In this document: positions 1 to 64,000 of the stretch, in pieces
How the letters are laid out: every line of letters begins with the position of its first letter
Position numbering within the stretch: the first letter of the stretch is position 1
Assembly: GCA_937918935.1 (NCBI GenBank)
Contig: CAKZSI010000059.1
Location: 1 to 64,000 of the forward strand
DNA from: an uncultured Chloroflexales bacterium
GTDB taxonomy: Bacteria > Chloroflexota > Chloroflexia > Chloroflexales > Chloroflexaceae
Length of the DNA: 64,000 nucleotides
Reading direction: 5' to 3'
Program-made: the position numbers and the translations under genes
The notes under the pieces: generated by a model
Database searches by the model: none
What the model saw: only the letters and a program-made list of their open reading frames with translations
What the model was told of the DNA's origin: nothing

Positions 1-270
1 CTCCCCCAGCACCCGGGCGATCTGATCCGGCGGGGCGACCTGCACCGGCACCGGGTCGTCCAGGTCCACGATGTCGCGGGTCCAGTCGAGGTACACCGCG
101 CCGGGGATGTGGCCGGCGGCGTAATCGGCGTGGCGGGCGAAGTAGTGCGGTTTCGGCTCGGTGGGCGGCAGCACCAGGCCGCGCATGTCCACAATGCGCA
201 GGCGCGGGTGGTTGAGGTGTTCGGCCAGCCACGCGGTGCTGACCAGGGGGCCTTCGGGCAGGGTGATCAT
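1..270 (-). CDS. rhodanese-like sulfurtransferase, N-terminal part (runs off the window)
   Basis: Reading leftward from an ATG at 270, the first 90 codons are open to the window edge. The protein starts [19 protein letters not shown], then has a strand ending in VDMRG and the segment [17 protein letters not shown]. That is the CH2A-type motif at the start of the non-catalytic N-terminal domain of two-domain thiosulfate/3-mercaptopyruvate sulfurtransferases. The catalytic Cys would lie outside the window, so activity cannot be judged. An AAGGAG ribosome site lies just upstream of the ATG. The gene follows the helicase on the same strand across about 110 bp that hold a palindromic repeat. Family call is good; substrate is unknown. 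Confidence 0.85.
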
Positions 271-356
271 CACGACTCCTTCGTTACATTCGATAGAGCG
301 CGGCGAGGCGGCGCCTCCCCGCGGCGCCTCCTGTTCCGCCCGCGTTGGAGGAGGCT

Positions 357-377
357 GGAGAAACCAGGTTTCCCCAC
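357..377. repeat. dispersed palindrome, family A copy
   Basis: The inverted repeat GAGAAACC-A-GGTTTCCCC lies between the helicase stop and the rhodanese start. The flanks (TGGAGGAGG on one side, CCACGCCCC on the other) match the other copies listed, here in reverse orientation. Confidence 0.8.
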
Positions 378-381
378 GCCC

Positions 382-2865
382 CTACCCGACCGTGCGCTCC
401 AGGCGCGCCTGCATGCGCCGCACGCGCTCGGCCAGTTCCTCGGAACTGACCCGTTCGCGCAGGCGTTCGACCAGCAGGGGAAAGGCAAAAGGCGTCGGGC
501 GGGGCGTGGACACGATGGTGACGCGCCCGGCGGCGATGCGGTCAAGGGTCGCCCGCAGGCGCTGGTGTTCGAGTTGCCGCTCCAGCACTTCGCGGCGGGC
601 CTGGTGCAGCAGCATGTTCTGGGGATCGTACTGCTGAAACACGTCGTAGAACAGGTTGCTGCTGGCCTGCAGGCTCCGGGCGCTGCGCCGCTCGCCGGGC
701 GGCCCTACCACCACCAGACCGGCTACGCGGGCAATCTCGCGGAATTGCCGGCGGGCCAGTTCGGCGGCGTTGAGCGCCGCCAGCAGGTCCTCGGACAGAC
801 CGCCGGCGGAAAGCGCCTCGCGCAGGGCGGCCTCGTCCTCCAGGGGCGGCGGCTCGGCGGCGAGGAGTTCAAAGCCGTGGTCGTTGGCGGCCACGCTGAA
901 GGTGATGGGCCGCCGCCGGGCGAGCCGGTAGGCCAGCAGCGCCGCCAGACCCTCGTGAACCAGGCGCCCCTCGAAGGGGTAGATGAACAGGTGGTAGCCC
1001 TCGCGGGTGCGGGTGCGCTCGACCAGCAGTTCGTCGGCGGCGGGCAGGCGCGACCAGCGGGCCTGTAACGCCAGGACCGGGCGCAGGGCCTCCAGTTCGG
1101 GGTCGTCGAACACGCCGTCGCGGGCGGCCTGGAGCCGCTCGCGCACCGCTGCGGCCAGTTCGGTCGAGAGGGGCAGGCGCCCGCCGGTCCAGCGGGGTAC
1201 GGCCCCATCGGCGGCTGTGGCCCGGCGCACCCAGGCGGTCATCTCCTTCACCTGCACGAACTCCAGCACCCGCCCGGCGAAGGTGAAGCGGTCGCCCTGG
1301 CGGAGGCGGGCGATGAACGCTTCTTCGACCGTGCCGAGTTGTTCGCCGCCGAGGTAGCGCACGACCATAGCCGCGTCGGCGGTGATGGTGCCGACGGCCT
1401 GGCGGTGGCGGCGGGCGATGGCCGCGTCGGTGACGCGGTAGCGCCCCTCGGCGTCGAGGCCGACGCGGCGGTACTCGGGGTAGGCATCAAGGGCGCCGCC
1501 GCCGCGGGTCACAAAGTCGAGGCACCAGCGCCACTCCTCGTCGCTGAGGTCGCGATAGGCGGCGGTGGTGCGCACCTCGGCCAGCAGGTCGTCGGGGTGG
1601 AAGCCGCCGCCGAGGGCCACGGTGACCAGGTGCTGGGCCAGCACGTCGAGGGGCCGGGCCAGGGGCGGGCGGGCCTCGATCCGTCCGGCGGCGATGGCCC
1701 GGCGCGCGGCAGCGGCCTCGATCAACTCGAAGGCGTGGGTGGGCACGCAGGTGGCCCGGCTGGGCGCGCCGGGGCGGTGGCCACTGCGCCCGGCGCGCTG
1801 TAACAGCCTGGCGACGCCTTTCGGGCTGCCTATCTGCAACACCCGCTCCACCGGGCTGAAATCTACCCCCAGGTCGAGGCTCGAGGTGCAGACCACACAG
1901 CGCAGGCGCCCGTCGCGCAGACCATCCTCGACCCAGGAGCGCGTCTCGGGGGCCAGGGAGCCGTGGTGGAGGGCGATCAGCCCGGCCCACTCGGGTCGCG
2001 CCTCGAGGACCGCCTGGTACCACTGCTCGGTCTGGGCGCGGGTGTTGGTGAAAACCAGGCAACTCTGTACCGCCTCGATCTCGCGCACCACCTGGTCGAG
2101 CATGCGCAGGCCCAGGTGCCCGGCCCAGGGAAACCGCTCGATGGTTTCGGGGATCAGTGCGTCAATGACGACGGTTCTGGGCTGCTCGCCCTCGATCAGG
2201 CGGCCCGGCGGCCGAGGTGCGGGCGCTGGCTCGGGCCCCCGGATGACGTGGCTGCCCAGGAGCGTGGCCAGGGCAGTATCCAGGTTGCCCAGGGTGGCGG
2301 AGAGGCCCCAGGTGCGCAGGGTGGGGCGCCAGCGGCGCAGGCGGGCCAGGGCCAGTTCCACCTGCACGCCGCGTTTGGAGGCCAGCAGTTCGTGCCATTC
2401 ATCAACCACCACGCAGCGCAGGCCGGCGAAGAGGGTCGCGGCATCATTGCGGGCCAGGAGCAGTGACAGGCTCTCAGGAGTGGTTACCAGCGCCTCGGGG
2501 AGTTGACGACGCTGCCGGGCGCGGGTGGCGGCGCTGGTATCGCCGGTGCGCGTCTCGACCCGCCAGGGCAGACCCAGGTCGGCCAGCGGGACCTGGAGCG
2601 TCGCGGCCGTATCGGCGGCCAGGGCGCGCAGGGGGGTGACCCAGAGCACGCGGAGGCCGGGCGGCCCGGCGTCGCCGTGCACGAGCGCCTCGGCGACAGG
2701 GCCGAACCAGGCCGCGTAGGTCTTGCCCGTGCCGGTGGCGGCGTGGATCAGCCCGCTCTCGCCAGCGAGATAGGCGGCCCAGGCCGCCCGCTGGAAGGGG
2801 AAAGGGGTCCAGCCGCGGGCGGCGAACCAGGCGTCGAGTCTCGTCAGGGTAGAATCGTCGGGCAT
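382..2865 (-). CDS. Lhr-type DEXH-box ATP-dependent helicase (ligase-associated type)
   Basis: This 827-residue superfamily 2 helicase has the Q-motif region PFPFQRAAW near residue 21, Walker A (ATGTGKT, about 43-49), the Walker B-type box DEWHE, motif III LSAT, and a helicase C domain with TNTRAQTE and QRAGRSGHRPG. The long C-terminal region is that of the Lhr core (winged helix plus beta-barrel domain). Length fits the 'ligase-associated DNA damage response DEXH helicase' group, which usually sits with an ATP-dependent ligase and an exonuclease. Neither partner is visible here. Family knowledge suggests 3'-5' unwinding in DNA repair. Start is the ATG at 2865, which has no clear Shine-Dalgarno. 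Confidence 0.9.
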   Translation of the reverse strand: MPDDSTLTRLDAWFAARGWTPFPFQRAAWAAYLAGESGLIHAATGTGKTYAAWFGPVAEALVHGDAGPPGLRVLWVTPLRALAADTAATLQVPLADLGLPWRVETRTGDTSAATRARQRRQLPEALVTTPESLSLLLARNDAATLFAGLRCVVVDEWHELLASKRGVQVELALARLRRWRPTLRTWGLSATLGNLDTALATLLGSHVIRGPEPAPAPRPPGRLIEGEQPRTVVIDALIPETIERFPWAGHLGLRMLDQVVREIEAVQSCLVFTNTRAQTEQWYQAVLEARPEWAGLIALHHGSLAPETRSWVEDGLRDGRLRCVVCTSSLDLGVDFSPVERVLQIGSPKGVARLLQRAGRSGHRPGAPSRATCVPTHAFELIEAAAARRAIAAGRIEARPPLARPLDVLAQHLVTVALGGGFHPDDLLAEVRTTAAYRDLSDEEWRWCLDFVTRGGGALDAYPEYRRVGLDAEGRYRVTDAAIARRHRQAVGTITADAAMVVRYLGGEQLGTVEEAFIARLRQGDRFTFAGRVLEFVQVKEMTAWVRRATAADGAVPRWTGGRLPLSTELAAAVRERLQAARDGVFDDPELEALRPVLALQARWSRLPAADELLVERTRTREGYHLFIYPFEGRLVHEGLAALLAYRLARRRPITFSVAANDHGFELLAAEPPPLEDEAALREALSAGGLSEDLLAALNAAELARRQFREIARVAGLVVVGPPGERRSARSLQASSNLFYDVFQQYDPQNMLLHQARREVLERQLEHQRLRATLDRIAAGRVTIVSTPRPTPFAFPLLVERLRERVSSEELAERVRRMQARLERTVG

Positions 2866-3025
2866 AGGGAAGGGAGGCGAGCCTGCTGTCTGAACACTGT
2901 ACGTATTATAGGCCGATTGCCGGTGGGCTGCATGTCAGGCTTGCCGCAGAGGGCGCGGAGGAGTGCAGGGGCTTGCGATTCTCTACGGTGGGTGCGTGTG
3001 CGGCGCGCGGGGGAGCGCGGGTGGA

Positions 3026-3069
3026 GTGATTGTAGACATGATACTGGCAGGTATCATGTCTGCAATCAC
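3026..3069. promoter_or_regulatory. 44-bp inverted repeat (19-bp arms) in a divergent intergenic region
   Basis: Arms 3026-3044 and 3051-3069 are complementary at 18 of 19 positions around a 6-base centre (TGGCAG). It lies between the divergent helicase and small membrane protein genes and ends 27 bp before the latter's ATG. There is no T-tract, so an operator or a 5'UTR hairpin is more likely than a terminator. Confidence 0.6.
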
Positions 3070-3096
3070 TTCCACATCAGCGTACAAGGTGAGGCT

Positions 3097-3447
3097 ATGG
3101 CAACCAGCGCATCCCGTCCACGTCGCCGTTCAACCGAAATGCTACAACTGGTTGTAATGTGCTGCGGCGCCCTCGGCATGCTGGCGGGGCTTGTCCCCCC
3201 GCTTATTAGCGGCCCCGTTGGCTTAACCCTTATCATCGGACTCGCCCTGGGAATGGGGTTGCATATGTTCATCAGCGTGCGCGCTGGCAGGACGATTGTC
3301 CGCGCACTGATCGAAGTCGTTCTCACAGGGTTGCTTGCCTTTGGCATGACCTACGGCTGTATCTGGTATTTCACGGTGTATCTCGCTGCCCAACCAGATC
3401 TCTGGCAATTTACTATCGGGGTTCCCACCCCATCGCCGGTTCGCTGA
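3097..3447 (+). CDS. small integral membrane protein, unknown function
   Basis: The 116-residue product starts with a short basic N-terminus (MATSASRPRRRSTE), followed by about four hydrophobic segments (roughly residues 15-35, 37-55, 66-88 and a shorter terminal one). I recognise no family. The start at 3097 was chosen because AAGGTGAGG precedes it and the reading frame upstream has no membrane-protein character. It is transcribed divergently from the helicase, directly behind the 3026-3069 inverted repeat, so control at that repeat is plausible. Base composition is slightly more AT-rich than the neighbours. Confidence 0.7.
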   Translation: MATSASRPRRRSTEMLQLVVMCCGALGMLAGLVPPLISGPVGLTLIIGLALGMGLHMFISVRAGRTIVRALIEVVLTGLLAFGMTYGCIWYFTVYLAAQPDLWQFTIGVPTPSPVR

Positions 3448-3942
3448 GGGCATAGCTGAGCGGCTTGTCTCTACCAGGTACAGGCGATCAGTGACGAAAT
3501 ACCGGCAGGGGCGACCGTCCGGTCGCCCCTGCCGGTCTGCTCCCCCTCAGGGAGAGGGAGGGTGTGAGAACGAACCAGCGCATCCCAACGCCATAAACCC
3601 CCTCGACGCCCATGCGTTCCGTTCGCCGCTAAACTCCAGCCAGGGAGTCGCTATCAGTGGCTCGATCCGCGACTGCGTGGTACAATCGTTCCGCTGGCTC
3701 CGTATGCACCACCGTCTGACTGGCCCCACCGTGTCCATGCCCGACCGTGATCGACCCTGACGGCGCCCTGCTCGACCCTGGCCACCGCCTGAGCCCCGGC
3801 GGCGCCGCGGCTATTGTCGCCTGCGTCGCGCGGTGGCCGCGTTGTGCTCGCTATCGAGCGCAGCTTCACCTCCGTGGCGCCCTGCATCCGCGAACCGGAC
3901 AGGTTCGTCCTTATTTTTCAAACGACAGGAGTTCGCACCTTC
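3448..3942. other. 495-bp intergenic region with a perfect hairpin and a possible promoter
   Basis: A perfect 16-bp inverted repeat with a 4-base loop lies at 3501-3536 (arms ACCGGCAGGGGCGACC and its complement). A possible extended -10 element TGG-TACAAT sits at 3678-3686, with no good -35. No credible gene was seen; the open frames here lack protein character. Confidence 0.5.
3501..3536. terminator. perfect 16-bp stem hairpin
   Basis: Arms 3501-3516 and 3521-3536 pair perfectly around GTCC. It lies 54 bp after the stop of the small membrane gene, so it may end that transcript. No T-tract follows, so a Rho-independent terminator is not proven. Confidence 0.45.
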
Positions 3943-5022
3943 GTGGCTCGCATTGCCTTTCTCGACTCATGGCTCCAGCAGGTGGCGGAAGGGAGCGGTA
4001 CGGCGGCGGCGATCGGCGGACTGGGCCGGGCCCTGCGGACGCGGGGCCATCACGTGACGCGCATCGCCCCGCTAAAGCCCTGGCCAGTCTCGCTCACCGC
4101 GCGTCGCCTACTTTTCAATCTACACGTACCGGCCCTGCTCCGCGCCCTGCGCTACGACCTGATCCTCGGCTTCGATATAGACGGCTTCCTGGTGGCCGAT
4201 CGCGCCCTCGCGCCCTACGTGTGCAGCATCAAGGGGGTCATTGCCGAAGAACTGCTCCACGAACGCGGCGCCGTGCGGCGGCAGCTCTGGGCACTCTCGC
4301 GCCTGGAGCGTCTCAATGCTCGCCGCGCCCCCCTGGTGCTGACGACCAGCGAGTATTGCCGGAGCCGTATCGGCTACCATTACGGTGTGCCCGCCAGCAA
4401 CGTGCGCCTGGTACCCGAGGGCATCGACCTGGACTACTGGCGCTGCCTGCTCGACGCCGCCGGCGCTCCCGCCCCCGACGGGCGGGTGATCATCTGCGTG
4501 GCCCGGCAGTACCCGCGCAAGCACATCGCCGATCTGCTGCAAGCTTTCGCCCTGCTGCGCCGCCCGTTCCCCGACGCGCGGCTGGCGATCGTCGGCGATG
4601 GCCCCGAACATGCCCGCCTGCGCGCCCTGGCGTCCGAACTGCACCTCGGCGTCGCGGTCACCTTCACCGGCGCGCTCCCCGACGATGCCGCCGTGGCCGC
4701 CTGGTACCGCCGCGCCAGCATCTTCTGCCTGCCCAGCGTGCAGGAGGGTTTCGGCATCGTCTTCCTGGAAGCCATGGCCGCGGGCCTGCCCATCGTCGCC
4801 ACCACCGCCGCCGCCGTGCCCGAAGTGGTCCCGGCGGGTCAGGCCGGGCTGCTCGTGCCCCCCGGCGATGTGCATGCTCTGGCTGCGGCCCTGGCCGAGT
4901 TGCTGGAACGGCCCGCCCTGCGCGCCGCTTTCGGGGCCTATGGGCGTGAGCATGTGCAGCACTACGACTGGGCGCGCGTCGCCGAACGCTTTTGCGCAAC
5001 AGTGGCCGATCAACTCAGGTGA
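3943..5022 (+). CDS. GT4-family glycosyltransferase
   Basis: The 359-residue GT-B fold protein begins VARIAFLDSWLQQVAEGSG and has a glycine-rich N-terminal loop (AAIGGLGRALRTRGHHV). The C-terminal nucleotide-sugar domain carries the GT4 signature EGFGIVFLEAMAAGLPIVAT. It should transfer a sugar from a nucleotide-sugar donor to an unknown acceptor in the cytoplasm. The GTG at 3943 was chosen because GACAGGAG lies about 11 bases upstream and it starts at the first conserved strand. A longer reading from 3814 adds 43 unconvincing residues. It stands alone; a hairpin at 5097-5117 follows it. Confidence 0.85.
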   Translation: MARIAFLDSWLQQVAEGSGTAAAIGGLGRALRTRGHHVTRIAPLKPWPVSLTARRLLFNLHVPALLRALRYDLILGFDIDGFLVADRALAPYVCSIKGVIAEELLHERGAVRRQLWALSRLERLNARRAPLVLTTSEYCRSRIGYHYGVPASNVRLVPEGIDLDYWRCLLDAAGAPAPDGRVIICVARQYPRKHIADLLQAFALLRRPFPDARLAIVGDGPEHARLRALASELHLGVAVTFTGALPDDAAVAAWYRRASIFCLPSVQEGFGIVFLEAMAAGLPIVATTAAAVPEVVPAGQAGLLVPPGDVHALAAALAELLERPALRAAFGAYGREHVQHYDWARVAERFCATVADQLR

Positions 5023-5096
5023 AACGCCGCCGGGCGCAGGCGGGTCGGGTAGGGCCGTGCCCTCCTGTGAGTGGAGGGGCGTCCGCCGGGAGGGAG

Positions 5097-5117
5097 CGGG
5101 AGGGCGCAGCCCTCCCG
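5097..5117. repeat. dispersed palindrome, family B copy
   Basis: CGGGAGGGC and GCCCTCCCG form a perfect 9-bp stem around GCA. It lies 75 bp downstream of the glycosyltransferase stop and could serve as a transcript end. Confidence 0.65.
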
Positions 5118-5181
5118 GGAAAATCTTTATCCCGTCGTTATGTGTCCAGGCCGTATAGAGGTCCAACGCGACATAAAATCC

Positions 5182-5210
5182 TTGACGCGCATCCATTGCG
5201 TTGTTATAAT
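5182..5210 (+). promoter_or_regulatory. sigma-A-type promoter for prkA
   Basis: TTGACG (5182-5187), a 17-base spacer and TATAAT (5205-5210) make one of the best consensus promoters in the window. Transcription would start near 5217, giving a leader of about 287 nt before prkA. Confidence 0.85.
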
Positions 5211-5217
5211 GCAGGCA

Positions 5218-5323
5218 CCTGAACTATCAGGCACTCCTCATAAAGACTCCCAGAGATCCAAAGCTGTATAGTGGTCGCAAGGGGAGAGGCAGTCTCTGGC
5301 GTCGCCTCTGGCAACCGCTATAC
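5218..5323 (+). promoter_or_regulatory. structured 5' leader of prkA
   Basis: A small hairpin (CCTGA / TCAGG, 5218-5231) is followed by a nested one. Its outer stem pairs 5266-5275 with 5314-5323 (10 pairs, one G-U). Its inner stem pairs AGAGGC (5285-5290) with GCCTCT (5304-5309). This is downstream of the promoter and far upstream of the prkA start. It matches no riboswitch class I recognise. Confidence 0.5.
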
Positions 5324-5503
5324 GCGGCCCACACGAAACCACCACAGCTTGCGATCGCACACCTGCACATTAGCAACACCGCCCGCTGGCCAGCGCCCGA
5401 TGGTACGCCAGACACATGGCGCGCGCCGCATGGCGGTTTATCTGCCTGTTCCGCTAGCATCGCTCCCGGCCAGGCAACGTCCCGCAGCAGGAGGAAAGTG
5501 TCC

Positions 5504-7591
<2,088 letters not shown>

Positions 7592-7705
7592 GAGGGGTGA
7601 GGGCTGGCGTAAGGCGTGCGGCTCGAGCGCATTCCGGTCAGAGCGAGGCTGCTCGTCTGCCAGATGCCTTACGCCGCGCGCCTCGCTGCTCCCACCGTGC
7701 GCCGT

Positions 7706-8821
7706 ATGCCTATGTCCATGAAACGCGTTGACCGCGACCTGGGGCGCTTTCGCCAGATCGTTCGCGGGAAGATTAAAAAAGACCTGCGCAAGTACATGTC
7801 GCAAGGGGAGATGATCGGGCGCCAGGGGAAACGCTTCGTCAGCATCCCCGTGCCCCAGATTGATATCCCCCAGTTTCGCTATGGCGCCCGCCAGGGCGGC
7901 GGGGTTGGTCAGGGCGACGGCGATGTCGGCGACCCGATCGCTCAGGGCGATGGCCAGTCCGGGCAGGGGCAGGCCGGCTCCGAGCCGGGCCAGCACGTCC
8001 TCGAAGTGGATGTCTCGCTGGAAGAACTGGCCGCCATTCTCGGTGAGGAACTGCAACTGCCCAATATTCAACCCAGGGGTAAAAAGAACATCGTCAGCGA
8101 GAAGGATAAGTACAGCGGCATTCGCCGCACTGGCCCCAACTCGCTGCGCCACTTCAAGCGCACCTACCGCGAGGCCCTGCGCCGCCAGATCGCCGCGGGC
8201 GACTACGACGAAGGCGACCCCGTCGTCGTGCCTATTCGCGACGATATGCGCTACCGCTCCTGGAAGGAGACCATGCTCCCCGAGAGCAACGCGGTGATCA
8301 TCTACATGATGGACGTCTCCGGCTCGATGGGCACCGAGCAAAAGGAACTGGTCCGTATCACTGCCTTCTGGATCGAAACCTGGCTTCGATCGCAGTACAA
8401 AGAGATCGATATTCGCTACATCGTCCACGATGCGGCGGCCAAGGAGGTGGATCAGGAGACCTTCTACCATATCCGCGAGGGCGGCGGTACGAAGATCTCT
8501 TCGGCCTACAAGCTCTGCAACCGGCTGATCGATGAACGTTACCCTGCCGATGAGTGGAACATCTACCCCTTCCACTTCTCCGATGGCGACAACTGGGGCG
8601 GCGGGGATACCCGCGAATGCATTGAGTTGCTCAAGAAAGAGTTGCTGCCCAAGGTCAACCTGTTCTGCTACGGTCAGGTACGCTCCCTCTATGGCTCGGG
8701 CCGCTTTGCCCACGATCTGGAAGAGTACCTGGGCGGCGATGAACGCATCGTGATCTCTGAGATCGCCGAGCGTGACGATATCTACGATACGATCAGGGAT
8801 TTCCTCGGTAAAGGCAGGTGA
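7706..8821 (+). CDS. YeaH/YhbH-family (DUF444) von Willebrand A protein
   Basis: This 371-residue protein has a basic N-terminus ([18 protein letters not shown]), a Gly/Gln-rich linker at about 61-98, and a vWA domain with the MIDAS motif DVSGSMG (D203, S205, S207). Homologues are co-encoded with PrkA and SpoVR across bacteria and are thought to act in one stress or sporulation-linked pathway; the mechanism is unknown. ATGs at 7706, 7712 and 7718 are all possible and none has a clear ribosome site. Upstream residues in the same frame lack family character. A strong hairpin at 8883-8947 separates it from the next gene. Confidence 0.92.
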
Positions 8822-9126
8822 GTGGTGCTCAGTGCTCTGGTGAGGTCACTGCGATGGCGGGGCCGATGCAACGTCAAAAAATCTGTCAGTTGCGGCAACC
8901 TGAGCCAGCGCCTGCTTACCCGCAAGCTGCGTTGTCGCACCTGACAGGTTCAGACGTGCCTCTACCCTGACCGCTATAGCTCGCCAGTGGATCGGGATCG
9001 CACGGCGCGCGGCCCTCATACCGGGGGTCGCGCGTAATCCTATTGCCGATTGTCAATTGCCGCCCGGGCGCGGCGCATCCCGACCCGCGAACGTGGATGC
9101 CTGAACAGGTCGCCTGGAACCGCGCT
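8822..9126. other. 305-bp spacer with a long imperfect hairpin
   Basis: It holds the inverted repeat at 8883-8947 and nothing else I can identify. It interrupts the prkA / vWA / spoVR module. Confidence 0.5.
8883..8947. terminator. 17-bp stem hairpin
   Basis: Positions 8883-8899 pair with 8931-8947 (16 of 17, including one G-U), enclosing a 31-base loop. It lies 61 bp after the vWA gene. No T-tract follows, so termination, processing or attenuation are all possible. Confidence 0.45.
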
Positions 9127-11364
9127 ATGGTGCTGAAAGACGTTGTGCCCACCCTCACCGCGCCGCCCGTCTCGCACGCTCACCGCGTGCGCCGCGCCGC
9201 CTTCCGGCGTGAACTGGCCCCTGCCCTGCTCCTCGGTCTGCTGACCCTCGCCCTCACCGCAGCCTTCTACGCCGGCGCCTACCAGGCCCACATCCGCGCC
9301 GATGACCGTATCCGTGACCTCTTTGCCGGCTTTCAGTCCCTCGAAGGCGAGGCCCAGGGCCTGTCCTATCGCTGGACCACCGGCGCGGGGACGGTGTGCC
9401 TGCCGGCGATGGGGCTTGCGCGGCCCCTGGCGGCCCTCGACCTGCGCCTCCTGGGCAGCGCCGTCACCGCCGGGAGCGCCGGGCAAGCCATCGATCGCGC
9501 CGATGTGCGCGTCGGCGCCTTGAGCCTGCCCCTGGCAATCGCGCCCGAACACCGCGCCTACCACCTGCTGCTTCCACCGGCTCCCGAGGGTGGGCCGCTC
9601 TGCGTGACGCTCCTCAGCGCCACGGTGGATCCCTCTGGCAACGGGCGCGTCGTGGGGGTGGGACTGCGTTCGGTTGCGGCGCGCCCGCTGGAAGGCGGCG
9701 CCTTGCCGCCGCCCGGCGCGCTGCTGGTGAACCTGGGGTTGGCGCTGGGCGCCTATGGGGTGCTGCGCCGGCTGGCTGTGCCTCAACCCATCAGCCTGGT
9801 GCTGGTTGTGGGCCTGACCCTGGCCCTCGGTGGGGGGCTGATCGGCGGCGCAATCCGCCTGGCCCCCGATCTGCCCTACTGGAGCGCCTTCACCGCCGTA
9901 GCCCTCGGCCTGATCCTCAGTTCCCTCGCCGCGTACCAGTGGGCCGCGCCGCGCCTCCCCCCCTGGCAACAGGAGATGCTGGGCGTCCTCCTCATCCTGG
10001 GCCTGATGAGCCTCGGCTGGTACGTGCTGGCCCACCGCGAGGGCTACGTGTGGCCCTTCCCGTTGATGGCCCGTGCTGGTGGCGCCTTTAGCTGGGGTGT
10101 GCTCCCCGCGATCGTCCTCTTCGGCGCCTTCGCCGCTGTTATCCTCACCTGGCTGCGCGCCCCCGACCTACCCGCGCCGTGGCTGGTCATCGTCACCACG
10201 GCTCTGGCCGCTGTCTTGCTACCGGCTTCGCTCAAAGCTGGCCTGCGCGGGTACCCGTCGTTGTTCCAGCACTTCGCCGAGCAGTCCGGCAACTACATCC
10301 ACGACGTGCCCCGCGTCGGCAACGATCTGCCGGGCTTCCTACGCGGGTACGTTGCCAGTATGCCCGACCTGGTGCTGCACAACAAGACCCACCCGCCTGG
10401 CAGCACGCTGTTCCTGTGGGGCGTTGAGCGCCTCTTCGGGCCGGGCTTCGAGCCGGCGACCTGGGTGGTGATCGCCCTGGCGGCCCTGGGCGTCTGGCCG
10501 ACCTACCGGCTGGCAGCGGCCCTGGCCGGCCAGCGGGCAGCGATCCTGGCCGCGGCGATCTACGCGCTGTTGCCTGCCTTTATGATCTACGCCGTCACCT
10601 CGATGGACGCACTCTACGCCACGGTGCTGGCCTGGGCGATCTACGGCCTCTACCGCGCCCTGGTGATCCTCGATCAACCCGACGGGCCGTTGGCGCCCCA
10701 ACTCCTCGCCGCCTTCACGGCAGGCGCCTGGATCGCACTGGGTATGCTCTTTAGCTTCACCACGCTGATGCTGGCCCTGGTGGTGCTGGCCCTGGTGGCG
10801 CGCCGTCTGGCGCTCGGCCCACGCCGGCTCAACGATGTGCTGCGCTGGGCCGCCATCGGCGGGGTGCTCGCAGGCGCCGTGCTACTGCCGCTTGGCGCGC
10901 TGTGGCTCGCCACCGGTTACAATAGCCTGGCGGCGTTCTTCAGCGGGGTGGCCAACAACCGTCTGGATGTTGCGGCGCGCGTCTCGCCGCTGGGCCTGTC
11001 GAGCTACCTCTTCTTTCTGGCGGTCAACAGTGTGGCCTATGCCTGGTTCCTGGGGCCGTGGCTGATCTACCGGCTCGGCCGCGACGGGCAGGCCTGCATC
11101 GCCCGCACACGCGCCGGGGTGGCCCGGCCCGCCGACGCCCTCGGCATCGGCCTCCTGGCCCTGCTGCTGGGGATGCTCTTCTCCGGCCTGTTCTACCGCG
11201 AGATCGAGCGCGTGTGGCTCTTCAGCCACATCCTCATTGCAGCGGCGCTGGCTGATGGTATCATGGAACAATACGACCGGCGCGGCAGCCTGGCGGCCCC
11301 GGTCCTGCTGAGCCTCTTCGCCCATAGCGTCATCTTTCGCGCCGCCCTCCGCGTTTCCTGGTAG
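9127..11364 (+). CDS. polytopic membrane glycosyltransferase-like protein
   Basis: The 745-residue product has an N-terminal membrane helix (about 35-55), a soluble insert to about residue 195, then many hydrophobic helices. The stretch [21 protein letters not shown] sits in a loop; acidic and His-containing loops like this are typical of GT-C (PMT/ArnT/GT39-like) enzymes that use polyprenyl-linked sugars. No diagnostic DD/DE motif is certain, so the class is inferred. Start is uncertain: ATG 9127 or 9097, both without a strong ribosome site. It ends 8 bp before spoVR, so the two are probably co-transcribed. It is not a usual member of the prkA/spoVR group. Confidence 0.65.
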
Positions 11365-11372
11365 GAGAGACT

Positions 11373-12869
11373 ATGAAAAGCACACGCCTTCCTCCCAATC
11401 TTGAAGCCGCTCGCGAGGAGATCGAACGGATCGCCCGCGACTACGGCCTCGACTTCTTCCCTATTATCTATGAGGTGCTGGATTACCGCACCCTCTACGA
11501 AACCGCCGCCTTCGGCGGCTTTCCGACGCGCTACCCCCACTGGCGCTTCGGGATGGAGTTCGATCAACTGCTCAAAGGGCATGTCTGGGCCGGGAGCACC
11601 ATCTACGAGATGGTTGTCAACACCAATCCCTCCTACGCCTATCTGCTCGAAGGCAACGAAGACGTGACCCAGAAGATGGTCATGGCCCACGTGACCGGGC
11701 ACGTGGACTTCTTCAAGCACAACATGTGGTTCGCTCACACCAACCGCAAGATGCTTGATACGATGGCCAACCACGCCACGCGCATCCAGCGGATCATTGA
11801 CCGCATCGGCTATGACACGGTTGAAGATTTTATTGATACCTGTCTTTCGCTGGAGAACCTGATCGACTATCACTCGCCCTACATTCGCCGGCCCGAGGCC
11901 CAGAGCGTCAAGCCCCTTGTCGGTGAGGAAGACCCGGAAGTGGTCGAAGGGTTGAAGGTTGAACGCGAGTACATGCGCGAGTTTATCAACCCGCCGGAGT
12001 ATCTCGAAGCACAACGCCAGAAGCTGGAAGCCGAGCGCGCCAAACAACGCCGCTTCCCTGAAAATCCTCAGAAGGACGTGCTGCTGTTCTTGATGAATTA
12101 CGCCCCCCTTGAGCGCTGGCAGCACACCGTGCTCGAAATTGTGCGCGATGAGGCTTACTACTTTGCCCCGCAGGGGATGACCAAGATCCTCAACGAGGGC
12201 TGGGCCTCCTACTGGCACTCGACGATCATGACCCAGAAGGTCGCCTCGGCTGCCGAGATCGTCTCCTTCGCCGACCTGCACTCCGGCGTCGTCGCTACCG
12301 GCGGCGGGCGGCTCAATCCCTACAAACTCGGCCTGGAGTTGCTGCGCGACATCGAGGACCGCTGGAACAAGGGCAAGTTCGGCAAAGAGTACGATGAGTG
12401 CGACGACATCGCCGCCAAACGCGCCTGGGACCGGCAGCTTGGCCTGGGACGCCAGAAGATCTTCGAGGTCCGCCGGCTCTACAACGATGTCACCTTCATC
12501 GACGAGTTTCTAACACCCGAGTTTGTGCTGGAGAACAAGCTCTTCACCTATCGCTACAATCGTGATACCGATCTCTACGAGATCGCCTCGCGCGAGTTCA
12601 AGGAGATCAAAGAAAAGTTGCTCTTCCGCCTCACCAACTTCGGCCAGCCGTTCATCTACGTTGAAGATGGCAACTACAACAACCGCGGCGAGTTGTATCT
12701 GCGCCACCGCCACGAAGGTGTGGATTTGAAAATGGACTACGCGCGCGATACGATGCGCAACCTGCATAAGATCTGGACCCGCCCGGTCCACCTCGAAACA
12801 GTGATCGACGACAAGAAGCGCCTGCTTTCCTTTGACGGCAGCGATTTTACCGAGCGGCGGGTTGATTAG
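11373..12869 (+). CDS. spoVR: SpoVR family protein
   Basis: The 498-residue protein shows SpoVR hallmarks: [15 protein letters not shown] near the N-terminus, [38 protein letters not shown], and [10 protein letters not shown]. It is cytoplasmic and of unknown biochemical function. In B. subtilis SpoVR affects spore cortex formation; in non-sporulating bacteria it accompanies PrkA and YeaH. An AGGAGA ribosome site overlaps the end of the preceding membrane protein gene. Nothing in the window suggests sporulation, so a stress role fits better. Confidence 0.95.
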
Positions 12870-13090
12870 AGCCTGTCGGGACACCCGGGGCGTTCGCTCT
12901 TTTTCTGCGAGGGCGACGCCTTCCCGACCCCTCCCCTCAGTAGTTTGTCAACATCGTTGTTCGCTAACCCCCCAACCCCTCCCCAACTCTCCCCCGGCAG
13001 GGGAGGGCGCCCGGCTCCTCCTCCCAGCGGGGGGAGACCGGGAGGGGGGCGAAAATGCCAGGAAACTTATGTTACAGACCACTCGGGCAG

Positions 13091-13114
13091 GGGTGTGGGG
13101 AAACCTCGTTTCAC
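13091..13114. repeat. dispersed palindrome, family A copy next to the prmC ribosome site
   Basis: GGTGTGGGGAAACC / TCGTTTCAC is a degenerate right half of the family A palindrome, ending 3 bases before the AGGAGG of prmC. The upstream 12,950-13,050 stretch is C/G-rich low-complexity sequence with short inverted repeats. Confidence 0.6.
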
Positions 13115-13125
13115 TTCAGGAGGCA

Positions 13126-14028
13126 ATGCCAGTATCGATCGCCGAACTGCTCCATGACGCCGCTGCCCGTCTCCAGGCAACCAGTACAACCCCCCGGCTG
13201 GACGCCGAGTTGCTCCTGGCGCATACGTTGGGTTGGCCGCGGGCGCGGGTGCTCGCCGAGCGGCAACACCAACCCTCGACCGAACAGGCAGCAGCCTTCG
13301 CTGCGCTGGTGGCCCGCCGCGAGCAGGGCGAACCAGTCGCCTATCTGGTGGGGCGCAAAGAGTTCTACGGCCTGGATCTGGAAGTGACCCCCGCGACTCT
13401 CATACCCCGGCCCGAAACCGAGGTTCTGGTAGCATTGGCCCTGGCCGAGGCCCGGCGCCTGCTGCAGATGAAGACCGATACGGCAGGCTGGCCGGGCCTT
13501 ACCATTGCGGACATCGGCACGGGCAGCGGGGCTATCGCCATTGCTCTGGCCACGCACCTCCCCGAGGCCCTGGTCTATGCCGTCGATCTTTCGGCGGAGG
13601 CCCTGGCGGTGGCCCGGCGCAACGTTGAGCGACACAGGTTACAGGGGTGCGTGCGCCTGCTCCAGGGTGATCTGCTTGTGCCCCTCCCCGAAGTGGTGGA
13701 CCTGATCGTCAGCAATCCTCCGTACACGGTATACGACGAAATTGCCCCGGACGTGCGCGCCTATGAGCCGCGCCTGGCCCTCGACGGCGGGCCGAACGGC
13801 ACCGCGGTCTACCGGCGCCTGCTGGCCATGGCGCCGGCGGTCCTGCGTCCCCACGGCGCCCTGCTGCTGGAGATCGGGGCGTGGCAGGGTCGGGTTGTGG
13901 CCGAACTGGCGCGTGTGGCCCTGCCCGGCGCCGACGCGCAGGTGCATCAGGACCTGGCCGGGCGCGATCGTGTGGTGGTCGTGCGACGTTCAGGTCATCA
14001 AGTTGGTGAACAACCGGTCAGGGTGTAA
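13126..14028 (+). CDS. prmC: peptide chain release factor N5-glutamine methyltransferase
   Basis: The 300-residue protein has an N-terminal helical domain, a class I SAM-binding motif (IADIGTGSGAIAIALA) and the catalytic NPPY motif in SNPPYTVYDEIAPDV. Both are diagnostic of PrmC/HemK, which methylates the Gln of the GGQ motif in RF1/RF2. RIPRPETEVLV before motif I is also typical. The ATG at 13126 follows AGGAGG closely (2-base gap), which is short; no better start keeps the N-terminal domain. prfA is not adjacent here. Confidence 0.93.
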   Translation: MPVSIAELLHDAAARLQATSTTPRLDAELLLAHTLGWPRARVLAERQHQPSTEQAAAFAALVARREQGEPVAYLVGRKEFYGLDLEVTPATLIPRPETEVLVALALAEARRLLQMKTDTAGWPGLTIADIGTGSGAIAIALATHLPEALVYAVDLSAEALAVARRNVERHRLQGCVRLLQGDLLVPLPEVVDLIVSNPPYTVYDEIAPDVRAYEPRLALDGGPNGTAVYRRLLAMAPAVLRPHGALLLEIGAWQGRVVAELARVALPGADAQVHQDLAGRDRVVVVRRSGHQVGEQPVRV

Positions 14029-14338
14029 TCCTGCTGTCATCCCCTGTCGCTGGAATGTCCCGATGACTCATTTATACTGAAAGGGAGAATGGAACCGACT
14101 GGGAGGGCTTTGCCCTCTCAAGCCCTCCGTCGAAGTGAACGTGGAAGGGTTTGGGAGGGCTTCACCATCCCAGAGCCTCCCTTCGGGGCAGGGGCGTGGG
14201 GACCCCGGGTTTCCCCATCTGCCACCCAGCCCGGCGCACAGGGGCGTGGGGAAACCCGCCATCCCCGTTTTTCCGATACTACCACGTGCGACGAAGCCGC
14301 ACGAGTTTGTGAAACAAGGTGAACGGGAGACAAGCAGT
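14029..14338. repeat. 310-bp repeat-filled spacer (family A and B copies)
   Basis: It contains family B arms near 14100-14117 (GGGAGGGC / GCCCTCTC), and two adjacent family A copies at about 14186-14218 and 14240-14267. No gene was seen. A GGGAG ribosome site for the next gene is at the right end. Confidence 0.7.
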
Positions 14339-14983
14339 ATGGCTGCACTCTTTGTCGCACTCGGCATTGCCATTATTACGCTCCTGGCTCTCTTACTCTG
14401 GTTCGTTCCGCACCTGTTGCATCAGCAGGCGGTAAACAACGCCACCGAAGCGGCCCGGCTCCGCGATATGCTCCTCGACATGCTCAGTGAGCAGGAAGCC
14501 GTCGCGATGCGCCAATCTGAATTGAGCGCCTCGATTGCCTACTTTCAGGAGCAACTGGAACATGTGGTCAATACGACCCGGCAGGAGAGCCTCGCAGGGC
14601 AGATGGCCCCGGCCGATCCGGATGCCCTGCGGCAGATCGAGGAACGCATCAGCGCAATGCAGATCCAGATTCAGCACTGGCTCGACACGCGCACGCGGGT
14701 GCAGCGACACGTGCAGGCGAAGGACAACGAAGCCTGGGCACACCTGATGAGCCTGCTGTCGTCCATCCAGGAACGGGTGGGGCAACTCTCGGTCGAACGC
14801 GCGGGCATCTCGAGCAGGCCCCAGGTACGGGAATTGCTGGGGGAACTTGAGCAAGAACTGGAGCAATTGCGCACCATTTCCAACGACATCGCGACGCTGC
14901 GCTGGCGGTTGCAGCATTCCCTGGGGGGACGTGAAGCAGGTAACCCCGACCTTCGCATTCGGGCGGGCGGCAGCGCCGACTGA
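14339..14983 (+). CDS. membrane-anchored coiled-coil protein, unknown function
   Basis: The 214-residue product has one N-terminal transmembrane helix (about 2-25) followed by a long, mostly helical region rich in Gln, Glu, Leu and Arg with heptad-like spacing (for example RQIEERISAMQIQIQHW and ELLGELEQELEQLRTISND). It resembles structural or scaffold proteins with an N-terminal anchor; no family is recognised. The ATG at 14339 follows an ACGGGAG ribosome site. No operon partner is apparent: repeats flank it on both sides. Confidence 0.7.
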   Translation: MAALFVALGIAIITLLALLLWFVPHLLHQQAVNNATEAARLRDMLLDMLSEQEAVAMRQSELSASIAYFQEQLEHVVNTTRQESLAGQMAPADPDALRQIEERISAMQIQIQHWLDTRTRVQRHVQAKDNEAWAHLMSLLSSIQERVGQLSVERAGISSRPQVRELLGELEQELEQLRTISNDIATLRWRLQHSLGGREAGNPDLRIRAGGSAD

Positions 14984-15320
14984 GCCGCATAGCCCGTTCG
15001 CCCTTCAGGTCCGATCACGCCTCCCGCCATTGGCATTGCCTGGACGGTGGCGCCTGGTCGAGCGCACCTGTCGCTTCAGGTCCGATCACGCCTCCCGCCA
15101 TTGGCATTGCCGATGCCCGGGTCTTTTCTTGAGGGCATAGCGCGTGGTATGCTGGTATTGGAACACCCTGTTCCCCACCCCGTAGTGGCAACCAGGCTTC
15201 GAGAATCACTACGCAAATCCGGTCACGCCACTACGTTATGATACCTACGGGAACAGTTTCCTGACAGAGGAACGCAAAGCGGAGCGCCCTCGGTTCGTCT
15301 TTACTGCCGGTGCAACGTCC
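14984..15320. other. 337-bp spacer with a direct repeat
   Basis: It holds the two 38-bp direct repeats at 15003-15111. A weak TATGAT at 15237-15242 may be a -10 for the hydrolase gene. No coding sequence was seen. Confidence 0.5.
15003..15111. repeat. 38-bp perfect direct repeat, two copies, 71-bp period
   Basis: Copies at 15003-15040 and 15074-15111 are identical (beginning CTTCAGGTCCGATCACGCCT); 33 unrelated bases separate them. Two units are too few for a CRISPR array. Confidence 0.85.
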
Positions 15321-16160
<840 letters not shown>

Positions 16161-16164
16161 CTCC

Positions 16165-16253
16165 ACTTTGTCATTTGCCGCGGCTTCCGCTGCAAGGAGG
16201 ATCTTCGGGGCCTGCGGCCCCCACCACTCCTGCCAGAGGCAAAGCGCCAAAGT
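16165..16253. repeat. MITE-like inverted-repeat element, short copy
   Basis: Ends ACTTTGTCATTTGCC and GGCAAAGCGCCAAAGT are imperfect inverted repeats. The left end plus the following GCTTCCGCTGC closely matches the left end of the element at 30575-30760, so the two appear related. Confidence 0.55.
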
Positions 16254-16271
16254 ACAGTTCAGCGCCTGTCT

Positions 16272-16288
16272 GGATAACCAGGTTATCC
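16272..16288. promoter_or_regulatory. 17-bp perfect palindrome, possible operator
   Basis: GGATAACC-A-GGTTATCC, about 107 bp upstream of the ccmA start. A single half-site AGGTTATCC recurs at 34203-34211 upstream of trpD, so it may be a binding motif. No regulator gene is adjacent. Confidence 0.4.
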
Positions 16289-16330
16289 TCATCGTATTCT
16301 GGGAGGACATGCCCTCCCAACCCCTCCCCT

Positions 16331-16362
16331 CAGGCAGGGGCGCCGGGGAACCTGGTCGCCCC
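16331..16362. repeat. dispersed palindrome, family A copy upstream of ccmA
   Basis: CAGGGGCGCCGGGGAACC / TGGTCGCCCC, preceded by a family B-like CATGCCCTCCC at 16310-16320. Confidence 0.65.
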
Positions 16363-16379
16363 ACCCTCCGCGTGGTCTG

Positions 16380-16388
16380 TGCTACAAT
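16380..16388 (+). promoter_or_regulatory. extended -10 element before ccmA (possible leaderless start)
   Basis: TGC-TACAAT ends 6 bases before the GTG start codon at 16395, which has no Shine-Dalgarno. Transcription starting at or very near the GTG would give a leaderless message. No good -35 is visible. Confidence 0.5.
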
Positions 16389-16394
16389 ACCGGC

Positions 16395-17015
16395 GTGAGT
16401 CTGCGGCTGACAGTCGAAAGTGTCGCCGCGCGCTATGGCGCGCGGCTGGTGTTCCATGACGTTTCGCTGGAGGTGCGCGCGGGCGAGGTGCTGGTGGTTT
16501 GTGGCCCCAACGGCAGCGGCAAGAGCACCTTCTTGCGGCTACTGGCGGGTCTGCAACGCCCCGATGCGGGCGCGATCGTCTACGAGGCGGCGGGCGGCGC
16601 ATGCGCGCCGCGCGATGCCGCACCGCTCATCGGCTGGGTCGCCCCCGATCTGATGCTCTACCGCGATCTCACCGCGCGCGAAAATCTGCGCTTCTTCGCC
16701 GCAGTGCGCGGGCTGTATCGCGATGACCGGGCGCTTGACCGGTTGCTCGAAGCGGTCGGGCTCGGCGGGCGCGGCGATGACCGGCTGGCCACCTACTCCT
16801 CGGGCATGGCCCAGCGCCTGCGCTACGCCTATGCCCTGCTCCACCGCCCCCCTGTGCTCCTGCTTGACGAGCCGACGGTCACCCTCGATGAACGCGGCGC
16901 CGGCCTGGTCGATACGCTGATCGCCGACCAGCGCCGCGCGGGGATCGTGGTGATTGCCACCAATGACCCGCGCGAATTGCGCTATGCGGATCTGGTGCTG
17001 CGTCTGGGTGGCTAA
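16395..17015 (+). CDS. ccmA: haem exporter ABC ATP-binding protein CcmA
   Basis: The 206-residue ABC ATPase has Walker A GPNGSGKST, a signature of the form YSSGMAQRLRYA, Walker B VLLLDEPT and the usual switch region (IATNDPRELRYA). Size and adjacency to CcmB and CcmC identify it as CcmA, which with CcmB powers release of haem-loaded CcmE from CcmCD during cytochrome c maturation. It starts at GTG 16395 right after an extended -10 element. It is separated from ccmB by 341 bp of repeats, which is unusual inside a ccm operon. Confidence 0.9.
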   Translation: MSLRLTVESVAARYGARLVFHDVSLEVRAGEVLVVCGPNGSGKSTFLRLLAGLQRPDAGAIVYEAAGGACAPRDAAPLIGWVAPDLMLYRDLTARENLRFFAAVRGLYRDDRALDRLLEAVGLGGRGDDRLATYSSGMAQRLRYAYALLHRPPVLLLDEPTVTLDERGAGLVDTLIADQRRAGIVVIATNDPRELRYADLVLRLGG

Positions 17016-17356
17016 GCGTTGTTCTGGCTCCTCCCGCAGGCAGGGGCGTGGGGAACCCCGGGTTCCCCGCCCTCCTCCAACCGGGTAGAGCGGCGTGGGG
17101 AAACCAGGTTTCCCCACTTTAAGCGAGCGAGGAACGGGGGGCGTGGCCGGGAGGGCTGCGCGTTCCCAGAACCTCCCAGGAAGGGTCGGACGGGTTCTAA
17201 GCCCAATACTTTTCACATAAGCGCTGCGTGCGGCACGGCTCCTCTCCCCCGCCGGGGGGAAGCGCTAGATGTCCTCCTCGGACGGGGGAGGGTAGGGGCG
17301 AAGAGCTTATATGCAAGGTGTTGGCTGTAAGCCTGGCGTGTGAGGCGGGAGCAGGC
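17016..17356. repeat. 341-bp repeat-filled spacer between ccmA and ccmB
   Basis: Two family A palindromes lie in tandem (17041-17071 and 17092-17117), then a degenerate family B copy (17148-17182) and GC-rich inverted repeats near 17235-17295. No gene was seen. Confidence 0.75.
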
Positions 17357-18112
17357 ATGGACAGGGCCACGGATACGGGCCAGGAAGCGCCCGCGCTTGA
17401 GACGCCATTCCGGGCTGGTACGCCGGCGCCGGTGCTATTTGCCGCAGCCTGGGCGGTGTTTGTCAAGGATCTACGGATCGAGTTACGCACCCGCTACGCC
17501 CTCAACGCGATGGTGCTGTTCGCCGCCTGTACCGCCGTCATGGTCAGCATCGGCACGACCTTTATCGGGCTGCGTCGCACCGAAGAGGCGTTGCTCATTC
17601 AGTCCTCGCTGCTCTGGGTGGCCTTTCTCTTCGCCGCAATCACCGGCCTGTCGCGCGGCTTTGTGCAGGAAGAAGAGGCGCGCACCATGGCCGCGCTGCG
17701 CCTAGCCGCCCCGCCCGTGGCCGTTTACCTGGGCAAGTTCCTGCTCAACCTGGCCCTGCTGGCGCTCCTGGGGGCCATTACCAGCCTGCTGTTCATCGTG
17801 CTGGTGCGTGTGCAGGTGGGCAGTCCGCTGGCCTTCGTGGCGCTGATCGGGGCGGGCAGCCTCTGCCTGGCGGCCGCGACCACCATTCTCGCCGCGATTA
17901 TCGCCAGAGCGAGCTTCAAAAGCGCCCTCTTTGCCGTTCTGGCCTTCCCTTTGCTGGTGCCGCCATTGATCATCGCCATCCAGGGCACCGCGCTGACGCT
18001 GGAAAACGGCGGCTTCGGTCCCGCCCTCGGCGCCTTGCAGTTCCTTGTGGCCTACAGTGTGGCCACGTTTGTGGCATCGTTGATGCTGTTCCGCTTTGTG
18101 TGGGAGGCGTAG
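17357..18112 (+). CDS. ccmB: haem exporter permease CcmB
   Basis: The 251-residue protein has a hydrophilic N-terminus of about 30 residues, then about six transmembrane helices. The conserved CcmB features are AVFVKDLRIELRTRYALNAM before helix 1 and GLSRGFVQEEEARTMAALRLA in the first large loop. Length fits the family (220-250). It is the membrane partner of CcmA. ATG 17357 is preceded by GCGGGAGCAGGC, a weak ribosome site; a GTG at 17339 in frame is possible. Confidence 0.9.
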   Translation: MDRATDTGQEAPALETPFRAGTPAPVLFAAAWAVFVKDLRIELRTRYALNAMVLFAACTAVMVSIGTTFIGLRRTEEALLIQSSLLWVAFLFAAITGLSRGFVQEEEARTMAALRLAAPPVAVYLGKFLLNLALLALLGAITSLLFIVLVRVQVGSPLAFVALIGAGSLCLAAATTILAAIIARASFKSALFAVLAFPLLVPPLIIAIQGTALTLENGGFGPALGALQFLVAYSVATFVASLMLFRFVWEA

Positions 18113-18230
18113 GGCGCGGGTGGCGCGCCGCGGGGCGGGGGCGTGGAATAACTCTGGTTCTCCACATCACGTCAATAACCAGGCGATCGCGAAGCATGTG
18201 ATGTATCTCCCATCGGCCCGGAAGACTTCG

Positions 18231-18239
18231 TGATACAAT
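18231..18239 (+). promoter_or_regulatory. extended -10 element upstream of ccmC
   Basis: TGA-TACAAT lies about 120 bp upstream of ccmC in the 246-bp ccmB-ccmC gap. A second candidate TATGAT is at 18314-18319. A degenerate family A copy (18136-18170) precedes them. The -35 regions are weak. Confidence 0.35.
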
Positions 18240-18361
18240 GAGCAGGTAATTATATGGCTCCGGGGCCTCCTGATGCTTACCATCCTCTCATTCTTTAAAA
18301 GCACATGCTGTAGTATGATACGCATATCACGGCGCGCCCCCACGGGGGGCCTGGAAAGGTG

Positions 18362-19333
18362 ATGGCGGTGGTGGAGCGACTGGGCCAGGTCGGCAAACTG
18401 CTGATTGGCGTCTGGATCGCCAGTATCGCTGTGGCGATGTTTCTGGTGATCCCGCAGTACGAGGGCCTCGGCAACGCCGGACGGATCGTGATCATGCACG
18501 TGCCCACGGCGTGGGTGAGCGTGCTGGCCTTCGCCGTGTCGGCGCTGTTCAGCGGGTTGTACCTGTGGAAGCGCCGTCCCGAGTACGACCACTATGCCCT
18601 GGCGGCGGCGGAGAGCGGCTTTCTGTTCACGGCCCTTGCCACGGTGACGGGTATGATCTTCTCGCAGGTGGTGTGGGGGATCTACTGGAACTGGGACCCG
18701 CGGCAGACCTCGATTTTTGTGCTGCTGCTGATCTACGCCGCTCTCTTCGCCCTGCGCTCGGCGATCGACGACCCGGAGCGGCGCCGCCAGCTCAGCGCCG
18801 TGTACTCCCTCTTCGCCTTCGTCACGGTGCCGTTTCTGGTCTTCGTGGCCCCCCGTATCGCCGATAGCACGCTGCACCCCAACTGCGCCTTCATCCAGGG
18901 CAGCACATGCGACGGTATCACCCTTGAGGTCGGCACGATCGGGTTGCTGGGGGATCGCAAGGTGCAACTGCTGGCTCTGGAGCGCCAGGGCGACGTGGTC
19001 ACTGCCGAGGTGAAGGTGAGTGAACCCGGCCTGACCAGTGAGACGATCCTGCGCCCCAGTTACGATCTGGCCGCCGGTGAAATGGTCGCGCGCCCCGAGT
19101 TTCCCGGTCTCCGCTACCGGTTGGGCCTGGAGGCGGTTGATCTGCGGGCCAATACCGCGCTGTTGAACATCGAGGCGCCGGGGACTGGACTGCTGGAGAA
19201 CCGGCGGACGTTGTTCACCTTCCTGGCGTCAATCGGCGGTTTTACGGCGTTGTTCTTCTGGCTGCTCACGCTGCGCGCGACGCTGCTCGATGTGCAGTGG
19301 ACCCTGGCCCAGCGCGGGGGATCGCGGGTATGA
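18362..19333 (+). CDS. ccmC: haem lyase/delivery protein CcmC with an extra periplasmic domain
   Basis: The 323-residue protein carries the WWD motif (WGIYWNWDPRQTS, about 105-117) and the two haem-ligand His of the family: H46 in MHVPTAW and H172 in STLHP. CcmC loads haem onto CcmE. Ordinary CcmC has about 230-250 residues. Here about 100 extra residues follow H172, before the last helix. They include two Cys (C175, C183) and beta-rich sequence (GTIGLLGDRKVQLLALERQG). ATG 18362 follows GGAAAGGTG; GTG 18359 is an alternative. It overlaps ccmD by ATGA. Confidence 0.9.
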   Translation: MAVVERLGQVGKLLIGVWIASIAVAMFLVIPQYEGLGNAGRIVIMHVPTAWVSVLAFAVSALFSGLYLWKRRPEYDHYALAAAESGFLFTALATVTGMIFSQVVWGIYWNWDPRQTSIFVLLLIYAALFALRSAIDDPERRRQLSAVYSLFAFVTVPFLVFVAPRIADSTLHPNCAFIQGSTCDGITLEVGTIGLLGDRKVQLLALERQGDVVTAEVKVSEPGLTSETILRPSYDLAAGEMVARPEFPGLRYRLGLEAVDLRANTALLNIEAPGTGLLENRRTLFTFLASIGGFTALFFWLLTLRATLLDVQWTLAQRGGSRV

Positions 19334-19569
19334 ATGGTATACTTGAAGCGGGCACGGCGATCTATGTGGCCATGGCCGTCGCCCTGTCGGTGTGGATCGG
19401 CATCTTCGTGTACCTCTGGCGGATTGACGCGCAGGCGCGCGCCCTGAAGCGCGAATTGCAACGCGAGCGCGAGCAGCCCCTCCACGGTGAGGGTGGCGCG
19501 CCGCGGGCCAGCGTTACTCGCGTCGGCCAGTCCGAAGGCGAGCCGGTCGAACAGTCGGGTCGAGGGTAA
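19330..19569 (+). CDS. ccmD: CcmD-like small membrane protein
   Basis: The 79-residue protein has one transmembrane helix (about 10-30, YVAMAVALSVWIGIFVYLW) followed by RIDAQARALKRELQRERE, the charged cytoplasmic helix typical of CcmD. The C-terminal 30 residues are low-complexity. CcmD stabilises CcmC and helps release holo-CcmE. The ATG overlaps the ccmC stop (ATGA), which indicates translational coupling. Identification rests on size, layout and position. Confidence 0.75.
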   Translation: MNGILEAGTAIYVAMAVALSVWIGIFVYLWRIDAQARALKRELQREREQPLHGEGGAPRASVTRVGQSEGEPVEQSGRG

Positions 19570-19611
19570 CGCAGGAGCGCCTCGCGCTCCCCTGGTGTGG
19601 AAAGTGCGCCT

Positions 19612-20025
19612 ATGGCAACCGCAACTTCGGTCTCGCGGCGCGGGATGCCGATCAAGCCCCTGCATATCGTGGGCCTCGGCATTATTCTGATCGCCATTGT
19701 GTATGGGGTCTTCGGCTTCCAGAGCGGCTTCCGCTCCTATACCCAGAGTGTGGACGAGGCCATGGCCGCGACGCGCAGTGTGCAACTGGCCGGCTTCCTC
19801 GGCAGCACCGGTGCGTATGATGCGGCTGGCCGCTTTACCTTCATGCTTCAGGATGAGCGGGGCAAGCTGATCAAGGTCATCTCTGATGACCCGCGCCCGG
19901 CAAACTTTGAACAGGCGATCAGCATCGTGGCCATCGGTCGCTACGACCCCGCCGAGCAGGCCTTTATGGCCGATGATCTGCTGGTCAAGTGCCCGTCGAA
20001 GTACCAGGAGCAGATGGGCCGTTAG
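19612..20025 (+). CDS. ccmE: haem chaperone CcmE, CxxxY variant
   Basis: The 137-residue protein has an N-terminal membrane anchor (about 17-35) and the beta-barrel OB-fold domain (FRSYTQSVDEAM, RSVQLAGFLG, FTFMLQDERG, AIGRYDPAEQAFMADDLLVKC). The haem-binding site is KCPSKY: Cys127 stands where E. coli has the covalent-haem His, with Tyr131 in the usual position. CxxxY CcmE proteins are known from archaea and some bacteria, where CcmH is missing. That fits this locus. The ribosome site is weak (GGAAAG). Confidence 0.92.
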   Translation: MATATSVSRRGMPIKPLHIVGLGIILIAIVYGVFGFQSGFRSYTQSVDEAMAATRSVQLAGFLGSTGAYDAAGRFTFMLQDERGKLIKVISDDPRPANFEQAISIVAIGRYDPAEQAFMADDLLVKCPSKYQEQMGR

Positions 20026-20066
20026 TATCCTGTTCGGATACCCGGGGCCTCCCTGCCTGCTAGAAG

Positions 20067-20095
20067 GGGAGTGGGGAAACAGGGTTTCCCCACGC
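20067..20095. repeat. dispersed palindrome, family A copy between ccmE and ccmF
   Basis: GTGGGGAAAC / GGTTTCCCCAC arms around CAG, flanked by GGGGA and GCTCCTG. Confidence 0.8.
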
Positions 20096-20156
20096 TCCTG
20101 TTTGCGTGAGGGGGGCATGCCCTCCTGGAATCCGCAGTCGCACTAGAAAGCTACCC

Positions 20157-22562
20157 ATGTACCTTCTTGGCACGTTTCTGATCGTCACCGCAATTGCGAT
20201 GGCTCTGCTGGCCGTTGGCAGTTACGCCGTGACGCCCCGGGGCAATCAGGCTGCTCTGTACTACGGGCGCTTTGGCGTCTATGCCACCCTCGGCGTCGTG
20301 TTGATGATCTGGACGCTATTGATCAGCCTGTTCCTGGCTCGCCGCTTCGACATCGAGTATGTCAATAACTACAGTTCGCGCGATCTGGACTTCTTCTTCA
20401 GTATCGCGGCAAGCTGGGCCGGGCAACCGGGCAGCTTCCTGATCTGGGTGCTGTGGGGCAGCATCGCCTCGACCCTGCTGGTGCGCCGCAGCCGGCACTT
20501 CGAGCCGTATGTGCTCGCCGTGGTGATGTTCGTGCAGGCGGTGCTGCTGGTCTTCATCCTGGTGCTCAATCCGTTCAAACCGCTCCTCGACGCCTCCACC
20601 AATCTGCCCCTGGCCCCCACCGACGGGCGCGGGCTGAATCCCCTGTTGCACAACTTCTGGATGATCATCCACCCGCCGGTGCTCTTCGTCGGGTATGCGC
20701 TGAGTACGGTCCCCTTCGCCTTTGCCATCGGCGGGCTGATCCGCCGCGACTATGATACCTGGGTGGCCCGCGCCTTGCCGTGGACCATCGCCGCCTGGGC
20801 CTTCCTGGGCCTGGCCCTGCTGCTTGGCGGCTACTGGGCCTACGAAACCCTCGGCTGGGGCGGCTATTGGGGCTGGGACCCGGTGGAGAACTCGTCGCTG
20901 GTGCCCTGGCTCATCCTGACGGCGCTGATGCACGGGATGGTGTTGCAGCGTTCCCAGGGCGCCCTGCGGAAAACCAACCTGCTCCTGGCCCTGTCGCTCT
21001 ACCCGCTGGTCTTCTACGCTACCTTTCTTACCCGCAGCGGGGTCTACGCGAACTTCTCGGTGCACTCGTTCGTGGCCGAGGGGATCTTCGAGGGCCTGGT
21101 GGCCTTCCTGGTGCTGCTTACGCTCGGGGCGATCGGGGTCCTGGTCTGGCGCTGGCGCGACATCCCCGCGCGCCCGTTGAGCGACAGGTTCTTCTCGCGC
21201 GATAGCTTCTTCGTGCTGGCCATGCTGTCGCTGGCGGTGGTTGCGCTGCTGGTGGGCATCGGCACCTCGATGCCGGTCATCTCGGCCATTCCGGGCGTCG
21301 GTCACACCCTCCAGGGCTGGATGGGGTCGGTCTTTGAGCTTGATGACGGGACGCTGATGAACCCGCAGGCCCGGCCCTTCGAAGACGGGCGCTTTAGTCT
21401 GGCCCCCAGCTTCTATCAGCAGACCACCCCGCCCCTGGGGGTGGTGATCGTGGCGCTGATGACGATCGGGCCACTGCTGGGCTGGCGCGATACGAACATG
21501 CGCCATCTGCTGCGGGCGCTGCGCTGGCCCGCCGTGGCGGCGGTGGCGGCTACCATCGCGGCCATGCTCATCAGCGTGCGCGAGCCGTTGGCCCTCTTCT
21601 ATGTCGCCGGCGGCGCCTTCGCCGTGGGCACGAACCTGGTGATGATCGGCCGCACGCTCAAAGGTGGCTGGTTGCGTATCGGCGGCTATCTCGCCCACGT
21701 TGGCTTCGCGGTGATGCTCATCGGCATTGTCGCCTCCAGCGCCTATGCCACCCCCGAGACACGCCTGACCCTGGCCCCCGGTGAAAGCGCGAAGCTCTTC
21801 GGCTACGAGTTTATCTTTAACGGCTATAAACTCGATGAACAGCAGCACGGCGTGCTCGACTTCACGGTGAGCGATGGCCGGAGATCTTTCAGCGCGCGGC
21901 CCTACCTCTACGAGAACCGGCGCATGGGTGCGACCATGACCACGCCGTCGATCCACAGCTTCTTCTGGCACGACCTGTATATCTCCCCCGCTGGCTACGA
22001 CCCCGAGCGCGACGAGGCTCGTCCCGTTCTGAGCCAGAATGACTCGGCGACCATGGGGCCGTATACACTGACCTTCCTCGGCTTCAACATTGACCGCCAG
22101 GCGATGATGTCGGGAAGCGGCGACCTGCGTGTGGGCGCGCGGGTCAAGGTGCTGTACGAGGGCCAGGAGAGTGAGGTCGAGCCGTATGTGCGGGTGGTGA
22201 CCGACCCCAATAATGGCCAGCAACAGCTCGAGTATGTGCCGGTTGACCTGCCTGGTGGTGAAGGACGGCAGCTCACTCTGGCGTCGCTCGACCCCAACAC
22301 CCGGCGCGTACTCCTGCAGGGCAGTGGCCCCGGTCTCGACGATTTGCCGGTCGTGCCGGCCAAAGGCGTGATCGCGGTGAGCGTCAAGCCGCTGGTGGTG
22401 CTGGTCTGGATCGGGGTCAGTGTGGGCATTCTGGGGGGCCTGATCGCCCTGGTGCGCCGCTACCTGGAGGGCCAGGCCAGACTGGCCGGTCTGCGCGCGC
22501 GCCTGCCAAAGGGCCTGCCGGTACTGGGCCTGCGGATGGGATCGCGGGGCGCGGGCCGGTAG
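20157..22562 (+). CDS. ccmF: haem lyase CcmF
   Basis: The 801-residue polytopic protein matches CcmF: about 15 helices, the WWD motif in GWGGYWGWDPVENSS (about 236-250), a His-containing loop HPPVLFVGYALSTVPFAFAIG, and a large C-terminal periplasmic domain before the last helix. CcmF ligates haem from holo-CcmE to apocytochrome c on the outer face of the membrane. It is longer than E. coli CcmF (about 650). The extra length lies in the periplasmic region after about residue 540, perhaps compensating for the missing CcmH. ATG 20157 has a weak ribosome site. Confidence 0.93.
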   Translation: MYLLGTFLIVTAIAMALLAVGSYAVTPRGNQAALYYGRFGVYATLGVVLMIWTLLISLFLARRFDIEYVNNYSSRDLDFFFSIAASWAGQPGSFLIWVLWGSIASTLLVRRSRHFEPYVLAVVMFVQAVLLVFILVLNPFKPLLDASTNLPLAPTDGRGLNPLLHNFWMIIHPPVLFVGYALSTVPFAFAIGGLIRRDYDTWVARALPWTIAAWAFLGLALLLGGYWAYETLGWGGYWGWDPVENSSLVPWLILTALMHGMVLQRSQGALRKTNLLLALSLYPLVFYATFLTRSGVYANFSVHSFVAEGIFEGLVAFLVLLTLGAIGVLVWRWRDIPARPLSDRFFSRDSFFVLAMLSLAVVALLVGIGTSMPVISAIPGVGHTLQGWMGSVFELDDGTLMNPQARPFEDGRFSLAPSFYQQTTPPLGVVIVALMTIGPLLGWRDTNMRHLLRALRWPAVAAVAATIAAMLISVREPLALFYVAGGAFAVGTNLVMIGRTLKGGWLRIGGYLAHVGFAVMLIGIVASSAYATPETRLTLAPGESAKLFGYEFIFNGYKLDEQQHGVLDFTVSDGRRSFSARPYLYENRRMGATMTTPSIHSFFWHDLYISPAGYDPERDEARPVLSQNDSATMGPYTLTFLGFNIDRQAMMSGSGDLRVGARVKVLYEGQESEVEPYVRVVTDPNNGQQQLEYVPVDLPGGEGRQLTLASLDPNTRRVLLQGSGPGLDDLPVVPAKGVIAVSVKPLVVLVWIGVSVGILGGLIALVRRYLEGQARLAGLRARLPKGLPVLGLRMGSRGAGR

Positions 22563-22576
22563 ATGGTGCTGGAGCA

Positions 22577-23671
22577 ATGCGAGACCACTACGAGACCCTG
22601 CAGGTGCATCCCCGCGCCGATGAGGAAACGATCCAGGCGGCCTACGCGCGCCTGCGCGAGCGTTACGACCCGTCCCGCCTTGAGGGCAGCGCCGAGGAAC
22701 TACAGGAACTGGCGCGCCGCCGCCGCGACGAGATCGAGCGCGCGTATCTGGTCCTGAGCGACCCGCAGCGGCGGCGGCGCTACGATGAGGAACTCGCCGC
22801 CCGCCAGGCGGCGCTGGTGGAGGAGCGCGCCGCGACGGGCGAGGAAGAACTGGACTACCGCCCCCTACCCCCTGCCCGCGGGCAGGAACGCCCGCCGGGC
22901 TTCAATGCCCAGCCAACGCTACGGACCGGCAGCGCCCCCCGAAGAAGCGGGCGCGCGATCCGGCGCGGCGCCCTGCCGGTCTGGCTTGCCCCGACGCTGA
23001 TCGTCGCCGTTGCGGTCTTCGCCATCGTGCTGGTCACCCTGGTGACGACCGTGTACGGCCTGCCCCCGACCGCCGCTCCGGGCGGCGGTCAGCCGGCCGC
23101 GGGCGCGGGCGGGCCGGTGAGCCCCGCGGCGCCAACACCCGATATGACGGCGCTCATCAACCAGTTTGAAGGGCAGATCATCGCGGCGCGGCAGGTGGCC
23201 GAGCGGGTGCCAGAGAATCCGAACGCCTGGATCGAACTGGGCAATGCCCTCTACGACAGCGTGGTGGTGGTGCGCGAACGGCTGGCGAGCGGCGACCAGA
23301 ACCTGCAAAACGTCTATATCGAACGGCTGCCGCGCTGGTTGGAGGCTGCCGACGCCTACCGCAAAGCGACCGAACTGGCGCCTGCCGACCCGGTGGCGCG
23401 GGCCGACCTTGCGGCGAGCCTGTGCTTCTATGGCAAGGACACCAACGACCAGAGCTACGTGCGCGAGGGGTTGGCCGAAGCCGAGCGCGCCCTGCGCGAC
23501 GCCCCCGAGGCCGGTCGCGCCCTGCTGAGCAAGGGGCTGTGCCTGGCCTTCAGCGACCCGCCGCAGGTTGCCCGGGCCCTGGAACAGTGGCAGCAACTCA
23601 TTGTGCTGCCCGGCGTCGAACCGGGGCTGGTGATGCAGGCGCGGCAACTGGTGGCGGAGTATTCGCGCTAG
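22577..23671 (+). CDS. J-domain-like / transmembrane / TPR protein (CcmI- or NrfG-like)
   Basis: The 364-residue product has three parts. Residues 1-75 form a J-domain-like helical hairpin (YETLQVHPRADEETIQAAYA, ending LSDPQRRRRYDEEL) lacking the HPD tripeptide (RYDP at that point). A transmembrane helix follows at about 140-163. A Pro/Gly linker then leads to TPR repeats at about 200-360 (NPNAWIELGNALYDS, AADAYRKATELAPADPVARADLA). TPR proteins of this kind (CcmI/CycH) hold apocytochrome c for haem ligation. It starts 14 bp after ccmF and is probably in the operon. The role of the J-like part is unknown. Confidence 0.8.
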   Translation: MRDHYETLQVHPRADEETIQAAYARLRERYDPSRLEGSAEELQELARRRRDEIERAYLVLSDPQRRRRYDEELAARQAALVEERAATGEEELDYRPLPPARGQERPPGFNAQPTLRTGSAPRRSGRAIRRGALPVWLAPTLIVAVAVFAIVLVTLVTTVYGLPPTAAPGGGQPAAGAGGPVSPAAPTPDMTALINQFEGQIIAARQVAERVPENPNAWIELGNALYDSVVVVRERLASGDQNLQNVYIERLPRWLEAADAYRKATELAPADPVARADLAASLCFYGKDTNDQSYVREGLAEAERALRDAPEAGRALLSKGLCLAFSDPPQVARALEQWQQLIVLPGVEPGLVMQARQLVAEYSR

Positions 23672-23681
23672 GTCGTATTCG

Positions 23682-23711
23682 GCAGGGGCGCAGGGAAACC
23701 CGGTTTCTCGA
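23682..23711. repeat. dispersed palindrome, family A copy
   Basis: GGCAGGGGCGCAGGGAAACC / CGGTTTCTCG, 10 bp after the TPR gene stop. A second inverted repeat (CGCCTCGGGGG / CCCCCAGGCGG, 23735-23764) follows; either could end the ccmF-TPR transcript. Confidence 0.7.
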
Positions 23712-23827
23712 TACCCCTCCTGATGCGACAGCGGCGCCTCGGGGGGGCTGTTGGCCCCCAGGCGGTCAGGCAGGATTCCGTGCGCCTTTAACTTTTAACC
23801 ATTCTTAATCCAAAAAGTAAAAACCTG

Positions 23828-23836
23828 TGCTACAAT
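23828..23836 (+). promoter_or_regulatory. extended -10 promoter for the J-domain/thioredoxin gene
   Basis: TGC-TACAAT, 24 bp before the ATG, in an AT-rich stretch (23790-23830). No good -35 is seen. Confidence 0.5.
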
Positions 23837-23860
23837 ACTGACGATTGAGAGAGAGCAGAC

Positions 23861-24697
23861 ATGTCCACGCTCTATGCGCTCCTGGGTGTTGAACCCGACG
23901 CGAGCCAGGAGGCCATTGAACGAGCCTATGCCCGGCAGCGAGTGCGTTACGCCTCGGAACAGGTAGCCGAACTTGAGCCCGAGTTGCAGCGGGTGGCGGC
24001 CGAACGCAACGCAGAACTCGAACGGGCCTACCGCATCCTGGGCGATCCGGAGCGGCGTCGCCAGTACGACAGCAGCCTGGCAGGCAACAAAGCGCCCGGC
24101 AAGGCGCCGCAGCGTGGGTTGACGCCGCGTGAACGCTGGTTTGCCGTTGCCGGCGCGCTGGTTGCGGTAGGGTTGATCGCCCTGTTCTGGGTGCTGACCG
24201 GTCAAAACGATGCGCCCCAGCGTCAGGCCATGAGCGAGGTGAACCGGCCCGCCCCGCTGTTTGCGGCCCCGGCGCTCGACGGCGGAACGGTGCGCCTGGA
24301 GGATTATCGCGGGCAGGTGGTGCTGCTGAACTTCTGGGGCACATGGTGTGAGCCGTGCAAGCGTGAACTACCCGCGCTGCAAGCCGCCCACGAGCAACTT
24401 GGCGGCGAAGGGCTGGCCGTTATCGGCATCAATCTGACCGATGACGAGAAGTTGCAGGGCCGCAGCGAAGCGCAGATTGCGGCGTTTTTGAGCCAGTTCG
24501 GCGTGACCTACCCTATCGCGCTGGATCTGGAGGGTTCGATTACCAACGACTACCGGGTGTTTCCCCTGCCGACCAGTTTCTTCATCGACCCGGAAGGCGC
24601 CATTCGCTATGTGCACATCGGTGAGTTGACCCTCGCTGACGTGCAGGCCACGTTTATCCGGATGCGCGGCGAAACGCCGAGACGTTCGCCGACGTAA
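23861..24697 (+). CDS. J-domain-like / thioredoxin (TlpA/CcmG-type) fusion
   Basis: The 278-residue fusion has an N-terminal J-domain-like hairpin (1-72, ending LGDPERRRQYDSSL, no HPD), a transmembrane helix at about 93-113, and a C-terminal thioredoxin domain with active site WCEPC (C163, C166) and the cis-Pro loop PLPTSFFIDPEG. The thioredoxin part resembles CcmG/ResA, which keep the apocytochrome CxxCH Cys reduced outside the cell membrane. With the J-like part before the helix, it would face the cytoplasm. It repeats the architecture of the previous gene with a different output domain. Confidence 0.85.
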   Translation: MSTLYALLGVEPDASQEAIERAYARQRVRYASEQVAELEPELQRVAAERNAELERAYRILGDPERRRQYDSSLAGNKAPGKAPQRGLTPRERWFAVAGALVAVGLIALFWVLTGQNDAPQRQAMSEVNRPAPLFAAPALDGGTVRLEDYRGQVVLLNFWGTWCEPCKRELPALQAAHEQLGGEGLAVIGINLTDDEKLQGRSEAQIAAFLSQFGVTYPIALDLEGSITNDYRVFPLPTSFFIDPEGAIRYVHIGELTLADVQATFIRMRGETPRRSPT

Positions 24698-24712
24698 GTG
24701 TGAGGCGAACAG

Positions 24713-25396
24713 ATGGATCAGCGCACCATTCTGGTAGTTGACGATGATGATGGCCTCCGTGAGCTGATTCGCATTAATCTGGAGCATGAGGGGTACGCCG
24801 TCATTCAGGCAGTCAATGGTTTTGAGTGCGTGCAGGGGGTGCGAGAACAGCGACCCGATATGGTCATCCTCGACGTGATGATGCCTGAGATGGACGGGCT
24901 AGAAGCCTGCGCCAGGGTGCGTGAGTTCTCACAGGTGCCCATCCTCATGCTTACCGCCAAGACGCAGAGCGAAGATGTGATTACCGGGCTGGATCGGGGC
25001 GCCGACGATTACCTGGCCAAGCCCTTTAATATGGAAGAACTCTCGGCGCGCATCCGGGCCCTGCTGCGCCGCGTGCCGCCCGCCAATCGTCCCCTTACAG
25101 CGGGCGAGGGGCAGGTCAGTATCGATCAACAAAAACGCGAAGTGCGGGTCCGCGGCGAACTGGTTGATCTGACACCGATTGAGTACAAGTTGTTGATCGT
25201 TCTCGCCGAGAAGGTGGGCGAGGTTGTCGGGCACGATATGTTGTTGCGAGCAGTGTGGGGCCAGGAATATACCAAGGACAACAACGATTACCTCAAGGTC
25301 TACATCTGGCACCTGCGGCGCAAGATCGAAGAGGATCCCCGCAACCCCAAGATCCTGACCACCGAGTGGGGCGTCGGCTACCGGCTCGTGCCGTAG
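24713..25396 (+). CDS. OmpR/PhoB-family response regulator
   Basis: The 227-residue protein has a receiver domain with acidic pocket D10-D12, phospho-acceptor D54, T81 and K103, then a winged-helix DNA-binding domain (about 128-225, ending in TEWGVGYRLVP). No histidine kinase gene is adjacent, so it is an orphan here. It starts 15 bp after the J/thioredoxin gene (GTGAGGCGAACAG before the ATG) and may share its transcript. The tRNA promoter begins at its stop codon. Confidence 0.93.
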   Translation: MDQRTILVVDDDDGLRELIRINLEHEGYAVIQAVNGFECVQGVREQRPDMVILDVMMPEMDGLEACARVREFSQVPILMLTAKTQSEDVITGLDRGADDYLAKPFNMEELSARIRALLRRVPPANRPLTAGEGQVSIDQQKREVRVRGELVDLTPIEYKLLIVLAEKVGEVVGHDMLLRAVWGQEYTKDNNDYLKVYIWHLRRKIEEDPRNPKILTTEWGVGYRLVP

Positions 25397-25425
25397 TTGA
25401 CAGTTATTCTGCTGCGTGCTATACT
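25397..25425 (+). promoter_or_regulatory. consensus promoter for tRNA-Gly
   Basis: TTGACA (25397-25402), 17-base spacer, then TGC-TATACT (-10 at 25420-25425). The predicted start is 5-7 bases before the tRNA 5' end. Confidence 0.85.
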
Positions 25426-25437
25426 CATAGCCGCAGT

Positions 25438-25513
25438 GCGGGCGTAGCTCAGTTGGTAGAGCGCTACCCTCCCAAGGTTGAGGTCGCGAGTTCGAGTCTC
25501 GTCGCCCGCTCCA
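25438..25513 (+). tRNA. tRNA-Gly(CCC)
   Basis: The cloverleaf folds by eye: acceptor GCGGGCG pairs with CGCCCGC, D-arm GCTC/GAGC, anticodon loop CTCCCAA with CCC at 25471-25473, T-arm GCGAG-TTCGAGT-CTCGT, discriminator T and an encoded CCA at 25511-25513. The anticodon stem has one T-T mismatch. Confidence 0.95.
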
Positions 25514-25587
25514 GTTCAGGCCATATACCTTAAAGCCGTTGCGCCGCAGCCGTTGCAGCGCGACGGTTCTTTTTTCAGGGCAAGCCA

Positions 25588-27708
<2,121 letters not shown>

Positions 27709-27760
27709 GGGCCGGTCTTGTCAGCCTCTCTCCTGCTGCAATCGCGGCGGGGGGCCTCCG

Positions 27761-29035
27761 ATGCACTTCCTGCACATCAATCAACTCTACAACCGCGCCT
27801 CGGGGGCCTCGCGCTACTTCATCGAGATCGGCGAGCGTCTGGCGCGCGAAGGGCACCGTGTAACGGTGCTCAGCACGGACGCGCTGGCTCTGGAGCACTT
27901 CTGGGCCGCCGGCAAAGCCACTCTTGCCGAATGTGAAGCCGAGCATAACGGGGTGCGGGTGCTGCGCTTCCCGGTGCGGCGTCTGCCCGGGCCGCCGCTG
28001 GTCTACCCGGTGTTGCGCCGGCTGATGGTGGAGATCGGGCGGCTCGGCCGGACCACAGCGCCCCTGCTGCGGCGCATGGCCACGTTGACCCCTCGCCTGC
28101 CGGAGATGGAACGCTACCTGGCCAGCGCCCCCGAACTGGCCGACGTGGCCCTGGTGCACACCACCAACATCACCCTGGATTTCGCGATCGTGCCGGTGGC
28201 GCGCTGGGCGCGGCAGCGCGGCATTCCCCATCTCTGCACGCCCTTCGTGCACCTCGGCGAGCCAGACAATCGGCAGATCGTGCGTTACTATAGCATGCCC
28301 CACCAGTTGGCGCTGCTGCGCGCGAGCGATGGCGTGGCGACGATGACCGACCTGGAGCGCGACTTTCTGGCGCACCGGGGCGTGGCGGCGGAGCGGATGC
28401 GTGTGGTAGGGGCGGGAGTCGATCCGGCGGAGGTGGCTGGCGGCGACGGGGCGCGGTTTCGGGCGGCCCATGCGATCAGCGGGCCAATAGTGCTGAGCCT
28501 GGGCGCGGCGGCCTTCGACAAGGGCACGCTGCACGTGCTGGAAGCGCTACGCCGGCTGTGGGCCGCCGGTCAGGACGTCACCTGGGTGCAGTGCGGCCCG
28601 TTGTTGAGTCACTTCGAGGACCACTACCGCCGCCTGCCCGCCGAGGAGCGCGCCCGCACGCGCGTGCTGGGGTACGTGAGTGACGTGGTGCGGCGCGACG
28701 CCCTGGCTGCCGCCGACGTGTACGCGCAACCCTCGCGCACCGACAGCTTCGGGATCGCCTATCTGGAAGCCTGGTGCTACCAGGCGCCGGTCATCGGCGC
28801 GCGCGCGGGTGGCGTACCCGCGGTCATTGACGATGGCGTCAATGGACTGCTGGTACCCTTCGGAGACGTCGCCGCCCTCGCCGACGCCATTGCCCGCCTG
28901 ATCCACGACCGGGACACGGCGCGAGCCCTGGGCGCTGCGGGCCGCGCCAAGGTGCTGCGCATGTACACCTGGGACGCTGCCTACACCCGCGCGCGCAGGT
29001 TCTACTTCGATCTTGTGAGTTTGGAGTGTGTGTGA
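27761..29035 (+). CDS. GT4-family glycosyltransferase
   Basis: The 424-residue GT-B protein starts MHFLHINQLYNRASGASRYF (N-terminal Rossmann with the glycine-rich donor/acceptor loop) and ends with the retaining-transferase signature (SRTDSFGIAYLEAWCYQAPVIGAR, with GGVPAVIDDGVNGLLVPFGD). This is the GT4 layout. Acceptor is unknown; cell-surface glycolipid or polysaccharide synthesis is likely. ATG 27761 follows GGCGGGGGGC, a G-rich possible ribosome site. The longer reading upstream overlaps the YyaL gene and lacks family character. Confidence 0.87.
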   Translation: MHFLHINQLYNRASGASRYFIEIGERLAREGHRVTVLSTDALALEHFWAAGKATLAECEAEHNGVRVLRFPVRRLPGPPLVYPVLRRLMVEIGRLGRTTAPLLRRMATLTPRLPEMERYLASAPELADVALVHTTNITLDFAIVPVARWARQRGIPHLCTPFVHLGEPDNRQIVRYYSMPHQLALLRASDGVATMTDLERDFLAHRGVAAERMRVVGAGVDPAEVAGGDGARFRAAHAISGPIVLSLGAAAFDKGTLHVLEALRRLWAAGQDVTWVQCGPLLSHFEDHYRRLPAEERARTRVLGYVSDVVRRDALAAADVYAQPSRTDSFGIAYLEAWCYQAPVIGARAGGVPAVIDDGVNGLLVPFGDVAALADAIARLIHDRDTARALGAAGRAKVLRMYTWDAAYTRARRFYFDLVSLECV

Positions 29036-29172
29036 ACGCTAAGAGGTGCATCCGGCGCGTCACGTTACACGCAAGGGTTGGGAGGCGGGTTTCTCGCCGG
29101 AACGGGTAAGCCTGCGGGACCTGTGGCCCCCGCAACCTCTGCCGAGACCTGGTGATGATGCGCAGGTTAGGC

Positions 29173-29199
29173 GGGGTGGGGAAACCGGGTTTTCTCACC
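29173..29199. repeat. dispersed palindrome, family A copy
   Basis: GGGGTGGGGAAACC / GGGTTTTCTCACC about 140 bp after the glycosyltransferase stop. Confidence 0.75.
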
Positions 29200-29463
29200 T
29201 TCTTCCCGATGGAGGCCAGTGTTCTCTGCCATACCTTCGCCAGGACAACTTAAGAGAGCAATAACGCTTCCATCATCTCAAGAGTCCCCGTGTTCAGGAG
29301 CTTTTCATCAGCGCGTGCTACAGTTCCTTACGCAATGGGGGACGATTTGTGGCAGTGAACATCGCGTCGGGGCCGGTACGCAATGACATTGCACCAGACA
29401 TCCCAGCCCCCCCCTTGCCGCGTGCCGGAGGTGGACGCTGCCACAGATCTTATGCGCACCCTG

Positions 29464-29490
29464 GCAGGGCGGGCAAATCGCCCGCCCTGC
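29464..29490. terminator. perfect 11-bp stem hairpin
   Basis: GCAGGGCGGGC and GCCCGCCCTGC pair around AAATC. It lies about 30 bp before the HPF promoter, so it may insulate it from upstream transcription. It is followed by TGTGTT, not a strong T-tract. Confidence 0.5.
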
Positions 29491-29519
29491 TGTGTTAAGA
29501 GAGCGTTACCGTTTCACCC

Positions 29520-29548
29520 TTGAATCGCCGCCCCCGGCGTAGTACAAT
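29520..29548 (+). promoter_or_regulatory. promoter for the HPF gene
   Basis: TTGAAT (29520-29525), 17-base spacer and TACAAT (29543-29548). The leader to the HPF ATG would be about 265 nt. Confidence 0.75.
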
Positions 29549-29628
29549 TTCAGGAAGACAAATTTTATCTTCGTGCCGGTTTGCTGGCCAGCCCCCGCAT
29601 CACTGGCCTGCTGGCACATGCAGCGTAC

Positions 29629-29759
29629 CGCAACACGGAGCCGTGTTGCGATGCGGCAGGAAGTGGCAAGCGATGGAGCTATCCTGCGCCAACACTTCAA
29701 TCCGCGCGATCTGGTGACTGTCATCAAAGCCCTCGGCCTTCATGCGCCCGAGGGCTTTG
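29629..29759 (+). promoter_or_regulatory. two stable hairpins in the HPF leader
   Basis: Stem 1: 29629-29637 pairs with 29642-29650 (9 bp, loop GAGC). Stem 2: 29725-29736 pairs with 29748-29759 (12 bp perfect, 11-base loop), ending 60 bp before the ATG. Neither has a T-tract directly after it. A regulatory leader or an independent small RNA are both possible. Confidence 0.5.
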
Positions 29760-29819
29760 GCGTTCTGAGCGAACGACACGGGCGCAGTGGCGCTCCGTAC
29801 CGAACGATGGAGGACCACG

Positions 29820-30401
29820 ATGGAACTAACCGTCAAGAGCCGCAATGGTAAGATCACCGAGCGCCAACGCCAGCACATCGACGAGAAACTGAGCAAGCTT
29901 GCGCGCTATATGGACGGGATTACCAGCGCTACCGTCGAGGTCCACACAGAAATGCAACGCAACGCCGGTGAGATCCACCGGGTGCAGGTCACCCTGGTGG
30001 GTGAGCACGGGGTCTACCTCCGCGCCGAGGAGCAGGCGCCGGATCTGTACACCGCGGTTGACGCGGTGCAGGAAGTGCTCCAGCGACAGATCACACGCTA
30101 CAAGGAGAAGTACTGGCGGCGTGGCCGGCCACGCCGGCCGGTCGAGCCGGTGGTTGAGGCCGAACCGGTGGTGGCCGTCGCCGAACCTGAGGCGGCCGTA
30201 ACCGAGGAGCCGCCGGCGCCGGAGGTGATTCGCACCAAGCAGTTCAAGCTCCGCCCGATGTTTACGGAGGACGCAATCGAGCAGATGGAGCTGCTCGGCC
30301 ATAACTTCTTCGTCTTCCAGGACGCCGAAACCATGCGCATCTGCGTGCTCTACCGCCGCCGCGACGGGGCGTATGGGTTGATTGTTCCCGAAACTGCCTG
30401 A
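29820..30401 (+). CDS. hpf: long-form ribosome hibernation-promoting factor
   Basis: The 193-residue protein has the YfiA/HPF N-terminal domain (MELTVKSRNGKITERQRQHI, then ATVEVHTEMQRNAGEIHRVQVTL and YTAVDAVQEVLQRQITRYKEK), a Pro/Glu/Val linker at about 105-135, and the C-terminal dimerisation domain (VIRTKQFKLRPMFTEDAIEQMELLGHNFFVF). Long HPF promotes 100S ribosome dimers in stationary phase or stress. GGAGG lies 7 bases before the ATG. Its long hairpin-rich leader suggests post-transcriptional control. Confidence 0.95.
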   Translation: MELTVKSRNGKITERQRQHIDEKLSKLARYMDGITSATVEVHTEMQRNAGEIHRVQVTLVGEHGVYLRAEEQAPDLYTAVDAVQEVLQRQITRYKEKYWRRGRPRRPVEPVVEAEPVVAVAEPEAAVTEEPPAPEVIRTKQFKLRPMFTEDAIEQMELLGHNFFVFQDAETMRICVLYRRRDGAYGLIVPETA

Positions 30402-30407
30402 GGTGAA

Positions 30408-30476
30408 GCAGGGGAAACCGGGTTTCTCCCTGCCCTGACCCGGTAGGATGGTGAGGGAGGGCATTGCCCTCCCTCA
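30408..30476. repeat. dispersed palindromes, families A and B
   Basis: Family A: GCAGGGGAAACC / GGGTTTCTCCCTGC (30408-30433). Family B: GAGGGAGGGC-ATT-GCCCTCCCTC (about 30454-30476). Confidence 0.75.
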
Positions 30477-30574
30477 CCCATTGTGTAGGGGAGGCTGGAC
30501 GGGGTGAAGCCCCTCCGAAGCGGGAAATGGCGCGAGGGCCTGCGACCTTCGCAAGCCGCGGCGAGACGAAGCCT

Positions 30575-30760
30575 CCTTACCTGCTTTGTCGCTTGCCGCA
30601 GCTTCCGCTGCGAAGGGATTCAGAGGGGCTTCATTCATTCCAGGTTTTTCCCTTCCTGGTGCAGCCCGCGACACCGCCGCGCCGCACCAGGAAGCGAAGA
30701 TCTGCGGAGCCGCAGGCCGCCGCACCCCCGGCCAGGGGCAAGGTGACAAAGCAGAGGTAC
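30575..30760. repeat. MITE-like element with nested inverted repeats, long copy
   Basis: The ends (CTGCTTTGTCGCTTGCC on the left, GGCAAGGTGACAAAGCAG on the right) are imperfect inverted repeats. An inner pair CTTCCTGGTGC / GCACCAGGAAG lies at 30652-30662 and 30683-30693. The left end matches the element at 16165-16253. No coding capacity. Confidence 0.55.
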
Positions 30761-30873
30761 GGCATCTGCGCCTTTCTTTCAGAGGGGGGTAGAACAGGAC
30801 CATCGGGGCATAGGAGTTGGTACGGTCGGGGTGGTATGATGCTATGGGCGTATTTTGATCTTCACTAAAGCCT

Positions 30874-31530
30874 ATGCACCACCCAACCGCTCGTGCTCTC
30901 GTCCTTGCCGCGGTCGTTCTCGCACTTCTGGCAAGTATCTTCCTGACCTCCGGCGCTTTTGCTCAGACTGAAGCCTACGTTCACGCCGAATCGTCCACCT
31001 CCATTGAACTGCCCCCGCATGCCGCACCGGCCCCACTGGCAGACTTCGCCGCAGCGTCGCGGGTGTTCGTCCCGGTCATTAAAGTGGCCGGCAGTTCTCA
31101 GACGTCAGGTAATCAAGACATCGCCAACCAGGTGCTGGCGCTGCTGAATGCCGAGCGCGCTCGCGCTGGCTGCCAGCCGCTGAGTCTCGACTCGCGGCTC
31201 ATGCGCGCGGCCCAGCAACACAGCGAGGATATGGCGGTGAATAATTTCGTCGGCCACATCGGCAGCAATGGCTCGACCCTGGCCCAGCGGGCCAACGCCG
31301 TGGGCTACGTCTGGTCGGCCCTTGCCGAAAATGTCGCTGCCGGCTACGCCACACCCGAGGCGGTGATGGCGGGCTGGATGCGTAGCGATGGCCATCGCCG
31401 GAACATCCTGAACTGCCAGTATGTCCACGTTGGCGTCGGCTACGTGTACCAGGCCGACGATGCGCCCCTGGCCGGTGTGCAGTATCCGTATTACCATTAC
31501 TGGACGCAGTTCTTCGGCGCGCCGCGATAG
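30874..31530 (+). CDS. secreted CAP-domain (SCP/YkwD-like) protein
   Basis: The 218-residue protein has a signal peptide (about 1-31, hydrophobic core ALVLAAVVLALLASIFLTS, cleavage near AFAQT), a linker with the VFVPVIK strand, and a CAP domain at about 85-215. Conserved parts are LLNAERARAGC, LMRAAQQHSEDMA, GHIGSNGSTLAQRA, AENVAAGY, and MRSDGHRRNILN. CAP proteins are extracellular with poorly defined roles (protease-like fold). ATG 30874 has no strong ribosome site. It converges with the zinc-ribbon gene. Confidence 0.92.
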   Translation: MHHPTARALVLAAVVLALLASIFLTSGAFAQTEAYVHAESSTSIELPPHAAPAPLADFAAASRVFVPVIKVAGSSQTSGNQDIANQVLALLNAERARAGCQPLSLDSRLMRAAQQHSEDMAVNNFVGHIGSNGSTLAQRANAVGYVWSALAENVAAGYATPEAVMAGWMRSDGHRRNILNCQYVHVGVGYVYQADDAPLAGVQYPYYHYWTQFFGAPR

Positions 31531-31545
31531 GCGTCGTTGAAGTTT

Positions 31546-31640
31546 TGTAGGAGGGCAACACCCTCCCACGCCCTCCCGGGACGGGGAGTAGCGAGGAATC
31601 TCGCTTTCTCAGCTCCACCGGGAGGGCTTTCCACACCCTC
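31546..31640. repeat. dispersed palindrome, family B, between convergent genes
   Basis: GGAGGGC-AACA-CCCTCCC followed by ACGCCCTCCCGGGACGGGG, then GGGAGGGC at 31620. It may end transcription from both sides. Confidence 0.65.
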
Positions 31641-31663
31641 CGGTGAACTCCCGCCTACATCGC

Positions 31664-32107
31664 TCAGACAAGGGCAAACACCATCAGCAAGCAGACGGCC
31701 AGGGCCGCGAGCACAAGCTGGATGTAGCCCAGGATCAGGCCAGCCAGCGCCAGGCCCTGGCCGGTGAGGCGCCCGCCCGATGTGCGGATCTCCCTGCGCG
31801 CGAGGTGGCCGCAGATAACGGCCACGAGGGCGCCGATCAAGGGTAACGCGACCCAGGATAGAATGCCGGCGACCAGACTGATGATCGCCATATTGCTGTT
31901 CGGCGCCACCACAGGGGCGTACATGTCTGGCTGGCTCTGATAAGCGTCGGGTTGCACGGGTACCGGCGGCGGGATGGTCGGCTGGCCGATCGGTGCATTC
32001 AACGGCTGCACTTCGGGCGATGTTACGTCGGTGCCCAGCCGGATGCCGCAGTTGTCGCAGAACCGTTGCCCCCGGGTCACTGCGGCCCTACAGTTTGGGC
32101 AAAGCAT
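31664..32107 (-). CDS. zinc-ribbon / DUF4190-like membrane protein
   Basis: The 147-residue protein begins with a zinc ribbon (CPNC at 3-6, CDNC at 17-20), a Pro/Gln-rich linker, and two transmembrane helices (about 70-95 and 122-145) separated by CGHLARREIRTSGGRLTGQGLALAG. That layout is the DUF4190 pattern. It probably sits in the cytoplasmic membrane with the ribbon inside; function is unknown. ATG 32107 was chosen because GAAGGAG precedes it and the ribbon begins at residue 3. Confidence 0.85.
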   Translation of the reverse strand: MLCPNCRAAVTRGQRFCDNCGIRLGTDVTSPEVQPLNAPIGQPTIPPPVPVQPDAYQSQPDMYAPVVAPNSNMAIISLVAGILSWVALPLIGALVAVICGHLARREIRTSGGRLTGQGLALAGLILGYIQLVLAALAVCLLMVFALV

Positions 32108-32288
32108 GCTCCTTCTCCCCTGGTGCTGGTGACGGATGATGGGCAGAGTGACGATCCAGAAGCTCCGCTGGCCGGGGAACAGGTAAGGCAAAGCTCCCTC
32201 AGACCCTCCCGTTCGAGTCGAGAACTTGCCGGATCAACCACTTAATTGTACGCTGTAAGCCGTACCAGAGTTGCGTGAGGGTAGAACA

Positions 32289-33092
32289 TCAGGCTCGGGC
32301 CAGGGCCCGGGCCAGGCCCTCCACGTCAGGCGCGGTAACGAGGGCCTCGCCGACGAGCACGGCGTCGGCGCCATAGCCGCGCACCAGCGCGATGTGCTCG
32401 GGGGTGAAGATGCCGCTCTCGCTCACCAGCACAGGGCGCCGGCTGCCAGTGGGCAGCAGCCGGGCCAGGCGCGCGGTAGTCTCGAGGCTGGTCTCAAAGC
32501 GGTGCAGGTCACGGTTGTTGACCCCGACAACGGCTGCGCCGATGGCCAGGGCGCGCTGCATTTCAGCCTCGGTGTGGACCTCGACCAGAGCCTCCATACC
32601 CATGTGCTGCGCCAGGAGCAGCATATCTTCCAGACGCTCAACATCGGGAAGGGCAGCGACAATCAGCAGCACGGCGTCGGCACCGTAGGCGCGGGCCTCG
32701 ACGATCTGGTAGGGGTCAATGATGAAGTCCTTACGGAGCACGGGGGGCGCGCCAGGCAACTGGCGGATCGCCTCCAGGTACTTGAGGCTCCCCTGAAAGA
32801 AGCGCACATCGGTGAGCACCGAGATAGCGGCCGCGCCGGCGGCGATGTAGGCGCGCGCCAGGGCCAGGTGGTCGAAGGGGTCGCGCAGCACGCCGCGGCT
32901 GGGCGAGGCTTTTTTCACCTCGGCGATCAGTGCGGTGGCCGGGGGGCGCCGCAGGGCCGCGGCGAAGTCGCGCGGTTCTGGGGCACGGGCGGCGCGGCGC
33001 TCGAGTTCGCGCAGCGGCGTCTTGAGCTTCTGCCGGGCGACCTCTTCGGTTTTATGGGCGAGGATCCGGGTAAGGATGGTTTCTTCGGGCAT
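32289..33092 (-). CDS. trpC: indole-3-glycerol-phosphate synthase
   Basis: The 267-residue TIM-barrel enzyme has the family strand IAEVKKASPSRG, then FFQGSLKYLEAIR, PVLRKDFIIDPYQI, EVHTEAEMQRAL, GVNNRDLHRFET and VSESGIFT. It converts carboxyphenylaminodeoxyribulose phosphate to indole-3-glycerol phosphate in tryptophan synthesis. ATG 33092 has AGGA about 9 bases upstream. It follows trpD by 30 bp on the same strand, so a trpDC operon is likely. No other trp genes are in the window. Confidence 0.96.
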   Translation of the reverse strand: MPEETILTRILAHKTEEVARQKLKTPLRELERRAARAPEPRDFAAALRRPPATALIAEVKKASPSRGVLRDPFDHLALARAYIAAGAAAISVLTDVRFFQGSLKYLEAIRQLPGAPPVLRKDFIIDPYQIVEARAYGADAVLLIVAALPDVERLEDMLLLAQHMGMEALVEVHTEAEMQRALAIGAAVVGVNNRDLHRFETSLETTARLARLLPTGSRRPVLVSESGIFTPEHIALVRGYGADAVLVGEALVTAPDVEGLARALARA

Positions 33093-33122
33093 CAAGCTGT
33101 TCCTGTAGGGACGGGGCCCTGC

Positions 33123-34142
33123 TCAAACGGCGTTTGAGACGGCGATCAGGCGCTCCAGGCGCTCCAGGGCGCGGCCCTCGGCAATGCTGGCCCGCGCCAG
33201 GGCCAGGCCCTCGTGCAGGTCGGCGGCGCGCTGACCGGCAACCAGCGCCGCCGCGGCGTTGAGCAGCACCGCGTCGCGGCGGGGGCCAGTGTCGGCCCCG
33301 CTGAGCACGGCGCGCACAATGGCGACGTTCGTGGCCACGTCGCCACCTCGGAGCGCATCGGGGCCGGCAGGTTCGAGACCAAGTTCCGCCGCGCTGACGG
33401 TAAAGGGCCGGGGCGGCTGGCCGCCACGAACCTCGAAAATCAGATTGGGACCGCTCAGGCTCAACTCGTCCATCCCGCCGTCGCCGTGCACGACCAGGGC
33501 ATGGGCGATCTCCAGGCGGCTGAGGGCGCGGGCGAGCTTCTCGGCCAGCGGTTCCGAGGCGACGCCGAGGACCTGATAGCGGGCGCGGGCCGGGTTGGTG
33601 AGCGGCCCGAGGATGTTGAAGACGGTGCGGATGCCGATCTCGCGGCGCACCGGCCCGGCGAAGCGCATCGCCGGGTGGAACTTCGGCGCGAACATGAAGG
33701 CGATGCCTGCCTCGCGCAAACAGCGGGCCACGCCGTCGGCGTCCAGTTCAATCTTCACCCCCAGACCTTCGAGCACATCGGCGCTGCCGCAGAGGCTGGA
33801 CATCGCCCGATTGCCGTGCTTGGCGACGATCAGCCCGGCGCCGGCGGCCACGAAGGCGGCGGTGGTGCTGATGTTGAAGGTGTGCGAGCCGTCGCCGCCG
33901 GTGCCACAGGTGTCGGCCACGGGTTCATCGAAGTAGACCGGCGTGGCCTTCAGGCGCATCACCTCGGCCATGCCGGCGATCTCTGCATCGGTCTCACCCT
34001 TCAGGTGCAAGGCGGTGAGAAAGGCGCCGATCTGGGCCGGCGTGGCCTCGCCGCTCATTATTTGCTCCATTACGGAGGCGGCCTCGGCCTGGCTCAGATC
34101 GCGCCCCCCGACCACGGCGATGATTGCGTCTCGAATGTTCAC
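33123..34142 (-). CDS. trpD: anthranilate phosphoribosyltransferase
   Basis: The 339-residue protein has the PRPP-binding motif DTCGTGGDGSHTFNIST (about 76-92), the KHGNRAMSSLCGSADVLEGLG stretch, and NILGPLTNPA, all diagnostic of TrpD. It transfers phosphoribose to anthranilate. It starts at GTG 34142 with AGAGGGG upstream. The 681-bp gap before it is shared with the divergent hdr-kor operon, which carries possible regulatory sequence for both. Confidence 0.96.
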   Translation of the reverse strand: MNIRDAIIAVVGGRDLSQAEAASVMEQIMSGEATPAQIGAFLTALHLKGETDAEIAGMAEVMRLKATPVYFDEPVADTCGTGGDGSHTFNISTTAAFVAAGAGLIVAKHGNRAMSSLCGSADVLEGLGVKIELDADGVARCLREAGIAFMFAPKFHPAMRFAGPVRREIGIRTVFNILGPLTNPARARYQVLGVASEPLAEKLARALSRLEIAHALVVHGDGGMDELSLSGPNLIFEVRGGQPPRPFTVSAAELGLEPAGPDALRGGDVATNVAIVRAVLSGADTGPRRDAVLLNAAAALVAGQRAADLHEGLALARASIAEGRALERLERLIAVSNAV

Positions 34143-34823
34143 TGGCCCCTCTGTTTGCGAACTATGGTGGTGACACCGAACCCTTCATACCACCCTGACG
34201 ACCAGGTTATCCGATTTCTTTCCGAAAAAGCGCAGTCCTCCCGGCCCCTCCCCGCGGGTGGGGGCGTGGGGAAACCCGGTTTCGCCACACCCCGTCATAC
34301 AACTGACGTTCCCGGCAAGACGCCGTCCTCCCGGTCGCTCCCCTGTGACAGGGGTATTGTATGCACCAGGGGGAGGCTGGTCAATCTGTACGTCAGTACT
34401 CCGGCGCCGTGAACATGACGGACGCGAACGGGAGGGGGCGTGGGAGGGCGAAACCTTCCCCGCAACAAACGTCGTCATAATCAGGTTGTCAGGCTGGTTG
34501 GGGAAGGGCAACATATTTTATACCAAAGTGGCGTTCTCTTTACGCGCGAACGGGATCGGGTATGGTACAGTAGCGTCTATCAAGACCGAAAATCCGATCG
34601 TAGTTGCACGGTTTGCAACACTGCAGGGGCGCACGGCTCAGACGTGTGTCCCTGCTTTTCATATTGTTCGACGGTGGGGGCGTATCCGAGGGTCGGGCCG
34701 CTACCCGCGTGTGGGGTTGAGGCGGGTACGGTTCGCGAACCGCTCCAACCCCCTGAAGTTTTTATCACTGGCGGTTAGTGAACCCGGCGGCAGCGCCGCA
34801 GAGCATGGATGGCGGGACGGCAG
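34143..34823. other. 681-bp divergent intergenic region between trpD and the hdr-kor operon
   Basis: It contains a family A palindrome (34261-34288), G-rich family B-like sequence at 34430-34455, and an extended -10 TGG-TACAGT at 34563-34571. The last would give a leader of about 245 nt for the operon. A half-site AGGTTATCC lies at 34203-34211. No gene was seen. Confidence 0.5.
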
Positions 34824-37800
34824 ATGATGGAAACTCACGCCTATGATGTGCTGGTGATTGGCGCCGGGATCAGCGGTATGCACGCCGCGCTGGATCTCGC
34901 CGATCAGGGCTTCAAGGTGCTTGTGGTCGAGCGGCAGGCCAGCATCGGCGGCACGATGGTCAAACTCGACAAAACCTTCCCCACCAACGACTGCGCGATT
35001 TGCATCGCCGCCCCGAAGATGGTCGAACTGGCGCGGCACCCGAATATCACCCTGCTGACCTCGGCTCAGGTCGAGCGGGTGAGCGGCTCGGCGGGCAACT
35101 TCGAGGTGCTGATCTGGCGCCAGGCGACGTATGTGGACCCCGAGAAGTGCACCGGATGCGGGGATTGCGCCAACGCCTGTCCGGTCGAGGTGGACGACGT
35201 CTTCAACGGGCGGCTCTCGCGCCGCAAGGCGATCTATCTACAGTTCCCCCAGGCGGTTCCCGCCATCTACACCATTGACTACGGTAACTGCGTGGGTTGC
35301 GGGGCCTGTGACCGGGCCTGCGCCGCCGGGGCGATCGCGTTTTTGCGCCGCTCGCGGCCCGTGACGGTGACGGTGAGCAGCATCGTGGTGGCCACCGGCT
35401 TTGAGACGCTGGAGCCGACGGAGATTCGCAAGGAGTATGGCTACGGTCGTTACCCCAACGTGGTGACCGCCATCCAGTACGAGCGGCTGCTCTCGGCCTC
35501 GGGGCCGACGGGGGGCGCGGTGGCCCGGCCCTCCGACGGGCGCCATCCCGGGCGGGTGGCCTGGATCCAGTGCGTCGGTTCGCGCAGCGTGCAGGGCGGT
35601 TACCCGTATTGCTCGAAGATCTGCTGCATGTACGCCACCAGGGAGGCGCTGATCACCCTGGAACACGCGCCTGGTACCGAGGCGACCATCTTCTACATGG
35701 ATCTGCGGGCCTACGGCAAGGACTTTCAGCAGTTCTACCGCCGGGCCGCCGGGCAGGGGGTGCGCTACGTACGGAGCCGGCCCGCCGCGGTCGAGGAGGA
35801 CCGCGACCGGCGCCTGGTGGTGACCTACGAAGACACCCTGAGCGGCGTGGTCCGGCGTGAGTGTTTCGATCTGCTGGTGCTATCAACGGCGATTGTGCCC
35901 GCGCCGGAGAACCGGCGCCTGGCCCGCGCGCTGGGGATTGAAGTTGACGCCTACGGCTTCTTCGTGCCCCGCGACCCGCTGCTCGACCCGCTGCGCTCGT
36001 CCCGCGAGGGTGTCTTCCTTGCCGGTGGCGCGCAGGGACCCAACGACATCCCTGACTCTGTAGCCCAGGCCAGTGGCGCCGCTGCGCTGGCCGCCACCGG
36101 GCCGCTGGCAGGGAGGAGGTTGAATGGCTCGTGGCAGGCCCGGGCCACGGGCGTTCCTACCGTGGCGGTTCAGTCGGGTGAGACAGGTACGCGCCTGGCC
36201 CCCGACCAGCCCGGCCTGCCGGCAGTCGCCGCTGGAGCGCCACAGGCGCAAACCGGTGAAGCCGGCGTCGAGGAGGAACGCTCGGTGGCGGGCGCGGAGA
36301 CGCCGCGGGTGGGCGTGGTGGTGTGCGGCTGCGGCAAGAACATCAGCGGCTTCGTTGACGTGCCCGCGATTACCGAGGCGGCGCGCGGGTTGCCCGGCGT
36401 GGCCTTCGCCGAAGCCTGCACCTTCGCCTGCTCCGAGGACGTGCAGCGCCGCATCCGCGCGGCGATTACGGGCCAGGGGCTGAACCGGCTGGTAGTGGCG
36501 GCCTGCTCGCCGATTACCCACGGGCCGGTGTTTCAGCAGACTTGCGCCGAGGCGGGCCTCAACCCCGGCCTGTTCGAGATGGCCAACATCCGCAACCAGT
36601 GTTCGTGGGTGCATTCCTCCGATCCGGCGCCAGCGACGGCAAAGGCGGTGGACCTGGTGCGCATGGCGGTGGCGCGGGCCGGGAAGTCGCGCGAACTGCC
36701 GCTACGGACGGTCGAGGTGACCCGCAGTTGCCTGGTGATCGGCGGTGGCGTGGCCGGAATGACCGCCGCGATGACCCTGGCCGATCTGGGCATTGATACG
36801 TTTCTGGTGGAGCGGGAGGCGAGGCTGGGGGGCAAGCTCAACACGCTGGCCACCCTGGCTCCTGGGGACGTGCCGGCCAGCGCGGTGCGCGATCACCTGG
36901 TGCGCGAGGTGCAGCAACGCCCGCGGATCAGGCTGTTCCTCGGCGCCGAGGTGCGCGAGGTGAGCGGCTATATCGGTGACTTCCGCGTGACCCTCGACGA
37001 AGGGCCGGGCGGGATGCTCAACGAGTTGCGGGTGGGGGCGATTATTGTCGCCACCGGCTTCCAGGAGGCCGACCTGCGCGGGCGCTTCGGCTACGGGGCC
37101 GACCCACGGGTGATCACGCAACTGGAACTGGAGCGCAGCCTGCGCGAGGGGACCCTGGGCGCGCCGCGCACCGTGGTGATGATCAATTGCGCTGGTTCGA
37201 TGGACGCGGAGAATCCGGCCTGCTGCCGGATCGGCTGCGGCATCTCGGTCAAGAATGCGCGCATGCTCCACCGCGTCGCTCCGGCGGCCAGGATCGTGAT
37301 GCTCTACCAGGATATGCGGGTGTACGGCAGTGGTCAGGAAGAAGCCTTCACCCGGATGCTCGACGAGGTGACCCCACAGCGGGTGCGCTACGCGCCCGAC
37401 CGGCCCCCCCGCGTGACCCTGTGCGACGGGCGGCTGGTGGTGCTGGTGCACGACAGTTTGTTGGACGAGGAACTGGCGATCGAGGCCGACCTGGTGGTGC
37501 TGACGGCGGCGCTGCGGGGCGACGCCGACACGCCCCGACTGAAGCGGTTGCTCAAAGTGGCCACCGACGCGCAGGGCTTCTACCGCGAGGCCCACGCCAA
37601 GATCCGCCCGCTGGACTTCAATACCGATGGGATCTATCTGTGCGGGGCCGATCACTACCCGCGCAGCGTGCCGGACACGATCGCCCAGGCCGCCGGGGCG
37701 GCCTCGCGGGCGGCGATCCCGCTGCTGCGCGGCCGGGTGAGTGTCGAGCCGATCGTTGCCGAGGTGGCGGCCGAAGCCTGCGCGGGCTGCGGCCTCTGCG

Positions 37801-37994
37801 TGCCCCACTGTCCCTACGGCGCGATCCAACTCGACGGCGAGCGGAAGGTCGCGCGGGTCGAGGAGGTGCAGTGCAAGGGCTGCGGCACGTGTGTGGCAGC
37901 CTGCCCGTCGGGCGCCTTGCAACAACGGGGATTCAGCGACGAGCAGTTGCTGGCGATGATCGGGGCGGCCTGGGAGGAGCCTGCCTATGAGTGA
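34824..37994 (+). CDS. tandem HdrA-like flavin/Fe-S fusion protein
   Basis: The 1056-residue protein is two HdrA modules in one chain. Module 1 (about 1-435): FAD motif VIGAGISGMHAA, FPTNDCAICIAAPKM, and two 4Fe-4S motifs (CTGCGDCANACP, CVGCGACDRACA). A linker follows. From about 495 comes the HdrA N-terminal domain (VVVCGCGKNISGFVDV, VVAACSPITHGPVFQ), then a second FAD motif (VIGGGVAGMTAAM) and two C-terminal ferredoxin motifs (about 985-1030: CAGCGLCVPHCP, CKGCGTCVAACP). HdrA is the flavin-bifurcating subunit of heterodisulfide reductase complexes. Start is uncertain (34809, 34824 or 34827). It overlaps mvhD by 8 bp. Confidence 0.9.
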   Translation: MMETHAYDVLVIGAGISGMHAALDLADQGFKVLVVERQASIGGTMVKLDKTFPTNDCAICIAAPKMVELARHPNITLLTSAQVERVSGSAGNFEVLIWRQATYVDPEKCTGCGDCANACPVEVDDVFNGRLSRRKAIYLQFPQAVPAIYTIDYGNCVGCGACDRACAAGAIAFLRRSRPVTVTVSSIVVATGFETLEPTEIRKEYGYGRYPNVVTAIQYERLLSASGPTGGAVARPSDGRHPGRVAWIQCVGSRSVQGGYPYCSKICCMYATREALITLEHAPGTEATIFYMDLRAYGKDFQQFYRRAAGQGVRYVRSRPAAVEEDRDRRLVVTYEDTLSGVVRRECFDLLVLSTAIVPAPENRRLARALGIEVDAYGFFVPRDPLLDPLRSSREGVFLAGGAQGPNDIPDSVAQASGAAALAATGPLAGRRLNGSWQARATGVPTVAVQSGETGTRLAPDQPGLPAVAAGAPQAQTGEAGVEEERSVAGAETPRVGVVVCGCGKNISGFVDVPAITEAARGLPGVAFAEACTFACSEDVQRRIRAAITGQGLNRLVVAACSPITHGPVFQQTCAEAGLNPGLFEMANIRNQCSWVHSSDPAPATAKAVDLVRMAVARAGKSRELPLRTVEVTRSCLVIGGGVAGMTAAMTLADLGIDTFLVEREARLGGKLNTLATLAPGDVPASAVRDHLVREVQQRPRIRLFLGAEVREVSGYIGDFRVTLDEGPGGMLNELRVGAIIVATGFQEADLRGRFGYGADPRVITQLELERSLREGTLGAPRTVVMINCAGSMDAENPACCRIGCGISVKNARMLHRVAPAARIVMLYQDMRVYGSGQEEAFTRMLDEVTPQRVRYAPDRPPRVTLCDGRLVVLVHDSLLDEELAIEADLVVLTAALRGDADTPRLKRLLKVATDAQGFYREAHAKIRPLDFNTDGIYLCGADHYPRSVPDTIAQAAGAASRAAIPLLRGRVSVEPIVAEVAAEACAGCGLCVPHCPYGAIQLDGERKVARVEEVQCKGCGTCVAACPSGALQQRGFSDEQLLAMIGAAWEEPAYE

Positions 37995-38415
37995 GCCATT
38001 CGAGCCGCGCCTGCTGGGTCTGCTGTGTAGCTGGTGCGCCTATGGCGGCGCCGATACGGCCGGCGTGAGCCGCCTGCAGTACCCGCCGAACATCCGCATC
38101 GTGCGGGTGATGTGTAGCGGACGGGTGGACCCGCTCTTCGTCGTGCGCGCCTTTGAGCAGGGCGCCGATGGGGTGCTGGTGGCTGGTTGTCATCCCGGCG
38201 ATTGTCATTACGCCACTGGCAACGTCTTCGCCGAGCAGCGCTTCGCGCGCTTCGCGAGCCTGCTCGACTTTTTCGGCATTGACCGCCGCCGCTTCAAACT
38301 GGCCTGGGTCTCGGCTTCGGAGGGAGCGCGTTTCGCCGCCGTGGTCACTGAGATGACCGAGGAGATCCGCGCCCTCGGTCCCCTGAAGATGAAGGCGTCC
38401 GCATGGCAAGCCTGA
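37987..38415 (+). CDS. mvhD: MvhD-type [2Fe-2S] electron-transfer subunit
   Basis: The 142-residue protein shows the MvhD/FlxD pattern: LLCSWCAYGGADTAG at the N-terminus, RVMCSGRVDP, and GADGVLVAGCHPGDCHY. MvhD carries a [2Fe-2S] cluster and passes electrons between a hydrogenase, formate dehydrogenase or NADH module and HdrA. No hydrogenase or dehydrogenase catalytic subunit follows here, so its partner must be the next protein or an unlinked one. It overlaps both neighbours. Confidence 0.92.
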   Translation: MSEPFEPRLLGLLCSWCAYGGADTAGVSRLQYPPNIRIVRVMCSGRVDPLFVVRAFEQGADGVLVAGCHPGDCHYATGNVFAEQRFARFASLLDFFGIDRRRFKLAWVSASEGARFAAVVTEMTEEIRALGPLKMKASAWQA

Positions 38416-39269
38416 TCGAAGAGCAGATCCGGATGCGGGCCAGCAACCTGCTGGCCGAGGGGCGGATCGATGGGTTTGTCGGCTACCGGCAAGGCTCGGG
38501 GCCGCTACGGGTGGCGCCGTTCGTGGCCCGCGCGCCGGCAGAGGTTGAGAAGCTGGTCTGGAACCCGGTGTGCGTGCCGAACCTGGCCGGCGTCCTCCGC
38601 AAGCATGCCGGGCAACGGGTAGGCGTGGCGCTGAAGGCTTGCGACACGCGCAGCGTGGTGGAGTTGCTGCGTCTGCGCCAACTGGACCGCGAGCGCCTGT
38701 ACCTGATCGGCGTGCCCTGCCGGGGTATGCTCGGCCCTGAGAAGGTCGCTGCGGTTGCCGCGGGCCGGGTGACTGGCCTGGCGGAGGAAGGGGCGGAGGT
38801 GGTGATCAGCGTCGGTAGCGAAACGCTGCGCCACGAGCGCGCCGGGCTGCTGCTGGCGAAATGCGCCGGGTGCACGACCGCCCCCACGGAGTGGTTTGAC
38901 GAAACGCTGGAAGAGGACGTCCCGGCGGCGCTTCCCGGCGACCGCTTCGCCGCGGTGCGGGCGCTGGAGGCGCTTGAAGCAGCCGAACGGATGGGCTTCT
39001 GGCAGCAGCACTTCAGCCGCTGCACCCTTTGCTACGCATGCCAGACGGTTTGCCCGCTCTGCTTCTGCAAGGAGTGCGCGCTGGCGCTGGAACGTGACGA
39101 TCCCCGTCGGCTGGCCCGTGAGCCGGCCAGCGTGTTCGCCTTCCACCTGATGCGGGCCTACCACCTGGCCGAACGCTGCACCGGCTGCGATGAGTGCGAG
39201 CGGGTCTGCCCGGAAGATATTCCGTTGAGCCTGATCTGCCGGAAACTGGAACTGGACCGCCTGGAGTAG
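38403..39269 (+). CDS. FrhB/FlxB-like iron-sulfur protein
   Basis: The 288-residue protein has an N-terminal region like the FrhB/FdhB family (VGVALKACDTRSVVELLRLRQ, YLIGVPCRGM), a KCAGC motif near 157-161, and Cys clusters for Fe-S centres: CTLCYACQTVCPLCFCKEC (about 207-225) and CTGCDECERVCPEDIP (about 260-275). It resembles FlxB-type or formate dehydrogenase beta-like subunits in Hdr clusters and could be the entry point for electrons. Its donor is unknown. It overlaps mvhD by 13 bp, so tight coupling is expected. Confidence 0.8.
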   Translation: MASLIEEQIRMRASNLLAEGRIDGFVGYRQGSGPLRVAPFVARAPAEVEKLVWNPVCVPNLAGVLRKHAGQRVGVALKACDTRSVVELLRLRQLDRERLYLIGVPCRGMLGPEKVAAVAAGRVTGLAEEGAEVVISVGSETLRHERAGLLLAKCAGCTTAPTEWFDETLEEDVPAALPGDRFAAVRALEALEAAERMGFWQQHFSRCTLCYACQTVCPLCFCKECALALERDDPRRLAREPASVFAFHLMRAYHLAERCTGCDECERVCPEDIPLSLICRKLELDRLE

Positions 39270-39453
39270 CGGATGTACTATTGCCACAGAGGATGTGGTG
39301 GGCGGAGTTGTTTGGGGTCGCGCATTTACCGGTGAGGCGCACCTGGATGGCAGCGACTGATGGATACCCCGAAAACCTCCTTCACGGACCATTGAGCGGG
39401 CATGGGAGATGTCGTTGTACCCCATCCCGCCCGAGGTGTCAGGAGATAAGGCC

Positions 39454-39858
39454 ATGACCATAGCGATCGGTGCGAACGGACAGTCCGGGGCCTTGCTGCG
39501 GCGGGTTGAGGCGCTGAGCGGGCAGCGGCTGGCGCAGTGCTACCAGTGCGGCACGTGCGCGGCGGGGTGTCCCTTCGCCACAGCGATGGATGTGCTGCCG
39601 GACCGGCTGATCCGCCACCTGTTGTTCGACATGCCGGGGGTGCTGGAGCGTGAGGCATTCTGGGTCTGCGTGGGCTGTGAACTGTGCGCGCAGCGTTGCC
39701 CACGGGGGATTGACGTGCCACGGGTGATGGAGGCCCTGCGGCTGATCGCCCTGCGCACGCGGGGCGATCAACTGCCGGTGGCGCAGATCACCGCCGTGGC
39801 GCTCGAAAACCTGCCGCCGATAGCTCTGGTTGCCAGCCTGCGCCGGCAGACAGGGTGA
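39454..39858 (+). CDS. hdrC: HdrC-like iron-sulfur subunit
   Basis: The 134-residue protein carries two 4Fe-4S motifs in the HdrC arrangement: C29-x2-C32-x2-C35-x3-C39 and C72-x2-C75-x2-C78-x3-C82 (CVGCELCAQRCP). HdrC connects HdrA to the catalytic HdrB. ATG 39454 was chosen because AGGAG lies 8-9 bases upstream; an in-frame ATG at 39409 is possible. A 184-bp gap before it holds nothing recognisable. Confidence 0.9.
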   Translation: MTIAIGANGQSGALLRRVEALSGQRLAQCYQCGTCAAGCPFATAMDVLPDRLIRHLLFDMPGVLEREAFWVCVGCELCAQRCPRGIDVPRVMEALRLIALRTRGDQLPVAQITAVALENLPPIALVASLRRQTG

Positions 39859-39993
39859 GGGAGTGGAGGTGTAGGGCCATTTGATTTACAGCTCCACAGG
39901 TCTTCACCTGCACAGACCAGTCAGTGGGCCGTGGAGCAACGTTGAAACTGGACCGTCCAGATCTGAAACGTGCCTGAGGAAAGAAGCCCTGCC

Positions 39994-40884
39994 ATGCAAC
40001 TGGCCTATTACCCCGGCTGCACCATCAAGGTCTCGGCGCGCGAGCATGAGCGGGCGGCGCTGGCGATACTCAGGGAACTGGGCATCGCCCTGCGCGAGAT
40101 GCCCGAATGGAACTGCTGCGGGGTGGTGCATACCCTCACCGGCGAGAACTTGATTCGCCAGATGGCGCCGCTGCGGGTGCTGGCGCGCCTGCGGCAGCAG
40201 GGTGAGCGTGAGGCGGTGACGCTGTGCGATATGTGCTTCAACACCCTGGCGCGGGCCAATCACCTGGCGCGGACGCAGCCGGATCAGGTGTCCGCCCTCA
40301 ACGCGACCAGCGGCGGCGGCCTCGATTACGACGGCGCTGGCGAGGTGCTGCACCTGCTGCATCTCCTGCGCGACCGGGTGGGTCTGGCGGCGATTCGCAA
40401 GCGGGTGCGCCGTCCCCTGCGCGACCTGGTGGTGTACCCCTACTACGGCTGCAAGTTGCTGCGCCCAACCGGGATCGGCCTCGACGACCCCGAGATGCCA
40501 ACCCTGCTGCGCGACCTGATGGAGTCCCTGGGCGCGACTGTGGTCGAGGGGTCGCTGCAGACGCAGTGTTGCGGGGCTTACCTGGCGGTGGATCGGGCGG
40601 GGCTGGTTACGGAGCGGGTGGGCGCGACGGTGGAGCAGGCCCGCGACGCCGGGGCCGGGGCGATTGTGCTTTCGTGCCCGCTGTGCCACTTCAACTTCGC
40701 GACGCTCCAACCCCATGCCGGCGCACCGTTGCCGGTGCTGTATTACACCCAGGCGATTGGCCTGGCCTTTGGCCTTGACCCGGCGGAACTGGGGCTGGAT
40801 GATCGGCAGATGGAGGCGCTGGGCAGGGCCGTGCCCTCTCAGGCCCTCCACGACCTCGCGCACGCGAGAGGAGGATCGGCATGA
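39994..40884 (+). CDS. hdrB: HdrB-like catalytic subunit with two CCG domains
   Basis: The 296-residue protein has both CCG motifs complete: C9, C41-C42, C78, C81, and C153, C192-C193, C228, C231. In methanogen HdrB these bind two non-cubane [4Fe-4S] clusters that cleave the CoM-S-S-CoB disulfide. Here the disulfide substrate is unknown, or the site may be an electron relay. The last 35 residues overlap a repeat-like sequence (GGGCAGGGCC-GTGCCCTC at about 40821-40838). ATG 39994 follows GAGGAAAGAAG; GTG 39970 is an alternative. It overlaps the next gene by 4 bp. Confidence 0.93.
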   Translation: MQLAYYPGCTIKVSAREHERAALAILRELGIALREMPEWNCCGVVHTLTGENLIRQMAPLRVLARLRQQGEREAVTLCDMCFNTLARANHLARTQPDQVSALNATSGGGLDYDGAGEVLHLLHLLRDRVGLAAIRKRVRRPLRDLVVYPYYGCKLLRPTGIGLDDPEMPTLLRDLMESLGATVVEGSLQTQCCGAYLAVDRAGLVTERVGATVEQARDAGAGAIVLSCPLCHFNFATLQPHAGAPLPVLYYTQAIGLAFGLDPAELGLDDRQMEALGRAVPSQALHDLAHARGGSA

Positions 40885-41654
40885 GCGAACCTGCCACGCT
40901 GGTCACAATGGAACTGATGGGCAAAGAGTACCGCGTGCCGAGCGGTCTGACGATCCTGGCGGCGATTGAGTACGCCGGCTACAAGCTGGTGCGCGGCGTC
41001 GGCTGTCGCGGCGGCTTCTGCGGGGCCTGCCCCACCCTCTACCGCCGCGAGGGCAGCCACCGCATCTTCACTGCGCTGGCCTGCCAGACCCTGGTCGAAG
41101 ATGGCATGTGCCTGGTGCAGATGCCCTTCGTGCCGGTGCCGACCAAACCCTATGATCTGCACGGCATCACGCCGCAGCCAACTACGCTGCTGCGCTTCTT
41201 CCCCGAAATCGCCGGCTGCGTGGCCTGCAACACCTGCACCCGCGCCTGTCCGCAGGGCCTGCCGGTGATGGACTACATCCAGGCGGCGCTGCGGGGGGAT
41301 ATCGAGCGCGTGGCGATGCTGTCGTTCGACTGCATCGCCTGCGGGATCTGTTCAAGTCGCTGCCCCGCTGACATCAAACACTACGCGGTAGGCCTGCTGG
41401 CGCGGCGGATCTACGGCAAGTACCTGGTACCGCCGTCGGAGGACCTGGCCGTGCGGGTCAGCGCGATCGAGGCCGGGCGCTACGACGCGGAGTTGCGCAA
41501 GTTGATGGAGCTGCCCCTCGCCGACCTGCGCGCACGCTACGAGCAGCGCAACTTTGAAACAGTGGCCGAGCAGCACAGGGACCACAGTGCCACCCAACGC
41601 TACAACTCGCCTATGGACCCGGTGGATTACCAGGATGAGTTGGAGGGTGTGTAG
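40881..41654 (+). CDS. fumarate-reductase/TfrB-like iron-sulfur subunit
   Basis: The 257-residue protein has an N-terminal [2Fe-2S] ferredoxin domain (C42, C47, C50, C68) and two 4Fe-4S motifs (C113/116/119/123 and C151/154/157/161). Succinate dehydrogenase B has three different clusters; this arrangement, with two classic CxxCxxCxxxC motifs, is like the N-terminal half of methanogen TfrB, whose C-terminal half is HdrB-like. Here HdrB is the separate, overlapping upstream gene, so the two may form a split TfrB. It probably passes electrons between HdrB/C and the flavoprotein that follows. Confidence 0.85.
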   Translation: MSEPATLVTMELMGKEYRVPSGLTILAAIEYAGYKLVRGVGCRGGFCGACPTLYRREGSHRIFTALACQTLVEDGMCLVQMPFVPVPTKPYDLHGITPQPTTLLRFFPEIAGCVACNTCTRACPQGLPVMDYIQAALRGDIERVAMLSFDCIACGICSSRCPADIKHYAVGLLARRIYGKYLVPPSEDLAVRVSAIEAGRYDAELRKLMELPLADLRARYEQRNFETVAEQHRDHSATQRYNSPMDPVDYQDELEGV

Positions 41655-41681
41655 ACAGCGCAGGTGCGAGTAGGGAGGAGA

Positions 41682-41785
41682 AGGGCGCAGGGAAACCTGG
41701 TTTCCCCGTCCATCGAGCGGGAAGGGCGTGGCCCTCTCAGCCGCTTGCAGCAGGGGCGCGGGGAAACCTGGTTTCTCCACCCTCC
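41682..41785. repeat. two family A palindromes plus a family B copy inside the operon
   Basis: Family A copies at 41682-41710 and 41751-41785 flank a family B-like GGAAGGGCGTGGCCCTCTC (41720-41738). They fill the 155 bp between the Fe-S and flavoprotein genes and could set differential expression by processing or partial termination. Confidence 0.8.
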
Positions 41786-41809
41786 TTCAATCGAGCGAGG
41801 AGCGACGGC

Positions 41810-43459
41810 ATGGAGCTTATTGACGGCTATCCGGCGTCGATGCGCGAGAGCATCGCCCTGGTTGAGCGCACCCGCCCCGCCCGTCTGGGCCGGACCTTCC
41901 CGGCTATGAGCCTGGAGGAGCGCAAGGCGCTGCTCCTCGGGCACCACCCCGACTACCAGGCCGGCGCCAAGCGACCCCTGCGATTCGGACCGAGCAAGGG
42001 TCTGCTGCTCAACCACGAACTCGCCGATCTGTTCGAGGCCCGCCCACTGGTGCGTCCCAACCTCGACCTGAGCACGATTGACGCCGATGTGGACCTGCTG
42101 GTGATCGGCGGCGGCGGTGCGGGCACGGTGGCGGCGATCTGGGCGGTGCAAAGCGGGCTGGATCCGGCGAGAGTGCTGATCGCCACCAAACTGCGCCACG
42201 GCGACTCGAACTCGACCATGGCCCAGGGCGGCATCCAGGCCGCCGACCGGCCCGAGGACTCGCCGGTGCAGCACTTTCTGGATGTGATGGGCGGGGGGCA
42301 CTTCACCAACCGGCCCGACCTGGTGCGGGCGCTGGTGAGCGACGCGCCATTGATCATCCAGTGGCACGAGCGCCTGGGGGTGATGTACGACAAAGACAGC
42401 CAGGGGCGCTTCGTCGAAAACCCTGGCGGGGGCACCTCGCGCAACCGCATGCACTCGGCCCGCGACTATACCGGCCTGGAGATTATGCGCGTGCTGCGCG
42501 ACGAGGCGCGCAACCTCGGCATCCGGGTGATCGAGTTTTCGCCGGCAATCGAATTACTCGGTGATGAGAGCGGCCGGGTGGCCGGGGCGGTGCTGCTCAA
42601 TCTGGAGACCCGACGCTACTACATCGTGCGGGCCGCGGCGACGGTGCTGACCACCGGTGGTCTGGGACGGGTGCACATCCAGCGCTTCCCCACCACCAAC
42701 CACTACGGGGCCACCGGCGACGGGCTGGTGCTGGCCTACCGTGCCGGCGCCGAACTGGTGGATCTCGACGCGGTGCAGTATCACCCCACCGGGGCGGCCT
42801 TCCCCGCTCAGATGGCCGGATTGCTGATTACCGAAAAGGTGCGCGGCCTGGGGGCGCAACCGCTCAATCGCCTGGGCGAACAGTTCGTCTTTCCCCTGGA
42901 GCCGCGCGATGTGGAGGCAGCGGCCTTCATCCGCGAGTGCGGCGAACGGGGCCTGGGCATTCCCACGCCCCACGGCATCTGCGGGGTCTGGCTGGACGCC
43001 CCGATGGTGGACCTGATCCACGGGCCGGGGACCATTCGCGCCGCGCTGCCGGCGATGTACCGCATGTATACGCGCTTCGGCATTGACATGACCCGCGATC
43101 CGATCCTGGTCTTCCCGACCCTGCACTACCAGAATGGGGGCGTGGCCGCCGATGAGCACGGCGCGACCCGCGTGCCGGGCCTGTTCGTGGCTGGCGAGGT
43201 GATGGGCGGCATCCACGGCAAGAACCGGCTTATGGGCAACTCGCTGCTCGACTTCAACGTGTTTGGTCGGCGCGCGGGCATCGCCGCTGCGCACTACGCG
43301 CGCGCCCATCGCCCCGGGCGGTTGAGCCTGGCCCACGTGGCCGAATACGAGCGCATGCTCCGCGAGGCCGGCGTCGAAACCACGCGCACCGCCCCGCGCA
43401 TTCTGCCCGATTATCGCGGGAAAGAGGCTCTGGAGCGCTACCTGGATGTGCCGGTGTAA
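41810..43459 (+). CDS. fumarate reductase/succinate dehydrogenase-family flavoprotein (TfrA-like)
   Basis: The 549-residue protein has an N-terminal extension of about 90 residues, the FAD motif VIGGGGAGTVAA (near 97-108), HGDSNSTMAQGG, and SdhA-type active-site segments: AVQYHPTGAAFP, ITEKVRGLGAQPLNR, FPTLHYQNGGV, and GIHGKNRLMGNSLLDF. These place it in the FrdA/SdhA/NadB superfamily with the catalytic His and Arg regions conserved. With the Fe-S and Hdr-like genes it most resembles thiol:fumarate reductase TfrA. Fumarate as substrate is inferred. GAGGAG lies 7 bases before the ATG. Confidence 0.87.
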   Translation: MELIDGYPASMRESIALVERTRPARLGRTFPAMSLEERKALLLGHHPDYQAGAKRPLRFGPSKGLLLNHELADLFEARPLVRPNLDLSTIDADVDLLVIGGGGAGTVAAIWAVQSGLDPARVLIATKLRHGDSNSTMAQGGIQAADRPEDSPVQHFLDVMGGGHFTNRPDLVRALVSDAPLIIQWHERLGVMYDKDSQGRFVENPGGGTSRNRMHSARDYTGLEIMRVLRDEARNLGIRVIEFSPAIELLGDESGRVAGAVLLNLETRRYYIVRAAATVLTTGGLGRVHIQRFPTTNHYGATGDGLVLAYRAGAELVDLDAVQYHPTGAAFPAQMAGLLITEKVRGLGAQPLNRLGEQFVFPLEPRDVEAAAFIRECGERGLGIPTPHGICGVWLDAPMVDLIHGPGTIRAALPAMYRMYTRFGIDMTRDPILVFPTLHYQNGGVAADEHGATRVPGLFVAGEVMGGIHGKNRLMGNSLLDFNVFGRRAGIAAAHYARAHRPGRLSLAHVAEYERMLREAGVETTRTAPRILPDYRGKEALERYLDVPV

Positions 43460-43563
43460 TGGGGTTCTGGATTGCCGTCTATGGCATCTTGCTGAGACCT
43501 GGCGATTGTGTCATGGAGAGGCGTGGAGGGCCAGCACCTCTGCGGCTCCCACTGTAGGGCCAT

Positions 43564-43785
43564 ATGCACACCATTCAGATCGACGAAGGCTGGTGCAAAG
43601 GATGCGCCCTGTGCGTCATCTACTGTCCTACCCGGGCGCTGCAGGTGGCTGCGCGCTTCTCGCCGCGGGGCGTGCATCCCCCGGAACTGGTTCGCCCCGA
43701 GCGGTGCAACGGTTGCCGGCTGTGCGAATTGCTGTGCCCGGATTTCGCCATCACGGTGACGGAGGAAGGCCGTGTCCACGCATAG
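43564..43785 (+). CDS. korD: KorD-like 2x[4Fe-4S] ferredoxin subunit
   Basis: The 73-residue protein has two classic motifs, C11-x2-C14-x2-C17-x3-C21 and C48-x2-C51-x2-C54-x3-C58, each ending in CP. It is the delta (ferredoxin) subunit of four-subunit 2-oxoacid:ferredoxin oxidoreductases. It overlaps korA by 14 bp. Start ATG 43564 has only a weak AGGG ribosome site, and the 104-bp gap before it holds nothing recognised. Confidence 0.88.
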   Translation: MHTIQIDEGWCKGCALCVIYCPTRALQVAARFSPRGVHPPELVRPERCNGCRLCELLCPDFAITVTEEGRVHA

Positions 43786-44950
43786 AGAACTGATCCGGCG
43801 GGCGCTCGGCCCCAGGGTGCAATTCGTGCAGGGGGACGACGCCTGCGCCTATGGCGCGGTACTGGCGGGCTGCACCTTCTTCGCTGGCTACCCGATCACC
43901 CCCGCCACCGAGGTCGCCGAGCGTATGGCCGAGATCCTGCCCCGCATCGGCGGCTGCTACATCCAGATGGAAGATGAGATCGCCAGTATGGGCGCGCTTG
44001 TTGGCGCAAGCTGGACCGGGGCGAAGGTGATGACCTCGACCTCCGGCCCCGGTTTTTCGCTGATGCAGGAGAACCTGGGCTACGCCATCATGACCGAGAC
44101 GCCCTGCGTGGTGGTCAATGTGCAGCGATCCGGGCCATCCACCGGGCAGCCGACGATGGGGGCCTACGGCGACATGATGCAGGCCCGCTGGGGCACCCAC
44201 GGCGACCACGAGATCATTATGCTCTGCCCGGCGTCGGTGCAGGAGGTCCTGGAGATCACCATCGTGGCCTTTAACCTTGCCGAACGGTTGCGGACGCCGG
44301 TGCTGGTGTTCATTGATGGCGAACTGGGACACATGCGCGAGCGCCTGGTCATCCCCGACGATGACGAGTTTGAACTGGTGGAGCGCCCGCGCGCCACCGA
44401 TCGGGCCAGTTACCGCCCCTTCGCCCCCGGCCCGGATCTGGTGCCGCCCTTCGCCCCCTTCGGGTCGGGTTTCCGCACCTTTGTGACCGGGCTGACCCAC
44501 AACGAGGAGGGCCTGCCGCGGGCCTCCAGCGCCGCCGTTCACGATCAACTGGTGCGCCGGCTGGCGGCCAAGATTACCAATCATCTTGACTTGATAACGC
44601 GCTACGAAGAGTTCTACGCCGACGACTGCGAGATCGCCATCGTGGCCTATGGCATTACCGCCCGCACCTGCCGCGACGTAGTGGAAGAGGCCCGGCGCCG
44701 GGGCATCAAGGCCGGGTTGCTGCGGCTGATCAGCATCTGGCCCTTTCCCGAGCACATTGTCGCCCGCTGGGCCGAACGGGTGCGGGCCATGCTCGTCCCA
44801 GAGATGAACCTGGGGCAGATCGTGCACCCCATCCGCGAGGCCGTCGCCGGACGATGCGTGGTAAAGCCATACGCCCGGATCGGCGGCGAGTTGCACACTC
44901 CCGCTGAACTGCTGGAAGCGCTGGAGGCATTGCAATGGCAACCGGCCTGA
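43772..44950 (+). CDS. korA: 2-oxoacid:ferredoxin oxidoreductase alpha subunit (KorA-like)
   Basis: The 392-residue subunit begins with the gamma/alpha-type pyrimidine-binding fold. FFAGYPITPATEVAERMAE, YIQMEDEIASMGALVGAS, TSTSGPGFSLMQENLGYA and QRSGPSTGQPTMG are those of KorA (2-oxoglutarate synthase alpha). It contributes CoA and TPP binding. GTG 43772 has GGAGG 5-7 bases upstream and lies inside korD. The 2-oxoglutarate specificity is inferred from motif similarity and the D-A-B-C gene order; related 2-oxoacids cannot be excluded. Confidence 0.9.
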   Translation: MSTHRELIRRALGPRVQFVQGDDACAYGAVLAGCTFFAGYPITPATEVAERMAEILPRIGGCYIQMEDEIASMGALVGASWTGAKVMTSTSGPGFSLMQENLGYAIMTETPCVVVNVQRSGPSTGQPTMGAYGDMMQARWGTHGDHEIIMLCPASVQEVLEITIVAFNLAERLRTPVLVFIDGELGHMRERLVIPDDDEFELVERPRATDRASYRPFAPGPDLVPPFAPFGSGFRTFVTGLTHNEEGLPRASSAAVHDQLVRRLAAKITNHLDLITRYEEFYADDCEIAIVAYGITARTCRDVVEEARRRGIKAGLLRLISIWPFPEHIVARWAERVRAMLVPEMNLGQIVHPIREAVAGRCVVKPYARIGGELHTPAELLEALEALQWQPA

Positions 44951-45795
44951 AGATCAAAACCGCCGCCGAGTTGCGGACGAACTACCTGCGGCGGGAGATG
45001 TTCCCGACGATCTTCTGCGATGGGTGCGGCCTCGGCAATGTGCTGAACTACACCCTCTGGGCGATTGATGAAGTGGGCCTTGACCTCGATCGGACGGTGT
45101 TCGTGTCGGGGATCGGTTGCTCGTCGCGGCTCCCCGGCTACATCAATGCCGACGGTCTGCATGCCACCCACGGGCGGGCGCTGGCCTTCGCCTCGGGGAT
45201 CAGGGCCGCCAATCCCGACCTGACGGTGATCGTCTTCACCGGCGATGGCGACGGGGCGGGCATTGGCGGCAATCACCTGCTGCACACCATTCGCCGCAAC
45301 ATGGACGTAACCGTGATCCTGGTCAACAACTTCACCTACGGCATGACCGGCGGCCAGTCCGCGCCCACCACGCCCGATGGCGGCTTCAGTTCAACGACGC
45401 CCTACGGCAACATTGAGCATCCACTGGATATCTGCGAACTGGCGAAGGCCCTGGGGGCGCCCTACGTGGCCCGCTGGCCGGTGGTCTCGCCGGCGCAGCC
45501 GGTCAAATCGATTGCCGAAGGTATTCGCAAGCGCGGCTTCGCGCTGATCGAGATGCTCACCCCCTGCCCGACGGCCTATGGCCGGCGCAACGGGCTGAAG
45601 GAAATCGAGCAGATCTGGCGCTGGTACCGCGAACACACGGTGCTGCTCGACGAGTGGGAGTGGGTGGAGCAATTCGGATCGCCCGAGGAGCGCGAGGCGC
45701 TGCGGGGCAAGCTGAAGATCGGCGTCTTTCAGGATACCGAGCGCGAGACGTTCGAGGATCGCTGGGCCGCGCTGGTGGCGAGGGAAAAGCTATGA
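44935..45795 (+). CDS. korB: 2-oxoacid:ferredoxin oxidoreductase beta subunit (KorB-like)
   Basis: The 286-residue TPP-binding subunit has CDGCGLGNVLNY (C28, C31), SGIGCSSRLPGY (C62), the TPP motif GDGDGAGIGGNHLLH (from about 103) ending in NN at 131-132, and the metal-site region FTYGMTGGQSAPTTP. It binds TPP and one [4Fe-4S] cluster. GGAGG lies 7 bases before the ATG, and the gene overlaps korA by 16 bp. Confidence 0.93.
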   Translation: MATGLKIKTAAELRTNYLRREMFPTIFCDGCGLGNVLNYTLWAIDEVGLDLDRTVFVSGIGCSSRLPGYINADGLHATHGRALAFASGIRAANPDLTVIVFTGDGDGAGIGGNHLLHTIRRNMDVTVILVNNFTYGMTGGQSAPTTPDGGFSSTTPYGNIEHPLDICELAKALGAPYVARWPVVSPAQPVKSIAEGIRKRGFALIEMLTPCPTAYGRRNGLKEIEQIWRWYREHTVLLDEWEWVEQFGSPEEREALRGKLKIGVFQDTERETFEDRWAALVAREKL

Positions 45796-46334
45796 AACGC
45801 GAGATTCGTATCTGCGGCTTCGGCGGACAGGGCGTGATCACCGCGGCGGTCATCCTGGGCAAAGCGGCGGCGGTCCACGACGGGTTGACGGCCTGCCAGG
45901 TGCAGTCCTACGGCCCGGAGGCCCGTGGCGGGGCGGCACGGGCCGAGGTGATCATCGCCGATCAGCCGATTGGCTACCCCGGCATTCACCTGGCCGACGT
46001 GCTGGTGGCTATGTCGCAGGAGGCCTACAACCGCTATGGGCGGGCGATCAAACCCGGGGCGATGGTGATTATCGATCCCGACCTGGTCTTCCAGCACGAC
46101 GAGGCCCGGCCGGTGACACCGGTGCGTGCCACGAAGATCGCCGAGGGCCTTGGCAACACCGTGGTGGCGAATATCGTCATGCTCGGCGCAGTGGCGGCGC
46201 TGACCAGGGTGGTCTCGCCGGAGGCGCTACTGGCGGCCACGCTGGAGAGTGTCCCGGCCCGTTTCCGCGAGTTGAACCGGCGCGCCCTGGAGGCGGGGAT
46301 GCAGGTGGCAGGGGTGCCGGTCCTCGCTCAGTAA
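45792..46334 (+). CDS. korC: 2-oxoacid:ferredoxin oxidoreductase gamma subunit (KorC-like)
   Basis: The 180-residue protein starts REIRICGFGGQGVITAAVILGKAA and has SYGPEARGGAARAEVIIAD, the hallmark segments of the gamma domain. ATG 45792 overlaps the korB stop by ATGA. This is the last gene of the operon; 55 bp separate it from the convergent selenoprotein gene. Together korDABC encode a complete enzyme that can oxidise 2-oxoglutarate with ferredoxin, or carboxylate succinyl-CoA when reduced ferredoxin is abundant. Confidence 0.93.
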   Translation: MKREIRICGFGGQGVITAAVILGKAAAVHDGLTACQVQSYGPEARGGAARAEVIIADQPIGYPGIHLADVLVAMSQEAYNRYGRAIKPGAMVIIDPDLVFQHDEARPVTPVRATKIAEGLGNTVVANIVMLGAVAALTRVVSPEALLAATLESVPARFRELNRRALEAGMQVAGVPVLAQ

Positions 46335-46389
46335 GGCCGAAACACAGCTTGCGCCAGTGCTTCGGCCCTGCTTGCGCCGGCCCTGCCCC

Positions 46390-47217
46390 TCAGGGCAAAT
46401 CCCAGCGATCCGGCTCCTCGTATTCCTCACGGCGCCAGCGCCAGCCCGGATCGATGATCGTCCCCGACTCGCGCACGGTGTAGAGGGCCTGCAACGCGAT
46501 GTAGATCACGCAGAGTTGTTGCGCCCGGTTGCCCGGCTCCCCCAGTGGATGGCCGAAGGGCCACTTCAGGTGAATGGCGCGGGGCGGGCGCACCCGCTCG
46601 GCAATCTCGCGCAGCCCGATAACGCATATGGTCGGGATGCCAAACGTCTCGATGACCCGGGCGATCAGTCCCACGGACTGATTGCAGAGTCCTCAGGCAG
46701 GGGTGAGCAGCACCGCGTCGATCTGCTCCTGCCGCAGCATCCCCGCGACCTCCGGCGCGGTCTGGCGGATCAGTGTCTCAACGTGGGGCGGCTCGATGTG
46801 CCCCATGAAGCTGTAACAGGTTCCGAGGCCGCCGATGGCGCCGTGGGCGGCCAGTTCGCGCGCCAGTTCCAGCGGAAAAAGGATGTTGAGATCACGCTCG
46901 GCGTCGGAGTGGTCGTAGTAGTCGTGGGTGATCATCAACTCGTCCACAGGCGTATCGGCGGGGATGACCCGGTAACTGGGATCGCCGTGTGAGTCGTGCA
47001 TGTCGAACGGCGTCTGGGCGCGCAGATGCACCCCGCCTGTCGTGACCAGGGCCAGCCGTGCCTCCCGCAGCGGCTTCTCCAGACGCGCCAGGGGTACCGG
47101 CTGGCCCTCGACGGCGTCGAACCATTGTCCCCAGAGCCGCGCCAGTTCGGGCGCCTGGGAGAGGAACTGCCCGAAGGCGCTCCCCAGGCGTTGCCGTAGC
47201 CAGTCAAAGTCGGTCAT
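46390..47217 (-). CDS. GrdB/PrdB-family selenoprotein with in-frame UGA (Sec175)
   Basis: Read through one UGA (46695-46693), this is a 275-residue member of the glycine/sarcosine/betaine/D-proline reductase selenoprotein B family. Family segments before the UGA include VTTGGVHLRAQTPFDMHD, DELMITHDYYDHSDAERDLN, CYSFMGHIE and DAVLLTPA. After it come GLCNQSVGLIARVIETFGIP and KWPFGHPLGEP. The UGA is at the family's Sec/Cys position, giving U-G-L-C. A hairpin follows with SECIS-like spacing. The family uses the selenol in reductive cleavage; this short form resembles PrdB (about 240). Substrate is unknown. ATG 47217 has AGGAA upstream. Confidence 0.88.
46664..46682 (-). promoter_or_regulatory. 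SECIS-like hairpin after the UGA codon
   Basis: On the minus strand ATCAGTCC pairs perfectly with GGACTGAT around GTG. The stem begins 10 nt after the UGA and the loop 18 nt after it, with a G first in the loop. These fit rules known for bacterial SECIS elements. Confidence 0.75.
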
Positions 47218-47292
47218 ACGAGGTTCCTGACAAGACTATAGGCAACCGGAGGAGGGGAAAAACAAGGTTCCCCTGGTTCTCTCCATCGCCCC

Positions 47293-47874
47293 CTACCGTG
47301 CCGCGATCCCATCGAGCAGAGTCTCGACGATCTGGGTTGCGGTATGCTCATCGGCCAGGCGGGCGCAGGGATGGTCGGTGTGGAAGAAGGGGTAGAGCAT
47401 CCCCAGCAGCAGCCAGGTTGTCACGTGGGGATTGACCGGGCGCAACTCGCCTTGCGTCACCCCGTCGCGAATGATGGCCTCGATTGGCTCTAGAAAGCCG
47501 CTGGCGTAGCAACGCTGGATGCGCTCGCGCGTGGCCTCGCCCAGGCGGGGCAGATCCTGCGTGCCGAGACGAATGAGCGCGCGCTGGAGGGGTGCCTGGG
47601 CAAACAGGCCCCGCACCAGAACGGCCAGCCGGGCGCGCGTGTCGGGCGCCTGGCGCGCCGCCGCTACCAGCGCCTCGGTCTCGGCGACCCAGTGCGTCAG
47701 CACCGCCTCCAGCAGGTCTTCCTTGTCGCGGAAGTGGTAGTACAGTCCGGGCTTGGAGATCCCCGCCGCCTCGGCGATTTCGCGCATGGCCACACCGTCG
47801 TAGCCCTGGGCTACGATGAGCCGCGCCGCCTCGACAATGATGGTTTCCCGGACGCTGTCGGTTGGTCCGCTCAT
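47293..47874 (-). CDS. TetR/AcrR-family transcriptional regulator
   Basis: The 193-residue protein has the TetR N-terminal helix-turn-helix (ETIIVEAARLIVAQGYDGVAM, then EIAEAAGISKPGLYYHFRDKEDLL, about 12-60) and a helical ligand-binding domain. GAGGAG lies 8-9 bases before ATG 47874, which was preferred to the in-frame ATG at 47901. It is encoded just downstream of the MFS gene on the same strand. A perfect palindrome sits at the MFS promoter, so it very probably represses that transporter. Inducer is unknown. Confidence 0.92.
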   Translation of the reverse strand: MSGPTDSVRETIIVEAARLIVAQGYDGVAMREIAEAAGISKPGLYYHFRDKEDLLEAVLTHWVAETEALVAAARQAPDTRARLAVLVRGLFAQAPLQRALIRLGTQDLPRLGEATRERIQRCYASGFLEPIEAIIRDGVTQGELRPVNPHVTTWLLLGMLYPFFHTDHPCARLADEHTATQIVETLLDGIAAR

Positions 47875-47883
47875 GGCGGAACT

Positions 47884-47952
47884 CCTCGGATCCTCACCCA
47901 CCCCCCGGCTCCCCCTCTGCGCTGCCGGTGGAGAGGGGGGTGGTGAGGAAGG
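47884..47952. terminator. long G/C-rich inverted repeat between MFS and tetR genes
   Basis: CCTCACCCACCCCCC pairs with GGGGGGTGGTGAGG. It lies just after the MFS stop, upstream of tetR, and may reduce read-through. No T-tract is seen. Confidence 0.5.
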
Positions 47953-47967
47953 ACTATCCCATGGGCA

Positions 47968-49359
47968 TTACCCCGTCGCCATTTCCAGCGCCCGCTGGCG
48001 CTCCGCGGCGCGGTCGCGCAGGCCCAGGGCGGCCAGGGTGAGCAGGGCCATCAGCAGACCAATCGACAGGAAGGCGCGCGCGTAGCCGTCGAGGGGCAGG
48101 GCTGCGCTCGCGGCGATCAGGCCGACCAGCACCGCGCCGAGCAACTGGCCCACGCCCATCGTCACCGTCAGCAGGCCCTGCGCCGCGGCCCGCTCGCTCG
48201 CGGCGGTCTCGTTCAGCAGAACGTAGCGCAGGGCTGCCCCCAGCAGCACCGCCAACCCCAGCCCCAGCAGTACCGAGGCTACGTAGAACAACACCAGGTT
48301 GCTGGGAAACAGACCGAGGAGCAGTAACCCCGCCGCACTTAGTAGTGTACCACCGGTAATCACCAGCCGCGAGCCGAAGCGGTCGAGCATGCGCCCCGAA
48401 ATGGGCGAGCCGACGGCCATGGCCAGAACAACCACCAGCAGCATGAAGCTGGCGGTGGAGGCGCTGACGCCAAAGGCAATGGTGAGCAGCGCCGGAATGA
48501 AGACCACCGCCGTTTCGGCGATGCCCGCGCCAACCGCCAGCGCCGCCGTGAGGCGGAGCGGGCGTGAGCGGAACAGGGCTGGTTGCAGGATGGGCGCCGC
48601 GGCGCGCTGCTCGATCCAGAGAAACACGGGAAGCAGCAGGACCGCAGCCGCCAGCATCGGCAACGCCAGGGGGTCGATCTGCCCCTGGCCGATCTGGGCC
48701 GGGTCAAGCACGGTGAGGCCGTAGGCCAGGGCCGCCAGAGCCGCCCCCAGGGTCAGCGTGCCGGCCAGGTCGAAGGGCGCCCCGGCGCGCGTGCCAGCCG
48801 TGGGCAGCAGGCGCAGGCTCAGGACGATCACCCCGAGCGCGATGGGCAGGTTGATCAGGAAGAGCCACGGCCAGCCCAGCAGCAGCAGCACGCCGCCCAG
48901 GATCGGGCCGATCAGAAAGGCGATGCCGAAGACCGCGCCCAGCAACCCCAGCGCCGAGCCACGCTGCTCGGGCGGGAAGGTGTCTCCCACTACCGCACTG
49001 GCGACCGGAAAGATGCCGCCCGCGCTGAACCCCTGGACCAGACGACCCACCAGGAGGATCGCGAACGTCGGCGCCAGGGCTACGATCAGCGAGCCGAGAG
49101 CGAAGCCGCCGACACACAGGGCGTAGATCCAGCGGCGGCCCGCGCGGTCCGACAGGGCCGCCATGACTGGCGTGCCGACGAGGTTGCCCAGTACGTAGAG
49201 CGAAAAGACCCAGGCCAGGGCCTTCTCAGTCACCCCGAAGTCGCCCTGGATGGCCGGCAAGGCCGGCCCGACGATGGCGATGTCCAGTGCGGCCATCAAC
49301 ACACCGACAAAGAGCAGCCCCAGAACTTGATTGCGCCGTCGCTTAAGCGAGGTTTCCAT
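47968..49359 (-). CDS. MFS drug/metabolite efflux transporter
   Basis: The 463-residue protein has about 12-14 transmembrane helices. It carries the MFS motif A region SDRAGRRWIYALCVGG, the motif C-like GPILGGVLLLLGWPWLFLIN, and DIAIVGPALPAIQ in helix 1, typical of DHA2/DHA1 efflux pumps. GGAGG lies 6 bases before ATG 49359. It is probably repressed by the adjacent TetR protein. Substrate cannot be predicted. Confidence 0.92.
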   Translation of the reverse strand: METSLKRRRNQVLGLLFVGVLMAALDIAIVGPALPAIQGDFGVTEKALAWVFSLYVLGNLVGTPVMAALSDRAGRRWIYALCVGGFALGSLIVALAPTFAILLVGRLVQGFSAGGIFPVASAVVGDTFPPEQRGSALGLLGAVFGIAFLIGPILGGVLLLLGWPWLFLINLPIALGVIVLSLRLLPTAGTRAGAPFDLAGTLTLGAALAALAYGLTVLDPAQIGQGQIDPLALPMLAAAVLLLPVFLWIEQRAAAPILQPALFRSRPLRLTAALAVGAGIAETAVVFIPALLTIAFGVSASTASFMLLVVVLAMAVGSPISGRMLDRFGSRLVITGGTLLSAAGLLLLGLFPSNLVLFYVASVLLGLGLAVLLGAALRYVLLNETAASERAAAQGLLTVTMGVGQLLGAVLVGLIAASAALPLDGYARAFLSIGLLMALLTLAALGLRDRAAERQRALEMATG

Positions 49360-49377
49360 TGCATACCTCCTCAAGTT

Positions 49378-49391
49378 ACCGACCGGTCGGT
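49378..49391. promoter_or_regulatory. 14-bp perfect palindrome, TetR-type operator
   Basis: ACCGACCGGTCGGT lies between the MFS start codon and its -10 (complement of 49405-49410). A bound repressor would block initiation or clearance. Such palindromes are typical TetR-family operators. Confidence 0.8.
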
Positions 49392-49404
49392 CAGTTATGG
49401 GGCT

Positions 49405-49413
49405 ATTGTACCA
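49405..49413 (-). promoter_or_regulatory. extended -10 promoter of the MFS gene
   Basis: On the minus strand TGG-TACAAT, about 45 bp before the ATG; predicted start near 49398, just upstream of the operator. The -35 is weak. Confidence 0.6.
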
Positions 49414-49425
49414 CAGATCTGGAGT

Positions 49426-49522
49426 TTTTGGAGGGGCGAAGTCCCTCCAAAAACTCCATTCCGGTGTGGTGGCCGTGTTGAGACGAAGTGTCACTGGCGT
49501 GGGGAACCCCGGTGTCCCCGCC
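49426..49522. repeat. dispersed palindromes, families B-like and A
   Basis: GGAGTTTTTGGAGGGGCGAAG / TCCCTCCAAAAACTCC is a long hairpin (about 49421-49457), followed by a family A copy (49496-49522: GTGGGGAACCCC / GGTGTCCCCG). They lie between the GH4 stop and the MFS promoter. Confidence 0.7.
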
Positions 49523-49539
49523 CCCCTCTCGGCAGCGCC

Positions 49540-50949
49540 TCAGGCATAGGCCGGCAGCCAGTCGCCGTGGGCGGCGATCAACTCATCCACCAGCGCCCAG
49601 ATCTGCTCGAGATCGAGTTCGGCGGCGGTGTGGGGGTCGAGCATGGCGGCGTGGTAGATGTGTTCGCGTTTCCCGGTGAGCGCGGCTTCCACCGTCAGTG
49701 CTTGCACGTTGATGTTGGTCTGCATCAGCGCGGCGAGGTGCGGCGGCAGGGCGCCCACCCGGGTCGGCTGCACGCCGTTGCGGTCCACCAGGCAGGGCAC
49801 TTCGACGCAGCAGCCCGGGGGCAGGTTGTCAATCAGCCCGTGGTTGGCGACGTTGCCGTAGATCACCCGCGGCTGGCCGGTCTCTATGGAGTGGATGATC
49901 AGCGAGCCGTACTCTCCGGAGCGCGCGGCGCCCTCCTGGCTCTCACGCGCCCACCGTTGCCGCAGGTAGCCCGCCAGGTGCGCATCGCGCGCGGCAATCT
50001 CCGCCAGGCGCCGCTCGCGTATCTCGCGCTCGTAGCGCGCCAGCGCCGCCGCGTCACCGCGCTCGAGCAACGGGCGCATCCCCTCCCACTCGGCAATCTG
50101 CCGCTCGCAACGGGCCGGGTACTCGTCGAGAGGGATGTTGAAGCGCTCGATCAGATCGGGCCGGTCGCGCTTGATGAACCAGGGCGTGTACTCGCTGACG
50201 TGCTCGCTCGACTCGGTCACGAAGTACCCCAGGCGGCGGAAGAGTTCGTAGCGCACCCGGTTCCAGGCCGGCACACGGTTCTCCTCCACGAGCTGGCGCA
50301 GGCGCGGGTAGAGGTCCGCGCCGCGGTGCGCGAAGCGCAGGTAGAAGGCCATGTGGTTGATCCCGGCGCAGAGGTAGTCGATCTCCTCCTCGGGCAGGCC
50401 GAGGTCATAGGCCAGTTCGCCGACAGTGTGCTGCACGCTGTGGCACAGGCCCACGGTGTTGATACGACTGGCGCGGCTGATGGCCCAGCAGTTCATGGCC
50501 ATCGGGTTGACGTACTGGAGCAAGGTCGCCTCGGGGCAGAGGCGCTCCATGTCGCGGCACAGCTCCAGGAGCACCGGAATGGTGCGCAGCCCGCGCATGA
50601 TCCCGCCGATGCCCAGGGTGTCGCCGATGGTCTGGCGCAGGCCGTAGCGTCTGGGGATCTCGAAGTCGGTCACCGTGGCGGGCCGGTAGCCGCCTACCTG
50701 GAACATGGTGATCACGTAGTCAGCACCGTCGAGGGCCTGCTCGCGCGTGGTGGTGGCCTCGATCCGCGGTCGCGCGTCGAGACTCGCCGCCAGGAGATGG
50801 GCCATGCGCTCCGAGTCGCGCAGGCGTTCCGGGTCGATGTCGAACAGCCTGATGGTAGATCCGCGCAGTTCGGGGAAGCTGAGAATGTCGCCGAGCAGGC
50901 TCCGCGCGAAGACGGTGCTCCCCGCGCCGATGAAGGCAATGGTGGGCAT
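49540..50949 (-). CDS. GH4-family glycosidase (alpha-galactosidase/glucosidase type)
   Basis: The 469-residue protein has an N-terminal NAD-binding motif (AFIGAGSTVFARSLLGD), the GH4 segments QYVNPMAMNCWAISRAS and TVGLCHSVQHT (C169), and GINHMAFYL (H199). GH4 enzymes hydrolyse glycosides by an NAD- and metal-dependent redox mechanism in the cytoplasm; C169 and H199 match the metal ligands. Similarity looks closer to MelA-type alpha-galactosidases than to phospho-glucosidases, but specificity is not proven. ATG 50949 was preferred because AAAGGA lies 8 bases upstream. Confidence 0.9.
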   Translation of the reverse strand: MPTIAFIGAGSTVFARSLLGDILSFPELRGSTIRLFDIDPERLRDSERMAHLLAASLDARPRIEATTTREQALDGADYVITMFQVGGYRPATVTDFEIPRRYGLRQTIGDTLGIGGIMRGLRTIPVLLELCRDMERLCPEATLLQYVNPMAMNCWAISRASRINTVGLCHSVQHTVGELAYDLGLPEEEIDYLCAGINHMAFYLRFAHRGADLYPRLRQLVEENRVPAWNRVRYELFRRLGYFVTESSEHVSEYTPWFIKRDRPDLIERFNIPLDEYPARCERQIAEWEGMRPLLERGDAAALARYEREIRERRLAEIAARDAHLAGYLRQRWARESQEGAARSGEYGSLIIHSIETGQPRVIYGNVANHGLIDNLPPGCCVEVPCLVDRNGVQPTRVGALPPHLAALMQTNINVQALTVEAALTGKREHIYHAAMLDPHTAAELDLEQIWALVDELIAAHGDWLPAYA

Positions 50950-51170
50950 AGTAAACATCCTTTATTCCGTCCGGGCACTGGTGCTGTTTCGGCCCGACTT
51001 CCTCACCGGGCGTAAAGACTTTGTTACTCCCATCACTACACCGGCGCCCTATCATGAGACGCAACTCTCACGTGAACAGGAGCAGGCACGGGAGAGTCGG
51101 GGAGGGCTGTGCCTTCCCAGGAGAAGCTCTATACCCATCGGTTTGATGAACCACGGAAGGAAGATCGCCG

Positions 51171-52397
51171 ATGGACACTCAAGGTACGACGTTCGCGCCC
51201 GCCACGCAGGTGATTACCACTCCGCAAACGGGCAATATTTACATCAATGCGCAGCCGTGGTCGCTGACACTCTCCGACAATCTGCGCGCCACCTTCGTCT
51301 TCGACCGCGAGGGGCGCCCGGTGAGTTGTTTTCTCAATGGCTGCAACTACCGCTTCGGCCTGTCGGGTCTGGTCCTCATGAAAGTCTCCCGCCCTGGCGT
51401 GTTAAAGCTGCGGCGGCTCCTTGCCGACGACGAGAGCGCCCATCTGCGTGCCAGCGTGCGTGAGCACGTGACCCGCATTGCCGACGGTATTGCTGAAGCT
51501 GTGCCGCAGGAGGTACGGGCCTGGCTGGAGCAGATCCTGGCCTGGGACGAGGCCCGCGCCCGCGCCGATCGCGAACGCTTTCTGCGGATCTACCGTCCGA
51601 TCAGCATTGTGCCGCCCGACCAGTACCGCGCCCTGGTGCTACAGGTCACCGAGGGCTGTAGCTGGAACCGTTGCAGTTTCTGTAGTTTTTACCGCGATCG
51701 GCGCTTCCGGATCAAGACCGCCGCGGCATTGCGCGAGCACATTCACCAGGTCAAGGAGTTTCTCGGGCGCGGCATCAGCATGCGGCGCACGATTTTCCTC
51801 GGCGACGCCAACGCGCTCATTGTTCCCCAGCCACGCCTGCGCGAACTGTTCGCGGTTATCCGCGAGGAGTTTCCCGGCGGCGAGGAGGGGCCTTCCCCCG
51901 ACCTCTACGCTTTTCTCGACATCTTCGGCGCTGTGCAGAAGAGCTGTCAGCAGTACGCCGAGTTGCGCGACCAGGGGCTACGGCGGGTCTACATCGGGCT
52001 GGAGAGCGGCGACGAGGCGGTGTTCCGCCTGCTCAACAAGCCCGGCACGCCACAACAGGGGGTCGAAACGGTGGCGCAACTGAAGGCGGTGGGTCTCCAG
52101 GTGGGCATTATTCTGCTGGCCGGGGCGGGCGGCGCCGATCTCTCGCGCCGGCACGTGGCGCGGTCGCTGGCGGCCCTCTCGGCCATGGAACTCGACGGTG
52201 GCGATCTGGTCTACATCTCGCCGCTGATTACGCCCGATGACAGTGACTACACACGCCGCGCGCGCACCCTGGGCCTGGCGCCCCTGTCCACCGATGAACT
52301 TGCGGCCCAGCTTGAAGAGTTGAAAACCGGCGCGCGTGCGGCTACCGGCGGGCGCCCCCGCGTGGCGCTCTATCATATCGAGGAGTGGCTGTATTAG
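51171..52397 (+). CDS. radical SAM protein, unknown substrate
   Basis: The 408-residue protein has a 150-residue N-terminal region, then the cluster motif CSWNRCSFC (C163-x4-C168-x2-C171) in QVTEGCSWNRCSFCSFY. This CX4CX2C spacing occurs in a distinct group of radical SAM enzymes. A TIM-barrel follows with IFLGDANALIV and YIGLESGDEAVFRLLNKPG. The role is unknown. ATG 51171 follows GGAAGGAAG at 8 bases. The upstream 212-bp gap has a family B palindrome (51097-51121). Confidence 0.85.
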   Translation: MDTQGTTFAPATQVITTPQTGNIYINAQPWSLTLSDNLRATFVFDREGRPVSCFLNGCNYRFGLSGLVLMKVSRPGVLKLRRLLADDESAHLRASVREHVTRIADGIAEAVPQEVRAWLEQILAWDEARARADRERFLRIYRPISIVPPDQYRALVLQVTEGCSWNRCSFCSFYRDRRFRIKTAAALREHIHQVKEFLGRGISMRRTIFLGDANALIVPQPRLRELFAVIREEFPGGEEGPSPDLYAFLDIFGAVQKSCQQYAELRDQGLRRVYIGLESGDEAVFRLLNKPGTPQQGVETVAQLKAVGLQVGIILLAGAGGADLSRRHVARSLAALSAMELDGGDLVYISPLITPDDSDYTRRARTLGLAPLSTDELAAQLEELKTGARAATGGRPRVALYHIEEWLY

Positions 52398-52572
52398 GGC
52401 GCAGCTCGCCGGGACCCTCTCTTCGGGCAGGCGGGGCAATGGAGGACCTGGCGCTCCCGATGGTCGGGTTAGATTCTCCTGGGAGGGCTACGCCCTCCCG
52501 GCCCCTCCTCTTGCGCGCCGGGAGGGCGCAGCCCACCGGGACTCTCTCCTCGGGCAGGGGGCGACGTGGGCA
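52398..52572. repeat. family B palindromes between convergent genes
   Basis: GGGAGGGC-TAC-GCCCTCCCGG (about 52480-52501), then a second copy GGGAGGGCGCAGCCC (52520-52534) and GGCAGGGGGC. Confidence 0.75.
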
Positions 52573-53589
52573 TCAGGGGCGAACCTCGAAGCGCACCACC
52601 CGCACCTGGGTGCTGATAATACCCTCGGCGACCATGGCATACACGCCGGCAGTGAGCCCCGGACCGGCGGTGACGCTCCAGCGCGCTGTGCCGGCGCGAT
52701 CGGCCTGCACGTCGGCCCCATCGGCACTGATGGTGGCAATGCTGCCATCGGGCCGGTGGATCCAGATCCCGATCTCCTCCAGCGGCAAGAAGCCCCTGGC
52801 CGTGAAGGCGAAGCTGGTGCCGGGCGGCCCCGAAACCGGCGTCACGAAGGCGTTGTCGGTCGGCTCGGGCGCACTCTGACCGGCCCTTCGGTCAATGATC
52901 AGATCGGCGATCCGCACCTCGCCGCTGATCGTACCTGCCGCGACCGCCACGTAGCGCCCCTCGGGCGTATCGGCGCGGGTTCCCACGGTCCATTGCAGGT
53001 CGCCGTTGCGATCGGCAAAGAACACGGCGCGCCCGCTGAGGTCGAGGGTCAGGGTCGAAATGCTCCCATCGGGAGAGTGCAGCCAGATGCCCACCCGCTC
53101 GGTGGGTTTGAAGCCGCTGGCGCGAAAGACAAACAACTGGCCGGGCGGCCCCACTTTGGGACGCACCACCACACTGCCCTGCGGCGCGGGGGGGCGGGTC
53201 TCCTGGGGCAGCGCGCCAGCCTGGATCACAAAGCCGAGTTGTCGCTGCACCCGCTCGCCGAGGTTGCTCGCCTCGGCGATGTACACTCCCGACTCGGCGT
53301 CTGGCGAACTGCTATAGCTCCACGTCACCCGTCCGGCGCCATCGGCGAAGAGGTTGATATCGAACCCGGCGCTATCGGCGAAGCGGATAACCTGCCCCGA
53401 GGGGGTGCGAAACACCACCCGCACCAACTCATTGGGCGCAAAGCCGCCGGTGCTGAAGCGAAAAGTGGTGCCGGGGGGGCCGATGTCAGGCGAGACGCTG
53501 ACATCCTGCGCCCGTGCCGGGCCGATGCCGAGAGAGACTGCTGCCAGCACGGCCAGGAGCGATGCGGTGAGGTGCGCGACGATGCGCAT
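52573..53589 (-). CDS. secreted protein with three Ig-like repeats
   Basis: The 338-residue protein has a signal peptide (about 1-27, ASLLAVLAAVSLGIGPARAQ) and three tandem repeats of about 100 residues. Each opens with a variant of VSPDIGPPGTTFRFSTGGFAP and contains a W or F plus PDG at fixed spacing (GIWLHSPDGSIST, GIWIHRPDGSIAT). The repeats are probably beta-sandwich domains exposed on the cell surface or secreted. No catalytic motif is visible. ATG 53589 follows AAGGGAAG. Confidence 0.82.
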   Translation of the reverse strand: MRIVAHLTASLLAVLAAVSLGIGPARAQDVSVSPDIGPPGTTFRFSTGGFAPNELVRVVFRTPSGQVIRFADSAGFDINLFADGAGRVTWSYSSSPDAESGVYIAEASNLGERVQRQLGFVIQAGALPQETRPPAPQGSVVVRPKVGPPGQLFVFRASGFKPTERVGIWLHSPDGSISTLTLDLSGRAVFFADRNGDLQWTVGTRADTPEGRYVAVAAGTISGEVRIADLIIDRRAGQSAPEPTDNAFVTPVSGPPGTSFAFTARGFLPLEEIGIWIHRPDGSIATISADGADVQADRAGTARWSVTAGPGLTAGVYAMVAEGIISTQVRVVRFEVRP

Positions 53590-53616
53590 GAGGCTTCCCT
53601 TGTTCAGATGAGACGC

Positions 53617-53762
53617 TACTGGGAGGGCGGAACCCTCCCGGACCCTCCCCTCGGCTGGGGGCGTGGGGAAACCTGGTTTCCCACCCTTCTCCAACCGACC
53701 GGCGAAGGGTGGTTCCTGGGAGGGCGCCGCCCCCCAGGAACCACCCGGTGAGCATGCCCGAG
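53617..53762. repeat. composite repeat (family B then A) and a 13-bp hairpin
   Basis: The best composite copy: GGGAGGGC / CCCTCCCGG (about 53621-53642), then CCCTCCCCTC, then family A (53655-53689). Next to it GGTGGTTCCTGGG (53708-53720) pairs perfectly with 53733-53745, likely ending the DUF937-like transcript. Confidence 0.8.
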
Positions 53763-54731
53763 CTACACCCCGAGGGCGGCGACGAGGGCATCGATCGCTG
53801 CCTGTTCCTCAGCCGTAACTTTCTTGCCGCCGATCCCCAGGAACCCGCCCTCTTTGACCGCCTCGGCAGCGGCGTAGGCGGCTTTTACCAGCAACTCCTT
53901 GTACGCCCTGGCCTCCTCGGGAACGTTCTTCTCCACCAGCGCCGCCGCCTGCTTCGCCGCCTCCAGCGCGTCGGTAATCCCCTCGCCGGTCAGGTCGTCC
54001 ACACCCGCCTGGTAAAGCGCCGCGAGCATACTCGTCGGGGCGACGTCCTTCACCGACTCGCGCAACGAGTCCAGCGCCGCGGCCACCTCCTGGGCCGTCT
54101 TGCCAGCGCTGGAGGGCGAGGCGGCGATCACCAGGGCCGTGGCCGCCATCGGCCCGTTGCGCACCTGCGCCCACTCCTGGGCCGAGAAGCGCCCCTTCAT
54201 CTGGCGCACCTCGGTGACCTTCCCGAGCACCTCGTTGACCAGGGTGGCCTCGTCACTCTTGCGCCGCTCGACGCTGCGCGCTTCGCTCTTGATCTTCTTG
54301 ATCAGCGCATTGGTGTCCATGCCCTCTTTCTGCATGGTGCTGTTGAGGAAGCCAAGCACCAGCGGGCCAATCATGCCCACAATCGGGGTAATATCCAGGC
54401 CGGTGGCATCTTTGATTGCGGAGACCACCACCCGGCTCTCGTCACCGAAGAGGCGGGTCAACACATCCGTGCCCGCATCGCCGCCGGTGAGTGAGCCAAG
54501 AAAACCGGTCAGATTGCCGAGCAACCCCGCGTCGGCCTGCTGTACCGCCTCAGAAATCTTGACCTGGCCCTCGGGGGTGTCGGCGGCCATCGACAGGCCC
54601 CGCGTCAGCAGCATCAGGCCAATGTTGACGCCCTTCTGCACCATTTCCCCGGGAACCCCAAACCGCTGACCAACCTGGGCGTACATCTCCGGCGTCATCA
54701 CCGCCTCAAGCGGAGCAAACATCGTGGACAT
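53763..54731 (-). CDS. DUF937-like protein
   Basis: The 322-residue protein has no signal or membrane segment. Its N-terminal half (GLLGNLTGFLGSLTGGDAGTDVLTRLFGDE, then GLDITPIVGMIGPLVLGFLNSTM) matches the small hydrophobic helical repeats of DUF937/YidB proteins. The C-terminal half is helical and rich in Ala and Lys and matches nothing I know. Function is unknown. ATG 54731 and 54737 are both possible behind AAGGAGAGGA. It lies 23 bp after the deacetylase stop, on the same strand. Confidence 0.75.
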   Translation of the reverse strand: MSTMFAPLEAVMTPEMYAQVGQRFGVPGEMVQKGVNIGLMLLTRGLSMAADTPEGQVKISEAVQQADAGLLGNLTGFLGSLTGGDAGTDVLTRLFGDESRVVVSAIKDATGLDITPIVGMIGPLVLGFLNSTMQKEGMDTNALIKKIKSEARSVERRKSDEATLVNEVLGKVTEVRQMKGRFSAQEWAQVRNGPMAATALVIAASPSSAGKTAQEVAAALDSLRESVKDVAPTSMLAALYQAGVDDLTGEGITDALEAAKQAAALVEKNVPEEARAYKELLVKAAYAAAEAVKEGGFLGIGGKKVTAEEQAAIDALVAALGV

Positions 54732-54754
54732 CGGCATTCCTCTCCTTGCCTCAA

Positions 54755-55468
54755 TTAACCCCGCGCGCCGCCCGTCGCGGCGCGCTCCGCCCGTAGTGTA
54801 TCGATAGTAACATAGCTGAACCCACGATCGGTCAGCCGGGTGAGAATCTGATCGGTCAGGTCGGCCACCGGCGGGCCGGGCAGGGTCTCGTGCAGAACGA
54901 TGAGCGATCCGCCCTCCGTTTGCTGCGTCACCTGGCGCACGCTCAGTTCCGCTGGCAGCAGCCAGTGCACCGGCATGATGCTGCAAATGACCGGCTGGTA
55001 GCCCCAGTTCAGCAAGCGCCGGGCAAGCGCCCGGCTCAGGTGCCCGTAGGGTGGGCGCACGCAGGTGATCGTCGCCGGATCGCGCCCGCTGTGGCGCGCC
55101 AGCAACTCTTGCGTCTGGTCAAGCATGGCGTGCAGCGCCTCGGGGTGCTCTACCAGGAACGAACGGTGCCGGTAGCCGTGGATCATCAACTGGTGGCCGG
55201 CGGCAGCCGCGGCAGCTACCAGTTCGGGCATTTGTTCTACCCGCTCACCGAGCCAGGAGAAGGTAGCTATCACGCCGTGCTTTGCCAGCACCGCCAGCAG
55301 CGCGGGCGTATCACGCTCGTGCGGCCCATCGTCAAAGGTCAGGGCCACCTGGTTCGAGTTGCGGTCGCCCGACCAGAGGACCTCGGGGAACTGTCGCTCA
55401 AGCTCCCGCACTGCGTCGTTGAGCGAGGCGACAGTGTAGGCTTCGACGAGTTGGAGCAAGGGTTTCAT
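54755..55468 (-). CDS. polysaccharide deacetylase (NodB/CE4 family)
   Basis: The 237-residue protein has the CE4 motifs: TFDDGPH (44-50, catalytic base and metal Asp), HxxxH (H97, H101), RPPYG and a late LHE. It is a metal-dependent de-N-acetylase of chitin-like or peptidoglycan chains. No signal peptide is evident, which is odd for a wall enzyme; a cytoplasmic or anchored role is possible. ATG 55468 has AGGAAC about 8 bases upstream. Confidence 0.9.
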   Translation of the reverse strand: MKPLLQLVEAYTVASLNDAVRELERQFPEVLWSGDRNSNQVALTFDDGPHERDTPALLAVLAKHGVIATFSWLGERVEQMPELVAAAAAAGHQLMIHGYRHRSFLVEHPEALHAMLDQTQELLARHSGRDPATITCVRPPYGHLSRALARRLLNWGYQPVICSIMPVHWLLPAELSVRQVTQQTEGGSLIVLHETLPGPPVADLTDQILTRLTDRGFSYVTIDTLRAERAATGGARG

Positions 55469-55483
55469 AAGAAAGTTCCTGGG

Positions 55484-55612
55484 AGGGCATCGCCCGCCCG
55501 GCCCTTCCTCTAGCAGGGGCGTGGGGAAACCCGGTGGTTTTCCCACCCTCCTCCAGGGGAGGAAGCAAGACGCATTCCCGGCAGGGCTTTGTCCTTCCAG
55601 ACCCTCCCCTCA
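55484..55612. repeat. composite repeat (family B and A) and a second B copy
   Basis: GGGAGGGC / CGCCCGCCCGG, then CCTTCCTCTAGCAGGGGCGTGGGGAAACC / GGTTTTCCCACCCTCC (to 55557), then GCAGGGCTTTGTCCTTCC (55580-55600). They fill the gap between two minus-strand genes. Confidence 0.75.
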
Positions 55613-55618
55613 GCGATG

Positions 55619-55987
55619 CTAATCCTTGTCTGGTAGCAGTAGTGAGAGAAAAAACGAAACGATCGACACGACGATCGCCCCCCAGAAGGCCGGCCAGAAG
55701 CCATCAACGATGAACCGCGCCCTGAACACATTCTGGGCGATCCATGATGACAGCGAGAAACTGATGGCGTTGATGACCAGGATGAACAGACCCAGGGTCA
55801 GAATAATCAAGGGACACGACAGCAATTTGAGCAAGGGCCGGATGAAGGCATTGACGAACCCGAAGACCACCGCCATCATCAGCACGGCGAAGATGCCCGT
55901 TTGTCCTTCTACAGTAATGCCCGGCACAATCCAGGCGGTAATTGCCAGCGCCACGGCCGTCAATAGCCAGCGCAGCAAGAGTTGCAT
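55619..55987 (-). CDS. holin-4-like (phage_holin_4_2/DUF360-type) 4-TM membrane protein
   Basis: The 122-residue protein has four transmembrane helices: LLRWLLTAVALAITAWIVPGI, a segment with FVNAFIRPLLKLLSCPLIILTLG, LFILVINAISFSLSSW, and FWGAIVVSIVSFFLSLLL. The NAFIRPLL...P..ILTLG pattern is diagnostic of the PF04020-type family. Function is unknown; despite the family name it is not phage-specific. GAGAGGA lies 8 bases before ATG 55987. Confidence 0.9.
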   Translation of the reverse strand: MQLLLRWLLTAVALAITAWIVPGITVEGQTGIFAVLMMAVVFGFVNAFIRPLLKLLSCPLIILTLGLFILVINAISFSLSSWIAQNVFRARFIVDGFWPAFWGAIVVSIVSFFLSLLLPDKD

Positions 55988-56100
55988 ATGGGTTCCTCTC
56001 TTATCTCAATGCGGCTTCGCTGTACGACAACGAGGTGAAAGAGCGTTTTTCCGGGAGGGCGCAGCTCTTGCCGAGACCCCCTTTCCGCGGTGACGAGAAG

Positions 56101-57891
56101 CTAGACGTTCGGCACAATCGGCTCAACATCGGGGTCATCGCCGCCGACCTGGTAGGTGCGCAGGGCGTAGATGGTGGCGCCCTGTTCAAGGAAGACTTCG
56201 GCCAGGGCGCGGGCCATCACCGGGGGCAGCATGGTGCGCCAGCTCTTCATGGCATCGCCGATGGCGTCGAGGAGCCCGCTGCCCCCGCCGCCGAGCACCG
56301 CGGCCTCGTATTCCCAGTCGCTCCGCGCCGAGCCCCAGGGCAGCAACACCCGCCGGATCTCCTCCCCGAGGCTCTGCAGCGCCGCCAGGCGCCGGGCTTC
56401 CTCCGGCGTATCGGTCATCTCGGCGCGCACATCGGCCCGCGACCCGATCACCCGTCCCACCTCCCGTACGGCGACGTAGAGCGCCTGGGCCGAGTCCTGG
56501 GAGCAGTTGTTGAGCGCGCCGACCATGGTAGCCCCGCGCCCATCGGCAACGCGGTAGCGCGCCTCCATCACCTCAAGGAACTTGCGGATCTGCTCCAGGG
56601 CGGCAACCTCAGCATCGAAGATGGTAAACTTGCCGCTCAGGGCATCAATCTTCACCAGCAGATCCTGGATGGGCCGGACGCCCGCCCAGCCGAACTGCCG
56701 GTCGCCGCTGTAGCGGCTGTAGTGGATCGCCCCCGAGGCCAGACCATCGGTGTTGTGGACGTAGACCTGGTGATAAACAATGTCGAAGCTCAATTCGCCG
56801 GCCAGTGGCTCGCGGATCACCGTGGCGACGCCGAAGGCGACGTGGCCCCAGTAGAGCGGCGTGCGGGCTGCGGGTTCGGTTTTGTTGCCGCCGATGCCGC
56901 CGTAGATGTGAATGACCAGGGCCTGATCGCCTTCGCCCCAGCCGGCGCGTGCCGCGTCGGGGTGTATCCCGTCGGGCGCCAGCAACACCTGGGTGGCCTG
57001 CCCCTTGGCCACGGACCGCCGCCACTGCCGCGGGCGCAGGTAGTCCATCGCCTCGCCCGTTCCCACGACCACGGCGAGCGGATTGAGGCGCAACAACTGC
57101 CGCGCGGCCACGGCCCGTACCACGAAGCGTCCCTGCTGATCCTGCGCGCCGTAGAGGTACCAGCCCTGCTCGTTGCAGGGCGAGCGTTCGATACCCGCGA
57201 CGGTGAAGTTGCGGGTGTCGTTCATATCCGGGATCACCTCGGGGATATACACCAGCTCCTCGGGGCCGCCGAAGTCGCCAGTGGCGGCATGGTAATGGAC
57301 CACGCGATACATATCGGGAGCCTCGGCGGGGCCAAGGAAGCGCACCAGCGCATAGAACGGCGCGCTGATCTCCACCGGCATCTGGCTTATCGTCACGATC
57401 GGCGGGCCTCCATCGCGCGGTGCCAGGTCTACCTCCACCGGGCCGTCGAGGCGCACCAGGATGTCATCGTAGGGATGCGCGCCGGCCAGCGACTCGAGCG
57501 GATTGACGTGGGTCAGGCCGTGCAGGCGCTCGGCCACCACCGTCCCTTTCTCCACCGCCTCCCAGGCGTTTTCGTCGAGCACCACAGTGCGCGAGGCGCC
57601 CCAGAGCCGGGCGTTCAGATCGGGGGTGGACATCCAGCGCAGGCGCACCCGAGTTCCCGCCAGCGCGCGGTGCGCCTCGGGCGCGTGATGCACCTCCAGC
57701 CAGGCGCCCAGCACCAGCGGCCGCTCCTGGATGGTGGGGAGAATCAGCCGCCCCATCCATGCCCCTGACGGCCGGTAGCGTGCCGCATCCAGGTTCTGGG
57801 CGATAGGGTAGTCTTCAGTACGATTGAACTCCGCCGCGCGGTAGCGCGCATAGTTGCTCTCGACGGGAACCCGCTCACGTTTACGCCGCAT
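56101..57891 (-). CDS. large unknown protein with cysteine-hydrolase-like motifs
   Basis: The 596-residue protein has no signal peptide or clear membrane helix. It contains WGHVAFGVATVI (near 350), YHQVYVHNTDGLASGAIHYSRYSG, and MVGALNNCSQDSAQALYVAV (near 460). A His in GH-x-AFG followed later by NNCS-x3-S resembles circularly permuted papain-like/LRAT-type amidases, in which His precedes the catalytic Cys. That is inference only. An N-terminal jelly-roll-like region is possible. Start is ATG 57891. The next genes on this strand (58085 and 59161) may share its operon. Confidence 0.6.
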   Translation of the reverse strand: MRRKRERVPVESNYARYRAAEFNRTEDYPIAQNLDAARYRPSGAWMGRLILPTIQERPLVLGAWLEVHHAPEAHRALAGTRVRLRWMSTPDLNARLWGASRTVVLDENAWEAVEKGTVVAERLHGLTHVNPLESLAGAHPYDDILVRLDGPVEVDLAPRDGGPPIVTISQMPVEISAPFYALVRFLGPAEAPDMYRVVHYHAATGDFGGPEELVYIPEVIPDMNDTRNFTVAGIERSPCNEQGWYLYGAQDQQGRFVVRAVAARQLLRLNPLAVVVGTGEAMDYLRPRQWRRSVAKGQATQVLLAPDGIHPDAARAGWGEGDQALVIHIYGGIGGNKTEPAARTPLYWGHVAFGVATVIREPLAGELSFDIVYHQVYVHNTDGLASGAIHYSRYSGDRQFGWAGVRPIQDLLVKIDALSGKFTIFDAEVAALEQIRKFLEVMEARYRVADGRGATMVGALNNCSQDSAQALYVAVREVGRVIGSRADVRAEMTDTPEEARRLAALQSLGEEIRRVLLPWGSARSDWEYEAAVLGGGGSGLLDAIGDAMKSWRTMLPPVMARALAEVFLEQGATIYALRTYQVGGDDPDVEPIVPNV

Positions 57892-57989
57892 GGCTTAATC
57901 CCTTAATTGGTGAACACTGCCAGAAGGAGGAACGGCTCGCAAACCGCCCCAACCGGCGGGCGTTCCGCCCGCCAGCCGGGATGCAATGC

Positions 57990-58078
57990 AAAATGATGTT
58001 TCTGGGAGAGCCTGGCCCTCCCGGACCCTCCCAGCCGGCAGGGGCACGGGGCAACCCGCTCCCCATGCTCCTGGAAAC
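57990..58078. repeat. composite repeat (family B and A)
   Basis: GGGAGAGCCTGGCCCTCCCGG, then CCCTCCCAGCCGGCAGGGGCACGGGGCAACCC / GCTCCCC, ending 7 bp before the hydrolase stop. Confidence 0.75.
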
Positions 58079-58084
58079 ACCCGT

Positions 58085-59164
58085 CTACGCCGTCCTGGTC
58101 TGGCGTTGCTTGTCCCTGGCACGGGCGGCCTCGGCCACCCGTGCGGCTTCATAGGCCCTGGCCTCAGGATCGTTGGCCGCGCGAGCCTCCTGCAGGGTGG
58201 CCGGGTCAATCAACCCGTCTTTCGCCAGCAGATCGCCGATCATATCAATCGTGGCAATCGCATACGACTTCCCCTCGGGAGTAAAGGCCGTCCAGCCGAA
58301 GTAGTTCTTCGTGCCATTGTGCGCCATGGGCCCCATGTTGATCATCTCGATCTTACCCGCGGCCACGGCCCGGTTCCAGTCGCTTTGCGGGAACCACTTC
58401 CAGCGCCCGGCGTAGAGCCAGTGGCCCAGCTTCTGCACCGGGTCGGCCTCGCCGTAGAGGTGGTAAAGTTTGGTGATCTGATTCAGCCCGGGATCATCGG
58501 CCATCACCCCGCCGATTGAAATCACGCGGATGGGCGCCTTCAGCACCGGGGCGAGGTAGGTCGCCGCCCCCAGGGAAATCTGCCCCCCCCCGCTGAAGCC
58601 GATCAGCGTCACCGGCTTGCCGCTGCCCACGCGGTAGCCCCGGCTCTCCAGGGCCCTGATAATCTCGCTGGCCACCCCCAGGTTGTAGATCGGCCCGTAG
58701 CGACGGTCGGCCGAGACGGCCACCTGGAACAGGTTCCGCAAATTAACGACGAACTGCAACAGGTCGTAGGGATTCTCCAGCCGGCGCTGCTCGATCCAGC
58801 GATAGGCCCGTGCAAAGCTGCGGTCGGCGGTTAACCCGGCATTGGTGACCGAGTAGGGATACACATCCGGCACCACCAGCACCCCTGGCAGCCGCTTGAT
58901 CGCCATCAGGCCCCAGTCTATTTCCTCCTGGGGGATCGAATCGGCGTCAATCGCACCAATCCCCGAAAGGTACACCGCCGCTGAGGTCGTGGGGTGTTCG
59001 CGTATCACTTCGCCTGCTTCGGGGACCCTGGGCGTCGGCAAGGCCGGTTTTTCGCCGAACCAGCCCGCCCACCAGCCCAGGCTCTCGAAGGGCGCCAGCA
59101 GCGCGCCGAGGATGAGCAGCAGGAGTAGCCCGGTAATCAACAGACTCAGCGTCGAGAGAATCAT
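58085..59164 (-). CDS. membrane-anchored alpha/beta-hydrolase-like protein
   Basis: The 359-residue protein has an N-terminal transmembrane helix (about 5-28, LSLLITGLLLLLILGALLA). The rest has the nucleophile elbow GFSGGGQ (Ser near 200), and late Asp (YGEAD) and His (MAHNGTKNYFG) residues that fit a catalytic triad. The C-terminal 50 residues are Arg/Ala-rich and helical. Substrate is unknown. It overlaps the upstream membrane protein gene by ATGA, so the two are co-translated. Confidence 0.78.
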   Translation of the reverse strand: MILSTLSLLITGLLLLLILGALLAPFESLGWWAGWFGEKPALPTPRVPEAGEVIREHPTTSAAVYLSGIGAIDADSIPQEEIDWGLMAIKRLPGVLVVPDVYPYSVTNAGLTADRSFARAYRWIEQRRLENPYDLLQFVVNLRNLFQVAVSADRRYGPIYNLGVASEIIRALESRGYRVGSGKPVTLIGFSGGGQISLGAATYLAPVLKAPIRVISIGGVMADDPGLNQITKLYHLYGEADPVQKLGHWLYAGRWKWFPQSDWNRAVAAGKIEMINMGPMAHNGTKNYFGWTAFTPEGKSYAIATIDMIGDLLAKDGLIDPATLQEARAANDPEARAYEAARVAEAARARDKQRQTRTA

Positions 59165-59829
59165 GGCGCACCTTTCCGGCTCTTACTGGAGGCGTCTTCA
59201 GGCGGGGCGGCGAACTGGGTGAGAATATCCTGCACACTCATGTCCAGATCCGTGCCGGTGATGCGCTTATAGAGAAGATTCCGCGCATAGATTACCGGCC
59301 GCCCGATCGTTGCGCTCATTACCATGACGAGCAGCCAGCCGATCACGGTGCAGACCAGCGCCGCACCGAAATTGCCCTTCGCCAGGGACGTCATGGCGGC
59401 CAGCACCACCAGGAAGCTCCAGACCGACAGCACCTTGCCAATGAAATTGCCCGCGTAGGGCAAGAGCACCAGGAAGCCGAAGACATACGGCGCTGCTCCC
59501 ATGGCTGTCAGGCGCAAGGCCTTCGAGAGCGGAATTTCATTGGGAAAGAGCACCTTGCTTGTCAGCCAGATCGCCGCTCCCCAGACCATGAGGCTGAGCG
59601 CGAAGATGATCCCGTTGAGCAGCAAGCTCAGCACGAAGCGCCCCGGGCGGACGCGGTTGACGAAGAGGATGACACTCTGGCCCAGCAGCAGCGACGCGCC
59701 GCCCACTATCGCCACGGCGAGCACTATCCACCCCGTGCGTGGATACGTCTCAACGATCTCGAAGGCGCGCGGGTTGAGGCGCATGGCCTCAATGCTGCCC
59801 ACCCACATGGCTCTGATAAACTCGAACAT
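59161..59829 (-). CDS. polytopic membrane protein (YIP1-like)
   Basis: The 222-residue protein begins MFEFIRAMWVGSIEAMRLNP, followed by about five transmembrane helices (roughly 33-50, 65-90, 105-125, 132-150, 155-175) and a charged C-terminal tail (PPEDASSKSRKGAP). The N-terminal amphipathic segment and number of helices suggest a YIP1-type protein. Function is unknown. Its stop overlaps the start of the hydrolase gene. ATG 59829 is directly preceded by GAGGGG with a short spacer. Confidence 0.65.
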   Translation of the reverse strand: MFEFIRAMWVGSIEAMRLNPRAFEIVETYPRTGWIVLAVAIVGGASLLLGQSVILFVNRVRPGRFVLSLLLNGIIFALSLMVWGAAIWLTSKVLFPNEIPLSKALRLTAMGAAPYVFGFLVLLPYAGNFIGKVLSVWSFLVVLAAMTSLAKGNFGAALVCTVIGWLLVMVMSATIGRPVIYARNLLYKRITGTDLDMSVQDILTQFAAPPEDASSKSRKGAP

Positions 59830-60378
59830 GGCCCCTCACTTGCTGCTAAGACACGGGTGTCACCTGCGTTATCGTCGGAGGGTTACAGGGAGACTACGCC
59901 TCTTCGTAACCTCGTTTCACCCGCGACGGGCGCACGCTCTGGCGAAGCCGGGACACGCCTGCCGCCGCGGGTGGAACCAGGATTGCGGAGGGCCTCGCCC
60001 TTCGCCCCGACCCCGAATGGGAACCCGGACGGCCACGTAGCGAACGCATGCCCCCTGCCGGTTGGGAGGGTCCGGGTGAGTCGCGCACTCCCGGGACCAC
60101 CTGTTCTTCACTCGTCTGGAGGGAGAGTGGGGTAGCCAGGGCTCCCTACGCCTCCGCCGGAGTGGTGCATACGCACACGCCGCGCTCTACCCGGCCACAG
60201 GCGAGAGTTCAACCGCTCACGTGTGCCCTAATTGTGCTATGAGAGCCGGGCAAAGGGAATGGCTAAAAGGATAGTTGTTGCTGATCTCGGGGGACCCTCG
60301 CTGGCCTGCCGGAGAGATGATACCGCGAACGTGGGAGGGTCCGAGGGGAGGGCGCGGCCCTCTCAGGAAAAAGCTATC
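59830..60378. other. 549-bp intergenic region
   Basis: It holds a family B copy at 60341-60372 (GGAGGGCGCGGCCCTCTC) and a partial one at 60060-60075. No gene, tRNA or good promoter was seen; short open frames here are GC-rich noise. Confidence 0.5.
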
Positions 60379-61530
60379 CTACCACAGCCGGAGTTGCAGG
60401 GCCGGGCGCCGCCCATCGAGCAGCACGAAGGGCGCGGCCCGTCCGGTGGTCACACCGAGGGCCTTGAGTTGGGAGAGGTCGCGCAGCCGGGCCTGGCGCC
60501 GGGCGGCAATGATCCTGTCCGCGCTCTTCGGGCCGATGCCGGGCACGCGCAAGAGGAGCTGGTGCGGGGCGCGGTTGATCTCGATCGGCTCGTGCAGATG
60601 CCGCTCCGCCCAGGCCTCTTTCGGTGTCTTGTCGCGCGGCAGCAAGCCCTGGGCATCGAAGGGCAGTTCGTCGTAGAGGAACCCGTAATCACGAAGCATA
60701 AAGTCGGCCTGGTACAGGCGCAGGGCGCGGTGGGGGTCCTCGGCGGGCTGGCCGGCCAGGGGCGAACATTCGATGGGATGAAAGGTGCTGAAGTAGGCGC
60801 GCCACAACCCCAACTCGCGGCGTGCGCGCTGCACGGTCTCCAGCAACTCGCGGTCGCTCTCGCCGGCCGCCCCGACGACAAACTGCGTGGTGAGGCTGCG
60901 GGCGGCCTGGCGCCCCTCCTGGCGCGCGCGGCGCATCACCTCACTGGCCCGGCGCATGCGCCCCCACATGCTCGCGGTGAACTCCTTGTCGGGCGCGAGC
61001 AGGGCCAGGCGCTCCGGATTCGGCGCTTCCAGGTTCAGGCTGACCCGGTCGGCCAGTTCCACGGCGCGCTCGATGTACTCGAAGGACGCCCCCGGAATGA
61101 GCTTGAGGTGAACATAGCCGCGGTAGCCCTCTTTGAAGCGCAGCCGTTCGACCGTGGCGAGCATCTTCTCCATGGTCGCGTCGGCGTCGGGCACGATGCC
61201 GGAGGAGAGGAACAGCCCATCAACCCGCTGCTGCTGTTTCAGCATGACGAAGGTCGTCGCCAGTTCATCGGGGCGGAAGGTGGTGCGCTGGCGGCGAATG
61301 GCGCAACTCGTAAAGCAGTAGGCGCAGGCAAAGCGGCAGGCGTTGGTCTGCAGCACCTTGAAGAGCCGGGTCGTACTGCCGCCTTCCTGCCTGGCGTTGT
61401 AAATGAAGCCGGCGGCGTGCCTGATACCCTGCTGGATGCTCCTGGTCGCGGGCACGTCGGTCACCTCATCGGCGGCCTCACCGCCCAGAATGGCCAGTTT
61501 CTGCTGGATGTCGGGTTCCACCTGGATCAT
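60379..61530 (-). CDS. radical SAM protein with C-terminal helix-hairpin-helix (putative DNA modification/repair)
   Basis: The 383-residue protein has the radical SAM motif CRFACAYC (C65-x3-C69-x2-C72), then a TIM-barrel (LFLSSGIVPD, GYVHLKLIPGAS). The C-terminal helix-hairpin-helix LLRVPGIGPKSADRIIAARR (about 320-345) points to DNA contact. This is the COG4277 group, often paired with a small uncharacterised partner that is not seen here. ATG 61530 was chosen because GGAGG lies 8 bases upstream. A promoter (extended -10 TGC-TATACT) lies at the complement of 61562-61570. Confidence 0.9.
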   Translation of the reverse strand: MIQVEPDIQQKLAILGGEAADEVTDVPATRSIQQGIRHAAGFIYNARQEGGSTTRLFKVLQTNACRFACAYCFTSCAIRRQRTTFRPDELATTFVMLKQQQRVDGLFLSSGIVPDADATMEKMLATVERLRFKEGYRGYVHLKLIPGASFEYIERAVELADRVSLNLEAPNPERLALLAPDKEFTASMWGRMRRASEVMRRARQEGRQAARSLTTQFVVGAAGESDRELLETVQRARRELGLWRAYFSTFHPIECSPLAGQPAEDPHRALRLYQADFMLRDYGFLYDELPFDAQGLLPRDKTPKEAWAERHLHEPIEINRAPHQLLLRVPGIGPKSADRIIAARRQARLRDLSQLKALGVTTGRAAPFVLLDGRRPALQLRLW

Positions 61531-61561
61531 GGGCCTGGCCTCCATGTCTGCGCCTGCCAGC

Positions 61562-61570
61562 AGTATAGCA
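61562..61570 (-). promoter_or_regulatory. extended -10 promoter of the radical SAM gene
   Basis: On the minus strand TGC-TATACT, about 30 bp before the ATG at 61530. The -35 (complement of 61585-61590) is weak. Confidence 0.6.
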
Positions 61571-61604
61571 CACATGTCCTGATGGGAACAGGGTCGGTTG
61601 GCAG

Positions 61605-61632
61605 GCGATGGGGAAACCAGGTTTCTCCACAC
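61605..61632. repeat. dispersed palindrome, family A copy
   Basis: GCGATGGGGAAACC / A / GGTTTCTCCACAC, reverse orientation; ACCCCTGCCGGCAGGG follows. Confidence 0.75.
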
Positions 61633-61764
61633 CCCTGCCGGCAGGGTCGGGGATGGCTCCACCCTCCCGGACCATATCATGCCCCCGTTGCGCGGCTGCG
61701 CCACGCGGCGCCGTTATCTCTCACGATTTGTGCAAAAAGTACATAAATTGCAACCCTTGAGTTG

Positions 61765-61793
61765 TTGAAAATATACAGGAGCTTTGCTAGGAT
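61765..61793 (+). promoter_or_regulatory. promoter of the small membrane protein gene
   Basis: TTGAAA (61765-61770), 17-base spacer, TGC-TAGGAT (-10 at 61788-61793). Confidence 0.75.
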
Positions 61794-61834
61794 GGGGGCC
61801 AACGACACTGCAATGACGCACGTGGAGGCGCGAG

Positions 61835-62116
61835 ATGGAGATCTTGATGCAGGTTCCGGGGTTCTTTCTGGCGCTGCTGGGATGGGCGGCAACCCTCCTC
61901 TTATTGCAGGACTCGCCCCGTTTGAGCGTTAACGAACGCCGGGGAATGATGATTTGTAGCTGGGTGGCGTGGATGACACCCGGCTTTGGCAGCTTTGTGC
62001 TTGCCGGCCTGATGGCCACCGACACCGCGGCGATGTACGTTGGTCTGACCACCGCGCTGTTAGCCGTCTTCGTCCTCGCCAGCGCCCGCGCGCGCCCCCC
62101 GCGCACGCGGCCATAG
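61835..62116 (+). CDS. small two- or three-helix membrane protein
   Basis: The 93-residue protein has a hydrophobic helix at about 7-25 (FFLALLGWAATLLLL) and a pair of helices in the second half (WVAWMTPGFGSFVLAGLM, then MYVGLTTALLAVFVLA). No family is recognised. GGAGG lies 7 bases before ATG 61835, and a good promoter is 40 bp upstream, so it is likely a real gene. The C-terminus ends in a basic tail that runs into the tandem repeat. Confidence 0.65.
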   Translation: MEILMQVPGFFLALLGWAATLLLLQDSPRLSVNERRGMMICSWVAWMTPGFGSFVLAGLMATDTAAMYVGLTTALLAVFVLASARARPPRTRP

Positions 62117-62120
62117 CTCT

Positions 62121-62253
62121 CGCTCGCGGCGGGGTGTGGGCGGGTCGGAGACCCGCCCTACGGGGCAAGGGAGCCCGGGCGAAGCACGCGCTCGCGGCGG
62201 GGTGTGGGCGGGTCGGAGACCCGCCCTACGGGGCAAGGGCGCCCGGGCGAAGC
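62121..62253. repeat. tandem repeat, two 65-bp units, 68-bp period
   Basis: Units 62121-62185 and 62189-62253 differ at about one base and each contains the hairpin GCGGGTC-GGA-GACCCGC. It lies between convergent genes. Confidence 0.85.
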
Positions 62254-62319
62254 GCTCCTCGACCCTCCCATCAGAGGAGGACGTAGAGAATCCCTTAGAG
62301 ACCGCCGCCCTCCCATGCG

Positions 62320-62356
62320 GCAGGGGGGTGGGGAACCTGGTTTCCCCACCCCCCTC
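62320..62356. repeat. dispersed palindrome, family A copy
   Basis: CAGGGGGGTGGGGAACC / TGGTTTCCCCACCCCCCTC, 19 bp after the glnA stop. It is one of the most symmetric copies and may terminate glnA. Confidence 0.8.
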
Positions 62357-62374
62357 GTTTTGAGATGGTTGCTA

Positions 62375-63796
62375 TCAGGCGTCGTAGTACATCATGAACT
62401 CGTAGGGATGCGGACGTAGGGAGATAGCGACCGTCTCTTTGCGCTTGCCTTCGATGTAATTGGCGATCACGTCCTCGGTAAAAACGTTGCCCTTCAACAG
62501 GAAGGCATGGTCGGCCTCCAGGGCATCGAGGGCTTCGCTGAGCGAGCCGGGAGTGCCGCGAATGTCGGCCTTCTCCTCGGGCGAGAGTTCGTAAATGTCC
62601 ACATCGAGTGGCCTGGGCGGGGCGATCTTGTTCTGAATGCCGTCGAGACCGGCCATCAACATGGCCGCGAAGGCCAGGTAGGGGTTGCACATGCCGTCGG
62701 GGGCGCGGAACTCGATGCGGCGCGACCTGGGCGAGGAGGAGTAGGTCGGGATACGAATGGCCGCCGAGCGGTTGCGCATCGAGTAGACCAGATTGATCGG
62801 CGCCTCGAAGCCCGGCACGAGGCGGCGGTAGCTGTTGGTGGTCGGGGCGCAGATCGCCAACAGCGCCGGGGCATGGTGCAGAATGCCGCCGATATAGTAC
62901 TCGGCCATCTCGGAGAGCAGCGCGTAGCGCGCCTCATCGAAGAACAGCGGCTCGCCGTCCTTCCACAGGCTCTGGTGGGTGTGCATGCCCGAGCCGTTGT
63001 CGCCAAAGATCGGCTTGGGCATGAACGTGGCGGTCAGCCCGTGGGCGCGCGCTACATTCCGCACGATGTACTTGTACTTTTGCAGCTTGTCAGCCATGTT
63101 GACCAGCGAATCGAAACGCATGTCGATCTCGCACTGGCCGGCGGTGGCTACCTCGTGGTGGTGCAACTCGATGTCGATGCCGATCTCCATCATCTTCAGG
63201 ATCATCTCCGAGCGGATGTCCTGCAGCGTGTCGGTGGGCGGCACCGGGAAGTAGCCCTCCTTGTGGCGGATGCGGTAGCCCTTGTTGCCGCCCTCAATTT
63301 CGGCGCCAGTGTTCCAGACCGCCTCCGGGCTGTCGAGGAAGTAGAAGCCGTGGTCGGCGGCCTGGCTGAAGCGCACATCGCTGAAAAGGAAGAACTCGGC
63401 CTCGGGGCCGAAGTAGGCCGTGTCGGCGATGCCGGTGCTCTTCAGATAGGCCTCGGCTTTGTGGGCCACCGTACGCGGATCGCGTGAGTAAGGTTGCCGG
63501 GTGATCGGGTCAATGATGTTGCAGATCAGCACCACCGTCGGCACCTTGAGGGTGGGATCAATGAAGGCCGAGTTCGGATCGGGAACCATGAGCATGTCGC
63601 TCTCATTGATCACCTGGAAGCCCTTGATCGACGAGCCATCGAAGCCCAACCCATCCTCAAACATATCCTCGGTGAGACGCGAAGCGGGGATCGAGTAGTG
63701 TTGCCACCCGCCGAACAGGTCGGTAAAGCGCGTGTCTACGATCTGAATGCCGTTGTCTTTGATGAGTTTCAGGACGTCCTTCGCGGTCATACTCAT
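62375..63796 (-). CDS. glnA: glutamine synthetase, type I
   Basis: The 473-residue protein has the GS-I signatures: [47 protein letters not shown], and [20 protein letters not shown]. The segment [13 protein letters not shown] contains the Tyr at the adenylylation-site position of GS I-beta, so control by adenylylation is possible. It makes glutamine from glutamate, ammonia and ATP. ATG 63796 has AAGGAG about 9 bases upstream. The 204 bp beyond it to the window end hold nothing recognised. Confidence 0.97.
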
Positions 63797-64000
63797 AACA
63801 GTGGTCTCCTTGTGGCAACAGACGAACGTGGTCTTACGGGCGTCGGCAGGGCTCCGCTGCGCCGCCAGGTGTCAGCCGTTAACAATCGCGGTTCAACGGG
63901 CAACAACCAGCTAACCGCCGGAGAGGCGGCTACGCTGGCAGGCATTGCTGGGGCAAGATGGGGTGAACCGATCGTGTCGACTCGGTGCGCCGTCGCAAAG

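Follow-up and report, generated by a model that had tools for sequence, protein, structure and literature searches.

An apparently split gene on the minus strand of the window (the whole stretch of 64,000 nucleotides analysed here, from contig CAKZSI010000059.1 of an uncultured Chloroflexales bacterium, assembly GCA_937918935.1) very probably encodes one selenoprotein, in which an in-frame UGA is read as selenocysteine (Sec). Insertion of Sec had been proposed from the letters of this DNA alone, and we infer the same from the Sec machinery of the genome, the position of the UGA, a covarying hairpin with its constrained codon choice, purifying selection, and the alignment of this UGA with that of PrdB genes. 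The product is classed as a stand-alone PrdB-like selenoprotein of the UxxC type. An apparently broken gene thereby becomes a functional one, and it points to a widespread selenoenzyme.

Gene structure and conservation of the UGA site

The following features define the gene.

46390..47217, minus strand: gene of the putative PrdB-like selenoprotein, from an ATG start to a TGA stop; 275 residues, of which one is Sec (U175)
46693..46695, minus strand: in-frame UGA at codon 175, the putative Sec position of the U-G-L-C motif
46684..46686, minus strand: codon of Cys178, the putative redox partner of Sec175 (UxxC)

The first open reading frame (ORF; 47217..46693, ATG start, 174 aa) ends at the TGA at 46695-46693, past which the same frame is open up to the TGA at 46392-46390 with no other stop inside. 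For the second ORF, the sole start listed is the GTG at 46674, within the NQSVGL motif. When the UGA is written as U, the joined product has 275 residues and U175 stands in the context LTPA-U-GLCNQSVGLIARVIE; the sequence-only reading, in which two minus-strand frames join in phase via this single UGA, was correct in both coordinates and motif. With the family model TIGR04483, the joined protein scores 162.3 bits and the separate halves 103.8 and 32.2 bits, which, together with the retention of the UGA among homologues described below, puts the joined reading beyond chance.

The codon-position G+C before the UGA is similar to that after it and to that of five neighbouring genes. When the 100 codons after the UGA were compared with those of three relatives, the synonymous and non-synonymous changes numbered 20 and 3, 27 and 6 (L025), and 28 and 11, respectively. 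Since the differences are mainly in the third position, this part of the gene is better regarded as translated protein than as a decayed tail.

Ninety rows of homologous sequence reach the UGA site and, with several species present in two collections, give 74 distinct 51-base segments starting at the UGA codon. The site codon is TGA in 73 of the 74 segments and GGA in one (L077), and the partner Cys codon is TGC or TGT in 73 and TGA in one. The lone GGA segment (L077:5493-5495) may have truly lost Sec, or its GGA may stem from an error in sequencing. A set of 61 related genomes that includes the window's own has matches in 31 members, at 37 listed places. The site is covered by 33 of these matches, each of which contains TGA (a single one in 31 and two in the other two); the remaining four are fragments that stop short of it. 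Codon-by-codon readings drawn from the 33 site-reaching matches place TGA exactly at the site in 29 of 29 cases, and a search of the phylum did so in 28 of 28 loci read, some of which are the same genes as in the 61-genome set. Scanning the contigs of GTDB genomes gave 62 loci, whose record titles name Chloroflexi, Nitrospirae, Deltaproteobacteria, Gemmatimonadetes and others.

Extra internal stops suspected in three loci (L079, L100 and L101) were rejected, each being really the C-terminal stop, with the tblastn match running on for another 2-14 codons. In another locus (L067), the frame is open for 318 codons beyond U. A further paralogue with TGA, 35-39% identical, is present in L050 and L051 and as second copies in the genomes G033, G040 and G009; in L050 and L051, the two that were read, the motif is U-P-L-C-S-Q-S-V-G-L-I-A-R.

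The SECIS-type hairpin and the double-UGA paralogues

A hairpin of the SECIS type follows the UGA.

46664..46682, minus strand: SECIS-type hairpin, 8-bp stem ATCAGTCC/GGACTGAT with a GTG loop, +14 to +32 relative to the U of UGA; putative SelB-binding site

The folding energy of the 51-nt segment bearing it is -21.2 kcal/mol, with a z of -2.32, which is modest on fold score alone. Across the 74 segments, 94.6% of stem cells are paired (eight pairs are formed in 48 segments, seven in 22, six in 3 and four in 1). Stem cells changed on both sides number 15 versus 3.1 in shuffles, and 0 of 500 shuffles were as high; shuffle counts and p-values here and in the co-occurrence analysis ignore shared ancestry and are indicative only. 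The actual register is the best of all slides, and sliding the stem partner drops the pairing to 8-50%. Examples of compensatory change are CAA/TTG for CAG/CTG (L081 and L109) and ACG/GGT for TCC/GGA (L080 and L106).

The covarying hairpin forces the codon choice in the stem. The stem Gly codon is GGA in 54 of 71 cases versus 13% elsewhere in the genes, and GGC in 0 of 71 versus 49%; the stem Ser codon is AGY in 0 of 68 versus 41% elsewhere in these genes, and the stem Leu codon is CTG in 68 of 74 versus 37%. At the Gly codon that adjoins the UGA and lies outside the stem, GGC is retained in 21 of 60. No SECIS model of Rfam was matched under an E-value threshold, the search giving three chance matches only. 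Because bacterial SECIS elements are variable, this null result carries little weight.

A paralogue with two UGAs was used as a query against 158 genomes of the window's class, and seven close matches (74-99% identity) were found in seven genomes, the query's included. All seven have two TGAs, and the other matches (at most 43% identity, or fragments) have one or none.

L049/L146, L147, L148, L149, L150, L151 and L152, in the window's class: double-UGA PrdB-like paralogues

The motif in all seven is CPA/APA/AAA-U-PI-U-HQSVALVQRAIE. Their hairpin at the standard position is weaker, with 62.5% of cells paired. All seven also have a 6-bp hairpin, with the loop CGUGC (GGUCC in L150), at a distance of 24-40 nt from the first UGA; its GU, at +22/+23 of the second UGA, is in the register of the standard family. 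Since the 6-bp stem is invariant, it gives no covariation evidence, and there are competing folds in some of the seven. In the tree, the double-UGA clade groups with the PrdA-linked PrdB, with weak support (89/84), and apart from the window's clade. The UxxU motif is listed, in the portions of the literature accessible to us, for Prx-like, metal-binding/mercuric-reductase-like and FmdB-type proteins, and not for PrdB or GrdB.

Family identity, selenocysteine machinery and gene neighbourhood

The PrdB model TIGR04483 is the best family match of the joined protein, at a score below its equivalog cut-off of 300 bits. PF07355 is matched with 31.7 bits against a gathering cut-off of 22 (profile positions 213-345 of 347), and the cut-offs of GrdB-type models are missed: TIGR01918, TIGR01917, NF040795 and NF040794 give 51.9, 47, 53 and 49.5 bits against 65.45, 602.2, 775 and 800, respectively. 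No match to PF09338 (PrdA/GrdE) was found in the window's genome by a search that was positive in two prdA records, and 0 of the 61 related genomes matched it in a search holding no positive control of its own; tblastn with two PrdA proteins against 175 loci matched only the two prdA records. Since no PrdA/GrdE-family protein was found in these 61 genomes, 31 of which are carriers, it is doubtful whether this branch should bear the name of a proline reductase. The label of GrdB/PrdB family given to the gene earlier holds in that the protein is PrdB-like with UxxC, and has to be narrowed in that it is not PrdB proper.

Annotated PrdB references were obtained from plasmid records of Terrisporobacter mayombei (L143) and Ligilactobacillus salivarius (L144). 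In both, prdB is located two genes after prdA and is annotated as a single CDS across an in-frame TGA, so the expectation that such a gene would come out of standard pipelines as two short proteins does not hold in general. U175 of the window protein shares its alignment column with the in-frame UGA of both prdB genes, at 34-35% identity, which agrees with the earlier placing of Sec at the known PrdB position. In a 48-row tree with a midpoint root, the window gene belongs to a 31-row clade with Herpetosiphon, Nitrospirota and deltaproteobacterial rows (98/91), and the PrdA-linked PrdB pair lies outside this clade.

The window's genome (4.60 Mb in 85 contigs, 99.99% complete) was searched for the Sec machinery, and all four components were found: selA (558.9 bits), selD (376.6 bits), selB (322.4 bits, or 345.7 counting a C-terminal piece) and tRNA-Sec with the anticodon UCA. 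A lack of selB or tRNA-Sec, which had been named earlier as an outcome against the Sec reading, was thus not borne out. Among the 61 genomes, selA is above cut-off in 29 of 31 carriers versus 17 of 30 non-carriers (Fisher p 0.001), the two carriers without it being G046 (86% complete) and G057 (76%). Among 400 Chloroflexota genomes, 99 have family members at E 1e-10, of which 82 have TGA-bearing matches and 17 have none; this set takes in longer GrdB-sized frames, and the position of the TGA is established in the 28 loci read. With selA counted at E 1e-30, it is present in 78 of the 82 TGA carriers versus 244 of the 318 other Chloroflexota genomes. The four TGA carriers without it are G231 (84% complete), G360 (77%), G145 and G306, and since the last two are both 95% complete, they count against a perfect link with selA.

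Two features lie directly upstream of the gene.

47293..47901, minus strand: TetR-family regulator, upstream of the selenoprotein gene, an adjacency kept in part of the genus only
47263..47275, minus strand: terminator-like hairpin between the TetR and selenoprotein genes, weak (1 found versus 0.6 expected in shuffles)

Homologues of the TetR gene and of an MFS gene adjoin the selenoprotein gene in the window's genome (G000), G004/L053 and G002; on the short contigs of G001 (L026 and L054), the fourth carrier in the genus, neither was found. Outside the genus, none of the 11 window neighbours tested accompanies a homologue. In three of three named Herpetosiphon loci examined (L084, L088 and L089), the selenoprotein gene is preceded on its own strand, at a distance of about 100 nt, by a thioredoxin gene (WCGPC), a neighbour seen in Herpetosiphon only. 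Neighbours in small clades, read by eye, include a c-type-cytochrome-like ORF at 5 loci and an ABC-ATPase-like group at 9 loci on mixed strands. No operon-based function was derived from the TetR and MFS genes, the convergent 2-oxoacid oxidoreductase genes, the recurring neighbours or the near-chance terminator. Convergent with the selenoprotein gene, positions 37987-46334 of the plus strand hold ORFs resembling MvhD/FrhD-type, heterodisulfide-reductase-like, fumarate-reductase-like and 2-oxoacid:ferredoxin oxidoreductase proteins, the last two ORFs of this cluster being assigned by Pfam and the others by eye.

Alternative readings, proposed function and known systems

A reading of the UGA as a genuine stop, with the gene being either a pseudogene or a pair of separate proteins, is extremely unlikely. 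The two halves are indeed separate ORFs under table 11, but the same UGA is kept in the distinct segments with one exception and homologues occur in several phyla, the change past the UGA is mostly synonymous with no other stop inside, and the second ORF could start, among the listed positions, only inside the motif. Decay had been named earlier as the outcome that would speak for a pseudogene, and the relatives, which retain the UGA with mostly synonymous change after it, did not bear this out. We attach a negligible probability to decoding of the UGA as an amino acid other than Sec, such as Trp through suppression or a change of code: against the fact that the frame is open under any sense reading stand the complete Sec system of the genome, a hairpin at a fixed distance that is maintained at the expense of codon choice, and the UGA in the same column of PrdA-linked PrdB, which is termed a selenoenzyme in the title of a paper cited in the available part of a review (PMC13188914).

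That the protein is the true D-proline reductase subunit PrdB, paired with PrdA in Stickland-type reduction, would agree with its best family match and with its identity to the two PrdA-linked PrdB proteins. This assignment is nevertheless very unlikely, because the score is under the equivalog cut-off, PF09338 is absent from the window's genome and from the 61 genomes in the searches described above, tblastn with PrdA matched nothing beyond the two prdA records, and the PrdA-linked PrdB proteins lie outside the clade of the window gene. An even chance is given to a broader proposal, in which the gene would belong to a separate stand-alone selenoenzyme family derived from the PrdB/GrdB fold, independent of PrdA/GrdE, with Sec near-obligatory in the core clade and with non-Stickland chemistry; in a related clade, the resolving Cys would have been replaced by Sec (U-P-I-U) and the SECIS hairpin moved by three codons, keeping the register to the second UGA. 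A PrdB cut-off alone would miss such stand-alone PrdB-like selenoenzymes in annotation.

For the selenoprotein reading, conservation and machinery suggest that SelB and Sec-tRNA(UCA) would decode the UGA at codon 175 as selenocysteine, SelB being directed by the hairpin with its 10-nt spacer after the UGA and GUG in the loop. Sec175 and Cys178 would then most likely cycle between the selenol/thiol and selenenylsulfide states. In an AlphaFold2 model (pLDDT 93.3, pTM 0.92), U175 is placed between a strand (168-172) and a helix (178-191), a placing typical of redox CxxC sites. Sequence searches of solved structures found no relative up to E 1, and Foldseek gave no match at E 0.001 or better; the best VIA-align Z was 7.8, which is under the telling level of the tool and reflects common alpha/beta arrangements only. 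These searches are taken as evidence neither for a function nor for a new fold. The stand-alone PrdB-like protein is probably a thiol-dependent reductase. It may work without PrdA, reduce a small substrate and be re-reduced by a thioredoxin-type protein, a proposal that we consider as likely to be wrong as right and much less certain than the reading of the UGA as Sec.

Since Sec-containing "PrdB" is already in print, the window gene adds to a known group. In the accessible parts of the respective reports, 42 Sec-containing "PrdB" genes were described from the Sargasso Sea (PMC1088965), a table of the GOS data gives 235 Sec and 110 Cys sequences with UxxC and pfam07355 under "proline reductase PrdB" (PMC2398784), Anaeromyxobacter dehalogenans and a Geobacter figure in a 2006 survey as having proline reductase selenoproteins (PMC1794560), and a 2026 review (PMC13188914) describes GrdB and PrdB as each having a single Sec, in UxxC. 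The openly licensed literature yielded no functional study of the stand-alone PrdB-like forms.

As far as the available parts of the two marine reports go (PMC1088965 and PMC2398784), the metagenomic "PrdB" resembles the window gene in that it has UxxC and is abundant and mostly Sec-containing; one might guess from these descriptions that it belongs to the same clade. The "selenoprotein B family protein" of a Roseomonas plasmid (L145) is likewise stand-alone, with no prd genes annotated alongside, but differs in having Cys in place of Sec, 32% identity and a very long tree branch. For GrdB, GrdF and GrdH of the glycine, sarcosine and betaine reductases (PF07355 and TIGR01918), the window protein matches the second half of the profiles, whereas its 275 residues compare with 431-435 in the models and only the PF07355 cut-off is passed. 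From PrdB (TIGR04483) it is set apart by the lack of a detected PrdA/PF09338 partner and by a score of 162.3 versus 300 bits, while the length class, the UxxC motif, the column of the UGA and an identity of 34-35% are common to both.
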